A program made the translations under genes and the position numbers. Below are positions 1-60,404 of a DNA stretch of 60,404 nt, in pieces; position 1 is the stretch's first letter, and each line of letters begins with the position of its first letter. This DNA is from Sphingomonadaceae bacterium (GTDB lineage Bacteria > Pseudomonadota > Alphaproteobacteria > Sphingomonadales > Sphingomonadaceae): the NCBI GenBank assembly GCA_021300355.1, contig JAJTEF010000027.1:1-60404 (forward strand), in the 5' to 3' direction. A model generated the notes under the pieces. It was given only the letters and a program-made list of their open reading frames with translations. It ran no database searches and was not told where the DNA came from.

Positions 1-1
1 C

Positions 2-994
2 AGGAAAAGCCGTGTGGGCGACTGGGTCATTGCGATCGGTAACCCGCTTGGCCTTGGCAACACCGTGACCGCGGGCATTATCTCAGCGCTTCAGCGTAAT
101 ATTGGAGCCGGTGGTGCGTATGACCGCTTCATTCAAACCGACACCGCCATTAACCCCGGCAACTCAGGTGGTCCCTTGTTCAATCTCAAGGGCGAAGTCG
201 TTGGCATCAACAACCGCCTGATTTCACCAGTTGGCGCGAATATCGGCGTCGGATTTGCCATTCCCGCAGAAGAAGCCATTCCTGTTGTCGAATCCCTGAA
301 AAAGGGTGTTCGTCCGGAACGTGGCTATTTGGGCATAAGCATCCGGCCCGTTGATGAGGATACGGCCGACGCGCTTGGTTTGGACAAGAACCGCGGCGAA
401 TTTGTCGCGCGCGTTGTTGCTGGCGAAGCTGCTGATAAGGCTGGCCTGAAGGAAGGCGACATCGTTCTGCGGGTCAATGACCGCGAGGTTTCGCCTGAAG
501 CCACGCTGTCGTTCATCGTCGCCAATATCAAGCCTGGCACACGCATTCCGCTGGATATCTTACGTGAAGGCAAGCCGCTGAAGCTAACCGCAACCGTCGG
601 CGCACGTCCTCCAGAAGAGAAGCTGGCGCAAAGTTTCAATCCTGAAGAAAATAAGGATTTCGACAAGCAAAGCGACACCGCAGATTCAAAGGTTGTGCGC
701 GATGCTATGGGCATCAGCGTTATTCCGCTTGATGCCGAAATCGCCCGCGCACTTGGCATGACGACCGACACAAAGGGTGTCGTTATTGACGTTCCGGGCA
801 CCGGTACGGGTGCGCAGGTTGGTCTGCGTCGTGGTGATGTCATCGTATCGGCAAACTACAAGCCGGTGAGCACAGCAGCGGGTCTCGCCGATGTCGTTAA
901 GGAAGCGAAGGCAGCCGGTCGTGGCGCGATCTTGCTGGGCGTCAAACGCCGCGGCGTCGCCACACAATATGTGACGGTACGTTTGGAAAAATAA
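2..994 (+). CDS. DegP/DegQ (HtrA) family periplasmic serine protease, 5'-truncated
   Basis: This is the C-terminal part of a Do-family serine endopeptidase, a periplasmic protease/chaperone that degrades misfolded envelope proteins. The reading frame is open from base 2, so the gene starts before the window and the catalytic His and Asp lie outside it. The nucleophile is visible in the motif NPGNSGGPL near fragment residue 55. Two PDZ domains follow, at roughly fragment residues 100-195 (starting RGYLGI) and 235-327, which is the two-PDZ layout of DegP/DegQ rather than single-PDZ DegS. The stop at 992-994 is followed by a 39-base gap to the next gene on the same strand. I cannot tell DegP from DegQ. 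Confidence 0.93.
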
Positions 995-1033
995 GGCAGT
1001 TGTCGGGCGCGCCAGGGTGGTGCTAGTTAAGCT

Positions 1034-2236
1034 ATGGACTTAATAAGCACTGACTGGCGCGACGACGCCGAAGACATCCTGCCCGACCTGATCGCGCTGC
1101 GCCGCGCAATTCATGCCGAGCCTGAGCTTGGCCTGCAAAACCCCAAGACATTGGCCAAAATTAAGGCCGCGCTTGCTGGCCTGCCGCTGGAGCTGCGTGA
1201 AGGGCCATCGACGACGGGGCTCATCGCAACACTGAAAGGCCCGGCCAATGGCCGTACGGTGCTTCTACGTGGCGATATGGACGCGTTACCGCTCCATGAA
1301 GATACAGGCCTTGAATATAGCTCGCTGACCGAAGGCGCGATGCATGCGTGCGGGCATGATACCCATGTCGCGATGCTTGTGGGCGCAGCCAAGATGCTAT
1401 GCGCCAAGCGCGACCAGCTTGCCGGAACCGTGCAATTCATGTTCCAGCCCGGCGAAGAAGGCCATCATGGCGCGCGCTTCATGCTCGACGACGGCTTGAT
1501 TGATCCGCTGCCCGATGCCGCCTTTGCCTTGCACATCATGCCCAACGCCCCGCGCGGTGTGTTTAGCGGACGAAGCGGACCATTATTGGCGTCGTCTGAC
1601 ATCCTGAATATTACCGTCAAGGGCGCGGGCGGACACGCGTCGATGCCGCATGACGCCGTTGATCCCATTCCCGTTGCCTGCGAAATCGTATCGGCCATCC
1701 AGACGATGGTGACGCGCAAGATTTCTGTGTTTAACCCGGCGGTCATTACCATTGCCAAAATCGCGGCAGGCACGACCAACAACATCATTCCGGAAACCGC
1801 GCATCTTTTGGGCACTATCCGGACCTTGTCGCCGCAATCACGCGCGCACGTGGCGGAGGAACTGCATCGTCTCGCCCCCGGAATCGCCGCTGCGCATGGT
1901 TGCAGTGCGGAGGTCCATATCGAACAAGGCTTCCCGGTTACCGTCTGCGACGACCGTGCGGTTCAATTCGGTAAAACAGTGGTTGAAGATATGTTCGGCG
2001 CCGAAAGCTGGCTGACGCTCGACACGCCGATCATGGGCGCTGAAGACTTCGCCTATGTCCTTGAGAAGGTGCCAGGTGCAATGTTCTTCTTGGGCGCGTC
2101 ACATGAGGGCGACGACTGGCGATCCTGCTGCGGCCTGCATTCCAACCGCATGGTCCTAGACGACAGCGTCATGGCCCGCGGAGCCGCCCTCCACGCCGCA
2201 ATAGCCGAGCGATATTTGTCCGAAGGCTTTGCGTAA
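1034..2236 (+). CDS. M20 family amidohydrolase (hippurate hydrolase/aminoacylase type)
   Basis: A 400-residue zinc-dependent amidohydrolase of the M20D group (HipO, ILR1-like), which hydrolyses N-acyl amino acids or related amides in the cytoplasm. The family motifs are clear: RGDMDALP near residue 78, the metal-binding CGHDTHVAML near 110 and QPGEEGHHGA near 145. A dimerisation (lid) domain occupies about residues 190-300, and the closing metal region GAEDFAYVL is near 340. No signal peptide is seen. Length is normal for the family. The start ATG has only a weak GGGTGG upstream. It faces the dipeptidase gene convergently with a 26-base gap. Substrate cannot be fixed from sequence. Confidence 0.9.
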   Translation: MDLISTDWRDDAEDILPDLIALRRAIHAEPELGLQNPKTLAKIKAALAGLPLELREGPSTTGLIATLKGPANGRTVLLRGDMDALPLHEDTGLEYSSLTEGAMHACGHDTHVAMLVGAAKMLCAKRDQLAGTVQFMFQPGEEGHHGARFMLDDGLIDPLPDAAFALHIMPNAPRGVFSGRSGPLLASSDILNITVKGAGGHASMPHDAVDPIPVACEIVSAIQTMVTRKISVFNPAVITIAKIAAGTTNNIIPETAHLLGTIRTLSPQSRAHVAEELHRLAPGIAAAHGCSAEVHIEQGFPVTVCDDRAVQFGKTVVEDMFGAESWLTLDTPIMGAEDFAYVLEKVPGAMFFLGASHEGDDWRSCCGLHSNRMVLDDSVMARGAALHAAIAERYLSEGFA

Positions 2237-2262
2237 CTTTTTATCACGCAAAGCCGCGACAG

Positions 2263-3459
2263 CTATTTCCCCGCCGCCTTTTCGACCCCGCGCATGACGC
2301 GTAGGGCGTTGCCTTGGGCGATTTTGGCGAGATCGCTCTTCGAATAGCCACGACGTACCAGTTCTGCGAACAGAGCGGGATAGGTCGATACGTTTTCGAG
2401 GCCCACGGGCAGTTCATCAACACCGCCAAAGTCGCCGCCAATGCCGATATGGTCAATGCCGGCAACTTTGCGGATGTGGTCGATATGGTCAGCAACTTGG
2501 GCCAATGTTGCTTTGGGCTGTGGGTTTGCGGCAATCCATGCGTCTACGGCGGCTCTCTCGCCGACAGGGTTGCCGGAAAACTCGGTTTTCGCACGCCCTG
2601 CTACCGCCGACCGTGCAAACTCCCATTGGCGGCGTTCGGGCGAGGTGAAACCGGGGACGAATGTGACCATGACCACGCCGCCATTTTGCGGCAAACGCTT
2701 CAACACAGAATCGGGCACGTTACGCGGATGTGGTGTGATGGCGCGGGCATTGCTGTGCGTGAACAGCACGGGCGCGGTGGTTTTATCCAACACGTCATGC
2801 ATCGTTGCCTCTGACACATGGCTGATGTCCGCAATCATTCCCAGCTGGTTCATTTCCGCCAGCACGTCAAAACCGAATGGCGAAAGCCCATCATGCTTTG
2901 GCGCATCGGTCGCGCTGTCGGCCCAATCGGTCGTCAGGCTGTGCGTAATGGTCATATATCGTGCGCCGAGCGCATAGCTTTGCCGCAGGATCTCAAGCGA
3001 GCCGCCTATGGAATGCCCGCCTTCCATGCCAATCATCGACGCGATCTTGCCTGCCTTCATCGCACGCTCCACCTCAGCGGCGGTCGATGCATAGGCAAAG
3101 CTGTCTGGATAGCGCGCGATCATCTGCCGTACGACGTCAATCTGCGCGATGGTGCGTGTCACCGCCTCATGCTTTGGCAGCGCGGCATCGACATATACCG
3201 ACCAAAATTGACCGCCGAGAAAACCGGCGCGCGCGGTGCGGATATCGGTGTGCGTTTTGGCAAGAACATCGGCCGGCAGTGCCGAGAGGTTGAATTTCGA
3301 GAAATCCCGGTCGAACACTTCCGCAATCTGGTGCGGCGTATCATTGTGTCCGTCGATGATGGGGGACTTTGCCAGCACCTCCCGCGCGGTTTCTTCGGGG
3401 GTCGCGGCATATGCCGGCGAGAACGCAACAAAAGCAAAAAGCGGGAGCAGTTTTTTCAT
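2263..3459 (-). CDS. M19 membrane (renal-type) dipeptidase, exported
   Basis: A zinc dipeptidase of peptidase family M19, 398 residues with an N-terminal signal peptide (MKKLLPLFAFVAFSPAYA), so it probably acts in the periplasm on dipeptides. The DGHNDTP motif near residue 37 gives the HxD metal ligands. The MIGMEGGHS stretch supplies the bridging glutamate, and DISHVSE and FTHSNARA give later metal-site histidines. Its ATG overlaps the nadB stop by four bases (ATGA), so it is the third gene of an ABC ATPase-nadB-dipeptidase operon read leftward. The pairing with nadB looks positional rather than metabolic. Confidence 0.92.
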   Translation of the reverse strand: MKKLLPLFAFVAFSPAYAATPEETAREVLAKSPIIDGHNDTPHQIAEVFDRDFSKFNLSALPADVLAKTHTDIRTARAGFLGGQFWSVYVDAALPKHEAVTRTIAQIDVVRQMIARYPDSFAYASTAAEVERAMKAGKIASMIGMEGGHSIGGSLEILRQSYALGARYMTITHSLTTDWADSATDAPKHDGLSPFGFDVLAEMNQLGMIADISHVSEATMHDVLDKTTAPVLFTHSNARAITPHPRNVPDSVLKRLPQNGGVVMVTFVPGFTSPERRQWEFARSAVAGRAKTEFSGNPVGERAAVDAWIAANPQPKATLAQVADHIDHIRKVAGIDHIGIGGDFGGVDELPVGLENVSTYPALFAELVRRGYSKSDLAKIAQGNALRVMRGVEKAAGK

Positions 3460-5030
3460 GGGACCAACACGGTATCAACCGCCTCCTTTAGCGTTTCGGG
3501 ATAATCGAGCGTGAAATGCAGCCCCCGGCTTTCATGCCGCGACAAAGCGGACTGAATGATAAGCGCCGCGACCTCAACCAGGTTGCGCAGTTCAATCAGG
3601 TCAGGCGTAACGCGAAAATGGCTGTAATAATCAGCAACTTCGCTGCGCAGCAAATCGATACGATGCTGTGCGCGCTCCAGCCGTTTGGTCGTGCGGACGA
3701 TACCTACAAAGTTCCACATAAACTGCCGTATTTCGCGCCAGCATTGCGCAATCACAACTTCTTCATCGCTGTCCGTCACGCGGCTTTCATCCCACGCGCG
3801 GATGGGCGGCGGTGGCGGCAGGCTGTCCCAATGGGCATCAATATGGCGCGCACAGGCGTCACCAAAGACGAAACATTCGAGCAGCGAATTCGAAGCAAGG
3901 CGGTTGGCACCATGAAGCCCGCTTTGCGTCACTTCGCCAGCCGCATACAGCCCCGGCGCATCGGTTCGGCCATCAAGATCAACCAGAACACCGCCACAGG
4001 TATAATGCTGCGCTGGCACCACAGGAATGGGCTCACGCGTGATGTCGATGCCAAGCCCCATCAGCTTTTCATAAATGTTCGGGAAATGCGCCTTCACAAA
4101 ATCTGCTGGCTTGTGGCTGATGTCCAAATGCACATATTCCAGCCCGTCGCGCTTAATCTCTGCATCATTGGCGCGGGCGACGATATCGCGCGGCGCAAGC
4201 TCTGCGCGTTCGTCATAATCGGGCATGTAACGATGCCCGGTTTTGGGATTTTTCAGTATGCCACCCTCGCCGCGCACCGCCTCGGTAATCAGGAAGTTTT
4301 TAACCTCAAGATTGTACAGGCAGGTCGGGTGGAATTGCATGAATTCCATATTCGATACGCGGCAGCCAGCGCGCCACGCCATGGCAATGCCATCGCCCGT
4401 CGCCCCGCGGGGTGCGGTGGAGTAAAGATAGGTGCGTCCCGCGCCACCACTGGCCAAGATCGTGGCGCGTGCGGTGAAGGCTTCCACCTGCCCCGTCTTG
4501 CGGTTGAGCGCATAAACGCCATGCACGCGTCCTGAGGTTGAAAACCGTTCCTGATGGCGGCCCGATATCAAATCGACAGCGACCATATCGGGCACCAGCA
4601 CGATGTTGGGATGCGCCCCCGCCGCGGCCTCCAATGCCTGCTGCACTGCCCATCCGGTGGCGTCATCGACATGGACGATGCGGCGATGGCTGTGGCCGCC
4701 CTCACGCGTCAGGTGCCAGTCATTGCCCTCAAGATTAAATGGCACGCCCAGCTTCGCCAGCCGTTCGATGGCAACAGGCGCATTCTCGACAACGAATTCG
4801 ACTGTCGCACGGTTATTCAGCCCGGCACCCGCGACCATTGTATCTTCGATATGGTTTGCGAAATTGTCCCCGGGCTCAAGCACTGCGGCGATGCCCCCCT
4901 GCGCCCAAGCTGTCGCGCCGTCGGATATCGCGCCCTTTGCCAAGACGGCGACTTTTCGGCTTGTTGCGAGCTGCAGCGCAGCGGTTAATCCCGCCGCACC
5001 CGATCCAATAATGAGGACATCGACGTCCAT
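3456..5030 (-). CDS. nadB: L-aspartate oxidase
   Basis: NadB oxidises L-aspartate to iminoaspartate with FAD, the first step of de novo NAD synthesis; NadA then makes quinolinate. The 524-residue length is normal. The N-terminal dinucleotide fold IIGSGAAGLTAAL and the motif TAWAQGGIAAVL are typical of the fumarate reductase/aspartate oxidase flavoprotein family. The catalytic loop region HPTCLYN and the late HGANRLASNSLLECFVFG motif are also present. Its ATG follows the ABC ATPase stop directly (TAAATG) and its stop overlaps the dipeptidase start, so translation is coupled. nadC (23486) and nadA (30558) are in the same window but not adjacent, which is unusual compared with nadABC operons. 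Confidence 0.96.
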   Translation of the reverse strand: MDVDVLIIGSGAAGLTAALQLATSRKVAVLAKGAISDGATAWAQGGIAAVLEPGDNFANHIEDTMVAGAGLNNRATVEFVVENAPVAIERLAKLGVPFNLEGNDWHLTREGGHSHRRIVHVDDATGWAVQQALEAAAGAHPNIVLVPDMVAVDLISGRHQERFSTSGRVHGVYALNRKTGQVEAFTARATILASGGAGRTYLYSTAPRGATGDGIAMAWRAGCRVSNMEFMQFHPTCLYNLEVKNFLITEAVRGEGGILKNPKTGHRYMPDYDERAELAPRDIVARANDAEIKRDGLEYVHLDISHKPADFVKAHFPNIYEKLMGLGIDITREPIPVVPAQHYTCGGVLVDLDGRTDAPGLYAAGEVTQSGLHGANRLASNSLLECFVFGDACARHIDAHWDSLPPPPPIRAWDESRVTDSDEEVVIAQCWREIRQFMWNFVGIVRTTKRLERAQHRIDLLRSEVADYYSHFRVTPDLIELRNLVEVAALIIQSALSRHESRGLHFTLDYPETLKEAVDTVLVP

Positions 5031-5948
5031 TTATGCACTGCTTGTGAGACGCAGGAAAACGTCTTCAAGGTCCGCTTCCTTGGTCGTCACGTCCAATATC
5101 CCAAGGCCGAGTCCCTGAATGGTCGTCAACACTTCGCCCGCATTCATCCGGTCTTTGTTATAGGTAATCTCGATTGTGCGCTCATTCACCAATTCGGATT
5201 TTTCAAAGGCGTCATGGGTCGGGGCCACGGTAACGTCGCGGTCCAGCGTCAGAACAACGGCCTTTTCACGCGCCATGCCAACCAACTCGCGCGTTGGCTT
5301 GTTGGCGATCAGCTGCCCATGGTTGATGATGGCGATGCGATCACACAATTGTTCGGCTTCTTCGAGATAGTGGGTGGTCAACACCACGGTCACGCCCTGC
5401 TTGTTCAGTTCAAGCACATAATCCCACAATTGCTGCCGCAGCTCGATATCGACACCAGCGGTGGGCTCATCGAGCACGATGACCGGCGGCGCATGGACCA
5501 TGGCTTTGGCCACCAGCAACCGTCTTTTCATGCCACCTGACAAAGTACGGGCATAGGCATCCGCCTTGTCTTCCAAACGGACAGCCTTGAGCAGCTCCAT
5601 CGTCCGCCGCTTGGACTTGGGCACGCCATATAGGCCCGCCTGCAATTCAAGCGCTTCCTTGGGTGTGAAGAAGGGATCGAACATGATTTCTTGCGGGACA
5701 ATGCCGATCGATGCCTTGGCATTGCGTGGGTTGGCGTCGATATCAAAACCCCAGATCGATGCCGAGCCGGAGCTTTTCATCACCATCCCGGCCAATATGT
5801 TGATCAAGGTGGATTTGCCCGCGCCATTCGGTCCCAGAAGGCCGAAAATAGATCCCTGAGCAACGTCGAAACTGACATCGTTCAGCGCCTGTTTGCCACC
5901 GGCATATTTTTTGGAGAGATTTTTGATCGAGATAGCTTGTTCAGACAT
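5031..5948 (-). CDS. ABC-2 type transporter ATP-binding protein
   Basis: A cytoplasmic ATPase subunit of an ABC exporter of the CcmA/DrrA/YadG type. Walker A is GLLGPNGAGKSTL, the signature is TLSGGMKRRLLVA, Walker B is VIVLDEPTAGVD and the switch histidine is in TTHYLEE. The C-terminal 80 residues form the variable domain common to this group. The start is uncertain: three in-frame ATGs (5975, 5954, 5948) lack a convincing ribosome-binding site, and I chose the one closest to the conserved fold. No permease gene lies nearby, so the membrane partner must be encoded elsewhere. It is the first gene of the operon with nadB and the dipeptidase. Confidence 0.9.
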   Translation of the reverse strand: MSEQAISIKNLSKKYAGGKQALNDVSFDVAQGSIFGLLGPNGAGKSTLINILAGMVMKSSGSASIWGFDIDANPRNAKASIGIVPQEIMFDPFFTPKEALELQAGLYGVPKSKRRTMELLKAVRLEDKADAYARTLSGGMKRRLLVAKAMVHAPPVIVLDEPTAGVDIELRQQLWDYVLELNKQGVTVVLTTHYLEEAEQLCDRIAIINHGQLIANKPTRELVGMAREKAVVLTLDRDVTVAPTHDAFEKSELVNERTIEITYNKDRMNAGEVLTTIQGLGLGILDVTTKEADLEDVFLRLTSSA

Positions 5949-6266
5949 GGGCATGCGATAGCGAACGCAGCCCATCTAAGCAATCACGGGAAATGACAGA
6001 TTGCGGGCGTACCATGAAATGCACGCAATGCATTGATGCGGCTATTTGTGCATTGCCACGCTTGAGGTTGACGCAAACCAAGCACCCGGCGTGTATTCCG
6101 GAAACTGGTCGATCACACTCAATTACTTCTGACCCGTTGCAGCCCCGTAGCGGTTTTGCTACGCGCCCCCCATGAATAACGAACCTGAATCGATCCGAGT
6201 CCGTTTGCGACCGGCATTTTGTGCTTGTCGGCGGCCCTGCGGATAACGGCAAAGACTAAAACCGCC
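5949..6266. other. Intergenic region between the ABC ATPase and the FNR-like regulator
   Basis: About 300 bases with no convincing gene. Short open frames exist on both strands but lack family resemblance and a good ribosome-binding site. The promoter of the leftward ABC-nadB operon should lie in the left part. I looked for a TTGAT-N4-ATCAA FNR site and found only a poor match (TTGAGGTTGACGCAA near 6062), which I do not call. Confidence 0.4.
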
Positions 6267-6968
6267 TCATGCGGCGGCGGATATGTCCTGAAGCCGTGGT
6301 CGGTCTTGAATGGCCACCGTCCGGCGATCCGGCAGGTTGATGACACCGCCGGCTTTCAACAGCGATAATTGCCGGCTGACCGTTTCAATGGTTAAGCCAA
6401 GAACATCGCCCATTTGTTGGCGGTCGAGGGGCAATTCAAATCTATCCAAGTCGCTTTTGTCCGCCGAACAGCCCGTCTCACCAAGGCGTGCAGACATTTC
6501 CAACAGCAAGGTCGCAATGCGTTCCGTCGCGGTCTTCTTCCCCAACAGCAACATCCATTCATGGGCGCGATCAAGCTCAGTCAACGTCCGCCGCAGCAGC
6601 TTATGCTCCAGTTCCGGATGCTGCCGCGCGAAGCTGTCAAAAGTGGAGCGAGGAAAAATGCATAATTCGGCATCTGTGAGCGCAGTGACGCTATAGGGGT
6701 TTTGCTGACCAAAGGGCCGGCCGATAAAATCAGAGGCGAAGACAAGACCGACAATTTGTTCGCGTCCATCCGGAATGCTCATGGACACTTTAAGGACGCC
6801 TTCGATGACGTTGGCGACGACAACCGAATCATCGCCTTCCCAAACAACCGTCTGTCCCTTTGTCACGCGCTGCTTGCGGCCAAGCTGCCCCAACGCATCA
6901 AGCTCATCGGGTTCAAGGCCGGCGCAAATTGCACGGTTACGCACAACGCATTGGGAGCAGTCCTTCAT
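6267..6968 (-). CDS. Crp/Fnr family regulator with FNR-type cysteine pattern
   Basis: A 233-residue transcription factor with an N-terminal cyclic-nucleotide-like sensor fold and a C-terminal helix-turn-helix. Cysteines at residues 4, 7 and 15 plus C103 match the spacing of the four [4Fe-4S] ligands of FNR (three N-terminal, one about 100 residues later), so an oxygen-labile cluster is likely. The recognition helix reads IETVSRQL; the E..SR pattern is the one FNR uses to read TTGAT half sites. This suggests an FnrL/FixK-like anaerobic or microaerobic activator. It lies alone between the ABC operon and tRNA-Met, read leftward. No adjacent respiratory genes are present to name its targets. Confidence 0.9.
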   Translation of the reverse strand: MKDCSQCVVRNRAICAGLEPDELDALGQLGRKQRVTKGQTVVWEGDDSVVVANVIEGVLKVSMSIPDGREQIVGLVFASDFIGRPFGQQNPYSVTALTDAELCIFPRSTFDSFARQHPELEHKLLRRTLTELDRAHEWMLLLGKKTATERIATLLLEMSARLGETGCSADKSDLDRFELPLDRQQMGDVLGLTIETVSRQLSLLKAGGVINLPDRRTVAIQDRPRLQDISAAA

Positions 6969-7057
6969 AACCCAAGCTTAGCCCTCGCGTGGGCGACGAG
7001 CAACAGCTCATGAAGCCCGTGGCGGCTATTGTCTGGCCAATCATATATGTGGGAGGA

Positions 7058-7134
7058 TGGTAGCGAGGGAGGGACTTGAACCCCCGACCTATGGATTATG
7101 ATTCCACCGCTCTAACCAGCTGAGCTACTTCGCC
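7058..7134 (-). tRNA. tRNA-Met (anticodon CAT)
   Basis: Reading leftward, 77 bases fold as a tRNA with encoded CCA: acceptor GGCGAAG, D arm GCTCAGCTGGTTAGAGC, anticodon stem GTGGA/TCCAT with loop ATCATAA, and T loop TTCAAGT. The anticodon CAT with a normal D arm fits elongator Met; a lysidine-modified Ile2 cannot be excluded from the anticodon alone, but the body resembles elongator Met. As I align it, acceptor position 6-67 is an A-C mismatch and 1-72 is a G-T wobble. Confidence 0.93.
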
Positions 7135-7221
7135 ATCCAAGCGTGAATCCCGGCGTTTGCGGGGAAGCACGCGGCGCTATAAGCGTGGGGGGTGCATGGG
7201 TCAAGGGCTGCGAAACGTTAT

Positions 7222-7728
7222 TCAGCCGCGAAATGCCCATCTGCCAATCTGTTCCCACGGACCGCCGCGATAATAATAAGCAGCGAGGCCATAAATCGAC
7301 AAGGATCGGGGCTGAAAATTGCTGGAAAGCGTTTCATACAACGCTTTCGCAATGGCGGGTTCGACCTTGTTCTGGACGGTGATGTGCAGCCGCGGGCGGG
7401 CTTGGTCCTGCGGTATGAGTAGTCCACGAAACGCTTCGGCCAATGCATCGCGAATCGAGAGGAGTTCAGGGCTTTCAACGCGATAGGCAACACCGCCACC
7501 CAGGTTCATAAGGTCACTTAAACGGGCCTTCGGAGTAGGACATTCAGCCGCAAGAGCCGCCAAGCGTGCTTTGACCTCGGCAATATGGCCCGGCGGCAAA
7601 TGGTGGAACAGCGTAATATGCGCATCGACCATGTTGCGGTCGGCAGGATAATGCGCGCGCCGCAAACCATTAGCCCACGCCTGATCCGCTTTGCCCATTT
7701 CGGCGGTGATGATGATGGGTGCGGTCAT
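7222..7728 (-). CDS. 2H phosphoesterase (2'-5' RNA ligase-like) family protein
   Basis: A 168-residue cytoplasmic protein with the two HxT motifs that define the 2H phosphoesterase superfamily: HITLFHHL near residue 39 and HITVQNKV near residue 120. Members act on 2'-5' linkages or cyclic phosphodiesters of RNA and nucleotides, but the substrate of this subgroup is generally unknown. I start it at the ATG at 7728 because the sequence upstream in frame is not protein-like. It lies between the terminator behind rplI and tRNA-Met, on the same strand, so it needs its own promoter or read-through. Confidence 0.8.
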   Translation of the reverse strand: MTAPIIITAEMGKADQAWANGLRRAHYPADRNMVDAHITLFHHLPPGHIAEVKARLAALAAECPTPKARLSDLMNLGGGVAYRVESPELLSIRDALAEAFRGLLIPQDQARPRLHITVQNKVEPAIAKALYETLSSNFQPRSLSIYGLAAYYYRGGPWEQIGRWAFRG

Positions 7729-7792
7729 GACCGATGCCTCGCAGGTGAATGGACATATATGCGCTTCGTATAGCACCGGCAAAATATGGCAC

Positions 7793-7831
7793 AAAAAAGC
7801 CGCCCGGTCTTGCGACGGGACGGCTTTTTGT
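7793..7831 (-). terminator. Rho-independent terminator behind rplI
   Basis: A strong hairpin with arms AAAAAGCCGTCCCG and CGGGCGGCTTTTTT (one bulge) around an 8-base loop, followed by a T run in the leftward direction. It sits just after the rplI stop and separates the ribosomal operon from the 2H phosphoesterase gene. The A run on the other side means it could work in both directions. Confidence 0.85.
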
Positions 7832-7849
7832 TTTTTTAGCTGCGAAAGC

Positions 7850-8527
7850 TTACGCTTCGTCAGCCTCGGCCGACAAACCACCGGCAGCTTCAGCAGCAGC
7901 CTTGGCAGCAGCTTGCTCTTCGCGGCGCTTTGCGTTTGCAGCGGCTTCAGCGGCATCCGCAGCGTCGGCAGCAACTTCGGCTTCAACCTGCGCTTCGATG
8001 GCTTCAGCAGCGATCTCGGCCTGTTCAGCTTCGAACATCTGGTCGAGAACGTTGACGCCGTCCTTCTGCAGCTCGGCTTCGTCGTCCGAACGGGCCACAT
8101 TGACCTGAACAGTAACCGAAACTTCGGGGTGCAGAACAACCTTAACGTCAAATACGCCGAGCGTTTTGATGGGGCGTTCGAGAACGATCATCGACTTGGC
8201 AACCTTGGCGTCCTGGGCGACCAGACCGTCAACGATGTCCTTAACCGAAACCGAACCATAAAGCTGGCCAGTTTGCGAAGCCGCGCGGATCAGAACGATC
8301 TGCTTGCCTTCGACGCCGCCAGAAGCCTTTTGCGCTTCGTCACGACGGGTTGCGTTGTCACTTTCAATTTTCGCACGGTTGGCTTCGAAAACCTTGCGGT
8401 TTGCGTCGTTCGCACGGAGCGCTTTTTTGTTTGGCAACAGGAAGTTACGGGCATAGCCGTCCTTCACAGTGACAACGTCACCGATTGCACCAAGCTTTTC
8501 AACGCGTTCGAGAAGTATGATATCCAT
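7850..8527 (-). CDS. rplI: 50S ribosomal protein L9 with long Ala/Glu-rich tail
   Basis: L9 binds 23S rRNA near the L1 stalk and helps keep the reading frame. The N-terminal signature VKDGYARNFLLPNKKA (residues about 22-37) and the C-terminal lobe to about residue 150 are standard. The protein is 225 residues against about 150 in most bacteria; the last 60-70 residues are a low-complexity run of Ala, Glu and Lys/Arg that is probably helical and charged. This kind of extension is common in sphingomonads as far as I recall, but its role is unknown. Third gene of rpsF-rpsR-rplI. Confidence 0.97.
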   Translation of the reverse strand: MDIILLERVEKLGAIGDVVTVKDGYARNFLLPNKKALRANDANRKVFEANRAKIESDNATRRDEAQKASGGVEGKQIVLIRAASQTGQLYGSVSVKDIVDGLVAQDAKVAKSMIVLERPIKTLGVFDVKVVLHPEVSVTVQVNVARSDDEAELQKDGVNVLDQMFEAEQAEIAAEAIEAQVEAEVAADAADAAEAAANAKRREEQAAAKAAAEAAGGLSAEADEA

Positions 8528-8538
8528 GTTTCGGCTCC

Positions 8539-8763
8539 TTACTTCACGATGTACGGCAGAAGGCCGATGTGACGGGCGCGCTTGATAGCTTGGCCCAGCT
8601 CACGCTGCTTCTTTGCCGAAACGGCGGTGATGCGTGATGGGACAATCTTGCCACGCTCTGAAATGTAACCCTGAAGCAGGCGTACATCTTTATAATCAAT
8701 TTTCGGCGCATCTTTACCCTGGAATGGGCAGGACTTGCGGCGACGGAAAAACGGACGTGCCAT
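8539..8763 (-). CDS. rpsR: 30S ribosomal protein S18
   Basis: S18 is a small basic protein of the 30S platform that pairs with S6. The 74-residue product has the normal length and the conserved core [19 protein letters not shown] followed by the basic C-terminus. It lies between rpsF (3-base gap) and rplI (11-base gap) in the standard operon order. The N-terminal CPF region is present but I see no full zinc motif. Confidence 0.97.
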
Positions 8764-8766
8764 AAT

Positions 8767-9207
8767 TTAAGCCTCCTGCTCTGCACGGGGTGCGCGATCG
8801 GGACGGTCGCCACGATCTGGACGTGGGGCACCGCGGTCACGGTCGCCGCCACCGAATCCACCGCGCTCGCTGCGCTCTGGACGGTCGCTCTTGCGCATCA
8901 TGACCGATGGGCCTTTTTCATGCTCGTCAACGCGGACAGTCATGTAACGAATGATGTCTTCGTTCATACGTGTCTGACGCTCGAGCTCGGCGATGGTGTC
9001 GCCATTAGCTTCGATGTCGAGCATTACGAAATGCGCTTTGCGGTTTTTCTGAATTTTGTAAGTCAGTGTGCGAAGACCCCAAGTTTCGGTCTTTACAACC
9101 TTACCTTTATTGTCTTCCACAATCTTGGTGGCAACTTCTGCCAGCGCATCAACCTGGGCCTGTGAAAGGTCCTGACGCGCCAAAAATACATGCTCGTACA
9201 TTGGCAT
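8767..9207 (-). CDS. rpsF: 30S ribosomal protein S6
   Basis: S6 binds the central domain of 16S rRNA with S18. I start at the ATG at 9207 ([12 protein letters not shown]) because AAGGAA sits about seven bases upstream; an ATG further upstream at 9252 would add residues unlike S6. The product is 146 residues. The core ends near residue 110 ([13 protein letters not shown]), and a tail rich in Arg, Gly and Asp follows, as in many alphaproteobacterial S6 proteins. First gene of the rpsF-rpsR-rplI operon; its promoter must lie in 9208-9344. Confidence 0.95.
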
Positions 9208-9344
9208 GGGCGTTTCCTTGTTCCTACCGATCGCTGACGCAGCACCATGCATACGCCCCTCCGGCTTTCTTCGTTTTCACAAGGGTTACCCCAAGCGAAG
9301 TGGCGCGCTTAGGTGGGATTTGCGGGAAAAGCAAGCGATTTGGG

Positions 9345-9833
9345 CTATCGCTTTTTAACCTCGTCCACCGCTGTGATATAGGCCACAGGGATAGAAATCA
9401 TAAATGTTTGCGTGCTGCTCTGCGACCGAACCTGAATTTGCACGATACCGTCAACGGCATATTTCGCGATTTCTGCACGAGATAGTTGAATCGAAAAATT
9501 TTCAGTTAGGGTGCACCCGTACCGGCAACTTCCTACTTTTCCATCTGTTCTGGTGTACCTGACCGGATCACCACCCCGAAAAACAGCAGACTTATAAAAG
9601 CGCCACTCGCCGGAATACATAACGAAGCCTTGGTAAGCATTAATCGTAGGAGTCGCACCTTTCTTGATTGCCGCTACAAAAAAAGCCCCGGTTAAGTTGC
9701 CATCAGAAATATCAATGCTCGGAGCAACGTATTCATAGCGACCAGCAAAATCGTCTCCGTTTACACTGATAGTCACACCGTTAGATGCGGTCACCGCAGT
9801 TTCGGCAGCACTTAACGGAGCAGCGGCAAGCAA
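9345..9833 (-). CDS. Small exported protein of unknown function, start uncertain
   Basis: I do not recognise a family. The mature part (about 150 residues) looks like an extracytoplasmic beta-rich protein with two close cysteines (CRYGC). The first available start, TTG at 9833, would leave a signal peptide that is too short (MLAAAPLSAAE). In the same frame upstream the codons read as a good hydrophobic core (IFSICALL), but no ATG, GTG or TTG precedes it before a stop. A GTG with a plausible N-terminus lies in another frame near 9880, so a one-base frame change at the 5' end is possible. Base composition is more AT-rich than its neighbours, which hints at recent gain. Confidence 0.55.
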   Translation of the reverse strand: MLAAAPLSAAETAVTASNGVTISVNGDDFAGRYEYVAPSIDISDGNLTGAFFVAAIKKGATPTINAYQGFVMYSGEWRFYKSAVFRGGDPVRYTRTDGKVGSCRYGCTLTENFSIQLSRAEIAKYAVDGIVQIQVRSQSSTQTFMISIPVAYITAVDEVKKR

Positions 9834-9918
9834 CGCACAAATCGAAAATATTTGTTGAGACAGAATTTGGATTAGTATTCACAACATTCAACGCGCGGAC
9901 CTCTGAATACAATAAAGG

Positions 9919-11307
9919 TTATTTTTGCGCCAAAATATCTGCCGCAAACGCGCTCAACGTATCATCGCGCGCGCCCATGATGACGATACGGTCGCCGGGT
10001 TGCGCGAGATCGACCATGCGGTTGCCGCAATCTTCGCGCGACGGGATATATTCGGCGTTTTGGCCTGCTGCAGTGACAGCGTCGGTGATGCTTTGGCTAC
10101 CAATGCTCTTGTCGACGGTGCCGCCAAAATAGACGGGATCGCAAAGGATGAGGTGATCGTCCTTGCCCAGCATGTCTGCAAAAACGCCCGCTAATTCAGC
10201 GCCCATCACGCGAATTGGGCCGTAGCCATGCGGTTGGAAGAAGGCGATGATCCGGCCCGGGAAGGCTTTGAGTGTTGCAAGCGTTGCGGCGATCTTGTCG
10301 GGGTTGTGGCCGAAATCGTCGATGACCGTGATGTCGTTTGCGGTGCCGACAATGTCGAAGCGGCGGGCGAGGCCATTGAAACGCTCTATCGCCCGAACAG
10401 CCTGCGCGACGGTCACGCCGAGTGCGGTCGCGGCGGCGATGGCGGCAAGTGCGTTGGCGATATTGTGGCGACCGGGAACGATGAGCGCGACGTCATGGGT
10501 ATCGCCCACTGCGTTGAGCGTGAAACGGCTGCCCAGCGGCAGGTCCACGATATCGGTCGCGCGGAAATCAGCTTGCGCTGAAAAGCCGAAGCTGATGGCA
10601 CCTGCCAGCGCCAAGGGTTCCACGAGCGCCACAGTCTCCGCGTCATCGGCGTTCCACACGCTTGTCTTTGCTTTCTTGGCAAAGTCACCGAACAGCTGGC
10701 GCAATTCTTCAAGACTTTTATGGTCGAGGCTGACATTGTTGAGCACCGCGACTTCGGGGGCGAACAAGGCGATCGAGCCATCGCTTTCGTCGACCTCCGA
10801 AACGAAAACGTCCCCCTGCCCCACACGCGCGCTGGCAAAAGGCGCGTCATCGGCGACGAAATTTTTCATCACCGCGCCGTTCATGATTGTTGGGTCGAGC
10901 CCTGCATCGGTCAATATCCAGCCGATCATGCCCGTGACGGTGGATTTCCCGCTGGTCCCGCCAACGGCAACGCTGCGCGGCGCATTATTGAACAAGTCCG
11001 CGAGCAGTTCGGCGCGCGTCATGCGGGCACAGCCTAAGGCATTCGCCTTGGCCACGTCCGGCACGCTGTCTTCGATAGCGGCAGACGCAATCAGGATTTG
11101 GTCACCGCTGATAAGGCCGCTGCCGTCTTGGGCAAACAGGTCGATGCCAAGGCTTTGTAACCATTCAAACTTGGCGCCCAAGCGGCCTTGATCCAGCGCG
11201 CGGTCCGACCCGGCGACGGTTGCACCGGCATCCCGAACGATATTCGCCAAGGGCAACATGCCCGAACCGCCAACGCCACAGAAGAAATAGGATTTGTTTT
11301 TGTGCAT
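9919..11307 (-). CDS. Mur ligase family protein, probable Mpl-like murein tripeptide ligase
   Basis: A 462-residue ATP-dependent ligase with the three Mur domains: a Rossmann-type N-terminal domain with CGVGGSGMLPLA (residues 10-21), a central ATPase domain with P-loop GGTSGKST (116-123), and a C-terminal domain with the nucleotide-site motif DDFGHNPDKI. MurC and Mpl usually read GTHGKTT at the P-loop, so the Ser for His and the following Ser-Thr are a variant. It is not next to the mur/fts cluster but head-to-head with an LD-carboxypeptidase, which releases the tripeptide that Mpl re-attaches to UDP-MurNAc. I therefore favour a recycling ligase over MurC. Another UDP-sugar or peptide acceptor is possible. 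Confidence 0.78.
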   Translation of the reverse strand: MHKNKSYFFCGVGGSGMLPLANIVRDAGATVAGSDRALDQGRLGAKFEWLQSLGIDLFAQDGSGLISGDQILIASAAIEDSVPDVAKANALGCARMTRAELLADLFNNAPRSVAVGGTSGKSTVTGMIGWILTDAGLDPTIMNGAVMKNFVADDAPFASARVGQGDVFVSEVDESDGSIALFAPEVAVLNNVSLDHKSLEELRQLFGDFAKKAKTSVWNADDAETVALVEPLALAGAISFGFSAQADFRATDIVDLPLGSRFTLNAVGDTHDVALIVPGRHNIANALAAIAAATALGVTVAQAVRAIERFNGLARRFDIVGTANDITVIDDFGHNPDKIAATLATLKAFPGRIIAFFQPHGYGPIRVMGAELAGVFADMLGKDDHLILCDPVYFGGTVDKSIGSQSITDAVTAAGQNAEYIPSREDCGNRMVDLAQPGDRIVIMGARDDTLSAFAADILAQK

Positions 11308-11396
11308 AAGCGTCGGTTATTGGGTAGGAAGGGTTTTGGCAATGGCAAGCGAAGGTATCCGCAGTCCTGATCAGCAGTCGCATAGCGGCTGCGTCC

Positions 11397-11457
11397 GTCG
11401 AAGGGCGGTTATCGGCGGAGAAACACCCTTCGACTTTTCGCCAGCGCTTGCGCGCTG
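11397..11457. repeat. Paired palindromes (REP-like) between the Mur ligase and LD-carboxypeptidase genes
   Basis: Two inverted repeats sit in the divergent gap: GTCGAAGGG (11397-11405) with CCCTTCGAC (11426-11434), and CAGCGC (11442-11447) with GCGCTG (11452-11457). The CCCTTCGAC sequence with nearby GGCTCAGGGCT resembles a dispersed palindromic repeat that I associate with sphingomonad genomes, but copy number cannot be checked here. It lies where the divergent promoters should be. Confidence 0.5.
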
Positions 11458-11495
11458 ACGGCTCAGGGCTACGGTGTGGGGATGGAAGGATTTTC

Positions 11496-12332
11496 ATGAA
11501 AATCGGGATATGCGCACCGTCGACGCCCTTTACGCGTGAAGATGCCGCACGCGTTTCGGCGCTCGCTGCAACGTCACATCCGAGCGCGGAGCTTTACTTT
11601 CATGACCAATGCTTTGCCGAGGCGGGGCATTTCGCGGGTTCCGATGACGACCGGCGCGGCGCTTTTGTGGAGCTTGCCAATGACCCCGGCTTTGATGCGG
11701 TCTGGTTTGTCCGTGGCGGATATGGCGCGTGCCGGATCGCCGAAGACGCTGTCGCGGCTCTAAAGCCCGCCGCGGCTGACAAGATATATATGGGCTATAG
11801 CGATGCCGGCAATTTGCTCGGCGCTTTATATCGCGCGCGCATTGGCCGCGTGTGCCATGGCCCCATGCCTGCGGACATACGACGCGCAGGCGGCGAAGCA
11901 GCAGTAATGCGTGCGCTTGACTGGATCGTGCACCAATCGCCGCACGCGCTTGAGCCGCATGTGCAGGCCGGGGAAACACATGCTGCGTTCAACCTGATGA
12001 CGCTGGCCATGATGGTCGGAACGCCCTTGATGCCGGACCTGAGCGGCCATGTGTTGATGGTCGAGGAAGTCAGCGAATATCTGTATGGATTTGACCGGTC
12101 CTTCTTCAATGTCAGCACCCATTTGCAATCGTCGGGTATCGCCGGATTGCGGCTTGGCCGTGTCAGCGATGTGCCCGAAAATGACCGGCAATTTGGTGAA
12201 GGCGCAGAAGACATTGCCCGGCGCTGGTGCGCCAAGACGGGCATCGCCTATCTGGGCCGCGCGGACATCGGCCATGACGCCGATAACCGCATCGTGCCGT
12301 TCGGGCTTGCAACATCCAGCGCCGCACCATAG
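11496..12332 (+). CDS. ldcA: LD-carboxypeptidase (peptidase S66)
   Basis: A cytoplasmic serine peptidase that removes the terminal D-alanine from murein tetrapeptides, giving tripeptide for recycling. The Ser-Glu-His triad of family S66 is visible: S102 in MGYSDAGN, E190 in LMVEEV and H260 in IGHDADNRIVPFG. The product is 278 residues, slightly short for the family but complete. The start at 11496 is supported by AGGA eight bases upstream; an earlier in-frame ATG at 11448 has no such site and runs through the repeat. It is divergent from the Mur ligase gene and 36 bases ahead of fabD on the same strand. Confidence 0.9.
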   Translation: MKIGICAPSTPFTREDAARVSALAATSHPSAELYFHDQCFAEAGHFAGSDDDRRGAFVELANDPGFDAVWFVRGGYGACRIAEDAVAALKPAAADKIYMGYSDAGNLLGALYRARIGRVCHGPMPADIRRAGGEAAVMRALDWIVHQSPHALEPHVQAGETHAAFNLMTLAMMVGTPLMPDLSGHVLMVEEVSEYLYGFDRSFFNVSTHLQSSGIAGLRLGRVSDVPENDRQFGEGAEDIARRWCAKTGIAYLGRADIGHDADNRIVPFGLATSSAAP

Positions 12333-12368
12333 GCGATTTGGCACAAACACGGACTGACGGGAGCGAAT

Positions 12369-13307
12369 ATGCGCGCATTTATATTTCCAGGACAAGGCAG
12401 CCAGGCGGTTGGCATGGGCAAAGCGCTCGCGGACGCCAGCCCAACCGCCCGCGCGGTGTTTCAGGAAGTCGACGAAGCGCTTGGCCAACATCTGTTCCGG
12501 TTGATGTGTGATGGCCCCGAAAGCGAACTTACGCTGACCGAGAACGCCCAGCCCGCGATTATGGCAAATGCCATTGCGACCTTGCGCGTGCTCGAAACCG
12601 AAGGCGGCGTCCGCCTTTCGGAGAAATGCCATTTCGTCGCGGGCCATTCTTTGGGCGAATATAGCGCGCTATGTGCCGCTGGCGCATTGCCATTGTCCGT
12701 GACGGCGGCATTGTTGAAGCTTCGTGGTCGCGCCATGCAGGCCGCTGTTCCCGTTGGTATTGGCGCGATGGCTGCGTTGCTTGGGGCAGACATCGAGAAA
12801 GCCGAAGCACTGGCTGCGGCTGCGGCGCAGGGCGAAACCTGCACCGTCGCAAATGACAATGATCCGTCGCAGGTGGTGATTTCAGGGCATAAAGGCGCGA
12901 TTGACCGTGCCATTGAACTGACCAAGGACCATGGAATTAAGCGCGGTATATTATTGCCAGTGTCCGCACCCTTTCACTGTCCATTGATGCAACCTGCAGC
13001 CGATGAAATGCAAAGCGCGCTTGGCACAACGACCATTCATGCGCCGCTCGTTCCCCTTTTTGCGAACGTGACGGCAGCGCCGGTGTCCGAACCCGACATC
13101 ATCGCTGCGCAATTGGTGCAGCAGGTAACCGGACGCGTGCGCTGGCGCGAGTCCGCAATCGCGATGGCAGAGACGGGCGTTACCCATTTCGTTGAGTTCG
13201 GCGGCAAAGTGCTATCACCCATGGTAAAGCGCAGCACGCATGAAGACATCACCACCAATAGTGTCATCAGCATGGATGACATCGAAGCTTTGTTGAAAGC
13301 GATATAA
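12369..13307 (+). CDS. fabD: Malonyl-CoA:ACP transacylase
   Basis: FabD moves the malonyl group from CoA to acyl carrier protein to feed fatty-acid elongation. The 312-residue protein has the N-terminal FPGQGSQ motif, the nucleophile S94 in AGHSLGEYSAL, and the later PVSAPFHC histidine region near residue 200. It opens a same-strand cluster: crotonase, fabG, acpP, fabF and mltG. Its TAA stop overlaps the next ATG by one base (TAATG), so the crotonase gene is translationally coupled. Confidence 0.96.
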   Translation: MRAFIFPGQGSQAVGMGKALADASPTARAVFQEVDEALGQHLFRLMCDGPESELTLTENAQPAIMANAIATLRVLETEGGVRLSEKCHFVAGHSLGEYSALCAAGALPLSVTAALLKLRGRAMQAAVPVGIGAMAALLGADIEKAEALAAAAAQGETCTVANDNDPSQVVISGHKGAIDRAIELTKDHGIKRGILLPVSAPFHCPLMQPAADEMQSALGTTTIHAPLVPLFANVTAAPVSEPDIIAAQLVQQVTGRVRWRESAIAMAETGVTHFVEFGGKVLSPMVKRSTHEDITTNSVISMDDIEALLKAI

Positions 13308-14110
13308 TGACGGACCAAATTCTCCAGTCGCGCGATGGCGGCATATTGACCATCACGATGAACATGCCGGAAAAGCGCAACCCGATATCGGACGTCGGCG
13401 TCGTCGAACAGATTTGCGATGCCTTCATGGCGGCGGACCAAGATATGTCGGTGCGCTGCGTTATCCTAACGGGTGCGGGAACGGTATTTTCATCCGGCGG
13501 CGACCTGAAACAGATGCGCCCCGACAGCGGCGGCCTGCGCGCCGGATTGCCAGCCGAAACGCGGCGGAACTATAAATATGGTATTCAGCGGTTGCCGCTG
13601 ATGTTTCAGGCGCTTGAGGTTCCCGTTGTTGCGGCCGTCAACGGCCCGGCCATTGGTGCAGGGCTTGACCTGACCACGATGTGCGACATTCGCATTGCAG
13701 CAGCCTCGGCCAAATTCGCGGAGAGCTTTGTGCGCCTGGGCATTACGCCGGGTGATGGCGGTGCATGGCTTTTGCCGCGCATCGTCGGTTTTTCCAAAGC
13801 GACCGAGCTTGCGTTGACGGGCGAAACCATCGACGCGGCAGAGGCGCTGCGCATCGGTCTTGTGTCGGAAGTTGTGGACGACGCCGATCTGATGACGGCT
13901 GCACGCAAGGTGGCGGACAAGATCGCCGCCAACCCGCCACATGCCGTCCGCATGACCAAGCGGCTGTTGCGCGAAGGGCAGACGGCGGACCTGAAAAATA
14001 TCCTCGAAATGTCCGCCGCGATGCAAAGCCTTGCGCATGCCACCGCGGATAATGACGAAGCCATCACGGCGTTTCTCGAAAAACGCGCACCCGAATTTAA
14101 GGGAGAATAA
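13307..14110 (+). CDS. Enoyl-CoA hydratase/isomerase (crotonase) family protein
   Basis: A 267-residue crotonase-fold protein acting on an acyl-CoA (or acyl thioester). The oxyanion-hole segments FSSGGDLKQM (near residue 65) and NGPAIGAGLDLTTMCD (near 110) are clear. The two glutamates that catalyse hydration in classical enoyl-CoA hydratase are not in place: the first position is Asp (GAGLDL) and the second reads hydrophobic in AESFVRLG, while PGDGGAW carries an Asp. It may therefore be an isomerase or another crotonase activity. Its place between fabD and fabG, overlapping fabD, ties its expression to fatty-acid synthesis, but a role there is inference. Confidence 0.88.
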   Translation: MTDQILQSRDGGILTITMNMPEKRNPISDVGVVEQICDAFMAADQDMSVRCVILTGAGTVFSSGGDLKQMRPDSGGLRAGLPAETRRNYKYGIQRLPLMFQALEVPVVAAVNGPAIGAGLDLTTMCDIRIAAASAKFAESFVRLGITPGDGGAWLLPRIVGFSKATELALTGETIDAAEALRIGLVSEVVDDADLMTAARKVADKIAANPPHAVRMTKRLLREGQTADLKNILEMSAAMQSLAHATADNDEAITAFLEKRAPEFKGE

Positions 14111-14111
14111 T

Positions 14112-14849
14112 ATGTTTGATCTTACTGGCATGACGGCACTCGTCACGGGGGCATCGGGCGGTATTGGCAGCGCAATCTGCCACGCGCTTGCGGCCCAAGG
14201 CGCGCAGCTGGCTGTTTCTGGCTCCAACGTTGAAAAACTTGAAGCGTTTCGCGCATCACTGGACGGCGATCATGTCGCGGTGCCATGCAACCTTGGCGAC
14301 AAGGATAGCGTCGAAGCGCTTGTGCCCGCTGCGCTCGAAAAATTGGGCAAGATCGACATCTTGGTCAATAATGCAGGCGTGACACGCGACAATTTGACCA
14401 TGCGCATGAAGGATGAAGAATGGGATGACGTCATCCGCATCAACCTCGAAGCGACATTCCGTCTCATGCGCGCCGCGACGAAACCGATGATGAAAGCGCG
14501 CTTTGGCCGTATCATCACGATAACCAGCGTTGTGGGCACGACCGGCAACCCCGGACAGGCCAATTATGCCGCATCAAAAGGCGGCCTCACCGCCATGACA
14601 AAGGCGATTGCGCAGGAACTGGCGAGCCGCAATGTCACCGCAAACTGCGTCGCGCCGGGCTTCATTGCGACCGCGATGACCGAAACTTTGCCAGATGCGC
14701 AAAAGGAAGCGCTGAATGCGCGTATTCCGATGGGTCGCATGGGCGAAGGCGCGGATATTGGCGCTGCAGTGGCGTATCTCGCGTCGAAAGAGGCTGGCTA
14801 TGTCACAGGCCAGACAATCCATGTAAATGGCGGCATGGCGATGCTTTGA
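14112..14849 (+). CDS. fabG: 3-oxoacyl-ACP reductase
   Basis: FabG is an NADPH-dependent short-chain dehydrogenase that reduces 3-oxoacyl-ACP in each elongation round. The 245-residue product shows the TGASGGIG cofactor motif (residues 12-19), NNAGVTRDN, the catalytic Ser in TITSVVG and the YAASK catalytic pair. The C-terminus YVTGQTIHVNGGMAML is typical. The ATG at 14112 follows GGGAGAA and lies one base after the crotonase stop. An earlier in-frame ATG (14031) is inside the crotonase gene and was rejected. Confidence 0.96.
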   Translation: MFDLTGMTALVTGASGGIGSAICHALAAQGAQLAVSGSNVEKLEAFRASLDGDHVAVPCNLGDKDSVEALVPAALEKLGKIDILVNNAGVTRDNLTMRMKDEEWDDVIRINLEATFRLMRAATKPMMKARFGRIITITSVVGTTGNPGQANYAASKGGLTAMTKAIAQELASRNVTANCVAPGFIATAMTETLPDAQKEALNARIPMGRMGEGADIGAAVAYLASKEAGYVTGQTIHVNGGMAML

Positions 14850-14942
14850 AGCATAACCGTCGCTTGCCACTTGCCAGCGGGCAATCTGGACATTAGGGCG
14901 ATTACTGAAATTCATCCTCCCAACAATATAAGGGGCACAAAA

Positions 14943-15176
14943 ATGAGCGATACCGCAGAACGGGTCAAAAAAATTGTAGTTGAGCATCTCGGCGTTGAAG
15001 CTGACAAGGTCACGGAAGCTGCAAGCTTCATCGACGATCTTGGCGCAGACAGCCTCGACATCGTCGAACTCGTCATGGCGTTCGAAGAAGAATTCAACGT
15101 TGAAATTCCTGACGATGCGGCTGAAAAGATCGCTACCGTCAAGGACGCGATCGACTTCATCAACAGCAACGGCTGA
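14943..15176 (+). CDS. acpP: Acyl carrier protein
   Basis: The 77-residue acidic carrier of growing acyl chains. The phosphopantetheine attachment serine is in [10 protein letters not shown] near residue 37. Length and acidity are normal. I start at 14943 ([10 protein letters not shown]); an in-frame upstream ATG at 14871 would add residues not seen in ACP. It lies 93 bases after fabG, and a hairpin region separates it from fabF. Confidence 0.98.
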
Positions 15177-15183
15177 ACCGTCT

Positions 15184-15262
15184 CGCGCGCTGTGTCGCGC
15201 GGGCAGTTATAAATTCCAGCGGCTTTCCGACCGGCGTCAACAGCGCTACCGTCGGAAAGCCG
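15184..15262 (+). terminator. Hairpins between acpP and fabF, likely partial terminator or mRNA processing site
   Basis: Two inverted repeats lie in the 149-base gap. The first is CGCGCG/CGCGCG (15184-15189, 15196-15201). The second is a perfect 12-base pair, CGGCTTTCCGAC (15220-15231) with GTCGGAAAGCCG (15251-15262), followed by GTTTGCATTTT. The T tract is imperfect, so this probably lowers rather than stops read-through, giving more acpP than fabF message. That effect is inference. Confidence 0.65.
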
Positions 15263-15325
15263 TTTGCATTTTGGCACTTGTTCGCGGTATTGGGCTGCGA
15301 AGATTAGCATTTTGGAGATAACGCA

Positions 15326-16582
15326 ATGCGTCGTGTCGTGGTCACTGGACTGGGTCTGGTCACACCTTTGGGGGCTGATGTCGAAACGACATGGTCCAAC
15401 CTGATTGCTGGGAAATCCGGCGCAGGCATGATTACGCGTTTTGACGCCAGCGACCATAAATGTCACATTGCCTGCGAGGTTAAGCCAAAGGACCACGCAT
15501 GGGGCTTTGACCCCGACAAGCGCGTTGACCACAAGGTTCAGCGGCAGGTTGATCCCTTTATCATTTACGGCATCGATGCCGCAGGTCAGGCATTGGAAGA
15601 TGCCGGCCTCACCGAATTGACCGAAGAACAAAAGGTGCGCGCTGGCTGCTCCATCGGATCCGGCATTGGCGGTCTGCCCGGCATTGAAAGCGAAGCATTG
15701 TTGCTCGCTGAAAAAGGCCCCGGCCGCGTCAGCCCGCATTTTGTGCATGGCCGGCTCATCAACCTGATCTCTGGTCAGGTCAGCATTAAATATGGCCTAA
15801 AAGGCCCCAATCACGCCGTGGTGACCGCCTGTTCAACCGGCGCGCATTCCATTGGTGATGCCGCGCGTATGATCCGCGACGATGACGCCGACATTATGTT
15901 GGCTGGCGGCGCAGAGGGTACGATCAACCCACTGGGCATTGCGGGCTTTGCGCAAGCGCGTGCATTGAACATGAGCTTCAACGATCGTCCCGAAGCTGCA
16001 AGCCGCCCTTATGACAAGGACCGCGACGGTTTTGTTATGGGTGAAGGCGCAGGCGTTATCGTTCTGGAAGAATATGAGCACGCAAAGGCACGCGGCGCAA
16101 AAATCTACGCCGAAGTTGTTGGCTATGGCCTTTCGGGCGATGCCTATCACGTCACCGCGCCGCATCCCGATGGCGACGGCGCCTATCGTTCGATGCAAAT
16201 GGCGTTGAAAAAGGCGGGCATGACGCCAAGCGATATTGATTATATCAACGCCCATGGCACATCGACGATGGCCGACACCATCGAACTTGGCGCTGTGAAG
16301 CGGTTGTTTGGTGAGGCGATTGCGGACGTCTCCATGAGCTCGACCAAATCCGCCATTGGCCATCTTTTGGGCGGCGCTGGCGCGGTAGAAAGTATTTTCT
16401 GCATCCTCGCGCTCCGCGATCAAATCGTTCCGCCAACGCTCAATCTGGACAATCCAGATGACGGCACAGAAGGCGTCGACTTGGTCCCGCATGTAGCCAA
16501 AAAGCGCGAAGTGAAGGCTGTTTTGAACAACAGCTTTGGCTTTGGCGGCACCAATGCCAGCCTGATCATGAAGGCTATCTGA
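15326..16582 (+). CDS. fabF: 3-oxoacyl-ACP synthase II
   Basis: FabF condenses malonyl-ACP with acyl-ACP. The 418-residue protein has the thiolase-fold catalytic set: C169 in VTACSTGAHS, the first His in NAHGTST near residue 310 and the second in SAIGHLLGGAGA near 345. The N-terminus VVVTGLGLVTPLG and C-terminus NSFGFGGTNASLI are standard. It follows acpP, the usual order, and is followed by mltG after four bases. Confidence 0.97.
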   Translation: MRRVVVTGLGLVTPLGADVETTWSNLIAGKSGAGMITRFDASDHKCHIACEVKPKDHAWGFDPDKRVDHKVQRQVDPFIIYGIDAAGQALEDAGLTELTEEQKVRAGCSIGSGIGGLPGIESEALLLAEKGPGRVSPHFVHGRLINLISGQVSIKYGLKGPNHAVVTACSTGAHSIGDAARMIRDDDADIMLAGGAEGTINPLGIAGFAQARALNMSFNDRPEAASRPYDKDRDGFVMGEGAGVIVLEEYEHAKARGAKIYAEVVGYGLSGDAYHVTAPHPDGDGAYRSMQMALKKAGMTPSDIDYINAHGTSTMADTIELGAVKRLFGEAIADVSMSSTKSAIGHLLGGAGAVESIFCILALRDQIVPPTLNLDNPDDGTEGVDLVPHVAKKREVKAVLNNSFGFGGTNASLIMKAI

Positions 16583-16586
16583 CGAT

Positions 16587-17558
16587 ATGCGCCGCCTCGC
16601 CAGATGGGCGATATTAGCGGCGGCGCTGCTGCTTGCTATCATTGCGGGCAACTTCATCTACGGCTGGACCGCACCGGGTCCGCTGGAGCGCGAAGTTACC
16701 GTCGTTATCAAGCCCGGATCAAGCATCACCCTGGCCGCACAGCAGCTTGAAAAAGACAGCGTTATCAAGTCCGCCGATGCGTTCGTGAACCGCGCGCGAA
16801 TTTTTGGCGGCACCAGCACGATTAAGGCTGGCGAATTCATCATCCAGCCGCAGGCGTCGAATGCCGAGATATTGTCTATCCTCACCGGCGGCAAAACCGT
16901 CCAGCGGATGGTCACGATCCCTGAGGGGATGTCATCGATCATGGTCTACGAACGGTTGATGGCGAATGGACGTCTCAGCGGCACTGTCGCAATGCCTGCC
17001 GAAGGCTCCGTGCTTCCCGACAGCTACGCCTTTGGCGTAGGCGAGCAGCGCGCTGCGGTGCTCAAACGCATGCAAGACGCGATGACAAAGACAATGGACG
17101 AGCTTTGGCCGGAACGAAGCCCCAACACGGTCGTTAAAACGCGGCTTGAGGCGTTGACGCTGGCGTCCATCGTCGAAAAGGAAACCGCGCTGAAATCCGA
17201 ACTGCGGATTGTGGCTGGCGTATATTCCAACCGCCTGCGCAAGGGCATGATGCTTCAGGCTGATCCGACCATCATTTACCCGATTACCAAGGGCAAGCCG
17301 CTTGGCCGCCGCATCCGCAAATCTGAAATAGGCGACGTCAACGACTATAACACCTATGCGATGACGGGCCTGCCAAAGGGCCCCATTGCCAATCCGTCAC
17401 GCGCGGCGATTGCTGCCGTGCTGAACCCGCAAGCGACGAGCGCTTTGTTCTTCGTCGCCGATGGCAAGGGCGGACATGTGTTTGCCGACACGCTGCAACA
17501 ACACAACGCCAACGTCAAAAAATGGTATGCAATCCGCCGCGAACGCGGGGAAATGTAA
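16587..17558 (+). CDS. mltG: Endolytic murein transglycosylase MltG (YceG)
   Basis: MltG cuts nascent glycan strands at the inner membrane and sets strand length. One N-terminal membrane segment (about residues 5-26, ILAAALLLAIIAGNFIYGW) anchors it. The catalytic Glu is in ASIVEKETAL near residue 198, and the family motif QADPTIIY follows near 230, then GLPKGPIANP. Length is 323 residues, normal. The gene starts four bases after fabF, an arrangement seen in many bacteria, so cell-wall release and lipid synthesis share a transcript. It ends four bases from the convergent sulfatase gene. Confidence 0.94.
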   Translation: MRRLARWAILAAALLLAIIAGNFIYGWTAPGPLEREVTVVIKPGSSITLAAQQLEKDSVIKSADAFVNRARIFGGTSTIKAGEFIIQPQASNAEILSILTGGKTVQRMVTIPEGMSSIMVYERLMANGRLSGTVAMPAEGSVLPDSYAFGVGEQRAAVLKRMQDAMTKTMDELWPERSPNTVVKTRLEALTLASIVEKETALKSELRIVAGVYSNRLRKGMMLQADPTIIYPITKGKPLGRRIRKSEIGDVNDYNTYAMTGLPKGPIANPSRAAIAAVLNPQATSALFFVADGKGGHVFADTLQQHNANVKKWYAIRRERGEM

Positions 17559-17562
17559 TCCT

Positions 17563-19509
17563 TTAAGGTTCGGCGATGTTGAATGCGCCCGGCATCGGGT
17601 CAAGCGCCGCCTGCAACGTATCAACGACGGACCGGTCACCTTCGATCTTCAGCCCAGCCATTTGCAATTGCGCTGCCGGCATTTTCAGGAACAACAAAGC
17701 AAGGAACAACTGACGCGGTCCGGTAACGGTTACGGCTGGTGCAGCATGGCCTGTTCCCATTTCGCTGATCATCACCGCATTGCCGACTGTTATTTTCGCT
17801 GTCTCTTTCCGGTCCGAAATCACAAAGTTCAGGTTCAGCGAGGTATTGCCGATGATCGTCGGATCCAATCGGGTCGCGACAGAATCAAGCAACAGGCCGG
17901 TCGGTATCGCTGAAATCATGTCGATGCTTTGCGAACTTATCCCCGCCTTTATGCCGTGCCTTAGCTCGGCCGCACCGGTCAGAAACATGTTACGCCAAAT
18001 CGCGGATTCAGCCTGAAAACCTTGCTGTTCGTAGCTGTCGGCGAGCAAAGCCCGGCCCTCAACATTTTTGGGATCGGCAAAGACCAATTGGTTCAACAGG
18101 TCCGAAGACCAGCGATAGTCCCCTGCCTTCATGGCCTTTTTCGCCGCTGCGAGCAGCTTCTTTGCCCCGCCCATGGCCGCGACCATTTTTGCCGCGCGAA
18201 TTTCGGGCGGGTGGGGATTGAGATTGGCGGGGACTGCATCATACCAACCCAGATAATATTGATATACGGCCTTCGAATTGTGGCTGTAGGTGCCGTAATA
18301 GCCCTTGTTGAACCATTGGTCGCCAATCGCTGGCGGCGCTTTCAACACCTCGGCAATTTCGGCCTGCGTCATGCCCTTGTTCATCATGCGGACTGTCTGG
18401 TCGTGCAAATAGCGGTAATTGTCGCGCTGCCCCGACAACGATCCTTTGACTTCGGATTGTCCGAAGCGCGGCCAGCAATGGCTTGAAATCATTATATCGC
18501 TGCGGTCGCCGTACAGGTTGACAGCTTCGTTGAGGAAGCCGGACCAGCTTAATGTATCGCGCACCTTGGCACCGCGCGGCGTCAGAATATTGTGCAGACT
18601 GCAGGTTGCTATTTCGGCGGCCAAAAATGTGCGCGCTGCGGGGATGTAAACGTTCATTTCCGCTGGCGCTTCTGTCTCTGGCACCATTTGAAATTCGAGA
18701 TTCACCCCGTCAATTTCGCGCACTTCACCGGTTTTGCGAATGTCGATGGTTGGCGGAATGAGCGTAATGTCGCCGCCGCCAATGCCTTTACCGATGCCGC
18801 TGCCCATTTGACCCTGCGCGCCCGGCGTCAAGTTGGTGCCAAATTGGAATGTCGCGCGTCTGCTCATCGCTGGCCCAGCCATCACATTTTCGGACGCGGT
18901 TTCAGCCAGAAAATGTTCGGGGGCGATAATGGCGACTTTGCCGGCCTTAACATCGGCTTCATTAACGATGCCGCGTACGCCGCCGAAATGGTCCCCATGA
19001 CTATGGCTATAAATGACTGCGGAAACAGGGCGTGTACCCAGCTTTTCATTCACAAGCTTCATCGCTGCTGCCGCCGTATCCCGGCTGGTCAACGGATCGA
19101 TGATAATCCAACCCGTTTGCCCTTTGATGATGGTCATGTTGGACACATCAAACCCGCGCACTTGCCACATATTGTCGGTCACCGCATATAGGCCATGCTT
19201 GCGCAAAATCCCCATGTGCCGCCACAGGCTGGGGTTTACGGTGTCTGGCGACGCGCCATTGCCCATCCAGTCATATGCGCCCAGATTCCAGACAGGTTTG
19301 CCGTCTTTGTTCGTAATGATGGGGTCCGCCAAACTTCCGAGAAACCCGCGATCTGCAAATTCAAGGTCACGACCATCTTCGACCGGAAGCTGCGCCGCCA
19401 TGCTGCGCTGTGCGGCAATCGTGGCGTCCGATGCTGGCTTGGCGTCTTGCGCGAAAGCACCTGTGGCCGACGCCGTGCTCAATAAAATGGCGCATAAGAA
19501 TTTTTGCAT
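17563..19509 (-). CDS. Alkyl sulfatase (SdsA1-type metallo-beta-lactamase fold), exported
   Basis: A 648-residue zinc hydrolase that cleaves primary or secondary alkyl sulfates such as SDS, releasing sulfate. It begins with a signal peptide (MQKFLCAILLSTASATGAFAQ). The metal motif SHSHGDHFGG lies near residue 170, and the family stretch SENVMAGPAMSRR is present. An alkyl-sulfatase dimerisation domain follows in the middle, with a sterol-carrier-like C-terminal domain over the last 120 residues. It has its own promoter region (19510-19603) and converges on mltG. Together with the sulfoquinovose operon at 37-42 kb it suggests organosulfur use. Confidence 0.92.
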   Translation of the reverse strand: MQKFLCAILLSTASATGAFAQDAKPASDATIAAQRSMAAQLPVEDGRDLEFADRGFLGSLADPIITNKDGKPVWNLGAYDWMGNGASPDTVNPSLWRHMGILRKHGLYAVTDNMWQVRGFDVSNMTIIKGQTGWIIIDPLTSRDTAAAAMKLVNEKLGTRPVSAVIYSHSHGDHFGGVRGIVNEADVKAGKVAIIAPEHFLAETASENVMAGPAMSRRATFQFGTNLTPGAQGQMGSGIGKGIGGGDITLIPPTIDIRKTGEVREIDGVNLEFQMVPETEAPAEMNVYIPAARTFLAAEIATCSLHNILTPRGAKVRDTLSWSGFLNEAVNLYGDRSDIMISSHCWPRFGQSEVKGSLSGQRDNYRYLHDQTVRMMNKGMTQAEIAEVLKAPPAIGDQWFNKGYYGTYSHNSKAVYQYYLGWYDAVPANLNPHPPEIRAAKMVAAMGGAKKLLAAAKKAMKAGDYRWSSDLLNQLVFADPKNVEGRALLADSYEQQGFQAESAIWRNMFLTGAAELRHGIKAGISSQSIDMISAIPTGLLLDSVATRLDPTIIGNTSLNLNFVISDRKETAKITVGNAVMISEMGTGHAAPAVTVTGPRQLFLALLFLKMPAAQLQMAGLKIEGDRSVVDTLQAALDPMPGAFNIAEP

Positions 19510-19603
19510 GTTGGTCTCTCCCCCAAAATTTTTTTTAACGATGCATCATAAGGCGGCGCAGGTAAATCAGGTTTTTCGACCCGGGATTATCCAACCATCA
19601 GAT

Positions 19604-21820
19604 TTATAAGAAACTATACGGATCGACATCCACCCCGACCCGAACGCTGCGGGGAAAATGCAGGCTGCCCAGCCATTCGCGAATGATCGTCTGCACCTCG
19701 ACCGAACGTTGTGCATGAACCAACAGCCGCTGGCGGTGCCGGCCACGCAGCATAGCCAGCGGCGCTGGCGCAGGGCCGTAAACATACATGCCGTCAACCT
19801 GCGGCGCGGCGCCACCGACCGCGCGCGCGGCTTCAATAGCCTCGCGTTCGTCTTCTGATGAAATGATGATCGCGGCGAAACGCCCGAAGGGCGGCGCACC
19901 TGCGGATTTGCGTTGCTCGGTTTCCGCATCATAAAATGCATCGCGGTCCCCTGCGACCAACGCGGCGATGACGGGGTGGTTGGGATTACGCGTCTGTATG
20001 AAAACCTCTCCCGGCTTTTCCCCACGCCCTGCCCGACCGGCCGCCTGCGCGATTTGCTGGAATGTCCGTTCAGCCGCACGCAAGTCGCCGCCTTCAAGAC
20101 CAAGATCGGCATCAATCACGCCCACCAAGGTCAGCTCAGGAAAGTGATATCCCTTGGTCACCAACTGCGTGCCGATGATGATATCGACAGCCTTGTTTTC
20201 AACCCGCGAGACGAACTCGGCGGCTTTTTCCGGCGACCATAATGTGTCCGACGTCGCAACGATGGTACGCGCATCGGGCAACAGGCGATTTACCTCATCA
20301 CAAATGCGTTCAACGCCGGGGCCACACGCGACCAAGGTATCGCTTTCGCCGCATTCAGGGCATTCATCGGGCGGCGGCATGACATGGCCGCAATGGTGAC
20401 ACGCAAGCCGGCGAACCAGCCTGTGTTCGACCATCCAGCTTGTGCAATTGGGGCATTGGAAGCGGTGGCCACATGTCCTGCACAAGGTGAGCGGCGCAAA
20501 TCCGCGCCGGTTGAGGAACAACAGGCTTTGTTCGCCGCGTTCGACGCGCTCTTCCAACGCCTTGAGCAATGTTGGCGCAATCCAGTGTTGACGCTCGGGC
20601 GCGTCCAAGGTGAGGTCAATCGCCTTGATCTCCGGCATTTTGGCCGCGCCGAAACGGGACGGGATTTCCAACCCCTTATAGCGGCCAATCGTAACCATAT
20701 GGCGCGATTCCAACGCGGGCGTGGCCGACGCCAGCACCACGGGAAAGCCTTCAAAACGGCCACGCATCACGGCAACATCGCGGGCATGGTACCGCACGCC
20801 ATCTTCTTGCTTAAAACTGCTCTCATGCGCTTCGTCGACAATGATCAGCCGCAAATTGGCAAATGGCAGGAACAAAGCCGACCGTGCACCGACAAGCACC
20901 TTTGCACTGCCGTCCGCAACCGCGCGCCACACACGGCGGCGCTGCGTTGACCGCAAATTGCTATGCCACACGGCAGGTTCCACCCCGAAACGCGCTTCAA
21001 AGCGAGCCAGAAACGGCGCCGTCAGGGCGATTTCGGGGAGCAGAACCAGAACTTGTTTGCCCAGACGAATGGCTTCGGCAACCGCTTCAAAATAGGTTTC
21101 GGTTTTGCCAGACCCCGTCACCCCGTCGAGGACGAAGGTGTCAAACCCACCCGAGCGCACGGCGGTGACCATTGCGTCTGCCGCGACCATTTGCGCGTCA
21201 TTCAATTTAGGCGCATCGAAATCCGCGAGCGGTTCAGGCAGCGGAGAATCCACGCTGATCGTAACGGGTTCAAAGGCACCTGCCTTTATTAGCCCGCGGA
21301 TGACAGCATCGCTAACCCCCGCTTCTGCGGCAAGTTCGCGTACAAGGCCTTGCGCCCCCTCCAACGCGTCCAGCGCGGCGGCGCGTTGCGGGGTGAGCCG
21401 TGCGGGTTCAAAGCCGGTGCGGCGATATTCAATGATCGTACCAGACACCGTAAACGCCGCAGACGACGCCAGAACCATACGCAACACCGCGGCATGGCTG
21501 GTCAGATAATAATCGGCGACCCAGTTGACGAGGCGGCGCAACCCTTGCCCAAGTGGCGGACAGTCGACCCGTTCCAACACGGGCCGAAGTTTGCTGGCAT
21601 CGACAGCTTCATCGCCAAAAACATCATCATCCCAAATAACACCCGGCAGTTTACGCGGACCCAGCGGGACCATCACCACGCACCCGGGCCCCGCCTCCAT
21701 GCCCGCAGGCAACCGATAGTCGAGCGGACCAATCGCTTGCGTCAACAGGACGACACGGACACGGTTGGTGGGCGGATTCATCCCGTCGATATAGGCAGAC
21801 AATCGGGGGACGTCACCCAC
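19604..21820 (-). CDS. priA: Primosomal protein N', replication restart helicase
   Basis: PriA recognises stalled forks and reloads the replicative helicase. The 738-residue protein has the N-terminal DNA-binding domain, Walker A in DGVTGSGKTETYF (near residue 238), the DEAH box in IIVDEAHESSF, and an eight-cysteine zinc region (CRTCGHRFQCPNC, then CHHCGH and CPECGE). Helicase motifs such as IIGTQLVTKGYHFP and QAAGRAGRG follow. Length is normal. It is divergent from the aldolase gene at 21957. Confidence 0.97.
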   Translation of the reverse strand: MGDVPRLSAYIDGMNPPTNRVRVVLLTQAIGPLDYRLPAGMEAGPGCVVMVPLGPRKLPGVIWDDDVFGDEAVDASKLRPVLERVDCPPLGQGLRRLVNWVADYYLTSHAAVLRMVLASSAAFTVSGTIIEYRRTGFEPARLTPQRAAALDALEGAQGLVRELAAEAGVSDAVIRGLIKAGAFEPVTISVDSPLPEPLADFDAPKLNDAQMVAADAMVTAVRSGGFDTFVLDGVTGSGKTETYFEAVAEAIRLGKQVLVLLPEIALTAPFLARFEARFGVEPAVWHSNLRSTQRRRVWRAVADGSAKVLVGARSALFLPFANLRLIIVDEAHESSFKQEDGVRYHARDVAVMRGRFEGFPVVLASATPALESRHMVTIGRYKGLEIPSRFGAAKMPEIKAIDLTLDAPERQHWIAPTLLKALEERVERGEQSLLFLNRRGFAPLTLCRTCGHRFQCPNCTSWMVEHRLVRRLACHHCGHVMPPPDECPECGESDTLVACGPGVERICDEVNRLLPDARTIVATSDTLWSPEKAAEFVSRVENKAVDIIIGTQLVTKGYHFPELTLVGVIDADLGLEGGDLRAAERTFQQIAQAAGRAGRGEKPGEVFIQTRNPNHPVIAALVAGDRDAFYDAETEQRKSAGAPPFGRFAAIIISSEDEREAIEAARAVGGAAPQVDGMYVYGPAPAPLAMLRGRHRQRLLVHAQRSVEVQTIIREWLGSLHFPRSVRVGVDVDPYSFL

Positions 21821-21956
21821 CTATCCCTGCCAATGCAAAAGCATTGTTCTTTAGCGTGATATATTACGGCAAATCGGCACGGAATATTGCCTGTCATTTC
21901 TACGCTAACTTTGCCAATAGGCAGTATACCGAATCTACTATCAGGAATAACGTGCC

Positions 21957-22610
21957 ATGAAATTTTTTGCCGACACCGCTGACATTGCCGATATCAAAGA
22001 TCTGGCAGCGACTGGCTTGCTTGATGGCGTCACCACCAACCCAACATTGATTGCCAGATCGGGCCGGGATTTCATTGAAGTCACCCGCGAAATTTGTGCG
22101 CTGACCGATGGACCGGTATCCGCCGAAGTTGTTGCGCTGGATCATGCAACGATGATGAAAGAGGCGGAAATCCTCCGCAAGATCGCAAGCAATGTCTGCA
22201 TCAAGGTGCCATTGACAATTGATGGTCTGAAAACCTGCAAAGCGCTGACGTCAGAAGGGACCATGGTCAATGTGACCTTGTGCTTCTCTGCAAATCAGGC
22301 GCTGCTTGCTGCAAAAGCCGGTGCAACTTTTGTATCGCCCTTCGTTGGTCGTCATGATGACAATGGCTTTGACGGCATGCAGCTGATCAGTGACATTCGC
22401 CTGATTTACGACAATTACGCATTCGACACTGAAATCCTCGTCGCCAGCGTGCGCCATGGTGTGCATGTGCTTGAAGCGGCAAAAATCGGCGCTGACGTCA
22501 TGACTGCACCACCTGCTGTCATCAAGGGCCTGTTCAAACATATCCTGACAGACAAGGGCATTGAAGGCTTTTTGGCGGACTGGGCGAAGACTGGACAAGC
22601 CATCGGCTAA
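21957..22610 (+). CDS. fsa: Fructose-6-phosphate aldolase / small transaldolase
   Basis: A 217-residue class I aldolase of the short transaldolase group (FSA/TalC). The Schiff-base lysine is K83 in CIKVPLT, and the N-terminal TTNPTLI and later [20 protein letters not shown] motifs are typical. Short members act either as fructose-6-phosphate aldolase or as transaldolase in the pentose phosphate path; sequence reading alone does not settle this. It starts a rightward run with folE, nadC and the T2 ribonuclease, though 159 bases separate it from folE. Confidence 0.9.
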
Positions 22611-22769
22611 AGCTATCGGCGCGGCTGTGCTTGAAGCACTGCCCGCGTCTGATATCACATCGCATCATGGTGAAATGCCTATGGGTTATTCGCCGTATAG
22701 TTTTTAAAGGCGGGCGGGCCTATTTTTGGGAATGAAAATGGCGGCACTTAAGGCCGCTGGAGACCCAAG

Positions 22770-23405
22770 ATGAACCAGCCCGAAAAGGTGTTTCCCATCG
22801 CACATATCCATTATGAAGACGAAATTGGTGAGAACGGCAAAATCGTCGTTCCTGACGACGTTCAAGACGCCATTCGCACATTAATCCGTTGGTCAGGTGA
22901 TGACCCAGCCCGTGAAGGTTTGCTGGACACACCCGCACGCGTCGGACGCGCATGGCGCGAATATTGTGGCGGCTATGCGGAAGACCCGGCTGCGCATCTT
23001 TCGCGCACCTTTCAGGAAGTCGGCGGATATCACGAGCTGGTTCTGCTAAAGGATATCCCGTTCCAGTCGCATTGCGAGCACCATATGGCGCCGATTATCG
23101 GCAAGGCATCGATTGCCTATATGCCAACGGATCGCGTTGTCGGCATTTCAAAGCTGGCGCGCGTGCTGCATGGCTTTGCTCAACGCCTTCAGGTGCAGGA
23201 ACGCCTGACCGCCGAAGTCGCAAACTGCATTTGGGAACATCTGAAGCCAGAGGGCGTCGCCGTTGTCATTGAGGCGCAACATGGTTGCATGACGGGCCGC
23301 GGTGTGAAGGTGCATGGCGTTGGCATGGTCACGTCAAAACTTATCGGCTGTTTCCTTGACGACCAATCGAGCCGCAAGGAAGTCATGAGCCTGATGGGCT
23401 ACTGA
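22770..23405 (+). CDS. folE: GTP cyclohydrolase I
   Basis: FolE converts GTP to dihydroneopterin triphosphate, the entry to folate synthesis. The 211-residue product shows the zinc site residues in SHCEHHMAPI (near residue 92) and in QHGCMTGRGV (near 172), and the VVGISKLARV substrate region. Length is normal. The upstream 159 bases hold short inverted repeats (for example GCGGC/GCCGC around 22741-22758) but no riboswitch that I recognise. Confidence 0.97.
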   Translation: MNQPEKVFPIAHIHYEDEIGENGKIVVPDDVQDAIRTLIRWSGDDPAREGLLDTPARVGRAWREYCGGYAEDPAAHLSRTFQEVGGYHELVLLKDIPFQSHCEHHMAPIIGKASIAYMPTDRVVGISKLARVLHGFAQRLQVQERLTAEVANCIWEHLKPEGVAVVIEAQHGCMTGRGVKVHGVGMVTSKLIGCFLDDQSSRKEVMSLMGY

Positions 23406-23485
23406 TTACGGCATTGCTGCCCGGTTCGAACGCACTTAAGGGTGGGGGCAACCCCATCCGATAAGAATCGCCGGACTGCACTGAC

Positions 23486-24334
23486 ATGGCCTTTACCCTT
23501 CCCCATTTTGATCTCGACGCCTTTGTCCGCGCGACGCTTGCCGAAGATCTGGGGCCAACCGGCACCGACGTTACATCGCAAAGCGTCATACCTGCAGATG
23601 TCCGGTTTGAAGGCACGATGGATAGCCGTGACGCCATCGTCGTGGCCGGTCTGCCGATTGCCGTTGCGTTCTTCAGTTCGCTCGATCCCGCGATGGAAAT
23701 CGACCTGTTGGTCGAAGAAGGACAGCAGGTTGCTGCTGGAACTGACCTTATGCGTCTTCGGGGTAATGCCCGCGCGATGCTGACGGCGGAGCGGTCCGCG
23801 CTGAATACGGTCCAACATCTTTCGGGCATCGCCACGCTAACACGGCAATATGTTAACGCGATTTCGGGTACGGGCTGCACCCTGTTGGATACGCGCAAAA
23901 CCATTCCCGGGCTTCGCGTGCTTGAAAAATACGCGACGCGCATGGGCGGGGCAACGAACCACCGCATGGGTTTGTGGGACGCCGCAATGATCAAGGACAA
24001 TCATGTGGCGGTCGCAGGCGGCGTTGCAGAGGCGGTACGCCGCGCACGCGAAGCTGGCGTTGAACGCATCATATTAGAGGTCGATAGCATCGCCCAGATC
24101 GAACCTGGGCTTGCGGCGGGCGCCAGCCATTTGCTGCTCGACAATATGGACGCAGATACGCTGCGCACCGCAGTTGCGTTAATTGCGTGCCGTGTACCCA
24201 CAGAGGCGTCGGGCGGTGTCACGCTTGATAGCATTCGCGCCAAAGCGGAAACCGGCGTTACCTACATCTCGGTTGGGCGCTTGACGCAAAGCGCGCCCGC
24301 TGCGGATATCGGACTGGATTTTGCGCAGGCTTAG
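23486..24334 (+). CDS. nadC: Nicotinate-nucleotide pyrophosphorylase (quinolinate phosphoribosyltransferase)
   Basis: NadC turns quinolinate and PRPP into nicotinate mononucleotide, the third de novo NAD step. The 282-residue protein contains the family stretches ERSALNTVQHLSGIATLT, LDTRKTIPGLR and KDNHVAVAGG, with LEVDSIAQIE after them, all substrate-site regions. It overlaps the T2 ribonuclease start by 14 bases. nadA and nadB are elsewhere in this window, so the pathway is split into three loci. Confidence 0.97.
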   Translation: MAFTLPHFDLDAFVRATLAEDLGPTGTDVTSQSVIPADVRFEGTMDSRDAIVVAGLPIAVAFFSSLDPAMEIDLLVEEGQQVAAGTDLMRLRGNARAMLTAERSALNTVQHLSGIATLTRQYVNAISGTGCTLLDTRKTIPGLRVLEKYATRMGGATNHRMGLWDAAMIKDNHVAVAGGVAEAVRRAREAGVERIILEVDSIAQIEPGLAAGASHLLLDNMDADTLRTAVALIACRVPTEASGGVTLDSIRAKAETGVTYISVGRLTQSAPAADIGLDFAQA

Positions 24335-25052
24335 CAGCCTCGTCCTTTTAGGCGCGGCCGCGTGCCTTTCGCCAGCACCCGCGCTGGCGCAAGCATGGCA
24401 GTGTCAGCCCACGACCTATCTGCCCCGTCCAGCACTTGAGTTGCCGTCACCCAATCAGGTCCGGCGCACGGCGATTGCAGGCTATATTCTGGCATTAAGC
24501 TGGAGCCCCGAATTTTGCCGCGGGCGGGAACGCGACCCGGCGATGCGGTTCCAATGTTCAGGGACAATTGGCGACTTTGGCTTCATTCTTCACGGCCTAT
24601 GGCCCGAAGCAAAAGGGCCAAATTATCCGCAATATTGCCGGCCGGTGGGCGTGCTGCCGCGGCAGACCATTGCCAACAACATCTGCCTAAGTCCGTCGCC
24701 CCAATTGCTGCAGCACCAATGGGCGAAGCATGGCAGCTGCATTGCCAAAACGCCGGAGGCTTATTTCGGTGCAGCACGGCTGTTGTTCAACGCGCTTGAG
24801 TTTCCCGACATGGCGCGGCTTTCGCGCGAGCCGGAACGCGGAACGCCATTGACCGCAGCGACGATTGCCGAAAGATTTGCCGAGTTAAACGACGGCATGT
24901 CGGCGGACTCGGTGACGGTAAAGGTCAGCGCGAAAGGCTGGCTTCAAGAAATACGCATTTGCCTAGACCGCACATTCAAACCGCGAAGATGCCTCAGTTT
25001 TAGCCGGGCGGCATCACGCACGGCGCACGTCAAAATCTGGCGCGGGCGTTAA
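24321..25052 (+). CDS. T2-family ribonuclease, exported
   Basis: A 243-residue secreted endoribonuclease. A signal peptide (MRRLSSLVLLGAAACLSPAPALAQA) starts at a TTG codon inside the end of nadC; no ATG fits. Both active-site motifs are present: CAS1 as FILHGLWPE (near residue 90) and CAS2 as WAKHGSC (near 135), each with its catalytic His. Several cysteines allow disulfides, as expected for a periplasmic enzyme. It probably scavenges RNA for nucleotides. The 14-base overlap implies translational coupling to nadC. It converges on the DUF4112 gene with a four-base overlap. Confidence 0.9.
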   Translation: MRRLSSLVLLGAAACLSPAPALAQAWQCQPTTYLPRPALELPSPNQVRRTAIAGYILALSWSPEFCRGRERDPAMRFQCSGTIGDFGFILHGLWPEAKGPNYPQYCRPVGVLPRQTIANNICLSPSPQLLQHQWAKHGSCIAKTPEAYFGAARLLFNALEFPDMARLSREPERGTPLTAATIAERFAELNDGMSADSVTVKVSAKGWLQEIRICLDRTFKPRRCLSFSRAASRTAHVKIWRGR

Positions 25053-25477
25053 CGTTCGATAATCCGCGTGGACGGATGATGTTTGTCCAGATGCTTACGG
25101 ATAATCTTCAGGTTTCTTGTATTTGAACGCCACACCAAGTCAAAGGCATCGCCCAAAAATGGCACCGCGCCAATCGCGGTATCAATGCCGATGTTCGCAC
25201 TCATGCGCAGCAGCTGCCATTTTGACATGCCCAGATTGCGACCTTCCCAGACGATATAGGCGCCCATGGCTGCGGTCACGAGATCGCCAAGCACGGGCAC
25301 CAAGCCAATGACGGTGTCCAAGCCCACTGGAATTTTTGTGCCGGGAATGTGAAATGCCCGTTCAAGCACCTTTTCGAGTGCTTCGACGCGCATGCGAACG
25401 GCCCGTGGGTCGTTGCCCATTCCGGGCAGGTCCTTGGCAATTTGTGCGAACTGTTCCTGCGAAATCGGCACTGGCAT
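25049..25477 (-). CDS. DUF4112 family membrane protein
   Basis: A 142-residue protein of the DUF4112 family, function unknown. Hydrophobic stretches with the family look (IPVGLDTVIGLVPVLGDLV and IDTAIGAVPFLGDAFDLVW) suggest it associates with the membrane, followed by a basic C-terminus (RNLKIIRKHLDKHH). The ATG at 25477 has an excellent AAAGGAG five bases upstream, which decides the start. It lies 13 bases after the stop of the broken solute-binding protein and is probably co-transcribed with it. Confidence 0.88.
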   Translation of the reverse strand: MPVPISQEQFAQIAKDLPGMGNDPRAVRMRVEALEKVLERAFHIPGTKIPVGLDTVIGLVPVLGDLVTAAMGAYIVWEGRNLGMSKWQLLRMSANIGIDTAIGAVPFLGDAFDLVWRSNTRNLKIIRKHLDKHHPSTRIIER

Positions 25478-25490
25478 AACTCCTTTGGAC

Positions 25491-26892
25491 TTATGTTGGG
25501 TCCCGCCCGAGATATTGCAACAGGTGCCAGCCCCGTCCGTTGGCAAAGTGCCCCAAAAGCCCGGGTCGCACGACCGACCAGCGCAGCGGATTGGCAATCG
25601 GAATAAAGCCGACCGTGGATTGCATTTCGGCTTCCGCCTGCCCCAATAATTGCACACGCACCGTCATGTCCTTTGTCATGCGCGCCTCTGCGACGATTGC
25701 GTCCGCCCGCGCGCTGCATATTGCGGCAAATTTGCAGGACAATTGGTCCAGATACCATGCAGGGCTGGACTGTTGCGCCGTCAGGTCAATCAAACGCAGG
25801 TCATGCGGCCGGTCGGCGGTCACCCGCTCAATATCGACACCCACGGCCGCTAAATCAGCGCGCAGACGCGCAAAAAATATGCGGCTGCCGTACCCACGTG
25901 GCAGGGCAACTCGCAAAGGCCGGATGGCCCCGTTCGCGCGCTTCCAGTTTGCAATGCTTGCAGCGGCCATGGATCGTCGTTGGTCCATGGATGGCACCGC
26001 CCAATCGGGCCGAGCAATGTCCGCGCGGTTCGGTAAGCTTTCGGGCACCAGCGTGACCGTTTCGCGCCATGCGAATATGTCGAAAGCTGTCAGCAACTTT
26101 GGCCGGTCAATGGCCATCGCGATTGCCGTCCGGTTGTCCTTGTCCGCTAAAAAAGGACCCGCTTGCACCACCATCAATCCAAACAAACCCGGGACCGCAT
26201 CAAACTGGATCTCATTGGCATTGATCCTTGCCGCTTCGAGCAATGGGAAGGTTTCAAAACGGCCGCCCTCAATCAAATCGCGTAACGGTTGCGGTGCCAA
26301 GAACCGCCGTCCCCTCTGCATCCATTTCATTGCGCCGCAACTGCATGGCCTGACCCAATTTCTTGGCCTGCATCGGGCCGGACCCGGCACCGCGACGTAA
26401 TAATCCGAATTCAGGCAAAGCAAGCAGCTCAAGCAAATAAGGCATCGGGGCCTTCAGCCGGATTTCAACGACCTTGCCTGTCATTGCGACGACGCGGTCG
26501 ATGACGGCAAGCTCCTCGCCCCAACGGCCCTTTTTAAGTTCGCTTACACGCCGGGTCAAAAGCTGCGCGACCTCTTGCGAGTTTAGTTCGCGCCCATCGT
26601 TCCACCGCGCCTTATTCAGGCGGAAGATATAACTCATACCGTCGTCATTAACGATCCAGCGGCTCGCCAACCCCGGCGCAACGCGGCCTTTTTCGTCAAA
26701 GGTGACCAACCCCTGTGCCGTTGCACTGCGCAGATAGGCAGAGGCGAGCGGTAATGGTGAGGCGGACACGTTAAAGGGCTTGGGACGATCCTCAATCACA
26801 TCGACGCGGACCCGTTCATTGTCGACGCCCTGCGAACAACCGGCAAGTGTAGCCGACAGCAACAAAAGCAAAAACGGCAGCAAACGGGTCAT
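25491..26892 (-). pseudogene. Solute-binding lipoprotein of ABC transporter (SBP family 5), frameshifted
   Basis: The gene encodes a peptide/nickel-type extracellular solute-binding protein anchored as a lipoprotein: MTRLLPFLLLLLSATLAGC ends in a lipobox. Frame one runs from 26892 to about 26300 and covers the first domain (SRWIVNDDGMSYIFRLN, RWNDGREL). A second frame continues the same protein (LAPQPLRDLIEGGRFETFPLL) to 25491. The switch is a one-base shift near 26305, in a G-rich stretch. The two frames together give about 466 residues, a reasonable but short SBP. No permease or ATPase genes adjoin it. Either a true pseudogene or a sequencing error; re-sequencing the G-rich site decides. 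Confidence 0.8.
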
Positions 26893-26934
26893 GCGGCCAC
26901 CATAATCAGAATGTCGCGGTGCACAATCCACGAT

Positions 26935-27396
26935 TCAACGGTCAGTGCAGGTGAACAGCAATATCTCGTTCGGGGCGGGCGGCAATTGTGCAGCAATCGC
27001 CTTATTCATATTGTCGATATTGGTCAGCTGACTGGCGTCCGTCGTACATGTCTTCACATCATAACGCTGGCGCGCTTCGCGGGCGGACCGCATAGCATCT
27101 GTACCCGGCAGAAAACGCTCAATACGATAGATATTGGTGTCGGGGGCATAACTCGTCACCGAAATCTGTGCATCATTGTTCGGCACAAAGCTTCGGACCC
27201 ATCGGCCGGCGCTTTCGACATATTGCGTGCGGCCGTTCACGCATCCGTCCGGCCGCCATGTGAAATCAACATCGGCGCTATCGGACATGGTGATACGGCT
27301 GCGTTCGGGCTGCAGCACGCATATCTTGGCCAGTTCGGTTACGGCTGCTTTGACCGCTTGGTCCTGCGGCGCATCCGCGGTTAGAGCCGCACGCAC
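26935..27396 (-). CDS. Unknown domain, probably the C-terminus of the upstream protease split by a frame change
   Basis: An open frame of 153 residues with no recognised family and three cysteines besides the C-terminal CTDR. A GTG at 27396 could start it, but no ribosome-binding site is evident. Reading the same frame further upstream gives FDEVDGRVRAALTADAPQ, which continues smoothly from the end of the protease reading (ISAL) if one T is removed at 27413-27415. I therefore think this is the C-terminal domain of the protease at 27404, giving one protein of about 463 residues. A separate gene is the alternative. Confidence 0.5.
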   Translation of the reverse strand: MRAALTADAPQDQAVKAAVTELAKICVLQPERSRITMSDSADVDFTWRPDGCVNGRTQYVESAGRWVRSFVPNNDAQISVTSYAPDTNIYRIERFLPGTDAMRSAREARQRYDVKTCTTDASQLTNIDNMNKAIAAQLPPAPNEILLFTCTDR

Positions 27397-27403
27397 CCTG
27401 CCA

Positions 27404-28327
27404 TCAACTTCGTCGAAAGAGGGCCGATATCACGGCATGCTCGGCGTCACTGCGCACTTTGCCTTCACGGCTGCGTTGCAATTCGGCGGCGACGCGTGCT
27501 TCTTTCTCAACCTTGGCGCGGGTGGCCGCCTCCAGTTCCGCCTCAGCGCGCGTCAATTCCGCGACCGAGCGGCAATCGCCACGAACCGTCCGGAACGCGA
27601 CGCCTTGATTGTCGAGAAATGCCGCAAGCTCGCGTGTCGATATGGCGAAGTAGAACTCGGCACCGCCATCGTTCGCTACTGATCCAAAGCTGTTGATGCC
27701 AACAACGCGGCCACATGCATCGACAATCGGCCCGCCGCTATTGCCCGGTGCAATGGGCGCGGTGTGTAAAAGCGATTCAACGGACTTCGATGTCCGGCCT
27801 GAAGAAATGGTCCCCCGCGTTTTAACGGGCGGTTGCGGGCGCAGCACGTCCGCCTCGCTTTGTTCAAGCGCCACATCCACGCTAGCCGGATAACCAATCG
27901 CAAAGACATCCGCGCCATCGGATACCGTGCCCGCAAATATGCTTGCGGGGACCAAGGCGCCCGAAGAAAGCTGCAGGAGCGCAAGGTCCTTGCGCGCGAC
28001 CACGGCGGACACCGTGGCGCGATAGCTTTGTGTCCCGTCAGACGGCACAACGACAATTTCGACACTGTCGTCAAAGCGCGCCTGTTCCACGACATGGGCG
28101 TTGGTAATGACCTTGTTGCGGTCAACAACCACGCCAGAGCCAATGCTGACGATAGTCTGCTGGCCTTCTGCGGAGCTAAAAACGACGATGCGCACGACAC
28201 TGCGGGCGGCAGCGCTAATATCACTCGCATCTGCATAGACCGGGGTCGCAACGACCGCGCCGAGAACACATGCCAGCGCGAGCGCGAGTTTTTTAATGCT
28301 TGAATACAAGGACCGAAAGACCATCAT
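27404..28327 (-). CDS. Trypsin-like (S1C) serine protease, exported
   Basis: A periplasmic serine protease with signal peptide (residues 1-32, ending TPVYA). The catalytic triad is readable: H78 in ITNAHVVE, D114 in RKDLALLQL and S197 in APGNSGGPI. No PDZ domain follows; instead residues 260-300 are a charged, Ala/Glu/Arg-rich probable coiled coil. The frame stops at 27404, but the downstream frame appears to continue the protein (see entry at 26935). The start overlaps the stop of the class A PBP by four bases, so the two are co-transcribed, which suggests an envelope role. Confidence 0.88.
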   Translation of the reverse strand: MMVFRSLYSSIKKLALALACVLGAVVATPVYADASDISAAARSVVRIVVFSSAEGQQTIVSIGSGVVVDRNKVITNAHVVEQARFDDSVEIVVVPSDGTQSYRATVSAVVARKDLALLQLSSGALVPASIFAGTVSDGADVFAIGYPASVDVALEQSEADVLRPQPPVKTRGTISSGRTSKSVESLLHTAPIAPGNSGGPIVDACGRVVGINSFGSVANDGGAEFYFAISTRELAAFLDNQGVAFRTVRGDCRSVAELTRAEAELEAATRAKVEKEARVAAELQRSREGKVRSDAEHAVISALFRRS

Positions 28328-30432
28328 CGCGAGCCTTGCGCTGGTCGCGTTTCGGGCGGCGCAGGCTGGATATTCACACCGCCGCGGTCTAGCTTGACCT
28401 CCACCGGCATGCCGCCGACCTCGGCATTCACCGTTACACCTTGGCCTTGGTCAATCCGGACTTCCGCGTTGCCAACATCGACTGGAAGTTCGCTGAGTTC
28501 TGGCAAGTCCAACGGTTCAATCGGGCCTTCGGGGTCAGGCTGCTGGCGCAGCTTCGACCTTGCCGCAGGCGCCGCATTGCGGATCGACTGCGCCATGAAA
28601 TCGCGCCAGATGCGCGCCGGCAAACCGCCGCCGTTAACGCCGCGCAGCGGGGTGTTGTCATCATTGCCGATCCAGACCCCGACTACGAGGTTACCCGCAA
28701 ATCCGACAAATAATGCATCGCGATTGTCTTGGCTCGTTCCCGTTTTGCCATAAGCGGGGATGGAGAGCCGCGCCGCGCGTCCGGTTCCCTTATTGACCGT
28801 CGCACCCAGCAAATCGAGCAACATCCCGTGCGTACGGCTGCTGAATGAACGCGGTCCGGAGAACAGCCATTCGATCCAGCCTTGCTCTTCGCGCTTGATG
28901 GCGTGCGGCTCAACGGGCCATTGGTTCCCCGCCACGCCGGCATAGGCAGCCGTCAGCTCAATCAGGGTCAGGCCCGAACTGCCCAGCGCCATGCTCTGGT
29001 CCATCGTCAACGGACTGCGCACGCCCAGATCCGTGGCCGCGCGCGCCACCGCTTCGCCACCAACTTTTTGATACAGGCGGACCGCAGCCACGTTGCTTGA
29101 CTGGGCAAATGCCTGCTCCAGCGTAATGTCACCGCGGTAATTTTGTCCCGAATTTTTGGGGCGATACGCACCTTCATTGATCGGCGTATCGGCAATTAGC
29201 GACTCCGGCGTCATCCCCGACCGGAGCGCGGCCAGATAGACAAACAGTTTGAAGGTCGACCCAGGTTGCCGTTTTGCCTGCGTCGCGCGGTTGAACGCGG
29301 AATCCTTATAGCTTCGGCCACCGACCATGGCGACAACTTCGCCATTGGGGCGCATCGCGACGAGCGCGATTTGGGCATTGCCAACGGCGGATCGCGCCAC
29401 GACTTTGCGGGCGATGTTCTGCAATCGCGCATCCAACGTCGTGGTAATCCTGACATCGGCATAACCGCTGTCGGTCAGCAACCGTGCTTGGGGAATGGCC
29501 CAGTCGGCAAAATAGGTGCCCGTGGGCAGCGTTTCCCGCACGCGAACGTCAAGCCGCGCGACGGGTGTTGCGTCGGCCTTGGCTCGCGTAATAACATTAT
29601 TGGCGACCATTGCATTCAGCACCAATTGGGCCCGCTTGGCCGCCCGTTCGGGGTTCTTTGTCGGGGCAAGCCGCGACGGTGCCTGTACAAGGCCGGCAAG
29701 CATCACCGACTGGCTGAGTGTCAGCCGCTCGGGTTGCCTGTAGAAATAATGTAAAGACGCTGCGCGCAGGCCGTAGACATTGTCGCCAAAATAGACGTTC
29801 GACAAATAACGCTCAAGAATTTCGTCCTTCGTCAAACGCCCTTCCAACCAGAAGGCAATGAGCATCTCGCGCGCCTTGCGCGTCAGGCTGCGCTCCGGCG
29901 TCAGAAACGTGAATTTAGCGAGCTGCTGCGTAATCGTGCTTCCGCCCTGCGTCATTCCGCTGCCAAAAGCATTGGACCAAAACGCCCGCGCAAGGCCGCG
30001 GGGGTCGATACCGAAATGCGAATAAAACCGGCGATCTTCGATGGACAGAAACGCCTGCACGACGTGCGGCGGCAGCGTGCCGACATCAACCGGCTTATCG
30101 ACGATAGCCCCGTTCCGCGCGATGGGCGTGCCATCCGACGCCAGCAGCGTAATGCGCGGCGGTGCGATGGGCTGAAGCGATTTGGACAATGGCGCCGTAA
30201 TCGCAAGCCACAATATCAACAATATGAACAGGCCAAGCAGGGCCGCACTGGTTCGGCTAAACCACCACCAACGCGTCTTGCCCAAGATAAGGCGCCGTGT
30301 CGACGCTGGCTTTGCATCGGGATTCCAAGGCTGCGGATCATCGGGAAAGCGCTGCGCATAGCTTTCATCGAAGGCCGCAAGCCGGCCGTCAATATCCGAA
30401 GGAATGTGAGAAGAGGAGCGCCGGAAAAGCAT
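28324..30432 (-). CDS. Class A penicillin-binding protein (PBP1A type)
   Basis: A bifunctional murein synthase: a GT51 transglycosylase followed by a transpeptidase. A membrane segment spans about residues 61-80. The glycosyltransferase motifs are IEDRRFYSHFG (catalytic E132) and GGSTITQQLAK. The transpeptidase motifs are GSTFK (SxxK), SSN and KTGTS. The C-terminus (last 70 residues) is a Pro/Glu-rich acidic tail. It is 702 residues, compact for PBP1A but complete. First gene of a leftward run with the S1C protease. Confidence 0.95.
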   Translation of the reverse strand: MLFRRSSSHIPSDIDGRLAAFDESYAQRFPDDPQPWNPDAKPASTRRLILGKTRWWWFSRTSAALLGLFILLILWLAITAPLSKSLQPIAPPRITLLASDGTPIARNGAIVDKPVDVGTLPPHVVQAFLSIEDRRFYSHFGIDPRGLARAFWSNAFGSGMTQGGSTITQQLAKFTFLTPERSLTRKAREMLIAFWLEGRLTKDEILERYLSNVYFGDNVYGLRAASLHYFYRQPERLTLSQSVMLAGLVQAPSRLAPTKNPERAAKRAQLVLNAMVANNVITRAKADATPVARLDVRVRETLPTGTYFADWAIPQARLLTDSGYADVRITTTLDARLQNIARKVVARSAVGNAQIALVAMRPNGEVVAMVGGRSYKDSAFNRATQAKRQPGSTFKLFVYLAALRSGMTPESLIADTPINEGAYRPKNSGQNYRGDITLEQAFAQSSNVAAVRLYQKVGGEAVARAATDLGVRSPLTMDQSMALGSSGLTLIELTAAYAGVAGNQWPVEPHAIKREEQGWIEWLFSGPRSFSSRTHGMLLDLLGATVNKGTGRAARLSIPAYGKTGTSQDNRDALFVGFAGNLVVGVWIGNDDNTPLRGVNGGGLPARIWRDFMAQSIRNAAPAARSKLRQQPDPEGPIEPLDLPELSELPVDVGNAEVRIDQGQGVTVNAEVGGMPVEVKLDRGGVNIQPAPPETRPAQGSR

Positions 30433-30557
30433 CGCGTGGCTGTATTATATCGATATAACGGTGAATGCGAGGGTATATTTACGCTTTTCGCTGAACGTCA
30501 GATGAAGGCGCTTTTTTAGCGTCCAGCGAACAGTGCATAAATTCTCTGCCGACTGGG

Positions 30558-31550
30558 CTAAGCCCTGCCAAGGTCGCCTTTACCAACTGTCCCGCTCGCC
30601 ATTTCAAGCATCCTGTCGAGGCTCTTCTTGGCAGCCAAACGGACGGTTTCGTCGAGATGTATCTGCGGCTGAAGGTCGCGCAGCGCGAGATACAGCTTCT
30701 CCATCGTATTAAGCGCCATATAAGGGCAGATATTGCACGCGCAGTTGCCGTCAGCCCCCGGCGCACCGATGAAGGTCTTGGTGGGCTCGGCCTTTTCCAT
30801 CTGGTGGATGATGTGCGGCTCGGTCGCGACGATGAGCGTGTCGCCCTTCATCGTCTGCGCATATTGCAAGATACCGCTGGTGCTGCCGACATAATCGGCA
30901 TGATCGATGATATGCGGCGGGCATTCGGGATGCGCAGCCACTGGAACGCCGGGATGCTGCGCTTTCAATTTCAGCAGCTCGGTTTCCGAAAACGCCTCAT
31001 GCACAATGCACACGCCCGGCCACAAGAGCATGTCACGGTTGAACTTACGGCTCAGATAGCCGCCCAAATGACGGTCCGGTCCAAAGATGATTTTCTGCTC
31101 GGGGGGAATCTGGCTCAAGATTGTCTCCGCGCTTGAGGATGTGACGATGATATCAGACAGCGCTTTCACTTCTGCCGAACAATTGATGTAAGTCAGCGCG
31201 ATATGGTCGGGATGTGCTTCTCGGAATGCCTTGAATTTGCCGGGGGGGCAAGCATCTTCCAATGAACAGCCCGCCGCCATATCGGGCAAAATAACCGTCT
31301 TTTGCGGGCTCAATATTTTCGCGGTCTCGGCCATGAACTTCACGCCGCAAAAAGCGATGACATCCGCATCGGTTTCCGCCGCACGCTTGCTGAGTTCAAG
31401 CGAGTCCCCGACGAAATCGGCAAGGTCCTGAATTTCCGGCTTTTGATAATAATGCGCGAGAATGACGGCATTGCGTTCTTTTTTCAGCCGCTGAATTTCA
31501 GCGAGCAGGTCAAGTCCTTGCAGATTTTCGCGGGCTACAGGGGCGTTCAT
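30558..31550 (-). CDS. nadA: Quinolinate synthase A
   Basis: NadA condenses iminoaspartate with dihydroxyacetone phosphate to quinolinate using a [4Fe-4S] cluster. The 330-residue protein shows the N-terminal AHYYQKPEIQDLADFVGDS motif and the cluster cysteines in MAAGCSLEDACP, WPGVCIVHEAF and CACNICPYMALN. NadB at 3.5 kb supplies its substrate and NadC at 23.5 kb uses its product. It stands alone, read leftward; the 125 bases between it and the upstream-facing PBP gene hold no gene. Confidence 0.97.
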   Translation of the reverse strand: MNAPVARENLQGLDLLAEIQRLKKERNAVILAHYYQKPEIQDLADFVGDSLELSKRAAETDADVIAFCGVKFMAETAKILSPQKTVILPDMAAGCSLEDACPPGKFKAFREAHPDHIALTYINCSAEVKALSDIIVTSSSAETILSQIPPEQKIIFGPDRHLGGYLSRKFNRDMLLWPGVCIVHEAFSETELLKLKAQHPGVPVAAHPECPPHIIDHADYVGSTSGILQYAQTMKGDTLIVATEPHIIHQMEKAEPTKTFIGAPGADGNCACNICPYMALNTMEKLYLALRDLQPQIHLDETVRLAAKKSLDRMLEMASGTVGKGDLGRA

Positions 31551-31647
31551 TCTGTCGTACCTTTGCGTTGCAGCATTGTCATCTGCGTCTCGAGTGAAGC
31601 CCTATGTGGTCCATAAGGCCCATCGAAACAAGTTCTGGCGGGCGCTT

Positions 31648-32571
31648 TTACGGTGTTTTTTGCGCGATTAAATGCCAGCCTTCACCTTGGGCAGCGACCC
31701 GGCCCTGATTTTGCAAATCGATGAGATGCGCCAATACCGACCGGCCGGCAGCGCCCGTCAAACGCGGATCGAGGCCTTTGTACATCGCTGCGACCATGTC
31801 GGGAATGTGCCCCTCGCCTGCCTCAAGCAAATTCAGAATCTGGCGTTCGCGCTGACGCCGATGACCAATCATGCCGCGGACAAGCTGCCTTGGGTTTTCG
31901 ACCGCTGGCCCATGTGCGGGGTAATAAATACGGTCCGTGCGCTCATATAATTTTTGCAGCGACGCCAGATAGTCGCTCATATCGCCATCGGGCGGGCTGA
32001 CGACGCTGGTGGACCATGTCATGACATGGTCGCCGGTAAACAGCGCCCCGCTCTCAACCAGTCCGTAACATATATGGTTGCTCGTGTGGCCGGGGGTCGT
32101 GACGGCTTCCAAAGTCCACCCGTCGCCGGAAAGACGCTCCCCATCGGCAAGGATGCGGTCGGGGGCGTAGTCCGGGTCAAAAGCACTATCGGAACGCGGG
32201 CCATCATCGCGCAAGACAAGCGGCGCGCAGCCGATGATTGGCGCGCCTGTCGCCGCCTTTAACGGTGCCGCGGCTGGCGAATGATCGCGATGGGTGTGCG
32301 TGCACATGATTGCGGCGACACGCTTACCGGCAACCGCGCGCAAGATCGCCTCGACATGCCCCTCACCATTGATATCAGCCGGATCGCCGACGCTCATCCC
32401 GCTACCGACTGGGCCCGGGTCGATTACCGCGACATCGGATCCAGCGCCAACCAACCAGGTTTGCGTGCCTGTATAGGTGTAAGGTGAGGCATTGGGCGCA
32501 AGCACGCGGCGCACCAGTGGTTCGTGCTGCTCAGTTTCGCCAGCTTCTATGCTATCGGGCCAGTTGCTCAT
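31648..32571 (-). CDS. Metallo-beta-lactamase fold hydrolase (LACTB2-like)
   Basis: A cytoplasmic MBL-fold hydrolase of 307 residues. The metal motif THTHRDHSPA lies near residue 95, followed by the TPGHTSNH and FTGDHVM metal ligands, and an AHGPAVENP motif near 215. A C-terminal helical and winged region (last 70 residues, HRRQRERQILNLLE) is the layout of the LACTB2/glyoxalase-II-like subgroup, whose known members cleave RNA or thioesters. I start at the ATG at 32571 (MSNWPDS); an ATG six codons earlier is also open. A terminator at 32607-32630 isolates it from the BlaI/M56 operon. Confidence 0.85.
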   Translation of the reverse strand: MSNWPDSIEAGETEQHEPLVRRVLAPNASPYTYTGTQTWLVGAGSDVAVIDPGPVGSGMSVGDPADINGEGHVEAILRAVAGKRVAAIMCTHTHRDHSPAAAPLKAATGAPIIGCAPLVLRDDGPRSDSAFDPDYAPDRILADGERLSGDGWTLEAVTTPGHTSNHICYGLVESGALFTGDHVMTWSTSVVSPPDGDMSDYLASLQKLYERTDRIYYPAHGPAVENPRQLVRGMIGHRRQRERQILNLLEAGEGHIPDMVAAMYKGLDPRLTGAAGRSVLAHLIDLQNQGRVAAQGEGWHLIAQKTP

Positions 32572-32606
32572 GAAATGGCTATGGCGCAATGTCGCGCAAA
32601 GAAAAA

Positions 32607-32630
32607 GGGGCGGTTCGCAAAAACCGCCCC
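32607..32630 (-). terminator. Terminator behind the M56 gene
   Basis: A perfect nine-base stem, GGGGCGGTT (32607-32615) and AACCGCCCC (32622-32630), with a six-base loop. Leftward it is followed by a five-base T run (32602-32606 on the other strand). It lies about 50 bases past the M56 stop. Confidence 0.88.
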
Positions 32631-32680
32631 AAATGTTCTGTCACAAGCCGAGCGTGGCAGCCCAGCGAATGGAGTGCCGT

Positions 32681-34276
32681 TTATTCCGCTGCGTCGCTTT
32701 GCGCTTCCAGCTTACGAATTTGCAGATCGATTTGTTTGACAACATCTTGGCGAACGCCCTTGGGCATTTCTTTATCCTTCTCAATTTCGTCACGCGCCTC
32801 GCGCAAGCCTTTGATCGCTTCGGCCCGTCCTAATTTGGCTTGCCCTTTGCCGCACATAACCAGCCGGACGTGCGATTTTTGCTTGCCGTCGAACCCACTG
32901 ACATCGGTGGTCACCGGCTGGCCTTCACGACAGTCCTTGGTCATTTCACGAATATCGATTTCGGGGATGTAAGAGGCGATATCCATGTCGCCCATGACGC
33001 GAATGGTCTCCACGCGGCGGATTTTGGCGGGCGCGGACGTATTACCTTCAGCACCCTTTGCGCTGTCGGCCTGCGCCACAGCATCTTCAGCCTCCTCCCG
33101 CGATTTTTCGGCCCCATCGATCAATTTTTCGACTTCGTCCGGCGACAATTTCTTATCGGTGCGGAAGATGAAGGTTTTTCCGTCGCGTTCGACCTTGGTC
33201 ACTTCGCCGCCCGACGCGTCCTGACCGACTATGTCCATCGTCTCACCGTCGCGTTTCAGCTTAATTATCCGGACCTCACGCTTGACCACTTCAGGCTTGC
33301 TTTCTTCAGCCGCCACTTTGTCCTGCGCAATGACCGCGGGGACTATTGTGGCGGTCAGCGGCAATATGATCGCAGCAACTGTTATTATGCCAATCTTGCC
33401 AAGCGAACGGCGGGTATTGCTGGTGTCCTTCATCGTTAGTCTCCTCAATCGCTCAATTATTGTTTTCGGTGAATTCAGTGCCGTCGCAAAGGTCGGCACG
33501 CCATCAAATGCTGTCTTCGCCAACGCCTGACCGTACATCGCGCGTTCTTCCGGGCCCTTGCCGGCAAGCACGCGCGCATCGCACGCCGCTTCCTGATCAA
33601 AGCGGAATGCGTTCCAGCTGATCCACGCGACGGGGTTGAACCATTGCAGGCACAGGATGATGAAAGCGGCCAGGTTGGCGAAAAGATCGCCCGATTTGTG
33701 ATGCGCCATTTCATGCGCAATCGCGAGGTCGCGTTCGGCAGGCGAATAGGCTTTGGTAAAATCCTGCGGCACCGCGATCACGCGGTTAAAAAGGCCAAAG
33801 GCCAATGGTCCGGCGACCTGATCGGATGCGACGATTTTGACGCCATCGACAACTGCGATTTCTGTGGCTTCGGCCAAAAGGTCATCGCGCATCGCGGCGT
33901 AGCGGATCATCTGGATGATGAACAACAGCACCGCGCCACCAAGCCAGATCATCAGACCGAGTGCGACAAAATCAATCGTGGGGACGGCATCAACCGGGTT
34001 CGCCGCAGTGGCCATAGCATCCGGCGACGATAGCCCCGCGAGTACAGCATCCCTTACTGCGTCTTGGATGGCAATGCCGCCGTTAGCTGTTGAAATGGAT
34101 GGCCCTTCGATCGTGGGCATGCACACACGGGCAGCGGGTATAAGCCAAAGCGCATATGCGATGGTCGGACCAAAATATTTGGCAACAGGCCGCCGCACAA
34201 TCAAAATAGCGGCCATCAGCAATGTCGTGGTCCATAAGGTATCAAACAGCCAAGCGCCCATGAAGTCTATGTTCAT
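32681..34276 (-). CDS. M56 (BlaR1-like) membrane metallopeptidase
   Basis: A 531-residue membrane sensor protease that usually inactivates the partner BlaI-type repressor when it senses envelope stress. Several hydrophobic segments occupy the first 110 residues, and the zinc motif AHEMAHH (HExxH) lies near residue 190 with another membrane stretch after it. Unlike BlaR1, no penicillin-binding sensor domain follows; the C-terminal 200 residues are charged and Glu/Lys-rich with repeats such as VKREVRIIKLKRDGE. The signal is therefore unlikely to be bound beta-lactam. Its ATG overlaps the blaI-like stop by four bases. Confidence 0.9.
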   Translation of the reverse strand: MNIDFMGAWLFDTLWTTTLLMAAILIVRRPVAKYFGPTIAYALWLIPAARVCMPTIEGPSISTANGGIAIQDAVRDAVLAGLSSPDAMATAANPVDAVPTIDFVALGLMIWLGGAVLLFIIQMIRYAAMRDDLLAEATEIAVVDGVKIVASDQVAGPLAFGLFNRVIAVPQDFTKAYSPAERDLAIAHEMAHHKSGDLFANLAAFIILCLQWFNPVAWISWNAFRFDQEAACDARVLAGKGPEERAMYGQALAKTAFDGVPTFATALNSPKTIIERLRRLTMKDTSNTRRSLGKIGIITVAAIILPLTATIVPAVIAQDKVAAEESKPEVVKREVRIIKLKRDGETMDIVGQDASGGEVTKVERDGKTFIFRTDKKLSPDEVEKLIDGAEKSREEAEDAVAQADSAKGAEGNTSAPAKIRRVETIRVMGDMDIASYIPEIDIREMTKDCREGQPVTTDVSGFDGKQKSHVRLVMCGKGQAKLGRAEAIKGLREARDEIEKDKEMPKGVRQDVVKQIDLQIRKLEAQSDAAE

Positions 34277-34644
34277 GATTTCATCTCCCTCAACAGTCTT
34301 TGGATTTCGGAAATGTCAGCGTCGCTGAGCTGTTCCTGCTCGGCAAGATGCGCAACCAGCGGCATGAACCGCCCCCCAAAAAGCCGGTCGACCAGCCGCT
34401 TGGATTCATGCGAAACATAATCCTCGCGATCGATAAGGGGCGAGTACAGGAACCGGCGTCCGTCGGCGCGATGTTCAACAGCGGCCTTGGTCAGCAGGCG
34501 CGACAGCAAGGTTTTCACGGTTGGTAACGACCAATCACGATCATCGGGCAATCGCGCAGCAACGTCTGTCGCCGTCAACGGCGCGCGTTCCCATAGGATT
34601 TCCATGATTGTTAATTCAGCGTCGCTGATACGTTCTGATGACAT
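34273..34644 (-). CDS. BlaI/MecI/CopY family transcriptional repressor
   Basis: A 123-residue winged-helix repressor. The N-terminal stretch ISDAELTIMEILWE and the helix-turn-helix SLPTVKTLLSRLLTKAAVEHR are typical; the C-terminal helices form the dimer interface and the partner-protease cleavage region. The ATG at 34644 matches the family N-terminus; an upstream in-frame ATG would read through the operator. It is coupled to the M56 gene by an ATGA overlap, and two operator-like palindromes lie just upstream, so it likely represses its own operon. Confidence 0.92.
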   Translation of the reverse strand: MSSERISDAELTIMEILWERAPLTATDVAARLPDDRDWSLPTVKTLLSRLLTKAAVEHRADGRRFLYSPLIDREDYVSHESKRLVDRLFGGRFMPLVAHLAEQEQLSDADISEIQRLLREMKS

Positions 34645-34656
34645 TTTGAAATCTCC

Positions 34657-34692
34657 GACTACAGACGTAGTCGATGCGACTACATCTGTAAA
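34657..34692 (-). promoter_or_regulatory. Twin BlaI-type operator upstream of the repressor gene
   Basis: Two BlaI-like dyads lie 13-50 bases before the repressor start. The first is GACTACAGACGTAGTC (34657-34672), whose six-base arms GACTAC/GTAGTC are perfect. The second has core TACATCTGTA (34681-34690) within ACTACATCTGTAA. Both fit the TACA-TGTA style half sites known for BlaI/MecI. Their centres are about 21 bases apart, so two dimers would lie on the same helix face. Confidence 0.75.
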
Positions 34693-34825
34693 CGTCATTG
34701 GTCTGCCGTTGTCGGTTTTTTGTCGAATTCCTTTTACATCTGGGCATCGGGCAAAGGACGGGGTGCTATGCTTATGGTCTCGCACCGCTCATCCTCGCTT
34801 TCTCCCCTGAAATTTGAAAACAAAA

Positions 34826-34856
34826 AAGGCTGGAACCCATCGCGGATTCCAGCCTT
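34826..34856 (-). terminator. Terminator behind the TonB-dependent receptor gene
   Basis: A perfect ten-base stem, AAGGCTGGAA (34826-34835) and TTCCAGCCTT (34847-34856), with an 11-base loop. A run of T follows in the leftward direction (opposite 34822-34827). The other side is also T-rich, so it may stop transcription both ways. Confidence 0.88.
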
Positions 34857-34882
34857 GTTTTAAGTTTTCGTCGCGTGTTGGA

Positions 34883-37213
34883 TTACATGCGGAAGCGCAA
34901 GCTTGCACCCATGTAACGATCTGCATCACGTGGAATATGCAGACGCTGGCCAGCGCTGGTATTCAGCAGCACATAGCTTTCGTCTGTGATGTTGCGGACG
35001 ATGAAAGTCAGGCGCCAGTTGTCTTCGGCGTCCGAATATCCAACACTTGCATTCCACAGACCATAGCTGTCGATTGGTCCGCTCTGGCCCAGATCCGAGA
35101 ACTGGCTGCCAACATGATTGTAGCTCGTCCGCAAATAAACCTTCGCATCTTTACCGAACATATTGAACGGCGATTCGTACGATGCGCCGATGTTCCAGCT
35201 CCATGTTGGAGCCAAAGGCAGCTTCGTGCCGTTGCGGGCGTCCGGTGCGTTGGTCAGCGGGTTCGGGTTGAACCGGCGTACCTTGGCATCTGCATAAGCA
35301 ACGCTGCCGAACAGGTCGAGACCTTCAACAGGGTTGGCAAGTGCATCCAGTTCAAAACCCGTGCTGCGCACTTGGCCAGCATTGGTCAAGTTGGTAACAA
35401 CTGCACCATTCAAAAGCACGAAGTTGTTCGCTTGGAACCCGTCATAGGTCACTTGGAATGCCGACGCATTCAATTGAATGCGGTTGTCGGCAAACTGGCT
35501 CTTAATGCCAGCTTCAAACGAATCTGATGTTTCTTCATCGATCGGCACTGCGTTGACGGGTGCCGTGTGATTGAAGAATACGTTGAACGCTGGGCCCTTA
35601 TAGCCACGCGTGTAGCTGCCGTAGACCATGACATCGTCCGTTGGCTTCACAGCAAGCACTGCCTTGCCGGAGAAATTGCTGTTGCTAGACGATCCGGTTG
35701 ACAGCGCCGTTCCGTTACCGCCGGATGCAACTGTGCCACCAGCAGGCGAACCCGAGATACCGGCACCCGTTGCCGCCGCGCCATTGGTGCGGTTTACGCC
35801 TGGTGCACGGTTGTGCGTGTAATCGATAGCGTCATGCGTCCAGCGCATGCCAACGGTTAGACCGATGCGATCAGTGAAATCATATGTTGCCTGACCGAAC
35901 ACAGCATAGTTTTCGATATCAACTAAGCTGTTTGATGTGGCCGTCGGAAACAATGTATTGACGGTATCTGTAAGGTTACAGGGACGAGCACCCGTAAGCG
36001 CGTCAACAGCCGAAGTGGATGTTGTGCACGTGGTAACGTTACGCGTGAAGTCCTGCGTATTTTCGGATTTCCAGTAAAACGTCCCGACCTGATATTTGAA
36101 CGCTTTGCTTTGGTCTGACGCCAAACGCACCTCAAGCGAGCTTTGGTTGGTTTCGACAAAGCCACGGTCATGCAATTGTGGCGTACCAACAACCGCGCGG
36201 GGCAAGAAATCGCCTTCGCGGATTTCTGTATTGTTCCAGTTACGATATCCGTAAATCGCGCTCAACGTGTAGTCAGAAAATACATCGAAATCTGCGTTTA
36301 TCGTGACGCCGACTTGACGATCCAACGACTCCGTTACGAGATTATGGTTCACGAAGCGCTGATTTTCACCTTGGGCCACGCCCAATGGAAGGTTCAGCTC
36401 TGCGTCCAGCGCCGCACCGCGCGAAACGCCGGTGACTTCGCCACAGCAATCATCATCGGCTTCATAATAATCTGCGATGAGCTTGATCCGTGCGGGACCA
36501 TTGTTAAAATCAAGCAATCCGCGGAAACCGACATGCTCATAACCATTCACTTTGTTATTCGTACCGCCAAATATGTTGGTGATATTGCCTTCATACGTGC
36601 CGTAAAATGCGTTTGCGCGGAAAGTCAGGCTTTCTGCGACTGGGCCGGAAACGGTTGCACGGCCACGATATTCGCCGCCTTCAAAACCCTCTACGGTAAC
36701 TTCGCCCTCAAGCGTGTCTGTACCACCCTTGGAAACGACGTTGATAAGACCAGCCGACGCGTTCTTGCCAAACAAGGTGCCTTGCGGCCCGCGCAGCACT
36801 TCGAGGCGCTCGATTTCCACCAGATCGGCAAATGCCTGACCCGAACGGCTCAACACAACGCCGTCGACAACGGTAGAAACACTTGGTTCTGCAGCGATTG
36901 AGAATGAAATCGTTCCAACGCCACGCAACACAACAGCCGAGTTGGCGTTGGTCGTGCCCTTGCGGAATGTGACCGATGGAACGAGCTGGCTCAGATTCTC
37001 AAGGCTGGTTGTGCCTGCCGCCGCCAAGGCGTCACCAGAAACGGCAGTGATGGCGATTGGCACATCCTGCAAATTTTCTTCGACCTTCTGGGCCGTAACA
37101 ACAATTTCCTCAACCTGCGCAAACGCTGGTGCGGACACTCCTAGCGCGATTGCGCTGGTGCCGAGCAATGCTGCGCGAACAAGGTTCGTCTTTTTATACG
37201 TTGAAAAATGCAT
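34883..37213 (-). CDS. TonB-dependent outer-membrane receptor
   Basis: A 776-residue energy-driven outer-membrane transporter. A signal peptide (ending VSAPAFA, about residue 32) is followed by the short TonB-box-like EEIVVTAQK and the plug domain (SLENLSQLVPSVTFRKG, LRGPQGTLFGKNASAGLINVVSK). A beta-barrel fills the rest, ending in LRFRM with the usual C-terminal aromatic strand. No FecA-type signalling extension is seen. It is divergent from the sulfoquinovose operon with a 212-base shared region, so its substrate is probably a sulfoquinovose glycoside; receptors of this style were first described for iron complexes, so this is inference from context. Confidence 0.9.
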   Translation of the reverse strand: MHFSTYKKTNLVRAALLGTSAIALGVSAPAFAQVEEIVVTAQKVEENLQDVPIAITAVSGDALAAAGTTSLENLSQLVPSVTFRKGTTNANSAVVLRGVGTISFSIAAEPSVSTVVDGVVLSRSGQAFADLVEIERLEVLRGPQGTLFGKNASAGLINVVSKGGTDTLEGEVTVEGFEGGEYRGRATVSGPVAESLTFRANAFYGTYEGNITNIFGGTNNKVNGYEHVGFRGLLDFNNGPARIKLIADYYEADDDCCGEVTGVSRGAALDAELNLPLGVAQGENQRFVNHNLVTESLDRQVGVTINADFDVFSDYTLSAIYGYRNWNNTEIREGDFLPRAVVGTPQLHDRGFVETNQSSLEVRLASDQSKAFKYQVGTFYWKSENTQDFTRNVTTCTTSTSAVDALTGARPCNLTDTVNTLFPTATSNSLVDIENYAVFGQATYDFTDRIGLTVGMRWTHDAIDYTHNRAPGVNRTNGAAATGAGISGSPAGGTVASGGNGTALSTGSSSNSNFSGKAVLAVKPTDDVMVYGSYTRGYKGPAFNVFFNHTAPVNAVPIDEETSDSFEAGIKSQFADNRIQLNASAFQVTYDGFQANNFVLLNGAVVTNLTNAGQVRSTGFELDALANPVEGLDLFGSVAYADAKVRRFNPNPLTNAPDARNGTKLPLAPTWSWNIGASYESPFNMFGKDAKVYLRTSYNHVGSQFSDLGQSGPIDSYGLWNASVGYSDAEDNWRLTFIVRNITDESYVLLNTSAGQRLHIPRDADRYMGASLRFRM

Positions 37214-37322
37214 CCTGTGCCTCCCTTAATTGCCGCCCGCTTGTTGCAGTTTCAGAGAAGTTGGACCCCTAAAACCATGCAGATCGACGTGATAGTTGTT
37301 GATAACGGGGTTGATGTAACCA

Positions 37323-37348
37323 ACACCGCTTGATATGTCTAGCGGTGT
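37323..37348. promoter_or_regulatory. Inverted repeat in the TonB receptor/GH31 divergent promoter, candidate LacI operator
   Basis: ACACCGCT (37323-37330) and AGCGGTGT (37341-37348) form a perfect eight-base dyad with a ten-base spacer, in the only divergent region of the locus. The LacI-family regulator encoded in the operon is the obvious candidate to bind it. The spacer is long for a classical LacI site, so this is a candidate only. Confidence 0.45.
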
Positions 37349-37425
37349 CATATAGCGACAATATTTAGGCAAAGACTGTGGCAATCATGCCATAGTGCTT
37401 GCCGTGACGGCGAAAAGGACCCGCG

Positions 37426-39328
37426 TTGCCATTTTCAATTATCATGCACCCCGAAGGCTTTGACCTGCTGCATGGTGATGTCAGCATGTTGTCGCACCGG
37501 AATGACGCGCCTGCGATCAGCATCGGCAGCGGGCGGCCTGACTTGGACATGGTGCGCGGCAATTTCCGCGTCGACGATGTCGTTGAAACACGATTGCCGC
37601 TCGATTGTTTCGTCCAAGTCGATGGCTGTATCCGGCTTTGGAACGCAAAGCGGCCTGACGTCGTCGCAACGCTGGTGCTTGAGGAACGGGCGCTACAATC
37701 CATCCTCACATTTCGCTGCACAGATCCGGCTTTTAACCGGCTTTGGATAGATATGCAGTGCGCAACATCCGAAGCCTTTTGGGGTGGCGGCGAACAGATG
37801 TCCTATCTGCGCCTCAACGGCCGGCGCTTTCCGTTCTGGACATCTGAACCCGGCGTTGGCCGTGACAAATCGACCGCACTTACGCAGACGATGGATGCAG
37901 ATGGCTTGGCCGGCGGTGATTATTGGACCACCAATTATCCACAGCCGACATGGGTAAGCAGTGCGCGTTACGCGGTGCACCTCGAAACGGCGGCCTATTC
38001 GGTGCTTGATCTGACGGACGCGGGCCGGGTTGGGGTCGAATGTTGGTCGGCAAATGTCGATCTGGAGCTTTTTGACGCGCCATCGCTTCCTGCGCTTGTT
38101 ACCAAAATGTCGGATCGCTTTGGTCGCCAGCCTGCCCTGCCAGATTGGGCCATTTCCGGTGCCATCGTTGGGCTGAAGGATGGTGTCGACACCTTTGACA
38201 GGTTCGAAAAAATCGCAGCCTCTGGCGCGGCGATTACGGGTCTGTGGTGCGAAGATTGGATCGGCATTCGTCAGACCAGCTTTGGCAAACGGTTGTTCTG
38301 GGACTGGAAATGGAATGCTGCCCGTTATCCGGATTTACCCGCACAAATTTCGGCGCTTGCCGAACGGGGCATTCGCTTTCTGGGCTATGTAAACCCCTAT
38401 CTGGCGGTGGATGGGTCGCTGTATCAAGAGGCACGCGCTGTCAACTTCCTTGCGCTGCGGCAGGACAGCGACGAGCCTTATGCCGTCGATTTCGGCGAAT
38501 TTGACGCAGGCGTTGTGGATTTCACCAACCCTGCCGCCGCGGCGTGGTTTGCCGACCGCATCATTGGTCAGAAAATGCTCGACTTCGGGCTTTCGGGATG
38601 GATGGCAGATTTTGGCGAATATCTGCCGACCGATGTGCGCCTGTTCGATGGTTCCGACCCGATGGAGGCGCATAATCGCTGGCCCGTGCTTTGGGCGAAA
38701 GTGAATGCAGACGCCATCGCATCGCGCGGCAAAACGCATGACGCGACATTTTTCATGCGCGCCGGTTTTTCGGGCGAGCAGGCGCATTGCCCGTTATTGT
38801 GGGCCGGAGACCAATGCGTCGACTTCACCCCGGACCGCAGAATTGATGCACCGTTGGATTGACTTGGCGGCCTTTGCACCCGTCATGCGCAGTCATGAGG
38901 GCAATCGCCCTGCAGACAATCTGCAACTCGATAGCAGCGCCGAAATACTCACCCATTTTGCGCGGATGAGCCAAGTACATGCCCGCCTTGCGCCATATGT
39001 CCGCGCCTTGTCCGACGAGGCTGTGGCGACGGGCCTGCCGCTTCAGCGTCCGTTGTTCCTGCACTATGACGACGCGGCCTATTACGACATTCAGGACCAA
39101 TATCTCTATGGCGCGGACATGATCGTCGCACCTGTGGTCAACGCGGGTGCAAGCAGCCGCAACGTCACTTTGCCCGATGGGGATTGGGTCCATCTTTGGT
39201 CCGGCGATGTTTACGCCAAGGGCACATATGACATTACGGCTCCGCATGGGCAGCCACCCGTGTTCACCCGCAAGGACAGCGCGCACGCATCGCTGTTCGG
39301 CGCGATCACACAAGAATTCCGGTCATGA
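37426..39328 (+). pseudogene. smoI: GH31 sulfoquinovosidase, broken by an internal deletion
   Basis: A GH31 glycosidase with sulfoquinovosidase (YihQ/SmoI) hallmarks, which releases sulfoquinovose from its glycosides. R289-L-F-W292 in SFGKRLFWDW matches the spacing of the sulfonate-binding R301 and W304 of E. coli YihQ, and D395 in GWMADFGEYLPTD matches nucleophile D405; RSHEGNRP also fits the group. At about 38830 the first frame (to VDFT) ends out of register and a second frame resumes at RTAELMHRW. The roughly 35 residues normally between them, including the acid/base Asp (HSDxGG), are missing. Start: TTG at 37426 with AAGGA upstream; an ATG at 37444 is the alternative. Stop overlaps lacI by ATGA. 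As read, the product is inactive. Confidence 0.85.
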
Positions 39329-40356
39329 ACACCCGATCCAATATCCGTGATGTCGCAAAGCTTGCCGGTGTGGCCGTCAAAACCGTCAGCCGCGTCCTCA
39401 ACAACCACCCTTATGTCAGTGCAGAAACCAAAGCGAAGGTCGACGCCGCGATGGCGGAACTGCGCTTTTCGCCCAGCATTGCAGCGCGCATATTGGCGGG
39501 CACGAAGTCCGGCCAAATTGCACTGATTTATGACAATCACAGCCCGTATTATATGCACCAGATCATGCAGGGCTGCTGGGACCGATGCCATGAAGAAGGC
39601 ATGCGCCTGATTGCGCAACCCGTCGATGTGTCCGACCCCGATGTGGGCGAACAGGTGCGCGGCATGGTCCGGCAGACGCATGTGGATGGCGCGATATTGT
39701 CGTCGCCCGTCACCGATTGCGGACCCGTGTTGAACGTCCTTGAAGCGATGAACATTCCCTTCGTGCGCATTTCGCCCGGCACCAACCATGCGCTTACAAG
39801 CTCGGTATTCATGGACGACATGCAGGCCGCGGACGACATGACGACGCACCTCATCAACATTGGTCACCGGCGGATCGCCTTTATCAAGGGCCATGCGAAC
39901 CATATGGCCAGCGCCGAACGTCAGGCAGGATATGAACGCGCGCTTGGCCGCGTTGGCATATCGGTGGATCCCGACTTAATCGCCGAGGGCCATTTTGATT
40001 TTGAAAGCGGCGTTGCGGCGACCGAGCAATTTCTATCGCTTAAATATCCGCCCACGGCGGTCTTTGCATCGAACGATGACATGGCCTCGGGTGTCCTTGC
40101 CGTGGCCCATCGCCGCGGTATTCAGGTGCCTGAACAATTGTCTGTCGCCGGGTTCGACGACACCACGCTTGCCCGCGTTGTTTGGCCGCCCTTAACCACC
40201 GTCCGCCAGCCTGTACGCGATCTCGCGTCAACCGCTGCCGACCTATTATTTGGCGAAGGCGGAATTGAGCATCGCCGTCTTCCACACGAACTGATCAGCC
40301 GCGAGTCGGTTGCCCCACCTTATTCACCTTCACTGAAAAAGAGCAAAAACACATGA
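39325..40356 (+). CDS. LacI family transcriptional regulator
   Basis: A 343-residue sugar-responsive repressor. The N-terminal helix-turn-helix reads IRDVAKLAGVAVKTVSRVLNN, followed by the hinge region, and a periplasmic-binding-protein-like effector domain (FASNDDMASGVLAVAHRRGI and LSVAGFDDT are typical). It starts within the GH31 stop and its own stop overlaps the reductase start (ATGA), so it is made with the enzymes it presumably controls. Effector is likely sulfoquinovose or a derivative, by context only. Confidence 0.93.
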   Translation: MNTRSNIRDVAKLAGVAVKTVSRVLNNHPYVSAETKAKVDAAMAELRFSPSIAARILAGTKSGQIALIYDNHSPYYMHQIMQGCWDRCHEEGMRLIAQPVDVSDPDVGEQVRGMVRQTHVDGAILSSPVTDCGPVLNVLEAMNIPFVRISPGTNHALTSSVFMDDMQAADDMTTHLINIGHRRIAFIKGHANHMASAERQAGYERALGRVGISVDPDLIAEGHFDFESGVAATEQFLSLKYPPTAVFASNDDMASGVLAVAHRRGIQVPEQLSVAGFDDTTLARVVWPPLTTVRQPVRDLASTAADLLFGEGGIEHRRLPHELISRESVAPPYSPSLKKSKNT

Positions 40357-41255
40357 CCCTTCCAACACCTCCGTCGACGCGCCTCTTGGGCAAGAGCGGC
40401 ATTGAAATTTCATCGATTGCCTGGGGCATGTGGCGTTTTGCGGGTCTTGAAATGTCCGCAGCCCACGCGGCCATTGATGCAGCGTTCGAAGCCGGCATTA
40501 CCCTTTTCGATACGGCGGACATCTATGGCTTTGGTGAACAAGGCTTTGGCAAGGCCGAGGAACTGCTCGGCCGCGTATTTGCAGAGGCGCCGGAATATCG
40601 TGACCGTATGGTGCTGGCCACCAAGGGCGGAATTACCCCGCCGACGCCATATGACAGCAGTGCTGAATATCTGACCAAGGCGATTGACGACAGCCTGTCG
40701 CGTTTGGGTACTGACTATGTCGACCTGTGGCAAATCCACCGTCCCGATATCCTCACCCACCCGCAAGAAATTGCACGCACCATCCAAGACGCGCACAAAG
40801 CCGGAAAAATTCGCGCTTTTGGTGTGTCAAACTTCACGACCGCGCAAATAACGACGCTGGCACAGTTCAGCAGCGTCCCGATTGTCTCGACGCAGCCGGA
40901 GCTTTCCCCATTGCGGATCGATACCATCGAAAATGGTGAGCTTGATCAAGCCATCGCCATGGATTTGGCGGTGTTGGCATGGTCGCCACTTGGCGGCGGT
41001 CGCATCGGCGACCCCGGCAACACGCGTGAACAAAATGTAGCGGCGGCCCTGTCGGGCGTTGCAGCAGCGCATGGCGTTTCACGCACCGCAGCGGCCTATA
41101 GCTGGATTATGGCGCACCCTGCCCGCCCCATCCCGATTGTTGGATCGCAAAACCCGGCACGCATCATGGAGGCTGCCGATGCCTTCAAAATCAAATGGAC
41201 CCGCGCTGATTGGTACAGCGTATTGGTCGCCGCGCGAGGAGTTCCCCTGCCATGA
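40353..41255 (+). CDS. smoB: Aldo-keto reductase, probable 6-oxo-glucose reductase (SmoB-like)
   Basis: A 300-residue NAD(P)H-dependent aldo-keto reductase. The catalytic tetrad is visible: D53 and Y58 in FDTADIYG, K91 in LATKGG and H129 in WQIHRPD. The cofactor region AWSPLGGG and VGSQNP follow. In the sulfo-SMO pathway SmoB reduces 6-oxo-glucose, made by the monooxygenase, to glucose. The assignment rests on its position between LacI and the SsuD-like monooxygenase and on ATGA coupling to both. A general aldo-keto reductase role is possible if the pathway assignment is wrong. Confidence 0.85.
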   Translation: MTLPTPPSTRLLGKSGIEISSIAWGMWRFAGLEMSAAHAAIDAAFEAGITLFDTADIYGFGEQGFGKAEELLGRVFAEAPEYRDRMVLATKGGITPPTPYDSSAEYLTKAIDDSLSRLGTDYVDLWQIHRPDILTHPQEIARTIQDAHKAGKIRAFGVSNFTTAQITTLAQFSSVPIVSTQPELSPLRIDTIENGELDQAIAMDLAVLAWSPLGGGRIGDPGNTREQNVAAALSGVAAAHGVSRTAAAYSWIMAHPARPIPIVGSQNPARIMEAADAFKIKWTRADWYSVLVAARGVPLP

Positions 41256-42319
41256 GCAATCCAATCGAAGTCAGCTGGTTCTCCGCATTATGCGACGATG
41301 ATTACGAATTTCTTGGGCAACCCGATCCCATGCTCGCGTCGAGTTGGGAGCATTGCCGCAATATCGTGCTCGCCGCGGAAAAGGGCGGGTTCGACAATAT
41401 ATTGCTCCCCTCGGGCTACACGCTTGGGTTGGATACCACTGCTTTTGCCAGCGCGATTGCGACGCTGACCACACGTATCAAGTTGCTGATGGCGGTGCGT
41501 ATTGGCGAAAGCTGGCCACCGCAATTGGCGCGACAGATTGCCACGCTGGACCAGATTTCGGGTGGGCGGTTGAACGTCAACATCATCTCGTCTGACTTGC
41601 CGGGCGACAAGATGGACAGCGAACCGCGCTATCGCCGGACGGTTGAGGCGATGCAGATCCTCAAGACATTGTTGAACGGCGAACATCTGTCGATTGATGG
41701 CGAGCATTATAAAATCGATCTCGATCCGCCACGCATGAAGACCGTCAGCTGCAAATGCCCGCCGCTATATTTCGGCGGCCTCTCGCCCGCGGCAAAGGAC
41801 GCTGCTGCCGAAGGTTGCGATGTATATTTGATGTGGCCAGAAACGGTTCAGGGCGCAAAGGACCTTGTCGAAGACATGACCGCGCGCGCGGCAAAATTTG
41901 GACGGACGTTGAAATATGGCTTCCGCGCGCATGTCATCGTGCGTGAAACCGAAGCTGAAGCCCGGGCCTATGCGGACCGCCTCTTGTCCAAGCTGGATGC
42001 GCAGCAGGGCGACGCAATCCGCAACAAATCCTTGGATACGCAAACCTTCGGTGTTGCGCATCAGGCCGAATTGCGCGCGCAATCGGAAGCGAACGACGGA
42101 TATCTGGAAGACAATCTGTGGACCGGAATTGGCCGCGCACGTTCAGGCTGCGGCGCGGCGATTGTTGGCGACCCGGACCAAGTGCTCGCCAAAATCGAGG
42201 CATATCGCGCGGTCGGCATCGAGGCGTTCATTTTATCGGGTTACCCGCACATCAACGAATGCGACATGTTTGCACGTTATGTCTTGCCGAAATTGGACCA
42301 TGGGCGGTTGGTAATCTGA
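41252..42319 (+). CDS. smoC: SsuD-like FMNH2-dependent monooxygenase, probable sulfoquinovose monooxygenase (SmoC-like)
   Basis: A 355-residue bacterial-luciferase-fold monooxygenase close in pattern to alkanesulfonate monooxygenase SsuD: LARQIATLDQISGGRLNVNIIS, PPLYFGGLS, HVIVRETEAEAR and FILSGYPHINE are all SsuD-type stretches. Such enzymes use reduced flavin and O2 to split a C-S bond, giving an aldehyde and sulfite. Beside a sulfoquinovosidase and an aldo-keto reductase, the natural substrate is sulfoquinovose and the product 6-oxo-glucose. The partner flavin reductase (SmoA) is not in the window. The ATG overlaps the reductase stop; the gene ends the operon ahead of a palindromic repeat. 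Confidence 0.85.
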   Translation: MSNPIEVSWFSALCDDDYEFLGQPDPMLASSWEHCRNIVLAAEKGGFDNILLPSGYTLGLDTTAFASAIATLTTRIKLLMAVRIGESWPPQLARQIATLDQISGGRLNVNIISSDLPGDKMDSEPRYRRTVEAMQILKTLLNGEHLSIDGEHYKIDLDPPRMKTVSCKCPPLYFGGLSPAAKDAAAEGCDVYLMWPETVQGAKDLVEDMTARAAKFGRTLKYGFRAHVIVRETEAEARAYADRLLSKLDAQQGDAIRNKSLDTQTFGVAHQAELRAQSEANDGYLEDNLWTGIGRARSGCGAAIVGDPDQVLAKIEAYRAVGIEAFILSGYPHINECDMFARYVLPKLDHGRLVI

Positions 42320-42337
42320 ACCAACGTTGCGCCGCAT

Positions 42338-42366
42338 CGTCATCCTGAACTGGTTTCAGGATGACG
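42338..42366. repeat. REP-like palindrome between convergent genes
   Basis: A perfect 12-base stem, CGTCATCCTGAA (42338-42349) and TTCAGGATGACG (42355-42366), with a five-base loop. It lies between the ends of the convergent monooxygenase and prfA genes and can act as a bidirectional terminator. A related element with GTCATCCCG arms is at 47499, so this is a dispersed family. Confidence 0.75.
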
Positions 42367-42383
42367 GTTAAAGGGTTATCGGC

Positions 42384-43463
42384 TTAATCCGACAGACCCG
42401 CCATGCGTTCGGCCTGATCTTCGGCAATCAGCGCCGCGACCAATTCACCAAGGCCACCGCCCTCCAATATCTCCGGAAGCTTATGCAGCGTCAGGTTGAT
42501 CCGGTGGTCGGTCACGCGGCCTTGCGGGAAATTATAAGTGCGGATGCGTTCCGAACGGTCGCCTGAACCAACCATCGCTTTGCGGGCCTCAGCCTCCGCG
42601 CCTTGGGCTTCCTCGCGCTCTTTTTCGTACATCCGCGCGCGCAGCACCTGCATCGCTTGGTCTTTGTTCTTGTGCTGGCTGCGCCCGTCTTGGCAGGTCA
42701 CAACAATGCCCGTCGGCAAGTGGGTGATGCGCACGGCCGAGTCCGTGGTATTAACGTGCTGCCCGCCTGCACCCGACGCCCGGTACACGTCGATTTTCAG
42801 GTCACGCGCCTCGATCTGGATATCGACTTCGGTCGGCTCCGGCAGCACCGCAACCGTCGCTGCGCTGGTGTGAATGCGGCCGCCGCTTTCGGTCACGGGC
42901 ACGCGCTGCACACGGTGGACCCCGCTTTCATATTTCAGCTTGGCGAAAACGCCATTGCCCTTGATCGCGACAACAACTTCCTTGAACCCGCCCACATCGG
43001 ACGCGCTGACGGAGATAGGTTCAATCTTCCACCCCTGCCCCGCGGCATAGCGTTCGTACATGCGGTACAAGTCACCGGCAAACAACGCCGCTTCATCACC
43101 GCCCGTGCCCGCCCGAATTTCGAGCATGGCCGGCCGGTCATCGGCGGCATCTTTCGGCAAGAGCGAGATCGCCAAAGCGGTTTCAGCTTTGCCCAACTGA
43201 TCGCTTACTTCCTCCAGTTCCTCGATCGCCATTTCGTGCAGGTCGGGGTCGGAGGAATCCTTAGACATATGCTGCAAGGGTTCGATTTCCTTGCGCAGTC
43301 GCCGGACATGGGCAGCCGCTTTGGGGACCGGTTCCAGCTCCGAATATTCCTTGGACGCCGTGACAAAGGCATCGCCCTCCAACTGCCCCGACGCCATCCG
43401 CGCCTCAAGCTCGGAAAAGCGCGATTCAATAAGCGCGATACGTTGCGGGGAGATTTTGGTCAT
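42384..43463 (-). CDS. prfA: Peptide chain release factor 1
   Basis: RF1 ends translation at UAA and UAG. The 359-residue protein has the stop-reading PxT motif as PVT in [12 protein letters not shown] and the catalytic GGQ in [15 protein letters not shown]. Length is normal. Its start overlaps the hisS stop by four bases (ATGA). Adjacent prmC, often found after prfA, is not present here. Confidence 0.97.
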
Positions 43464-44680
43464 GCGAGCGACTGAAGTACGCTCGTAAGCCGGTCATTAT
43501 GGCCTTCACCGGACATCCCGTAATAGCCATCCTCATTGACGCGCAGGATAGCCGCCGGGCTTTGCTTGACGGCCTTATCATACCGCTTTTTCGGTGAGCC
43601 AGTTGCAATCATGTCGGCCGAAATTCCGGCTTGGCGCAGCTGACGCAAAAGCGCGAAGGCATGTCCAAGACCCGCGTCATTCTCCAAAACAATCATGGCT
43701 TCGATCTGCTGTGCTGGTACGGCATCAATCAACATGCCCAACCGCTCAATGCCAGCCGCCCAGCCAACCGCTGGCGTCGCGGGTCCACCGAGATTTTCGA
43801 TCAAACCATCATAGCGTCCACCACCCAGCACGGTGCCCTGCGCACCCAGCCGGTCGGTCACAAATTCAAACGCGGTGTGGCGATAATAATCGAGGCCGCG
43901 CACCAGCGCAGCATTGCGTGTCCAAGCCACACCAGCGGCATCAAGGCCAGCGGTGACCGCGCCGAAGAAATCCTGTGCTTCGCCCGATAGATAATCGTCG
44001 ATTACAGGCGCCGCGTCGGCAATCGGGCGATCTTTGGGGTCTTTGCTATCCAGAATACGCAGCGGATTTTTCTCCAGCCGCGCGAGGCTGTCTTCGGACA
44101 GCGCACCCCTATGATCGTTGAAATAGCCGACCAATGCCGCCCGCCACGCATCGCGGCTTGGCGTGTCGCCCAATGTGTTCAGCTGCAACGTCACGCCATC
44201 ATGTATGCCCAATTCCTTCAGCAATTGGTCCGCCATCACGAGCAGTTCGACATCGGCGGCAGGTTCTGCTGCGCCGATAATCTCCGCATCAATCTGGTGA
44301 AATTGGCGATAGCGGCCCTTTTGCGGGCGTTCGTAACGGAACAATGGGCCGTGCACCGACAGCTTCATCGGCGCAAATTGCTGCCAGCCATTGGTGAGAT
44401 ACGCGCGCGCAATGCCCGCCGTAAATTCGGGCCGCAGCGTGATCGAATCCCCGCCGCGATCTTCGAAGCTGTACATTTCCTTGGAGACAACATCCGTTGA
44501 CTCACCCAGACTACGCGAGAATACCGCGGTTGGCTCAATCACGGGCAGTTGCAGGCCCTTAAATCCATAAAGCCTGCGTACGCGTTCAAATGTTGCGACG
44601 ACATGCGCAAAACGTTCTTCTGTCTCGCCGAACATGTCCTGAGTACCGCGAACGGCCTGGGGTGTCTGTATCTTTGCCAT
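43460..44680 (-). CDS. hisS: Histidyl-tRNA synthetase
   Basis: A class II synthetase that charges tRNA-His. The 406-residue product shows RGTQDMF at the N-terminus, motif 2 in [21 protein letters not shown], and the histidine-specific [16 protein letters not shown]. Motif 3 is in [13 protein letters not shown] with [11 protein letters not shown]. The C-terminal anticodon domain (last 90 residues) is complete. First gene of the hisS-prfA pair, divergent from the M61 peptidase gene with an 80-base gap. Confidence 0.97.
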
Positions 44681-44760
44681 ATTAAAGCGCCCTAGCGGCT
44701 AATTGTTGTTAGTGGAATAGGGCTGGACGCGCCAATCGGCTTTCGCCAAAAGTCTGGCCC

Positions 44761-46615
44761 ATGAATCCACGCATATTGTCGCGCGCTATCGCCGCATTCG
44801 CCCTTTCCGCTAGCCTCGTTTCTGCAGCCTCTGCGCAAAACAGTGCGCCGCAGCCTGTGCCTATCGTCTCGAACATCCCCGAGCCGCAAGATCGCCCCTT
44901 GTCGGAACCAATGATCTTGTCTGTGGACGCTACCGATATTGATCGCGCCATTTTCCAAGTGCGTCAGGTCATTCCTGTAGAAAAAGGCAAGCCGCTGATC
45001 CTGCTTTACCCGCAGTGGTTGCCCGGCAAGCATGGCCCACGCGGTGCACTGGCCGAAATGACGGGGCTTATGATCCGCGCAGGCGGGAAGACGCTGCGTT
45101 GGACCCGCGACCCGGTTCAGGTTTACGCTTTTCATGTCGATGTGCCTGCCGAAACATCGTCGGTCGATGTAGAATTCCAATTCACAGCGCCTGTCCGCGA
45201 AAGCGAAGGCCGCATCAACGTCACGCCCAATATGATGAACGTACAATGGGAACAGGTTGCCCTGTACCCCGCTGGACATTTTACCCGCGCTATTCAGGTA
45301 AAGCCGTCGATTACACTGCCCGAAGGCTGGACGGGCGTGGCCGCGCTTGATGGTGCAAAGATTACCGGCAACCGCATCGATTATGGCGTGACCAACTTTG
45401 AAACATTGGTCGACAGCCCGATGTTCGCGGGACCGCATTATAAGAAATGGGATCTGGGCAACAATGTCACGCTGAACGTGTGGGCGGACGACGCCAAATA
45501 TCTGGCCGCGAAGCCAGAGCACATCGCTGCACATCGCGCATTGGTGGATGAATCGCTCCTGCTTTTTGGATCAAAGCATTTTGATCGCTACGAATTTCTC
45601 CTTGGCCTGACTGAAGAGCTTGGCGGCATTGGGCTTGAACATCATCGCAGCTCTGAAAATACGCGCGAGACCGACTATTTCATCGAATGGGAAGACAATA
45701 TGTCCGAACGCGGCCTGTTGCCGCACGAATTCACGCACAGTCTATGAAGGGCAGACCAGCTATTGGGATCTCGTGCTTGGTGCGCGCTCGGGCCTGCAAT
45801 CCAAAGAAATGGTGATGGGCGAATGGGCCAAATATGCGGGCTTTTACGCAGAGCAGCCCGGCCGCACATGGCGTTCAGTGGAAGACACCACGCATGATCC
45901 CATTTTTGGCGCACGCAAAGCAAAGCCATTCGCAAGCCACGCACGCGGCGAAGATTATTATAATGAAGGCTCGCTCATCTGGCTCGATGCGGACATGACG
46001 ATCCGCACGCTGTCAAAGGGCAAAAAATCACTCGATGATTTCGCCAAAGCCTTTTTTGGCGTGCGCAACGCCGACTGGGGCGTGCTCACTTATAATTTTG
46101 ATGAGATTGTCCGCACGCTGAATGCTGTGCAGCCTTATGATTGGGCGAAGTTTCTGGACACCAAATTGCGCCAACCGGGTCAGCCCGCACCGTTGAACGG
46201 TTTTGAATTGGGCGGGTACAAACTTGTCTGGAAAGAAGAGCCGAACATCTTCGACAAAGAACTGATGAAGGAAGGCAACAACTTCAACCTCACCCACTCG
46301 CTGGGGCTGACGTTGGATAAAGAAGGCCGCGTCACGTCTGTATTATGGAACGGCCCTGCTTTTAAGGCCAATATTGTCAACGGCACCAAAATCGTTGCCG
46401 TCAACGGCTATGCTTACTCCAAAGACGGCCTGAGCGCGGCAATCAAGGCCGCAAAGGGTGGAGAAAAGCCCGTGCGCCTTATATTGGAACGCAACAAACG
46501 TTTTGAGCAAATAGACATCGCCTATTCGGGCGGCTTGCGCTATCCGCACCTCGAAACCACGGACAAGGGCGAAACGGCGATCGATCGTTTGCTGCGTCCG
46601 CGGCGGACCAACTAA
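44761..46615 (+). pseudogene. M61 family (glycyl aminopeptidase type) peptidase, broken by an internal deletion
   Basis: An exported zinc peptidase with signal peptide (MNPRILSRAIAAFALSASLVSAASAQ). The first frame reads the N-terminal domain to the zinc motif H322-EFTH, then stops at 45747. A second frame resumes at VYEGQTSYWDLVLGA, which carries the third zinc ligand Glu, and continues through the helical domain to a C-terminal PDZ domain (LGLTLDKEGRVTSVL) ending 46615. In family members about 27 residues (starting HSW, ending LLW) lie between the two; here the junction is at 45739/45740 and the frame changes. The product as read is inactive. Deletion in the genome or in the assembly cannot be told apart. 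Confidence 0.85.
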
Positions 46616-46637
46616 AACCATTTGAAAGCATTCTCCC

Positions 46638-47174
46638 ATGCGTATTGATTTGATTCCAGCAGGCGACAATGTGCCTGAAAGCCTGAACGTGCTGATCGAG
46701 GTTCCCATTGGCGGCGAACCTGTAAAGTATGAATTCGACAAGGCTTCTGGTGCTCTTTTCGTAGACCGTTTCCTGCACACACCCATGCGTTACCCCGCCA
46801 ATTATGGCTTTGTCCCGCACACATTGGGTGAAGATGGCGACCCGTTGGACGCGCTTGTCGTCGCGCGTTCGCCGATCGTCGCCGGTGCGGTGGTCAAATG
46901 CCGCCCGATTGGCGTGTTGTTGATGGAAGACGATGCTGGCGGTGACGAGAAACTGCTCTGCGTGCCGGTCAATAAGACCTTTCCTTATTATTCGGACGTT
47001 GTGACGTACAAGGATATGCCGCCAATCGTCCTTCAACAGATCGAGCATTTCTTCACCCATTATAAAGACCTGGAGCCCGGCAAATGGGCCAAGTTGAATG
47101 GCTGGGGTGATGAAAACGACGCCAAGCGCATTATTATGGAATGCGTCGAACGTGCGAAGGAACATGGTATATGA
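46638..47174 (+). CDS. ppa: Inorganic pyrophosphatase (family I)
   Basis: A 178-residue soluble pyrophosphatase that pulls biosynthetic reactions forward. The Mg-binding signature DGDPLDALV and the surrounding YPANYGFVPHTL are characteristic, with YKDMPPIVLQQIEHFFTHYKDLE near the C-terminus. Length is normal. It follows the M61 gene by 22 bases and its stop overlaps the next small lipoprotein gene (ATGA). Confidence 0.97.
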   Translation: MRIDLIPAGDNVPESLNVLIEVPIGGEPVKYEFDKASGALFVDRFLHTPMRYPANYGFVPHTLGEDGDPLDALVVARSPIVAGAVVKCRPIGVLLMEDDAGGDEKLLCVPVNKTFPYYSDVVTYKDMPPIVLQQIEHFFTHYKDLEPGKWAKLNGWGDENDAKRIIMECVERAKEHGI

Positions 47175-47482
47175 ATCGGGCAGCGCTGGTCACATTTGTT
47201 GCACTAGCGCTCTCGGCATGTGTCACACCTGAAAAGCGTGTAAGAACCGCGCTGATGGATGCCGGTCTGTCCCAGCCGATTGCAGCCTGCATGGCTGACC
47301 GGATGGTCGACCGGCTTTCACTTGTGCAATTGAATAAGCTAAGCGGCCTTAAAAGCCTGCGCGGTCAGGACGTGCGCAAGATTACCGTCGAAGACTTTCT
47401 GAAGCGCACACGCTCGCTGCAAGACCCCGAAATACTCGGCGTCGTAAGCTCGTCCGGGCTTATTTGCGCGGTTAAGGCCTAA
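47171..47482 (+). CDS. Small lipoprotein of unknown function
   Basis: A 103-residue protein with a lipoprotein signal (MNRAALVTFVALALSAC, cysteine at about residue 17). The mature part carries repeats of the type LSLVQLNKLSGLKSLRGQDV and two further cysteines (IAACMADRM and GLICAVKA). I recall similar short lipoproteins in sphingomonads but no function. The ATG at 47171 overlaps the ppa stop by four bases, which decides the start over an ATG at 47141. Confidence 0.82.
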   Translation: MNRAALVTFVALALSACVTPEKRVRTALMDAGLSQPIAACMADRMVDRLSLVQLNKLSGLKSLRGQDVRKITVEDFLKRTRSLQDPEILGVVSSSGLICAVKA

Positions 47483-47498
47483 GCACCCTAAGTCATAT

Positions 47499-47530
47499 TT
47501 GTCATCCCGGACATGGGTTCGGGATGACAA
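47499..47530. repeat. REP-like palindrome between convergent genes
   Basis: An 11-base perfect stem, TTGTCATCCCG (47499-47509) and CGGGATGACAA (47520-47530), with a ten-base loop. It sits just past the stop of the small lipoprotein gene and five bases from the sppA stop, and probably terminates both. Same family as the element at 42338. Confidence 0.78.
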
Positions 47531-47534
47531 TTGT

Positions 47535-49409
47535 TTAGCTTAAAGCCTTCATCAACATCGCGAACCAACCGGTATCGGCCTTTGCCGTCGCGGGTGCGCC
47601 AAAATCCACACATTCGAGACATTTGGCCTGCGCGCCACGCACGCCAGTCAGCATGTTCAAATCTGACGAAATCCGTTGGAACAGCAACTGCTGCTGCCAT
47701 GATGCTTGCGCAAGAATGTCCATCGGCGCTGCAGCCTGCGCCTGCTTTGGCATCAGGCCACTGATGAGCGTGCCTGCGAAGCTCGTTGGCGGTTCAATAT
47801 ATTCGGCATGCCATCCATCGGGTTTCAATCCGGCACGCTTTACGGCTTCCGCAAACGCATCGTTCATACCACCGGTCCTGTCGACAAGGCCGAGCCGACG
47901 GGCCGTACCACCTGCCCATACACGCCCCTGCGCAACAGCATCGACTTGTTCGGGCGTTTTCTTGCGCGCCGAGGCTACGCGCGTGAGGAACTGACGATAG
48001 CCGTTCTCAATGGCGCTTTGGGCCACGCGGTCAAATTCGGGGCTGAAGCCATTCAAGATATCCGGTTCGCCGGACAATGGCGTCGTCTTCACACCGTCGG
48101 CATTCACGCCAATTTTCGCAAGGCCAGCCTCCGCACTTGGAATGACGCCGAAAATACCGATGGATCCGGTAATCGTGGCAGGATCGGCAAAAATAACATC
48201 CGCAGGAAGCGATATCCAATAACCGCCGCTTGCGGCCAAATTTGCCATCGAAACGATGACCGGAATCTTTTTGGCCTTCGCCGCTTCAATCGCCAAACGG
48301 ATTTTTTCAGACGCCGTGACCGAACCGCCCGGCGAATCCACGCGGACCACCAAAGCTTTCAAATCCTTATTGTCGAGCGCATCATAAATAAGACCGCTGA
48401 CGGTGTCGCCCGCTGCGGTTCCAGGGCCGCCCTCTCCATCGACGATCGTACCCGCAATGGTCACGACGCCAATCTGTGCACCCGCGGTTGCTGGACCGTA
48501 GCTCGCAAGTAACGCGTCCATCGGTGTGTGGGCAAAACCGCCAGTCGTTTTCTTGTCATCCGCGCCAACCTTGCCGGCGATGAATTTTCCGAATGCGATA
48601 CGGTCACCCAGCTTGTCGACCAGACGCGACGACAGTGCCAGTTGCGCCAGATCACCTTTAACAGACTCCACCGCACCGGCCGGGTCGGTCAACATGCGGT
48701 CCAGCTGCGCCTGAGGCCGCGCCTTTGCTACGCCCGCTTTCCACTGTCCCCAAACCTCATCATACACGCCCTTGATGGCCATTTTGGATTCAGGGGACTG
48801 CTCAGTGCGCATATAGGGTTCAACAGCGCTTTTGAAGGTGCCGACACGGTAGATGTTGGCTTTCACGCCAAGCTGGTCGAGCAAGCCTTTATAATATGGC
48901 TGTGATCCGCCGGGTCCCGTTATTATGGCGCCGCCCAGCGGGTCCATCCAGATTTGCGTGGCATGGGCCGCCAGTTGATAGCTGTCGTCCGAATAGGCCG
49001 TGGCGAAGGCGTAGACTGGCTTGCCCGCCTTTTTCACCGCCTCAAGGCTGTTGCCGATTGCCGCAAGGCTCGCCTGTCCGCCGCCCATGAACCGTTCCAT
49101 GTCGACAACGACCAATTTCACCCGCGTATCTTTTTCCGCCAGCTTGAGCGCGCGAACGACATCGCGTTGCCGGATTTCACCGGTTGGCATGGCTGAGGAT
49201 GTGAGCGCTGTCAGCGGGTCAACTTCTGCAGGCTGTTCGGAAATAACGCCATCAAGTTTCAGCAACAATGCACCATCGCGCACGACCGCCGGATTGGGGC
49301 TGGCGTTCAGAAGCGCGAATATCGCGAGGAAGAACAATAACAGGAAAAAGAGCACCAGCAGGTCCTTAAACCCGACCAATATTTTCCAGCTGACGCGCAG
49401 AAACTGCAT
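47535..49409 (-). CDS. sppA: Signal peptide peptidase SppA, 67K type
   Basis: A membrane-bound serine protease that clears cleaved signal peptides. One N-terminal membrane segment (about residues 15-34). The Lys/Ser dyad is in place: K193 in VGTFKSAVEP and S394 in NLAASGGYWIS, matching K209 and S409 of E. coli SppA. Both tandem crotonase-like domains are present, so this is the long form (624 residues). The ATG at 49409 with AAGGGG upstream fits; an in-frame ATG at 49460 would add residues before the anchor. A terminator and a small ORF lie upstream. Confidence 0.94.
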   Translation of the reverse strand: MQFLRVSWKILVGFKDLLVLFFLLLFFLAIFALLNASPNPAVVRDGALLLKLDGVISEQPAEVDPLTALTSSAMPTGEIRQRDVVRALKLAEKDTRVKLVVVDMERFMGGGQASLAAIGNSLEAVKKAGKPVYAFATAYSDDSYQLAAHATQIWMDPLGGAIITGPGGSQPYYKGLLDQLGVKANIYRVGTFKSAVEPYMRTEQSPESKMAIKGVYDEVWGQWKAGVAKARPQAQLDRMLTDPAGAVESVKGDLAQLALSSRLVDKLGDRIAFGKFIAGKVGADDKKTTGGFAHTPMDALLASYGPATAGAQIGVVTIAGTIVDGEGGPGTAAGDTVSGLIYDALDNKDLKALVVRVDSPGGSVTASEKIRLAIEAAKAKKIPVIVSMANLAASGGYWISLPADVIFADPATITGSIGIFGVIPSAEAGLAKIGVNADGVKTTPLSGEPDILNGFSPEFDRVAQSAIENGYRQFLTRVASARKKTPEQVDAVAQGRVWAGGTARRLGLVDRTGGMNDAFAEAVKRAGLKPDGWHAEYIEPPTSFAGTLISGLMPKQAQAAAPMDILAQASWQQQLLFQRISSDLNMLTGVRGAQAKCLECVDFGAPATAKADTGWFAMLMKALS

Positions 49410-49517
49410 AATGTGATGCCCCTTTTGATCTTTGTTCTGATGTAAGCATTCGAACGTCATTTTCCACTATTGTTCGACAAAAAGATGTTGCGCGCTGATA
49501 AGACCAGCGAAACAGAA

Positions 49518-49547
49518 AAGGGCCGCTGGAATGATCCAACGGCCCTT
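49518..49547 (-). terminator. Terminator for the small transcription unit upstream of sppA
   Basis: A long stem, AAGGGCCG-C-TGGA (49518-49530) with TCCA-A-CGGCCCTT (49535-49547), one mismatch and a four-base loop, followed leftward by TTTTCTGTTTC. It ends transcription just after the candidate small ORF at 49557-49670 and insulates sppA. Confidence 0.85.
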
Positions 49548-49556
49548 AAACATGGG

Positions 49557-49670
49557 TCAGCGGTCGGATGTGCCGCTGCCGGAAGTTGCTTTCATGCCGT
49601 GACCGGCATCGCCGATATCATCGGCGGCCGATCTCCCGAACGGAATTCCCCGACCTCTTAACTGAACCAT
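49557..49670 (-). CDS. Candidate small protein of 37 residues (or overlapping 19-residue ORF)
   Basis: A leftward mini-gene with an exceptional Shine-Dalgarno and its own terminator. The ATG at 49670 opens a 37-residue frame, glycine- and serine-rich at its end (DDIGDAGHGMKATSG), ending at 49557. A second ATG at 49677, seven bases from AGGAGG and so ideally placed, opens a different frame of 19 basic residues (MSHGSVKRSGNSVREIGRR) ending at 49618. The 37-residue frame looks more like a protein but its spacing to the site is 14 bases. I recognise neither. It may be a leader peptide plus small protein, or only one of them. Confidence 0.45.
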   Translation of the reverse strand: MVQLRGRGIPFGRSAADDIGDAGHGMKATSGSGTSDR

Positions 49671-49677
49671 GAGACAT

Positions 49678-49692
49678 CGGATCACCTCCTTT
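49678..49692 (-). promoter_or_regulatory. Extended Shine-Dalgarno (AAAGGAGGTGATCCG)
   Basis: Reading leftward, AAAGGAGGTGATCC complements the 16S rRNA 3' end over its full anti-SD stretch, far more than any other gene start in the window. It precedes ATG at 49677 by the ideal seven bases after AGGAGG. Confidence 0.8.
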
Positions 49693-49842
49693 CGTTGAAT
49701 GGAAATTGCTTGCTTCAAACATTTATCTGCCCTCCGCAGGACTGAAGTTGAATCAAACGGGTTACTTAAACAAGTCTTGTAATAAATTTTTTTTCGGGCA
49801 AATAAGGAGGTCTGCGCTGCAGTGTTTGACACCGTCAAAATG

Positions 49843-50373
49843 TTAGTTCCGGCAATCTTCGACAATGCGTGCTATCTCTGCCCATGCGGGCAAAATGATC
49901 GGCGGATGTCCGTCCGTTTCCAATAATATCCGCCCGCGACTAAACGCCATCGCGTCCAATATCGCATCCATCGGCATGATTTCACTTGCCAGATAGGCGG
50001 GCGTTCCGCCGGTCGGCTTTGCGACAAATTCCTTCATGGACGAAGATGTCCGTATGACGATGCGTTGGCCGGGTGCAGTCGCTTCACGCGACACATATAT
50101 GCGCCGATTTTGCAGGTCGCAGCGCAGGCTGACGACTGCATTTTGGCCAGTCGGTCCAAATACAGCAGTCGATCCGCGATCATCGCGCCGATATACCCAA
50201 TCGCCTGCAGAAAACGGCCAGTCATTCCAGTCCGCCGACAGACGCGGCGTTGGCGCAGGCGTGGCGGCGACCGGTGGCGGCACGGGCGCGGCCCTTTGTG
50301 CTGGCGGTGGTGGCGACGCAACGCAGGATGCGAGCAGCAACATTGCAATAAGGGTCAGGTTACGGGTTTGCAT
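49843..50373 (-). CDS. Putative lipoprotein of unknown function
   Basis: A 176-residue protein with a lipoprotein signal (MQTRNLTLIAMLLLASC) and a Pro/Ala-rich linker (residues 18-45) that would span from the membrane to a small globular domain. I recognise no family. The globular part has two more cysteines (LRCDLQNR and VEDCRN) that may pair. It is divergent from tlyA with a 49-base gap. Confidence 0.82.
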   Translation of the reverse strand: MQTRNLTLIAMLLLASCVASPPPPAQRAAPVPPPVAATPAPTPRLSADWNDWPFSAGDWVYRRDDRGSTAVFGPTGQNAVVSLRCDLQNRRIYVSREATAPGQRIVIRTSSSMKEFVAKPTGGTPAYLASEIMPMDAILDAMAFSRGRILLETDGHPPIILPAWAEIARIVEDCRN

Positions 50374-50422
50374 GACTTTGTCTTATGGCCAAATCGCATC
50401 TGCTCCGCTAGCGCGTTGCGAC

Positions 50423-51220
50423 ATGGCGACCAAAAAAACACGACTAGACCAATTGATCGTTGATCGCGGCCTTGCCGAAAGCAAGACGCGCGCGCAGGCA
50501 TTGGTCATGGCGGGCCATGTCTATATCGGTGATGCCAAGGCGCTAAAGCCAGGGCAGCAAATCGCCGAAGATACCGAAATCAGTGTGAAGGGCAGCGATC
50601 ATCCGTGGGTGTCGCGCGGGGGCATTAAACTTGCCCATGCCCTTGATGAATTTGCCATCGATGTAACCGGCATGGTTGCCATTGATGTGGGTTCATCAAC
50701 GGGCGGCTTTACCGACGTTATGCTGACGCAAGGGGCAACGCGGGTGTACGCCGTCGATAGTGGCACGAACCAGCTTGCGTGGAAACTGCGGCAAGACCCC
50801 CGCGTGGTGGTTCATGAACAGACAAGCGCGCGGATATTGACAGACGTGCATATTACCGAGCCCGTTGACCTTATCGTCTGTGACGCAAGCTTCATCGGTC
50901 TCGCGAAAGTGCTTGAGCGACCTTTGACCTTTGCCAAAAGCGGCGCGCAATTGATCGCACTTATCAAACCACAGTTTGAGGCGGGCCGTGAAGAAGTTGG
51001 CAAAGGCGGCGTCGTGCGGGACCCTGACGTCCATGAACGCGTTTGCAACGAGGTACAGCAGTGGTTGGTAGAAAAAAACTGGACGGTGCGCGGTTTGACC
51101 ACCAGCCCGATTACAGGGCAACCCAACCCCGGATCCGTTCCGGGGTCAGTGCATGGCTGGATGCAAAATAAGCAAACCGACACAACGGCGCGACGCGTTA
51201 GTCCTTGTAAAGGCCATTGA
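50423..51220 (+). CDS. tlyA: TlyA family rRNA 2'-O-methyltransferase/haemolysin
   Basis: TlyA-type proteins pair an S4 RNA-binding domain (residues 5-65, LDQLIVDRGLAESKTRAQALVMAGHV) with an FtsJ-like methyltransferase (DVGSSTGGFTDVML near residue 76, the SAM site; CDASFIGL; LIKPQFEAG). Known members 2'-O-methylate ribosomal RNA. The start ATG at 50423 is chosen from the S4 fold. After TTSPITG (near residue 230) the family's usual ending is replaced by a stretch coded by a palindrome (51126-51146), and the frame runs 23 bases into the convergent acyl-CoA ligase gene. Confidence 0.9.
   Translation: MATKKTRLDQLIVDRGLAESKTRAQALVMAGHVYIGDAKALKPGQQIAEDTEISVKGSDHPWVSRGGIKLAHALDEFAIDVTGMVAIDVGSSTGGFTDVMLTQGATRVYAVDSGTNQLAWKLRQDPRVVVHEQTSARILTDVHITEPVDLIVCDASFIGLAKVLERPLTFAKSGAQLIALIKPQFEAGREEVGKGGVVRDPDVHERVCNEVQQWLVEKNWTVRGLTTSPITGQPNPGSVPGSVHGWMQNKQTDTTARRVSPCKGH
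51126..51146. repeat. Palindrome inside the 3' end of tlyA
   Basis: ACCCCGG (51126-51132) and CCGGGGT (51140-51146) around a seven-base loop. It lies within the coding part of tlyA where the protein departs from the family, so it may be a small palindromic repeat that inserted there. Confidence 0.5.
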
Positions 51221-53009
51221 CGCGCGCGGCGTAACGTTCGCGGATGACATGGCGCCGAATTTTCATGCTCGGCGTCATTTCGCCATTTTCGATGGAGAAA
51301 GGCTCATCGGCAAATTCGAACTGGCGGACCTTTTCGGTTACCGACACATCCGCATTGACCCGGTCAACCGCGGCACGAACCGCAGCGCGAAACTGCGGAT
51401 TGGCTTGCAAGGCGTTGAAATCATATTTCATGCCCTGCGCACGCGCCCATTCCAGCGCCCATTCGGGATCTGGAACGATAAGGCCAACGATGTACGGCCG
51501 CTTGTCACCTGAAACCATCGCCTGCAAAATTTCGGGCTGAAGCGTTAGCATGCCCTCAATCTTCTGCGGCGCGATGTTGTCACCCTTGTCGTTGACGATC
51601 AGGTCTTTTTTGCGGTCAGTAATGGCGATACGTCCGCGATCATCGATGTGGCCGATGTCGCCCGTATGCAGCCAACCATCCTTGATGACCCGGTCGGTCT
51701 CCGCCTTGTTCCGCCAATAGCCCTTCATCACCAAAGGACCGCGGACAAGGATCTCGCCATCTTCGGCAATCTTGACCTCAGTATTCTTCAGCGGCGGGCC
51801 AACAGTATCCATCTTGATGCCCGCTTGCGGCCGGTTGCAGCTGATAACGGGGCCAGACTCGGTCTGCCCATATCCTTGCAGCAAGGTGATGCCCAAGGAC
51901 TGGAAAAACACGCCAATATCGGGATTGAGCGGCGCACCGCCCGATACCATGGCCTTCATCCGGCCACCAAAGCGCCCCTGAATTTTGGGTTTAATCGTCC
52001 GTGACAAAATGAGCCGCATCGGCGCATCGGAAAGCCGCTTGCGTCCCGAATAGTCGCGCTCGCCAATGGTCAGGGCTTTATTGAGCAAGTAATTTGGAAA
52101 CTTACCCTGCTTCTCGACTGCCTTGATCATTCTTTGGCGCAGGACTTCAAACAATCGGGGAACGACTACCATCACGGTTGGCCGTGTTTCCTCGATATTG
52201 GAGGCGAGCTTTTCCAGCCCTTCCGCATAATAGATTTGCGCGCCGACACTGATGGGAAGGAATTGCCCACCGCTATGTTCATAAGCGTGCGAGAGCGGCA
52301 AAAATGACAGGAAGACTTCTTCTTCGTCCAGCCCAAAATCTTCGCGCAACACTTCAGCGGCGCCATCGACATTGTGCAATATCGCGCCATGATGCTGCAT
52401 CACACCACGCGGTGCACCGCCGGTGCCGCTGGTGTAGATGATGCACGCCAAATCGTCGCGGGTTACGGTCGCCATAGCCGCCTCAGCAGCCCGTATATCG
52501 GCATCATTGCCCTGAACCATGTCGGACCATTGGTGCATCGACAATTGGCCATGCTGCACCGCTGGCTGCGGCTCCATAGCGATGATGAATTCCGCCTGCG
52601 ACGACCGCAATGCCGCCGGCATCAATGTCTTTGCCAACTTTGCAGTCGAAACAATCACCGCGCGGGCGGCGCTGTCGTCGAGAATATGTTGATGGTCGCG
52701 TTCGGTATTGGTGACGTAAGTCGGCACAGTCACGCATCCCGCCGCCATGATGCCCAAATCGGCGATGCACCATTCGGGACGATTTTCCGACACGAGCATG
52801 ACCCGGTCGCCCTTTTCCAGCCCAAGCTGGCGCAGCGATTTGGCGAAGCCCGCAACCTGGCGCGCCACCTCAGCCCAGCTTAAGGATTGCCACGTAGCAT
52901 CATGCTTTGCCCACAAAAACGGCGCGTCACCGCGATGCCGCGCGCGCGCAAAAAACATGGTGACGAGGTTGGGGAAGCTGTCAAAATCGTCGAATTGCTC
53001 GGCAGCCAC
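51198..53009 (-). CDS. Long-chain fatty-acid--CoA ligase (AMP-forming)
   Basis: A 603-residue adenylate-forming enzyme that activates fatty acids for beta-oxidation or lipid synthesis. The AMP-binding P-loop is IIYTSGTGGAPRGVMQHH near residue 190, the adenylation motif GYGQTESGPV near 385, and the hinge DRGRIAITDRKKDLIVNDKGDNI near 480. It belongs to the FadD15/long-chain group by its length and C-terminus. Its promoter region (53010-53103) is short. The 3' end overlaps tlyA convergently by 23 bases. Confidence 0.93.
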   Translation of the reverse strand: MAAEQFDDFDSFPNLVTMFFARARHRGDAPFLWAKHDATWQSLSWAEVARQVAGFAKSLRQLGLEKGDRVMLVSENRPEWCIADLGIMAAGCVTVPTYVTNTERDHQHILDDSAARAVIVSTAKLAKTLMPAALRSSQAEFIIAMEPQPAVQHGQLSMHQWSDMVQGNDADIRAAEAAMATVTRDDLACIIYTSGTGGAPRGVMQHHGAILHNVDGAAEVLREDFGLDEEEVFLSFLPLSHAYEHSGGQFLPISVGAQIYYAEGLEKLASNIEETRPTVMVVVPRLFEVLRQRMIKAVEKQGKFPNYLLNKALTIGERDYSGRKRLSDAPMRLILSRTIKPKIQGRFGGRMKAMVSGGAPLNPDIGVFFQSLGITLLQGYGQTESGPVISCNRPQAGIKMDTVGPPLKNTEVKIAEDGEILVRGPLVMKGYWRNKAETDRVIKDGWLHTGDIGHIDDRGRIAITDRKKDLIVNDKGDNIAPQKIEGMLTLQPEILQAMVSGDKRPYIVGLIVPDPEWALEWARAQGMKYDFNALQANPQFRAAVRAAVDRVNADVSVTEKVRQFEFADEPFSIENGEMTPSMKIRRHVIRERYAARVNGLYKD

Positions 53010-53103
53010 TTATTCTCTCCTAAACAACATTTTGCGGTCCATTATGGGACTCTGAAAAATTACGCTAGCGTGCCAATGCGTGAGGCGCAACGTGCCGTTC
53101 GCG

Positions 53104-54846
53104 TTAACCGACATCCTCTGTCGGTGCCTCATCAACCAATCGCGGTACGGTTACTTTCACCTTACCCTTGGCGTCGATAGTGGCCGATGTCCCCTCGCTG
53201 CGTGGATCGGAGGCCCCGGTCCAGCTATTCCCGATAAATTGCGCGCCGTTAACTTTTGAACCCAGATCGACAGGGCGAACCGTCTGTCCAAATTTGCTGA
53301 GCCCATCAGACATCGCCGAAAGCATAGTATTTTGTTCGACCTCAAGACCGCCACCGCCAAAATAGATGTTCGGCAGCGCAATCGCTTGATCAAGCGGAAG
53401 GCCGAAGTCGATGACGCCAATCAACGTCTTGGTCACATGCATGATGATGCGTTTTCCGCCTGCTGAACCAAGCGCGAGAACCGCGCGGCCATCGCGATCA
53501 AACACGATCGTAGGAGACATGGACGACAATGGCCGCTTTCCGCCCATCACGCGGTTGGCGACTGGCGCGCCATTTTTTTCGGGCGAAAAGGTGAAGTCGG
53601 TCAACTCATTGTTCAAGAAAAAGCCGCCCGCGACCAGCTGGCTTCCAAATGGCCCCTCAATCGTCGACGTCATATTGGCGATGTTGCCGCTGCGGTCGAC
53701 TGCGGTGAAATGCGTTGTTCCAGCCACTTCGCTTGAAATGGCCGCCGTGCGCGGCATCGCGCCAGGCGGGTTCCCTGCCGGATAGTCCGTGCGCGCCTTT
53801 TCAGGATCAATAAGCGCGGAACGCTCATTGATATATTCGGGGTTCAAAAGGCCAGCGACCGGCACATTTACAAACGCATCATCCGCCAGATATTTTTCGC
53901 GGTCGGCATAAGCCAACTGCATCGCCTGACCAATTAAATACCAGCTTTTGGGGCTGTTTTTGCCCGATGCCGCCAAGTCAAACCGCTGCAATGTTCCCAA
54001 TATTTGCAAGACCGTCGTCGCGCCTGATGAAGGCGGGGCCATGCCGCACACCACATAGACACGGTAGGGTGCGCAAACAGCTTTCTGTTCATTTGCGCGA
54101 TATTGCGCAAGGTCCGTCATGGTCATGTCGCCGGGGCTAAGCTTGCTCGTCGTAACCGCACTTACAATCTGGTTGGCGATGGGGCCGGTGTAAAATGCAT
54201 CGGGTCCCTTTTTCGCCAGCAACTTTAACGTCGCGGCAAGTTGCGGATTATTAAGCTTCATACCTGCGGTCACGGGCGCACCGTTCCGCCAATAAATCGC
54301 ACGCGCAGCGTCAAAGTTAGACCACAGTGGCTGAATACCTTTCAGCCGTGATTCAAGCGTCTTGTTGACGATGAACCCTTTGTCGGCAAGACGGATGGCG
54401 GGCTTGAAAATCGTCGCCCAAGACAGCTTGCCCCATTTGCGGTGGGTTTCCGCCATAAGCTGAATATTGCCGGGGACGCCCACGGAACGCCCGCCCTGAA
54501 AAGCCTCCAAGAAACCGAGCGCTTTACCGTCGGGTCCGACAAACCGATCAGGTGTCGCCGCGGCTGGCGCCGTCTCGCGCCCGTTAATGGTCGACAATAC
54601 GCCCTTGGCGCTGTCCTGATACAAAAGGAAGCCGCCACCACCAATGCCGCTTGATTGCGGTTCAACGACGGTCAGCGCCAACATCATGGCCATCGCCGCA
54701 TCGGCAGCAGAACCACCCTGACGCAACATTTCCATCCCCGCTTCTGTAACGCGGGGATCGGCCGATGATGTGACACCGACATTTTCGGCAAAAACCGGTT
54801 GAGCGGCAAGGACGAGTGCGCTGATCGCGAAGGACAATTTTTTCAT
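53104..54846 (-). CDS. ggt: Gamma-glutamyltransferase, exported
   Basis: A periplasmic Ntn-hydrolase that cleaves glutathione and gamma-glutamyl bonds. The 580-residue precursor has a signal peptide (ending QPVFA, about residue 20) and self-processes at the Thr in GTTHFTAVD near residue 381, giving large and small subunits. GIGGGGFLLY, NNELTDFTF and PLSSMSPTIV are typical family motifs. Length is normal. It stands alone between the ligase and pyrD, all read leftward. Confidence 0.95.
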   Translation of the reverse strand: MKKLSFAISALVLAAQPVFAENVGVTSSADPRVTEAGMEMLRQGGSAADAAMAMMLALTVVEPQSSGIGGGGFLLYQDSAKGVLSTINGRETAPAAATPDRFVGPDGKALGFLEAFQGGRSVGVPGNIQLMAETHRKWGKLSWATIFKPAIRLADKGFIVNKTLESRLKGIQPLWSNFDAARAIYWRNGAPVTAGMKLNNPQLAATLKLLAKKGPDAFYTGPIANQIVSAVTTSKLSPGDMTMTDLAQYRANEQKAVCAPYRVYVVCGMAPPSSGATTVLQILGTLQRFDLAASGKNSPKSWYLIGQAMQLAYADREKYLADDAFVNVPVAGLLNPEYINERSALIDPEKARTDYPAGNPPGAMPRTAAISSEVAGTTHFTAVDRSGNIANMTSTIEGPFGSQLVAGGFFLNNELTDFTFSPEKNGAPVANRVMGGKRPLSSMSPTIVFDRDGRAVLALGSAGGKRIIMHVTKTLIGVIDFGLPLDQAIALPNIYFGGGGLEVEQNTMLSAMSDGLSKFGQTVRPVDLGSKVNGAQFIGNSWTGASDPRSEGTSATIDAKGKVKVTVPRLVDEAPTEDVG

Positions 54847-54890
54847 GCCCGATACCTAGCCCCGTTTACACGGCAATGCCAAGCCCGGAT

Positions 54891-55943
54891 TTAAGCGTCA
54901 GTCCCCACGGCGCCCGAGATATTCGCAAACCCGTCGCGCTGCAAAAGCTTCACCAGTTGCCGGTTGATTTTAAGCGCCAGTCCGGGGCCATGATACACAA
55001 GCGCACTGTAAATCTGCACCAGCGATGCGCCTGCACGGATGCGCGCATACGCATCTTCGGCAGAGGCAATGCCACCAACGCCAATCAAGCCCAACTTGCC
55101 CCCACTCGCCTTGCGAAAATCGATGAGGCGTTGCTGCGCAAGATCGCGCAATGGCGCGCCCGACAGGCCACCGGTTTCGCCTGCATGTTTCGATTGCAGG
55201 TCGGGCCGCGAAATGGTGGTGTTCGATACGATCAAAGCCGCAACGCCGCGCGCCATCGCCACGCTGACAATATCGTCAATGTCAGCGGGTTGCAAATCGG
55301 GCGCGACTTTCAGGAAGACCGGCGTTGCCCGCGACCGCGCGGCCATAACCTGCGCCAACAGATCGTCCAGCGCCGCCTTGTCCTGCAGCGCACGTAGCCC
55401 TGGCGTATTGGGCGAGCTAATGTTGACCGTCAGATAATCGGCCAAAGGCTCCATATTGCGCACACCGATGACATAATCGGCAATGCGGTCAGCGCTGTCC
55501 TTATTGGCGCCGATATTGATGCCCAGCGGCCCTGCCAATGCCGTGTCCGGAATATTCTGCAGCCGCGCGATAGCCGCCGCCTGTCCTTCGTTGTTGAAAC
55601 CCATGCGGTTGATGACCGCCGCGTCCTCGACCAACCGGAACAAACGCGGTTTCGGATTCCCCGCCTGCGGCAACGGCGTTAACGTGCCGACCTCTGTAAA
55701 CCCAAAGCCAAGGCGCATGATCTCAACGGGTACTTCGGCGTTTTTGTCATAGCCCGGCGCCAACCCAACGGGATTTGCAAAGTGCAGTCCAGCAAAGCTT
55801 TGCTGTAAAGCCGCGTCCTGCGTTCCCATCGACGGGATCGGCAACATTTTCAGCGCCGTAAGGGACATGTTGTGGGCGGTTTCGGCATCTGCCTGAAACA
55901 AAAAGGGGCGTGCAAGTCGGTAAAACATTGCCGTGCTATTCAC
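54891..55943 (-). CDS. pyrD: Dihydroorotate dehydrogenase (quinone), class 2
   Basis: PyrD oxidises dihydroorotate to orotate in pyrimidine synthesis, passing electrons to quinones. The 350-residue protein has the class 2 N-terminal helical extension (FYRLARPFLFQADAETAHN), the catalytic Ser in ISSPNTPGLR, FMN-site motifs GAPLRDLAQQR and LIGVGGIASAEDAY, and LVQIYSALVYHGP. It is membrane-associated through the N-terminal helices. It starts leftward of a 230-base stretch without a firm gene. Confidence 0.96.
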   Translation of the reverse strand: MNSTAMFYRLARPFLFQADAETAHNMSLTALKMLPIPSMGTQDAALQQSFAGLHFANPVGLAPGYDKNAEVPVEIMRLGFGFTEVGTLTPLPQAGNPKPRLFRLVEDAAVINRMGFNNEGQAAAIARLQNIPDTALAGPLGINIGANKDSADRIADYVIGVRNMEPLADYLTVNISSPNTPGLRALQDKAALDDLLAQVMAARSRATPVFLKVAPDLQPADIDDIVSVAMARGVAALIVSNTTISRPDLQSKHAGETGGLSGAPLRDLAQQRLIDFRKASGGKLGLIGVGGIASAEDAYARIRAGASLVQIYSALVYHGPGLALKINRQLVKLLQRDGFANISGAVGTDA

Positions 55944-56173
55944 GAGTCGCGTGCAAGGTGCAACGGCGGGATTACGTTCATGAAGCGTACCAAGATGATT
56001 TTGGCCGCAAATGTCCGAATTTTATGGATGATGACGATTCCGTCCAATCGCATTTTACCAAACGTCTGCACTGTCGTAGCGCGACCCGAGAGCTCCGCCG
56101 ATGAAAAACGGGCGTTCTTTTCCTTTTGGACCCGTTTCACGGCTGCCATAGTCCCTCACGGGCCGTTCGGCGG
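55944..56173. other. Region between pyrD and the small basic protein gene
   Basis: I see no firm gene. A leftward open frame of 69 residues (55940-56149, MAAVKRVQKEKNARF) begins after GTGAGGGACT but resembles nothing and its hydrophobic tail looks unlike a signal. It may be a fortuitous frame. The pyrD promoter must lie here. Confidence 0.4.
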
Positions 56174-56299
56174 TTATGCCTTCGGAGCGTCCGGTTCTGG
56201 GCTTTGCGGCTTTGCTTTGCGGCGGCGGAGATTCGCACGCAGGGCCTCACGCAACCGTTCGGCCTTAATCCGTTCTTTGTCTTGCGCGTCTTTTGCCAA
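56174..56299 (-). CDS. Small basic protein of 41 residues, conserved type in sphingomonads
   Basis: A short frame starting at TTG (56299) and reading LAKDAQDKERIKAERLREAL, then a basic segment (NLRRRKAKPQ) and a Pro/Glu end. The TTG is preceded by GGAGAG at five bases. Proteins with the same pattern (KERIKAERLRxALRxNLRRRKxQ) are familiar to me as small hypotheticals in this group, often near murA, but their function is unknown. The charge pattern suggests a single amphipathic helix. It is too short for standard gene calling. Confidence 0.7.
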   Translation of the reverse strand: MAKDAQDKERIKAERLREALRANLRRRKAKPQSPEPDAPKA

Positions 56300-56415
56300 T
56301 TACGCTCTCCGTTCCATTCTGCCTGTTCGCGCACCCGATGCCAAATCACCTGCAAAGGCGCAAGCCGCTTGACAACCGCCCCGTCCCTTCGCATAGGGCC
56401 GCACCTTCGGTGAAT

Positions 56416-56490
56416 GCTGCTGTAGCTCAGTGGTAGAGCGCGTCATTGGTAATGACGAGGTCGGGAGTTCAATCCTCCCCAGCAGCACCA
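56416..56490 (+). tRNA. tRNA-Thr (anticodon GGT)
   Basis: A 75-base tRNA with encoded CCA. Acceptor GCTGCTG pairs fully with CAGCAGC. The D arm is GCTCAGTGGTAGAGC, the anticodon stem CGTCA/TGACG has loop TTGGTAA giving anticodon GGT (codon ACC), and the T loop is TTCAATC. It borders the recombinase cassette, but no repeat of its 3' end is found on the other side of the cassette. Confidence 0.96.
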
Positions 56491-56628
56491 GGAAGTCCCC
56501 AATATCGTCAGCGATTTCAGGTTAATAGCTTTTCTCGATAATTGCCGCGTAACTTCGGTTACTTGTGCAGGCTAGCTTTAAGGACGGGACACCAGAGACA
56601 GGTTGCGGGGGTTCGATCTCACTAAAAA

Positions 56629-56648
56629 GCCCCGGATATCTCCGGGGC
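56629..56648 (-). terminator. Terminator behind the recombinase remnant
   Basis: A perfect eight-base stem, GCCCCGGA (56629-56636) and TCCGGGGC (56641-56648), with a four-base loop, and a five-base T run in the leftward direction. It lies 36 bases past the recombinase stop. Confidence 0.85.
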
Positions 56649-56684
56649 CCTATTTCGTGGCACCACTTTTGTTTTGGGGCGGCG

Positions 56685-58225
56685 CTAGGTAAACCCTAGA
56701 AATTGCTGCTGCTGCTGCCACTCCATCGGGATATCTGCACAGCGCATCAGGTGACGGGCGGTCAGTTGAACCGGCTGCCGACCGTCAAGAATGGCGGTTA
56801 TGATGTCCGGTGCTAGCCAAGACATCCTTGCGAGCCGATGCAAGTGCCGCTTTTCATAACGTGATACTGCTGGAATTTCTGCGCCGGTTAGGAGATGCTC
56901 TCTTGCTGCAAAACCCTGAACCACGAGGCGAACGAGGGCAGCATCCGCATTTTTGTCATTGGCGGACTCGCCATCAGGCGACAGGGCAATCCGAACCTCA
57001 TTTCCTCGGCGAACCATTTGTGCAGGCGTCGTTATAGTAACTGCATCTTCATCCCCAATCACAACGTCGATCCGGTCGGCGGCAACATTCACCTTCACAA
57101 GACGGTCGATCAATATCGCACGCAACTCGCTCGTTGTAATATGGTCAAGGCTGTCAGCTAACGCAGCTTCGGCTTGGCAATTGGCCTGCCATTCTACCTT
57201 GCATGTTGATGCATCGGGTTCAGCGGGCTTTTTGAGATATGTCTTCAAAGTTTTCATGACAATCTGATCGAGAGGGCCAGCTGGCAGTCTGCAGATAGTT
57301 GAGCGGTCTTCGCCTGGTTTCAACCGGGTGACATAATAGCAATATTGCTTCGATCCCTTCTTTCCGCGTGACGGCGACATTGGCCTGCCATCAGGATCAG
57401 TGACAAGGCCTGCCAAAAGACTTGGCGACTTTGCATGCTTCGATATCAGCTTATCGCGGGTGTTACCCGCAAGCGTAGCCTGGACGCGATCAAAGGTGTC
57501 GTGATCGATTATCGGATCATGCTCACCGTCATAAACGGCATCCTTATGTTTGATCTTGCCAATGAACATGGGGTTCTTGAGCAGGAACCCCAGTGGTCCT
57601 TTTCCAAAGCAGACATTGCCGATGGTACCACCCGCCTTGCGATGGCGCGTGCGGGTGCGCATGCCGCGTCGTGCGAGGTCATCTACCAGTGCCGGAACGG
57701 ATTTGAGCTCAAGATAGCGGTTAAAGATATAACGAACGTCTTCTGCTTCGTGAGGCTCGATAAGTAACTTGCGGTCTTCAACACGATAGCCATGGGGAAC
57801 CGTACCTCCCATCCACATGCCTTTACGCTTGGATGCAGCTATCTTGTCACGGATGCGTTCGCCTGTGACCTCGCGTTCGAACTGCGCAAACGACAGCAAT
57901 ACATTGAGCGTCAAACGCCCCATGCTGTTCGTGGTGTTGAACGCCTGTGTAACGCTCACGAACGACGCGCCTTTTGCATCAAGAATCTCGACGATCTTGG
58001 CAAAGTCCGCAAGCGACCGGGTCAGCCGGTCAACCTTATAGACCACAACAAGCCGCCGTCATCGTATAGCTCGCCAACTTGTTCCCATCCCTCGCCTGCC
58101 TGGCTCAATATATAAGCCGCACATGCTTCGCGCTGCGCATCCAGGCTGTTGAAGTCCATCTCCAGCCCCTCCTCGGTCGATTTGCGCGTGTAGATGGCAC
58201 AGCGTTTGCGGTTAGGTGATATCAT
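56685..58225 (-). pseudogene. Large serine recombinase, broken by a deletion in the catalytic domain
   Basis: A large serine recombinase of the phage/transposon integrase type. The start ATG at 58225 overlaps the DUF2924 stop (ATGA). The first frame gives [12 protein letters not shown] with the nucleophile serine and [13 protein letters not shown], then LYDDGG, and breaks at 58049/58050. A second frame resumes at [16 protein letters not shown] and runs through the recombinase domain and zinc-ribbon-like region to 56685. About 24 residues normally found between (FSGG and RPAL motifs) are missing with a frame change. The catalytic domain is therefore not made whole. Confidence 0.88.
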
Positions 58226-58671
58226 GGCCCTACTGCCCTTCTCCGTCGCCTGGTGACTAGGCCAAAGAACCGTGGCCCTGACCAATGTGTGCCGGTGATG
58301 TCGCCTGCGATCTGGGTGAGCGATGCATACCTCCTGCCGTCGAACTCAAACCCTTCATCAAGAACAAGTACCTGATGCATTTTTCCACGCCACGACCGCA
58401 CCAGACGGGTTCCAGGCTTTAGGGAAGGCGCAATCACCGCTCCTCCATCATCCTTACATAGCCTTTTTATCTGGCGTTCAATGTCACGACGTGTCGAACT
58501 GGTCAGGGTTCCCTGCCCGCGTTCCTGCAACCGATAGGCGATGCCGCGCCGCAGCAGATCGGGTCCGATGTCCGGTGCCACGTTCCGATAGACCTCGCGC
58601 CATCGAGAACGCAGTTCGGCAGGCTTCATGGTGGAGAGGCGACCCAGTTCACAACCGAGACTGTTTGTCAT
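58222..58671 (-). CDS. DUF2924 family protein
   Basis: A 149-residue protein of the DUF2924 family, function unknown, regularly found directly before a large serine recombinase in alphaproteobacteria. The core includes [22 protein letters not shown] and [16 protein letters not shown], with a basic C-terminus suggesting DNA binding. The ATG at 58671 lies ten bases after the DUF3489 stop with AAGGCGG before it; an in-frame ATG at 58725 would overlap DUF3489. It is coupled to the recombinase by ATGA. Confidence 0.9.
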
Positions 58672-58681
58672 GACCACCGCC

Positions 58682-58927
58682 TTACGCCTCGGGCGACGAT
58701 GATAGGCGGTAGCGGCGAACGCCATCCACCTTGTCGCTATCGATGACGTGCCCCTTCTTCCTCAGGCCGGTCAAATATGCCCGCGCCGAATGCGGCAGCC
58801 AGTTTGCAAGTGTCGCAAGTTCTACGAGCGTGGCACCGCAATCCCGGTTCAGCAGATCTAAGATTTGTTGAGGCTTGGAGGGAACTGTGATTGTTTTGCT
58901 AACCTCAAGCTTTTTGGTCTTCGTCAT
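58682..58927 (-). CDS. DUF3489 family protein (winged-helix-like)
   Basis: An 81-residue protein of the DUF3489 family. The pattern KPQQILDLLNRDCGATLVEL, WLPHSARAYLTGLRKKGH and GVRRYRL is that of a small winged helix, so it probably binds DNA. Start at 58927 has AAGGAG eight bases before it. It opens the DUF3489-DUF2924-recombinase cassette, a recurring trio in this class of bacteria. Confidence 0.92.
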   Translation of the reverse strand: MTKTKKLEVSKTITVPSKPQQILDLLNRDCGATLVELATLANWLPHSARAYLTGLRKKGHVIDSDKVDGVRRYRLSSSPEA

Positions 58928-59552
58928 GGGTGGTTCTCCTTAATCGACGCAGCATCATGCTGCCCCACCACCCAAAGCCCAGCTAAATGCCTAGCCGGGT
59001 CTATCGCCGCCTTATGTCGGGGCGCTTGAATATGAACAGCAATGCTCGACTGCGTGCAAAAGTCGAATGGATTGTGCGCTCGATAGGCAGAAATTTAGAG
59101 TAGTTGAGCACTTAGAGTCGTCATTGCGGCTAAGTTGGCTAAACAAAGCCTCTCCGCAGTGCGAAGCTTAGTTTAGGCATTGAAACGGATGTCTGCTTTG
59201 CGCCCAATATACGCTATGAAGCTTAGCATGTGGTGGCACCAAAAGGGGACATATATTTTTTGAACTGGGGGCAGCCCTGGAAATCCACTGACGACCAAAA
59301 TTAGGCAAGCCTGTACACGGTATCTATCTGACGGCAGAAGCGATTCCGGAAAAAGCCAGGCGCCTTACAGCGTCTGTTTACTCCTAAACTAGAAGCTGCA
59401 TTATTACATTTCTTCCACAATAGAAAAATTTTGCTCTATGCAGTGCTATTGCAATCGTGATCTGTGTTGCCTGACAACAACATGCCTGTTCCACAAACGA
59501 TCAATATATTTGTATTTACCTATAGGCGTTTCATATCCATGAAAGGGGTGGT
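58928..59552. other. AT-richer intergenic region between the recombinase cassette and the antiporter gene
   Basis: More than 600 bases with no convincing gene. It begins with the cassette's promoter side and a small palindrome GCAGCA-TCA-TGCTGC (58949-58963). The right part (about 59380-59550) is AT-rich and should hold the promoter of the Kef-type gene. It probably contains the right edge of the inserted cassette, but I find no clear attachment repeat (a nine-base GTGGCACCA match to 56657 is noted and rejected). Confidence 0.5.
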
Positions 59553-60404
59553 ATGTTTTCTGAAATGCTAGAAAGCGCAATAGATACGCTTTCCAAAGTG
59601 CTGGATCCCAACGGTCCTGCCCAGGCCGCGACTGCGAATAGCTTCACGCCAACGGACTTTAGCGTCCACTTCTTTTTGCAGTTAGCTATCATCATGTTAA
59701 CCTGCCGGATCGTCGGCAAACTGGGCCAAAAATATCTTGGTCAACCCCAGGTTGTTGGCGAAATGATCGCGGGCGTGATCCTCGGCCCATCATTATTTGG
59801 CTATTTTTTCGCGGATGCACAGGCCGCAGTTTTCCCCGGACCGACTAAAAACGTGCTATATTCGGGCGCACAACTGGGTGTCGGTTTGTACATGTTCTTG
59901 GTCGGCACAACGTTACAACTGGACCATTTCAAATCCAAAGCAAAAAGCGCGATAAGCGTATCGTTAGCTGGCATCGTGGTGCCGTTTTTGATTGCAATAT
60001 GGCTAACCCCATGGCTGCTGACTGTTCCGGGTCTATTTACACCCGGAATTTCGCAATCAAGCGCGACTTTGTTCATGGGCGCCTGCATCGCGCTGACCGC
60101 GTTTCCGATGTTAGCGCGCATTATTAACGAACGAGGGCTAGCGAAAACGTCGCTCGGCACATTGTCACTTGCCGCCGGCGCCTTTGACGACGCTGTATCT
60201 TGGTGTGTGCTGGCAGTGGTGCTGGCAACCTTTGGCGCGGGCCCCGGAGTTGCCGTTCTCGCAATAGGTGGCGGGCTGCTTTACGCCACGTTCATCATCC
60301 TGTTTGGTCGCAAAATTTTCGCGCCGCTGGGCCGGATGGTCGAGCGCGAGGGCGAAATGAGCATGACTGTGCTTGGCATAACCATCGCTGCATTCTGTCT
60401 GTCC
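59553..60404 (+). CDS. Kef-type/CPA2 cation:proton antiporter, 3'-truncated by the window
   Basis: The first 284 residues of a monovalent cation:proton antiporter-2 family membrane protein; the frame is open to the last base. Successive hydrophobic segments begin near residue 40 (FFLQLAIIMLTCRIVG), with the family stretches QPQVVGEMIAGVILGPS, LYMFLVGTTLQLD and ALTAFPMLARII, then AAGAFDDAVSW, which carries the conserved Asp pair of the ion site. The start follows AAAGGGG at six bases. Whether a TrkA-N regulatory domain follows cannot be seen. Confidence 0.92.
   Translation, partial: MFSEMLESAIDTLSKVLDPNGPAQAATANSFTPTDFSVHFFLQLAIIMLTCRIVGKLGQKYLGQPQVVGEMIAGVILGPSLFGYFFADAQAAVFPGPTKNVLYSGAQLGVGLYMFLVGTTLQLDHFKSKAKSAISVSLAGIVVPFLIAIWLTPWLLTVPGLFTPGISQSSATLFMGACIALTAFPMLARIINERGLAKTSLGTLSLAAGAFDDAVSWCVLAVVLATFGAGPGVAVLAIGGGLLYATFIILFGRKIFAPLGRMVEREGEMSMTVLGITIAAFCLS

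Follow-up and report, generated by a model that had tools for sequence, protein, structure and literature searches.

How would a sphingomonad take up and use sulfoquinovose if the genes for its breakdown have no inner-membrane importer beside them? This question is raised by a locus in a stretch of 60,404 nucleotides from a Sphingomonadaceae bacterium (contig JAJTEF010000027.1), the whole of which we call the window. An earlier note read the locus as an oxidative sulfoquinovose pathway (sulfo-SMO, also called sulfo-ASMO) with TonB-linked uptake, lacking an ABC importer and the flavin reductase SmoA. In Agrobacterium tumefaciens the sulfo-SMO system consists of SmoI, SmoB and SmoC with the flavin reductase SmoA and an ABC importer. 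The window system has the same three enzyme roles, but it appears to use a TonB-dependent receptor and an MFS transporter instead of the ABC importer, and it has no local flavin reductase. We argue that the locus is very likely the principal half of a regulon under LacI control that serves the use of sulfoquinovosyl glycerol. Phylogeny, synteny and a shared operator support the sulfo-SMO call, the sphingomonad host and the TonB-linked uptake, and judged by these comparisons the pathway assignment holds.

Open reading frames and domain profiles confirm a TonB receptor gene divergent from GH31, LacI, AKR and SsuD-like genes (Table 1), and the three ATGA overlaps are all present at the junctions where they had been claimed. 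The five-gene locus is therefore real, but its GH31 gene is not unbroken. It lies in two frames in this assembly, a break that the earlier note did not see.

Table 1. Features of the locus and the transporter at the second operator site. Positions are those of the window unless a contig is named.
Feature	Position	Strand	Basis or remark
TonB-dependent receptor, 776 aa	34883-37213	-	PF00593 and PF07715; transcribed outward from the shared promoter
Candidate LacI operator TATGTCTAGCGGTGTCATAT	37333-37352 (core 37335-37351)	none	alignment and genome pattern search
GH31 sulfoquinovosidase-type gene, 5' part	37426-38862	+	NF007746, 554.8 bits, profile 15-481; possible start at ATG 37444
GH31 break	38829-38830	none	110 bp of G137 and G192 missing from the window
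GH31 3' part, other frame	38846-39328	+	NF007746, 217 bits, profile 510-679; ORF 38705-39328
LacI-family regulator, 343 aa	39325-40356	+	PF00356 and PF13377
Aldo-keto reductase (AKR), 300 aa, with a likely SmoB/SquF role (reduction of 6-dehydroglucose)	40353-41255	+	PF00248
Sulfoquinovose monooxygenase, SmoC/SquD type, 355 aa	41252-42319	+	chain scores, tree
ATGA overlaps	39325-39328, 40353-40356, 41252-41255		
MFS transporter	C65:20884-22143	-	second operator locus, on another contig than the window

The 5' part of the GH31 matches the solved sulfoquinovosidase 5ohy with 557 bits. Its R289, W292 and D395 are present as claimed; in the alignment with the YihQ chain 5aed they stand opposite residues 301, 304 and 405 (positions counted in the alignment), and D462 is also kept, aligned with YihQ 472. 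Following the earlier note, we take 405 to be the nucleophile and 301/304 the arginine/tryptophan sulfonate pair; 472 is the acid/base, and position 508, in the HHSDLGGYT segment, is a third sulfonate-site residue. Alignment scores and residues, rather than a tree, thus place the GH31 with the sulfoquinovosidases. For the SsuD-like protein the best chains are 7olf (366 bits) and 7oh2 (363 bits), against 200-219 bits for SsuD chains. A tree of 23 rows puts it in a clade with the solved SmoC chains and splits it from SsuD (100/100), contrary to the SsuD placement that the earlier note had named as refuting its reading. It is 52% identical to 7oh2, which we take to be the Agrobacterium SmoC. The AKR fits SmoB or SquF in family and position; its best chain, 7bbz (167 bits), leads 4r9o (152 bits) by only a small margin. 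If it is taken as SmoB, then SmoB and SmoC are adjacent and overlap by ATGA, within the 10 open reading frames given for this pathway in PMC13372026.

The broken GH31 is the first difficulty. Frame 1 ends at the stop at 38862 and the remainder continues in frame 2. Relative to both closest relatives, G137 and G192, 110 bp are absent at about 38830; the loss covers roughly residues 469-505 in the intact relative, HHSDLGGYT among them, and puts the sequence behind it in another frame. The missing stretch was considered as the carrier of the acid/base aspartate, which is ruled out by the alignment of D462. One can imagine that the break is real and that the strain recently lost its sulfoquinovosidase, so that it could use only free sulfoquinovose. 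The junction is clean, within a contig and without N. A search of the genome found no second GH31, and a search without a positive control found no match to one GH188 query. However, six genes were compared, five of them in the window and one on contig C4, and each is interrupted by a gap that shifts the frame; the gaps measure 53-178 bp and in no case a multiple of 3. The same comparison between G137 and G192 gives no junction crossed by a frame longer than 235 aa. Nor does selection look relaxed: dN/dS is 0.088-0.098 in the 5' part and 0.120-0.172 in the 3' part, against 0.085-0.113 and 0.069-0.218 in intact copies. There is also a run of N on C4, so the assembly was scaffolded. With five other genes interrupted in the same way and no sign of relaxed selection on the GH31, the break is probably an assembly error, and we consider a real loss unlikely. 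Of 22 loci with names of the Sphingorhabdus type, 16 have a GH31 open reading frame of at least 669 aa, and the remaining 6 are shortened or of the GH188 type. The cultured relative Sphingorhabdus wooponensis (L118) has an intact GH31.

The second difficulty is the importer. The candidate operator, in the promoter between the TonB receptor and GH31 genes, is invariant in an alignment of the window with 14 relatives. Its pattern has exactly two perfect sites in the genome, and likewise two each in G137 and G192. In all three genomes the second perfect site lies at genes for an MFS transporter, a PF03601 exporter and glycerol-3-phosphate dehydrogenase (GlpD). In the window's own genome it is on contig C65, with the MFS gene on one side and on the other the exporter, putatively for sulfate, followed by GlpD. 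The MFS protein does not reach the cut-off of the NCBIfam model that fits it best, and the exporter reaches 102 bits against the curated cut-off of 232.6 for TIGR00698. The earlier note was right that no ABC importer or SmoA lies close to the locus. An importer is probably not lacking, because the second perfect copy of the operator, which the earlier note did not see, adjoins an MFS gene. It must be noted that a GPH symporter on contig C16 was also considered as the importer. It was set aside because the pattern site closest to it carries one mismatch and falls in the end of an acyl-CoA dehydrogenase frame; the same one-mismatch site is seen in G137 and G192.

How common such an arrangement is was examined in 63 Sphingomonadaceae loci with enough flank around SmoC. 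An AKR is near SmoC in 60 of these, a receptor in 58, an MFS transporter in 49, a LacI regulator in 44, a GH31 in 36, the PF03601 exporter in 29, GH188 in 24 and GlpD in 21; the exporter is out of reach in 34 loci and GlpD in 42. The order of TonB receptor, GH31, LacI, AKR and SmoC, which the earlier note proposed to look for in other sphingomonads, is a common cassette of the family. Operator sites in these loci fall just upstream of cassette genes in 17 of 17 cases for perfect sites, 43 of 43 with at most one mismatch and 53 of 58 with at most two, while 100 shuffled motifs average 0.63 and reach at most 9. The motif was chosen from the alignment and later relaxed using part of the loci counted, so the counts from those loci are no independent evidence, but the other perfect site in the window's own genome is. 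A site is present in 31 of the 35 GH31 loci with LacI and missing in 4. Of the 24 GH188 loci, 17 have no LacI and none of those has a site; it is absent from 5 of the 7 with LacI as well, which leaves 22 of 24 without an operator.

The site on C65 could instead be a chance match or a coding constraint, with the MFS, exporter and GlpD genes outside the regulon. It does overlap a possible start codon of the exporter. Sites with at most two mismatches are also common in this genome, at 23+18 compared with 2+2 when the pattern is reversed, and little can be read into weak sites. Perfect sites are another matter, as we estimate about 0.02 by chance from 14 fixed bases in 2.18 Mb. The C65 MFS is 77% identical to the cassette-adjacent MFS of two family loci (L039 and L043), and in other genera genes of these kinds adjoin the cassette, with sites upstream of the MFS (16) and the exporter (14). 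We therefore regard a chance site as improbable. Because these genes stand next to the cassette and have operators elsewhere, the window's genus seems to have its regulon for sulfoquinovosyl glycerol divided between two loci.

The cassette might serve some other sulfonate or glycoside, since a Rhizobium plasmid has a monooxygenase of 68% identity next to LacI and an arabinonate-type cluster, with no AKR or GH31 in the stretch shown. We consider this very improbable, because the GH31 and SmoC match solved chains that we take to be sulfoquinovose enzymes, and GH188, a second sulfoquinovosidase family, replaces GH31 in the loci counted above.

Several points count against the regulon. The genome's only GH31 is broken as assembled, the locus has no flavin reductase linked to it, and the AKR leans only slightly towards 7bbz. 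Many family loci have no exporter or GlpD within reach, some loci with LacI have no site, and the exporter and MFS proteins score below their model cut-offs. No flavin reductase of the SmoA/SsuE type was found among the open reading frames adjoining the locus. The genome has one PF01613 protein, on contig C56. We do not count a PF01613 reductase among the regular cassette genes, as one like that of locus L036 is near SmoC in 1 of the 63 loci. A weak PF03358 match on C59 and a PF00174 molybdenum oxidoreductase on C63 were also seen. A missing local reductase does not exclude membership of the pathway, because reviews report some sulfo-SMO clusters without one. The suggestion that the locus is unusual in having neither ABC importer nor SmoA is thus weak, given how often an MFS and how rarely a reductase like that of L036 accompanies SmoC, and given the Novosphingobium aromaticivorans cluster described below.

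The route we propose would run as follows. The TonB receptor would bring the substrate across the outer membrane and the MFS symporter from C65 across the inner one. The GH31 is predicted to be cytoplasmic because the intact relative has no obvious signal peptide, and it would free sulfoquinovose and glycerol. With flavin supplied by a reductase presumably encoded elsewhere, SmoC would cut the C-S bond to give sulfite and 6-dehydroglucose, which the AKR would reduce to glucose. GlpD beside the exporter and a kinase elsewhere would allow use of the glycerol, and the PF03601 protein would export sulfite or sulfate. LacI may repress both loci through the same operator. An FGGY-family kinase is present on contig C10. 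The regulon is supported by Novosphingobium pentaromativorans, where GlpD and glycerol kinase come after SmoC, and by a cluster in Rhizobium that has a putative sulfate exporter and whose SmoC shares 87% identity with 7oh2.

The enzymes of the locus are not new, because a review describes this pathway, likewise with no flavin reductase nearby, in N. aromaticivorans DSM 12444 (SquD, SquF and YihQ; PMC9594981). That bacterium belongs to the same family and has a sulfoquinovosidase, a monooxygenase and an AKR with no local SsuE-type reductase. The differences are that the TonB receptor, LacI operator, exporter and glycerol gene go unmentioned in the portion of that account available, and that the regulon seems to be split over two loci in the window's genus. 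Clusters with the NAD+-dependent sulfoquinovosidase GH188 (PMC10755693, in outline) share the downstream enzymes, but the window has GH31 and most GH188 loci of the family have neither LacI nor operator. Novosphingobium was dominant in labelled sulfoquinovose assimilation in a mangrove sample, according to PMC13372026. A literature search, mostly of titles and the starts of abstracts, found no account of sulfoquinovose uptake and its control in sphingomonads.

The case also illustrates that an importer judged missing can be traced by way of its operator. The short operator and defined gene set are directly testable and a possible metagenome marker. On balance we favour the view that the Sphingomonadaceae have a LacI-switched whole system for sulfoquinovosyl glycerol, with TonB and MFS uptake, an exchangeable GH31 or GH188, SmoC and AKR, a sulfur exporter and an arm for the glycerol. 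This system would, in Sphingorhabdus, lie in two loci linked only by the shared operator, with the receptor repeatedly swapped at the same site between two forms about 41% identical.

The receptor, GH31, LacI, AKR and SsuD-like genes lie where the earlier note placed them, as do the three ATGA overlaps. The SsuD-like protein scores 366 bits against chain 7olf and 363 bits against 7oh2, versus 200-219 bits against the alkanesulfonate monooxygenases (SsuD) 7jv3, 1nqk and 1m41. We take 7olf and 7oh2 to be SmoC structures; their database names are methanesulfonate sulfonatase and alkanesulfonate monooxygenase. The comparison that the earlier note proposed, here a 23-row tree, splits the window's protein from SsuD at 100/100 support. 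The tree is rooted for display only, and the placement of two long branches (loci L266 and L111) is uncertain. The 5' part of the GH31 gene scores 557 bits against 5ohy, presumably the Agrobacterium sulfoquinovosidase (database name yihQ). Residues R289, W292, D395 and D462 align to positions 301, 304, 405 and 472 of 5aed, the first three as the earlier note had seen. The best chain for the AKR is 7bbz (167 bits), which we take to be SmoB, but 4r9o reaches 152 bits, so the role of the AKR is based on position more than sequence. The sphingomonad host suspected earlier is supported as one near Sphingorhabdus, judging by SmoC identities of 94% in S. wooponensis, 91% in S. profundilacus and 92% in S. 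contaminans.

The GH31 gene is broken as assembled. It reads in frame 1 up to 38862 and in frame 2 thereafter, and relative to the closest relatives, G137 (same genus) and G192, 110 bp are missing. This gap covers about residues 469-505 of an intact 670-aa relative and includes the HHSDLGGYT segment, whose Tyr aligns to YihQ 508, presumably a third sulfonate-site residue. The ORF is at least 669 aa in 16 of the 22 Sphingorhabdus-type named loci examined; the other six are one edge piece, four that end ahead of the gene and one (L129) of the GH188 type. We consider an assembly error the probable cause and a very recent real loss rather unlikely. The evolution of both GH31 parts resembles that of intact copies. 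Four further gaps in the window and one on contig C4 also cut long frames; measured against G137, no gap of the six has a length divisible by 3. As a control, 0 of 9 junctions between G137 and G192 over the matching stretches are spanned by a frame longer than 235 aa. The genome (2.18 Mb, 75 contigs, 99.69% complete, 0.34% contaminated; the window is contig C18) has a run of 84 N on C4, so the assembly was scaffolded. The window also has gaps that do not interrupt long frames, such as those at 42355 and 51119.

Coordinates of sites, gaps and neighbouring genes
Feature	Location	Detail
Second perfect site of candidate operator, own genome	C65:22208-22224	~65 bp ahead of likely MFS start, at possible start of PF03601 gene
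One-mismatch site, own genome	G000:C16:19592-19608	inside end of acyl-CoA dehydrogenase frame, near GPH symporter
Same site, G137	G137:C9:39030-39046	
Same site, G192	G192:C1:237432-237448	
GH31 gap	window 38830	110 bp
Gap	window 26280	53 bp, long frame
Gap	window 27421	166 bp, long frame, trypsin-like gene
Gap	window 45740	80 bp, long frame, M61 peptidase gene
Gap	window 58048	73 bp, recombinase frame; evident against G137 only
Gap, contig C4	L206 9853	178 bp, long frame, gene presumably like AhpF
Insertion	window 9341-9926	586 bases versus 43 in both closest relatives
PF01613 frame	L235 7272-8522 (C56:50271-51521)	domain at end of 416-aa frame; frame start resembles alpha/beta hydrolase
Same-genus locus	L036 6544-7740, 10885-11376	GH188-type gene replacing GH31; PF01613 flavin reductase directly after SmoC
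Rhizobium plasmid	L262 7793-10059	monooxygenase with 68% identity to that of the window, next to LacI and arabinonate-type ABC cluster; AKR and GH31 absent from the annotation of this stretch
Emticicia plasmid	L266 5950-11878	monooxygenase 47% identical, adjoining sodium/solute symporter and GH95 gene

A SmoC match at E<=1e-60 is present in 79 of 298 genomes. Without the own genome and one 38% match there are 77, all at least 64% identical, and these gave 78 loci (two from G007, with 86% completeness and 7% contamination). We excluded fifteen because their flanks were short. Counted as tblastn matches within 10 kb at self-set score cut-offs, the remaining 63 have the AKR in 60, receptor in 58, MFS in 49, LacI in 44, GH31 in 36, PF03601 exporter in 29, GH188 in 24, GlpD in 21 and an L036-like flavin reductase in 1; three have neither hydrolase. 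The GH188 label is based on locus L051, whose best chains are 8qc3 (371 bits) and 8qc2 (361 bits), the latter a GH188 enzyme in an excerpt of PMC11465081. The most frequent single order (10/63) is exporter, MFS, receptor, GH31, LacI, AKR, SmoC, GlpD. The receptor-GH31-LacI-AKR-SmoC order does recur in other sphingomonads. In Novosphingobium pentaromativorans US6-1 GlpD is followed by a glycerol kinase gene.

The pathway itself is known from N. aromaticivorans, there without SsuE, and from Agrobacterium (excerpts of PMC9594981; in part PMC12890257). Excerpts also describe GH188 in sulfo-SMO clusters (PMC10755693) and Novosphingobium as an active sulfoquinovose user (PMC13372026, with no mention of TonB in the excerpt). 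Titles and abstract starts, a scope outside which the 2021/2022 primary papers fall, gave no sphingomonad receptor or LacI regulon for sulfoquinovose, also when the exporter and glycerol-3-phosphate dehydrogenase were included; PMC10504371, in excerpt, is unrelated.

At one site the Sphingorhabdus-type loci carry two receptor forms, about 41% identical, in an otherwise conserved cassette (window 34883-37213; L112-L114, L116-L122, L124, L126, L128, L130, L132, L141). A FastTree built from the concatenated alignments of LacI, AKR and SmoC intermixes the two forms; several of its nodes are weak. The receptor's dS to G137 is 0.063, whereas the measured neighbouring genes have 0.13-0.25. This points to a recent recombination event at the receptor involving G137 and the lineage of the window.

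The block TATGTCTAGCGGTGTCATAT between receptor and GH31, a candidate LacI operator, is unchanged in the window and 14 aligned relatives, even where the receptor differs. We scanned the 63 loci with the relaxed pattern ATGTCNNGCGNTGTCAT. Sites directly upstream of cassette genes make up 17/17 perfect matches, 43/43 with at most one mismatch and 53/58 with at most two, and fall in 33 loci; 100 shuffled motifs averaged 0.63 such sites and never exceeded 9. GH31 loci have a site in 31/35 cases with LacI and 0/1 without, GH188 loci in 2/7 and 0/17. Genome-wide there are exactly two perfect sites each in the own genome, G137 and G192, and none in G269, a same-genus genome of the GH188 type. A one-mismatch site is also common to the first three.

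The earlier note had the locus without SmoA and a local ABC importer. The one PF01613 domain found in the genome, on contig C56, shares 42% identity with the reductase from a Rhizobium cluster that also holds SmoC, AKR and a Gfo/Idh gene. It is a candidate flavin reductase only, and its frame may be a genuine fusion or reflect one more collapsed gap. The second perfect site is on C65, and G137 and G192 carry both of its neighbours at 97-99% identity. One is the putative exporter gene (PF03601, 159 bits; the match to TIGR00698, the YeiH family putative sulfate export transporter, is under its cut-off), followed by GlpD (NF009906, 735 bits). In other sulfonate users, members of PF03601 (SuyZ, for instance) presumably act as sulfate exporters. 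The other neighbour, an MFS protein, is 77% identical to the cassette-adjacent MFS of loci L039 and L043. We take this MFS protein as the likeliest candidate for the inner-membrane importer that the earlier note missed at the locus.
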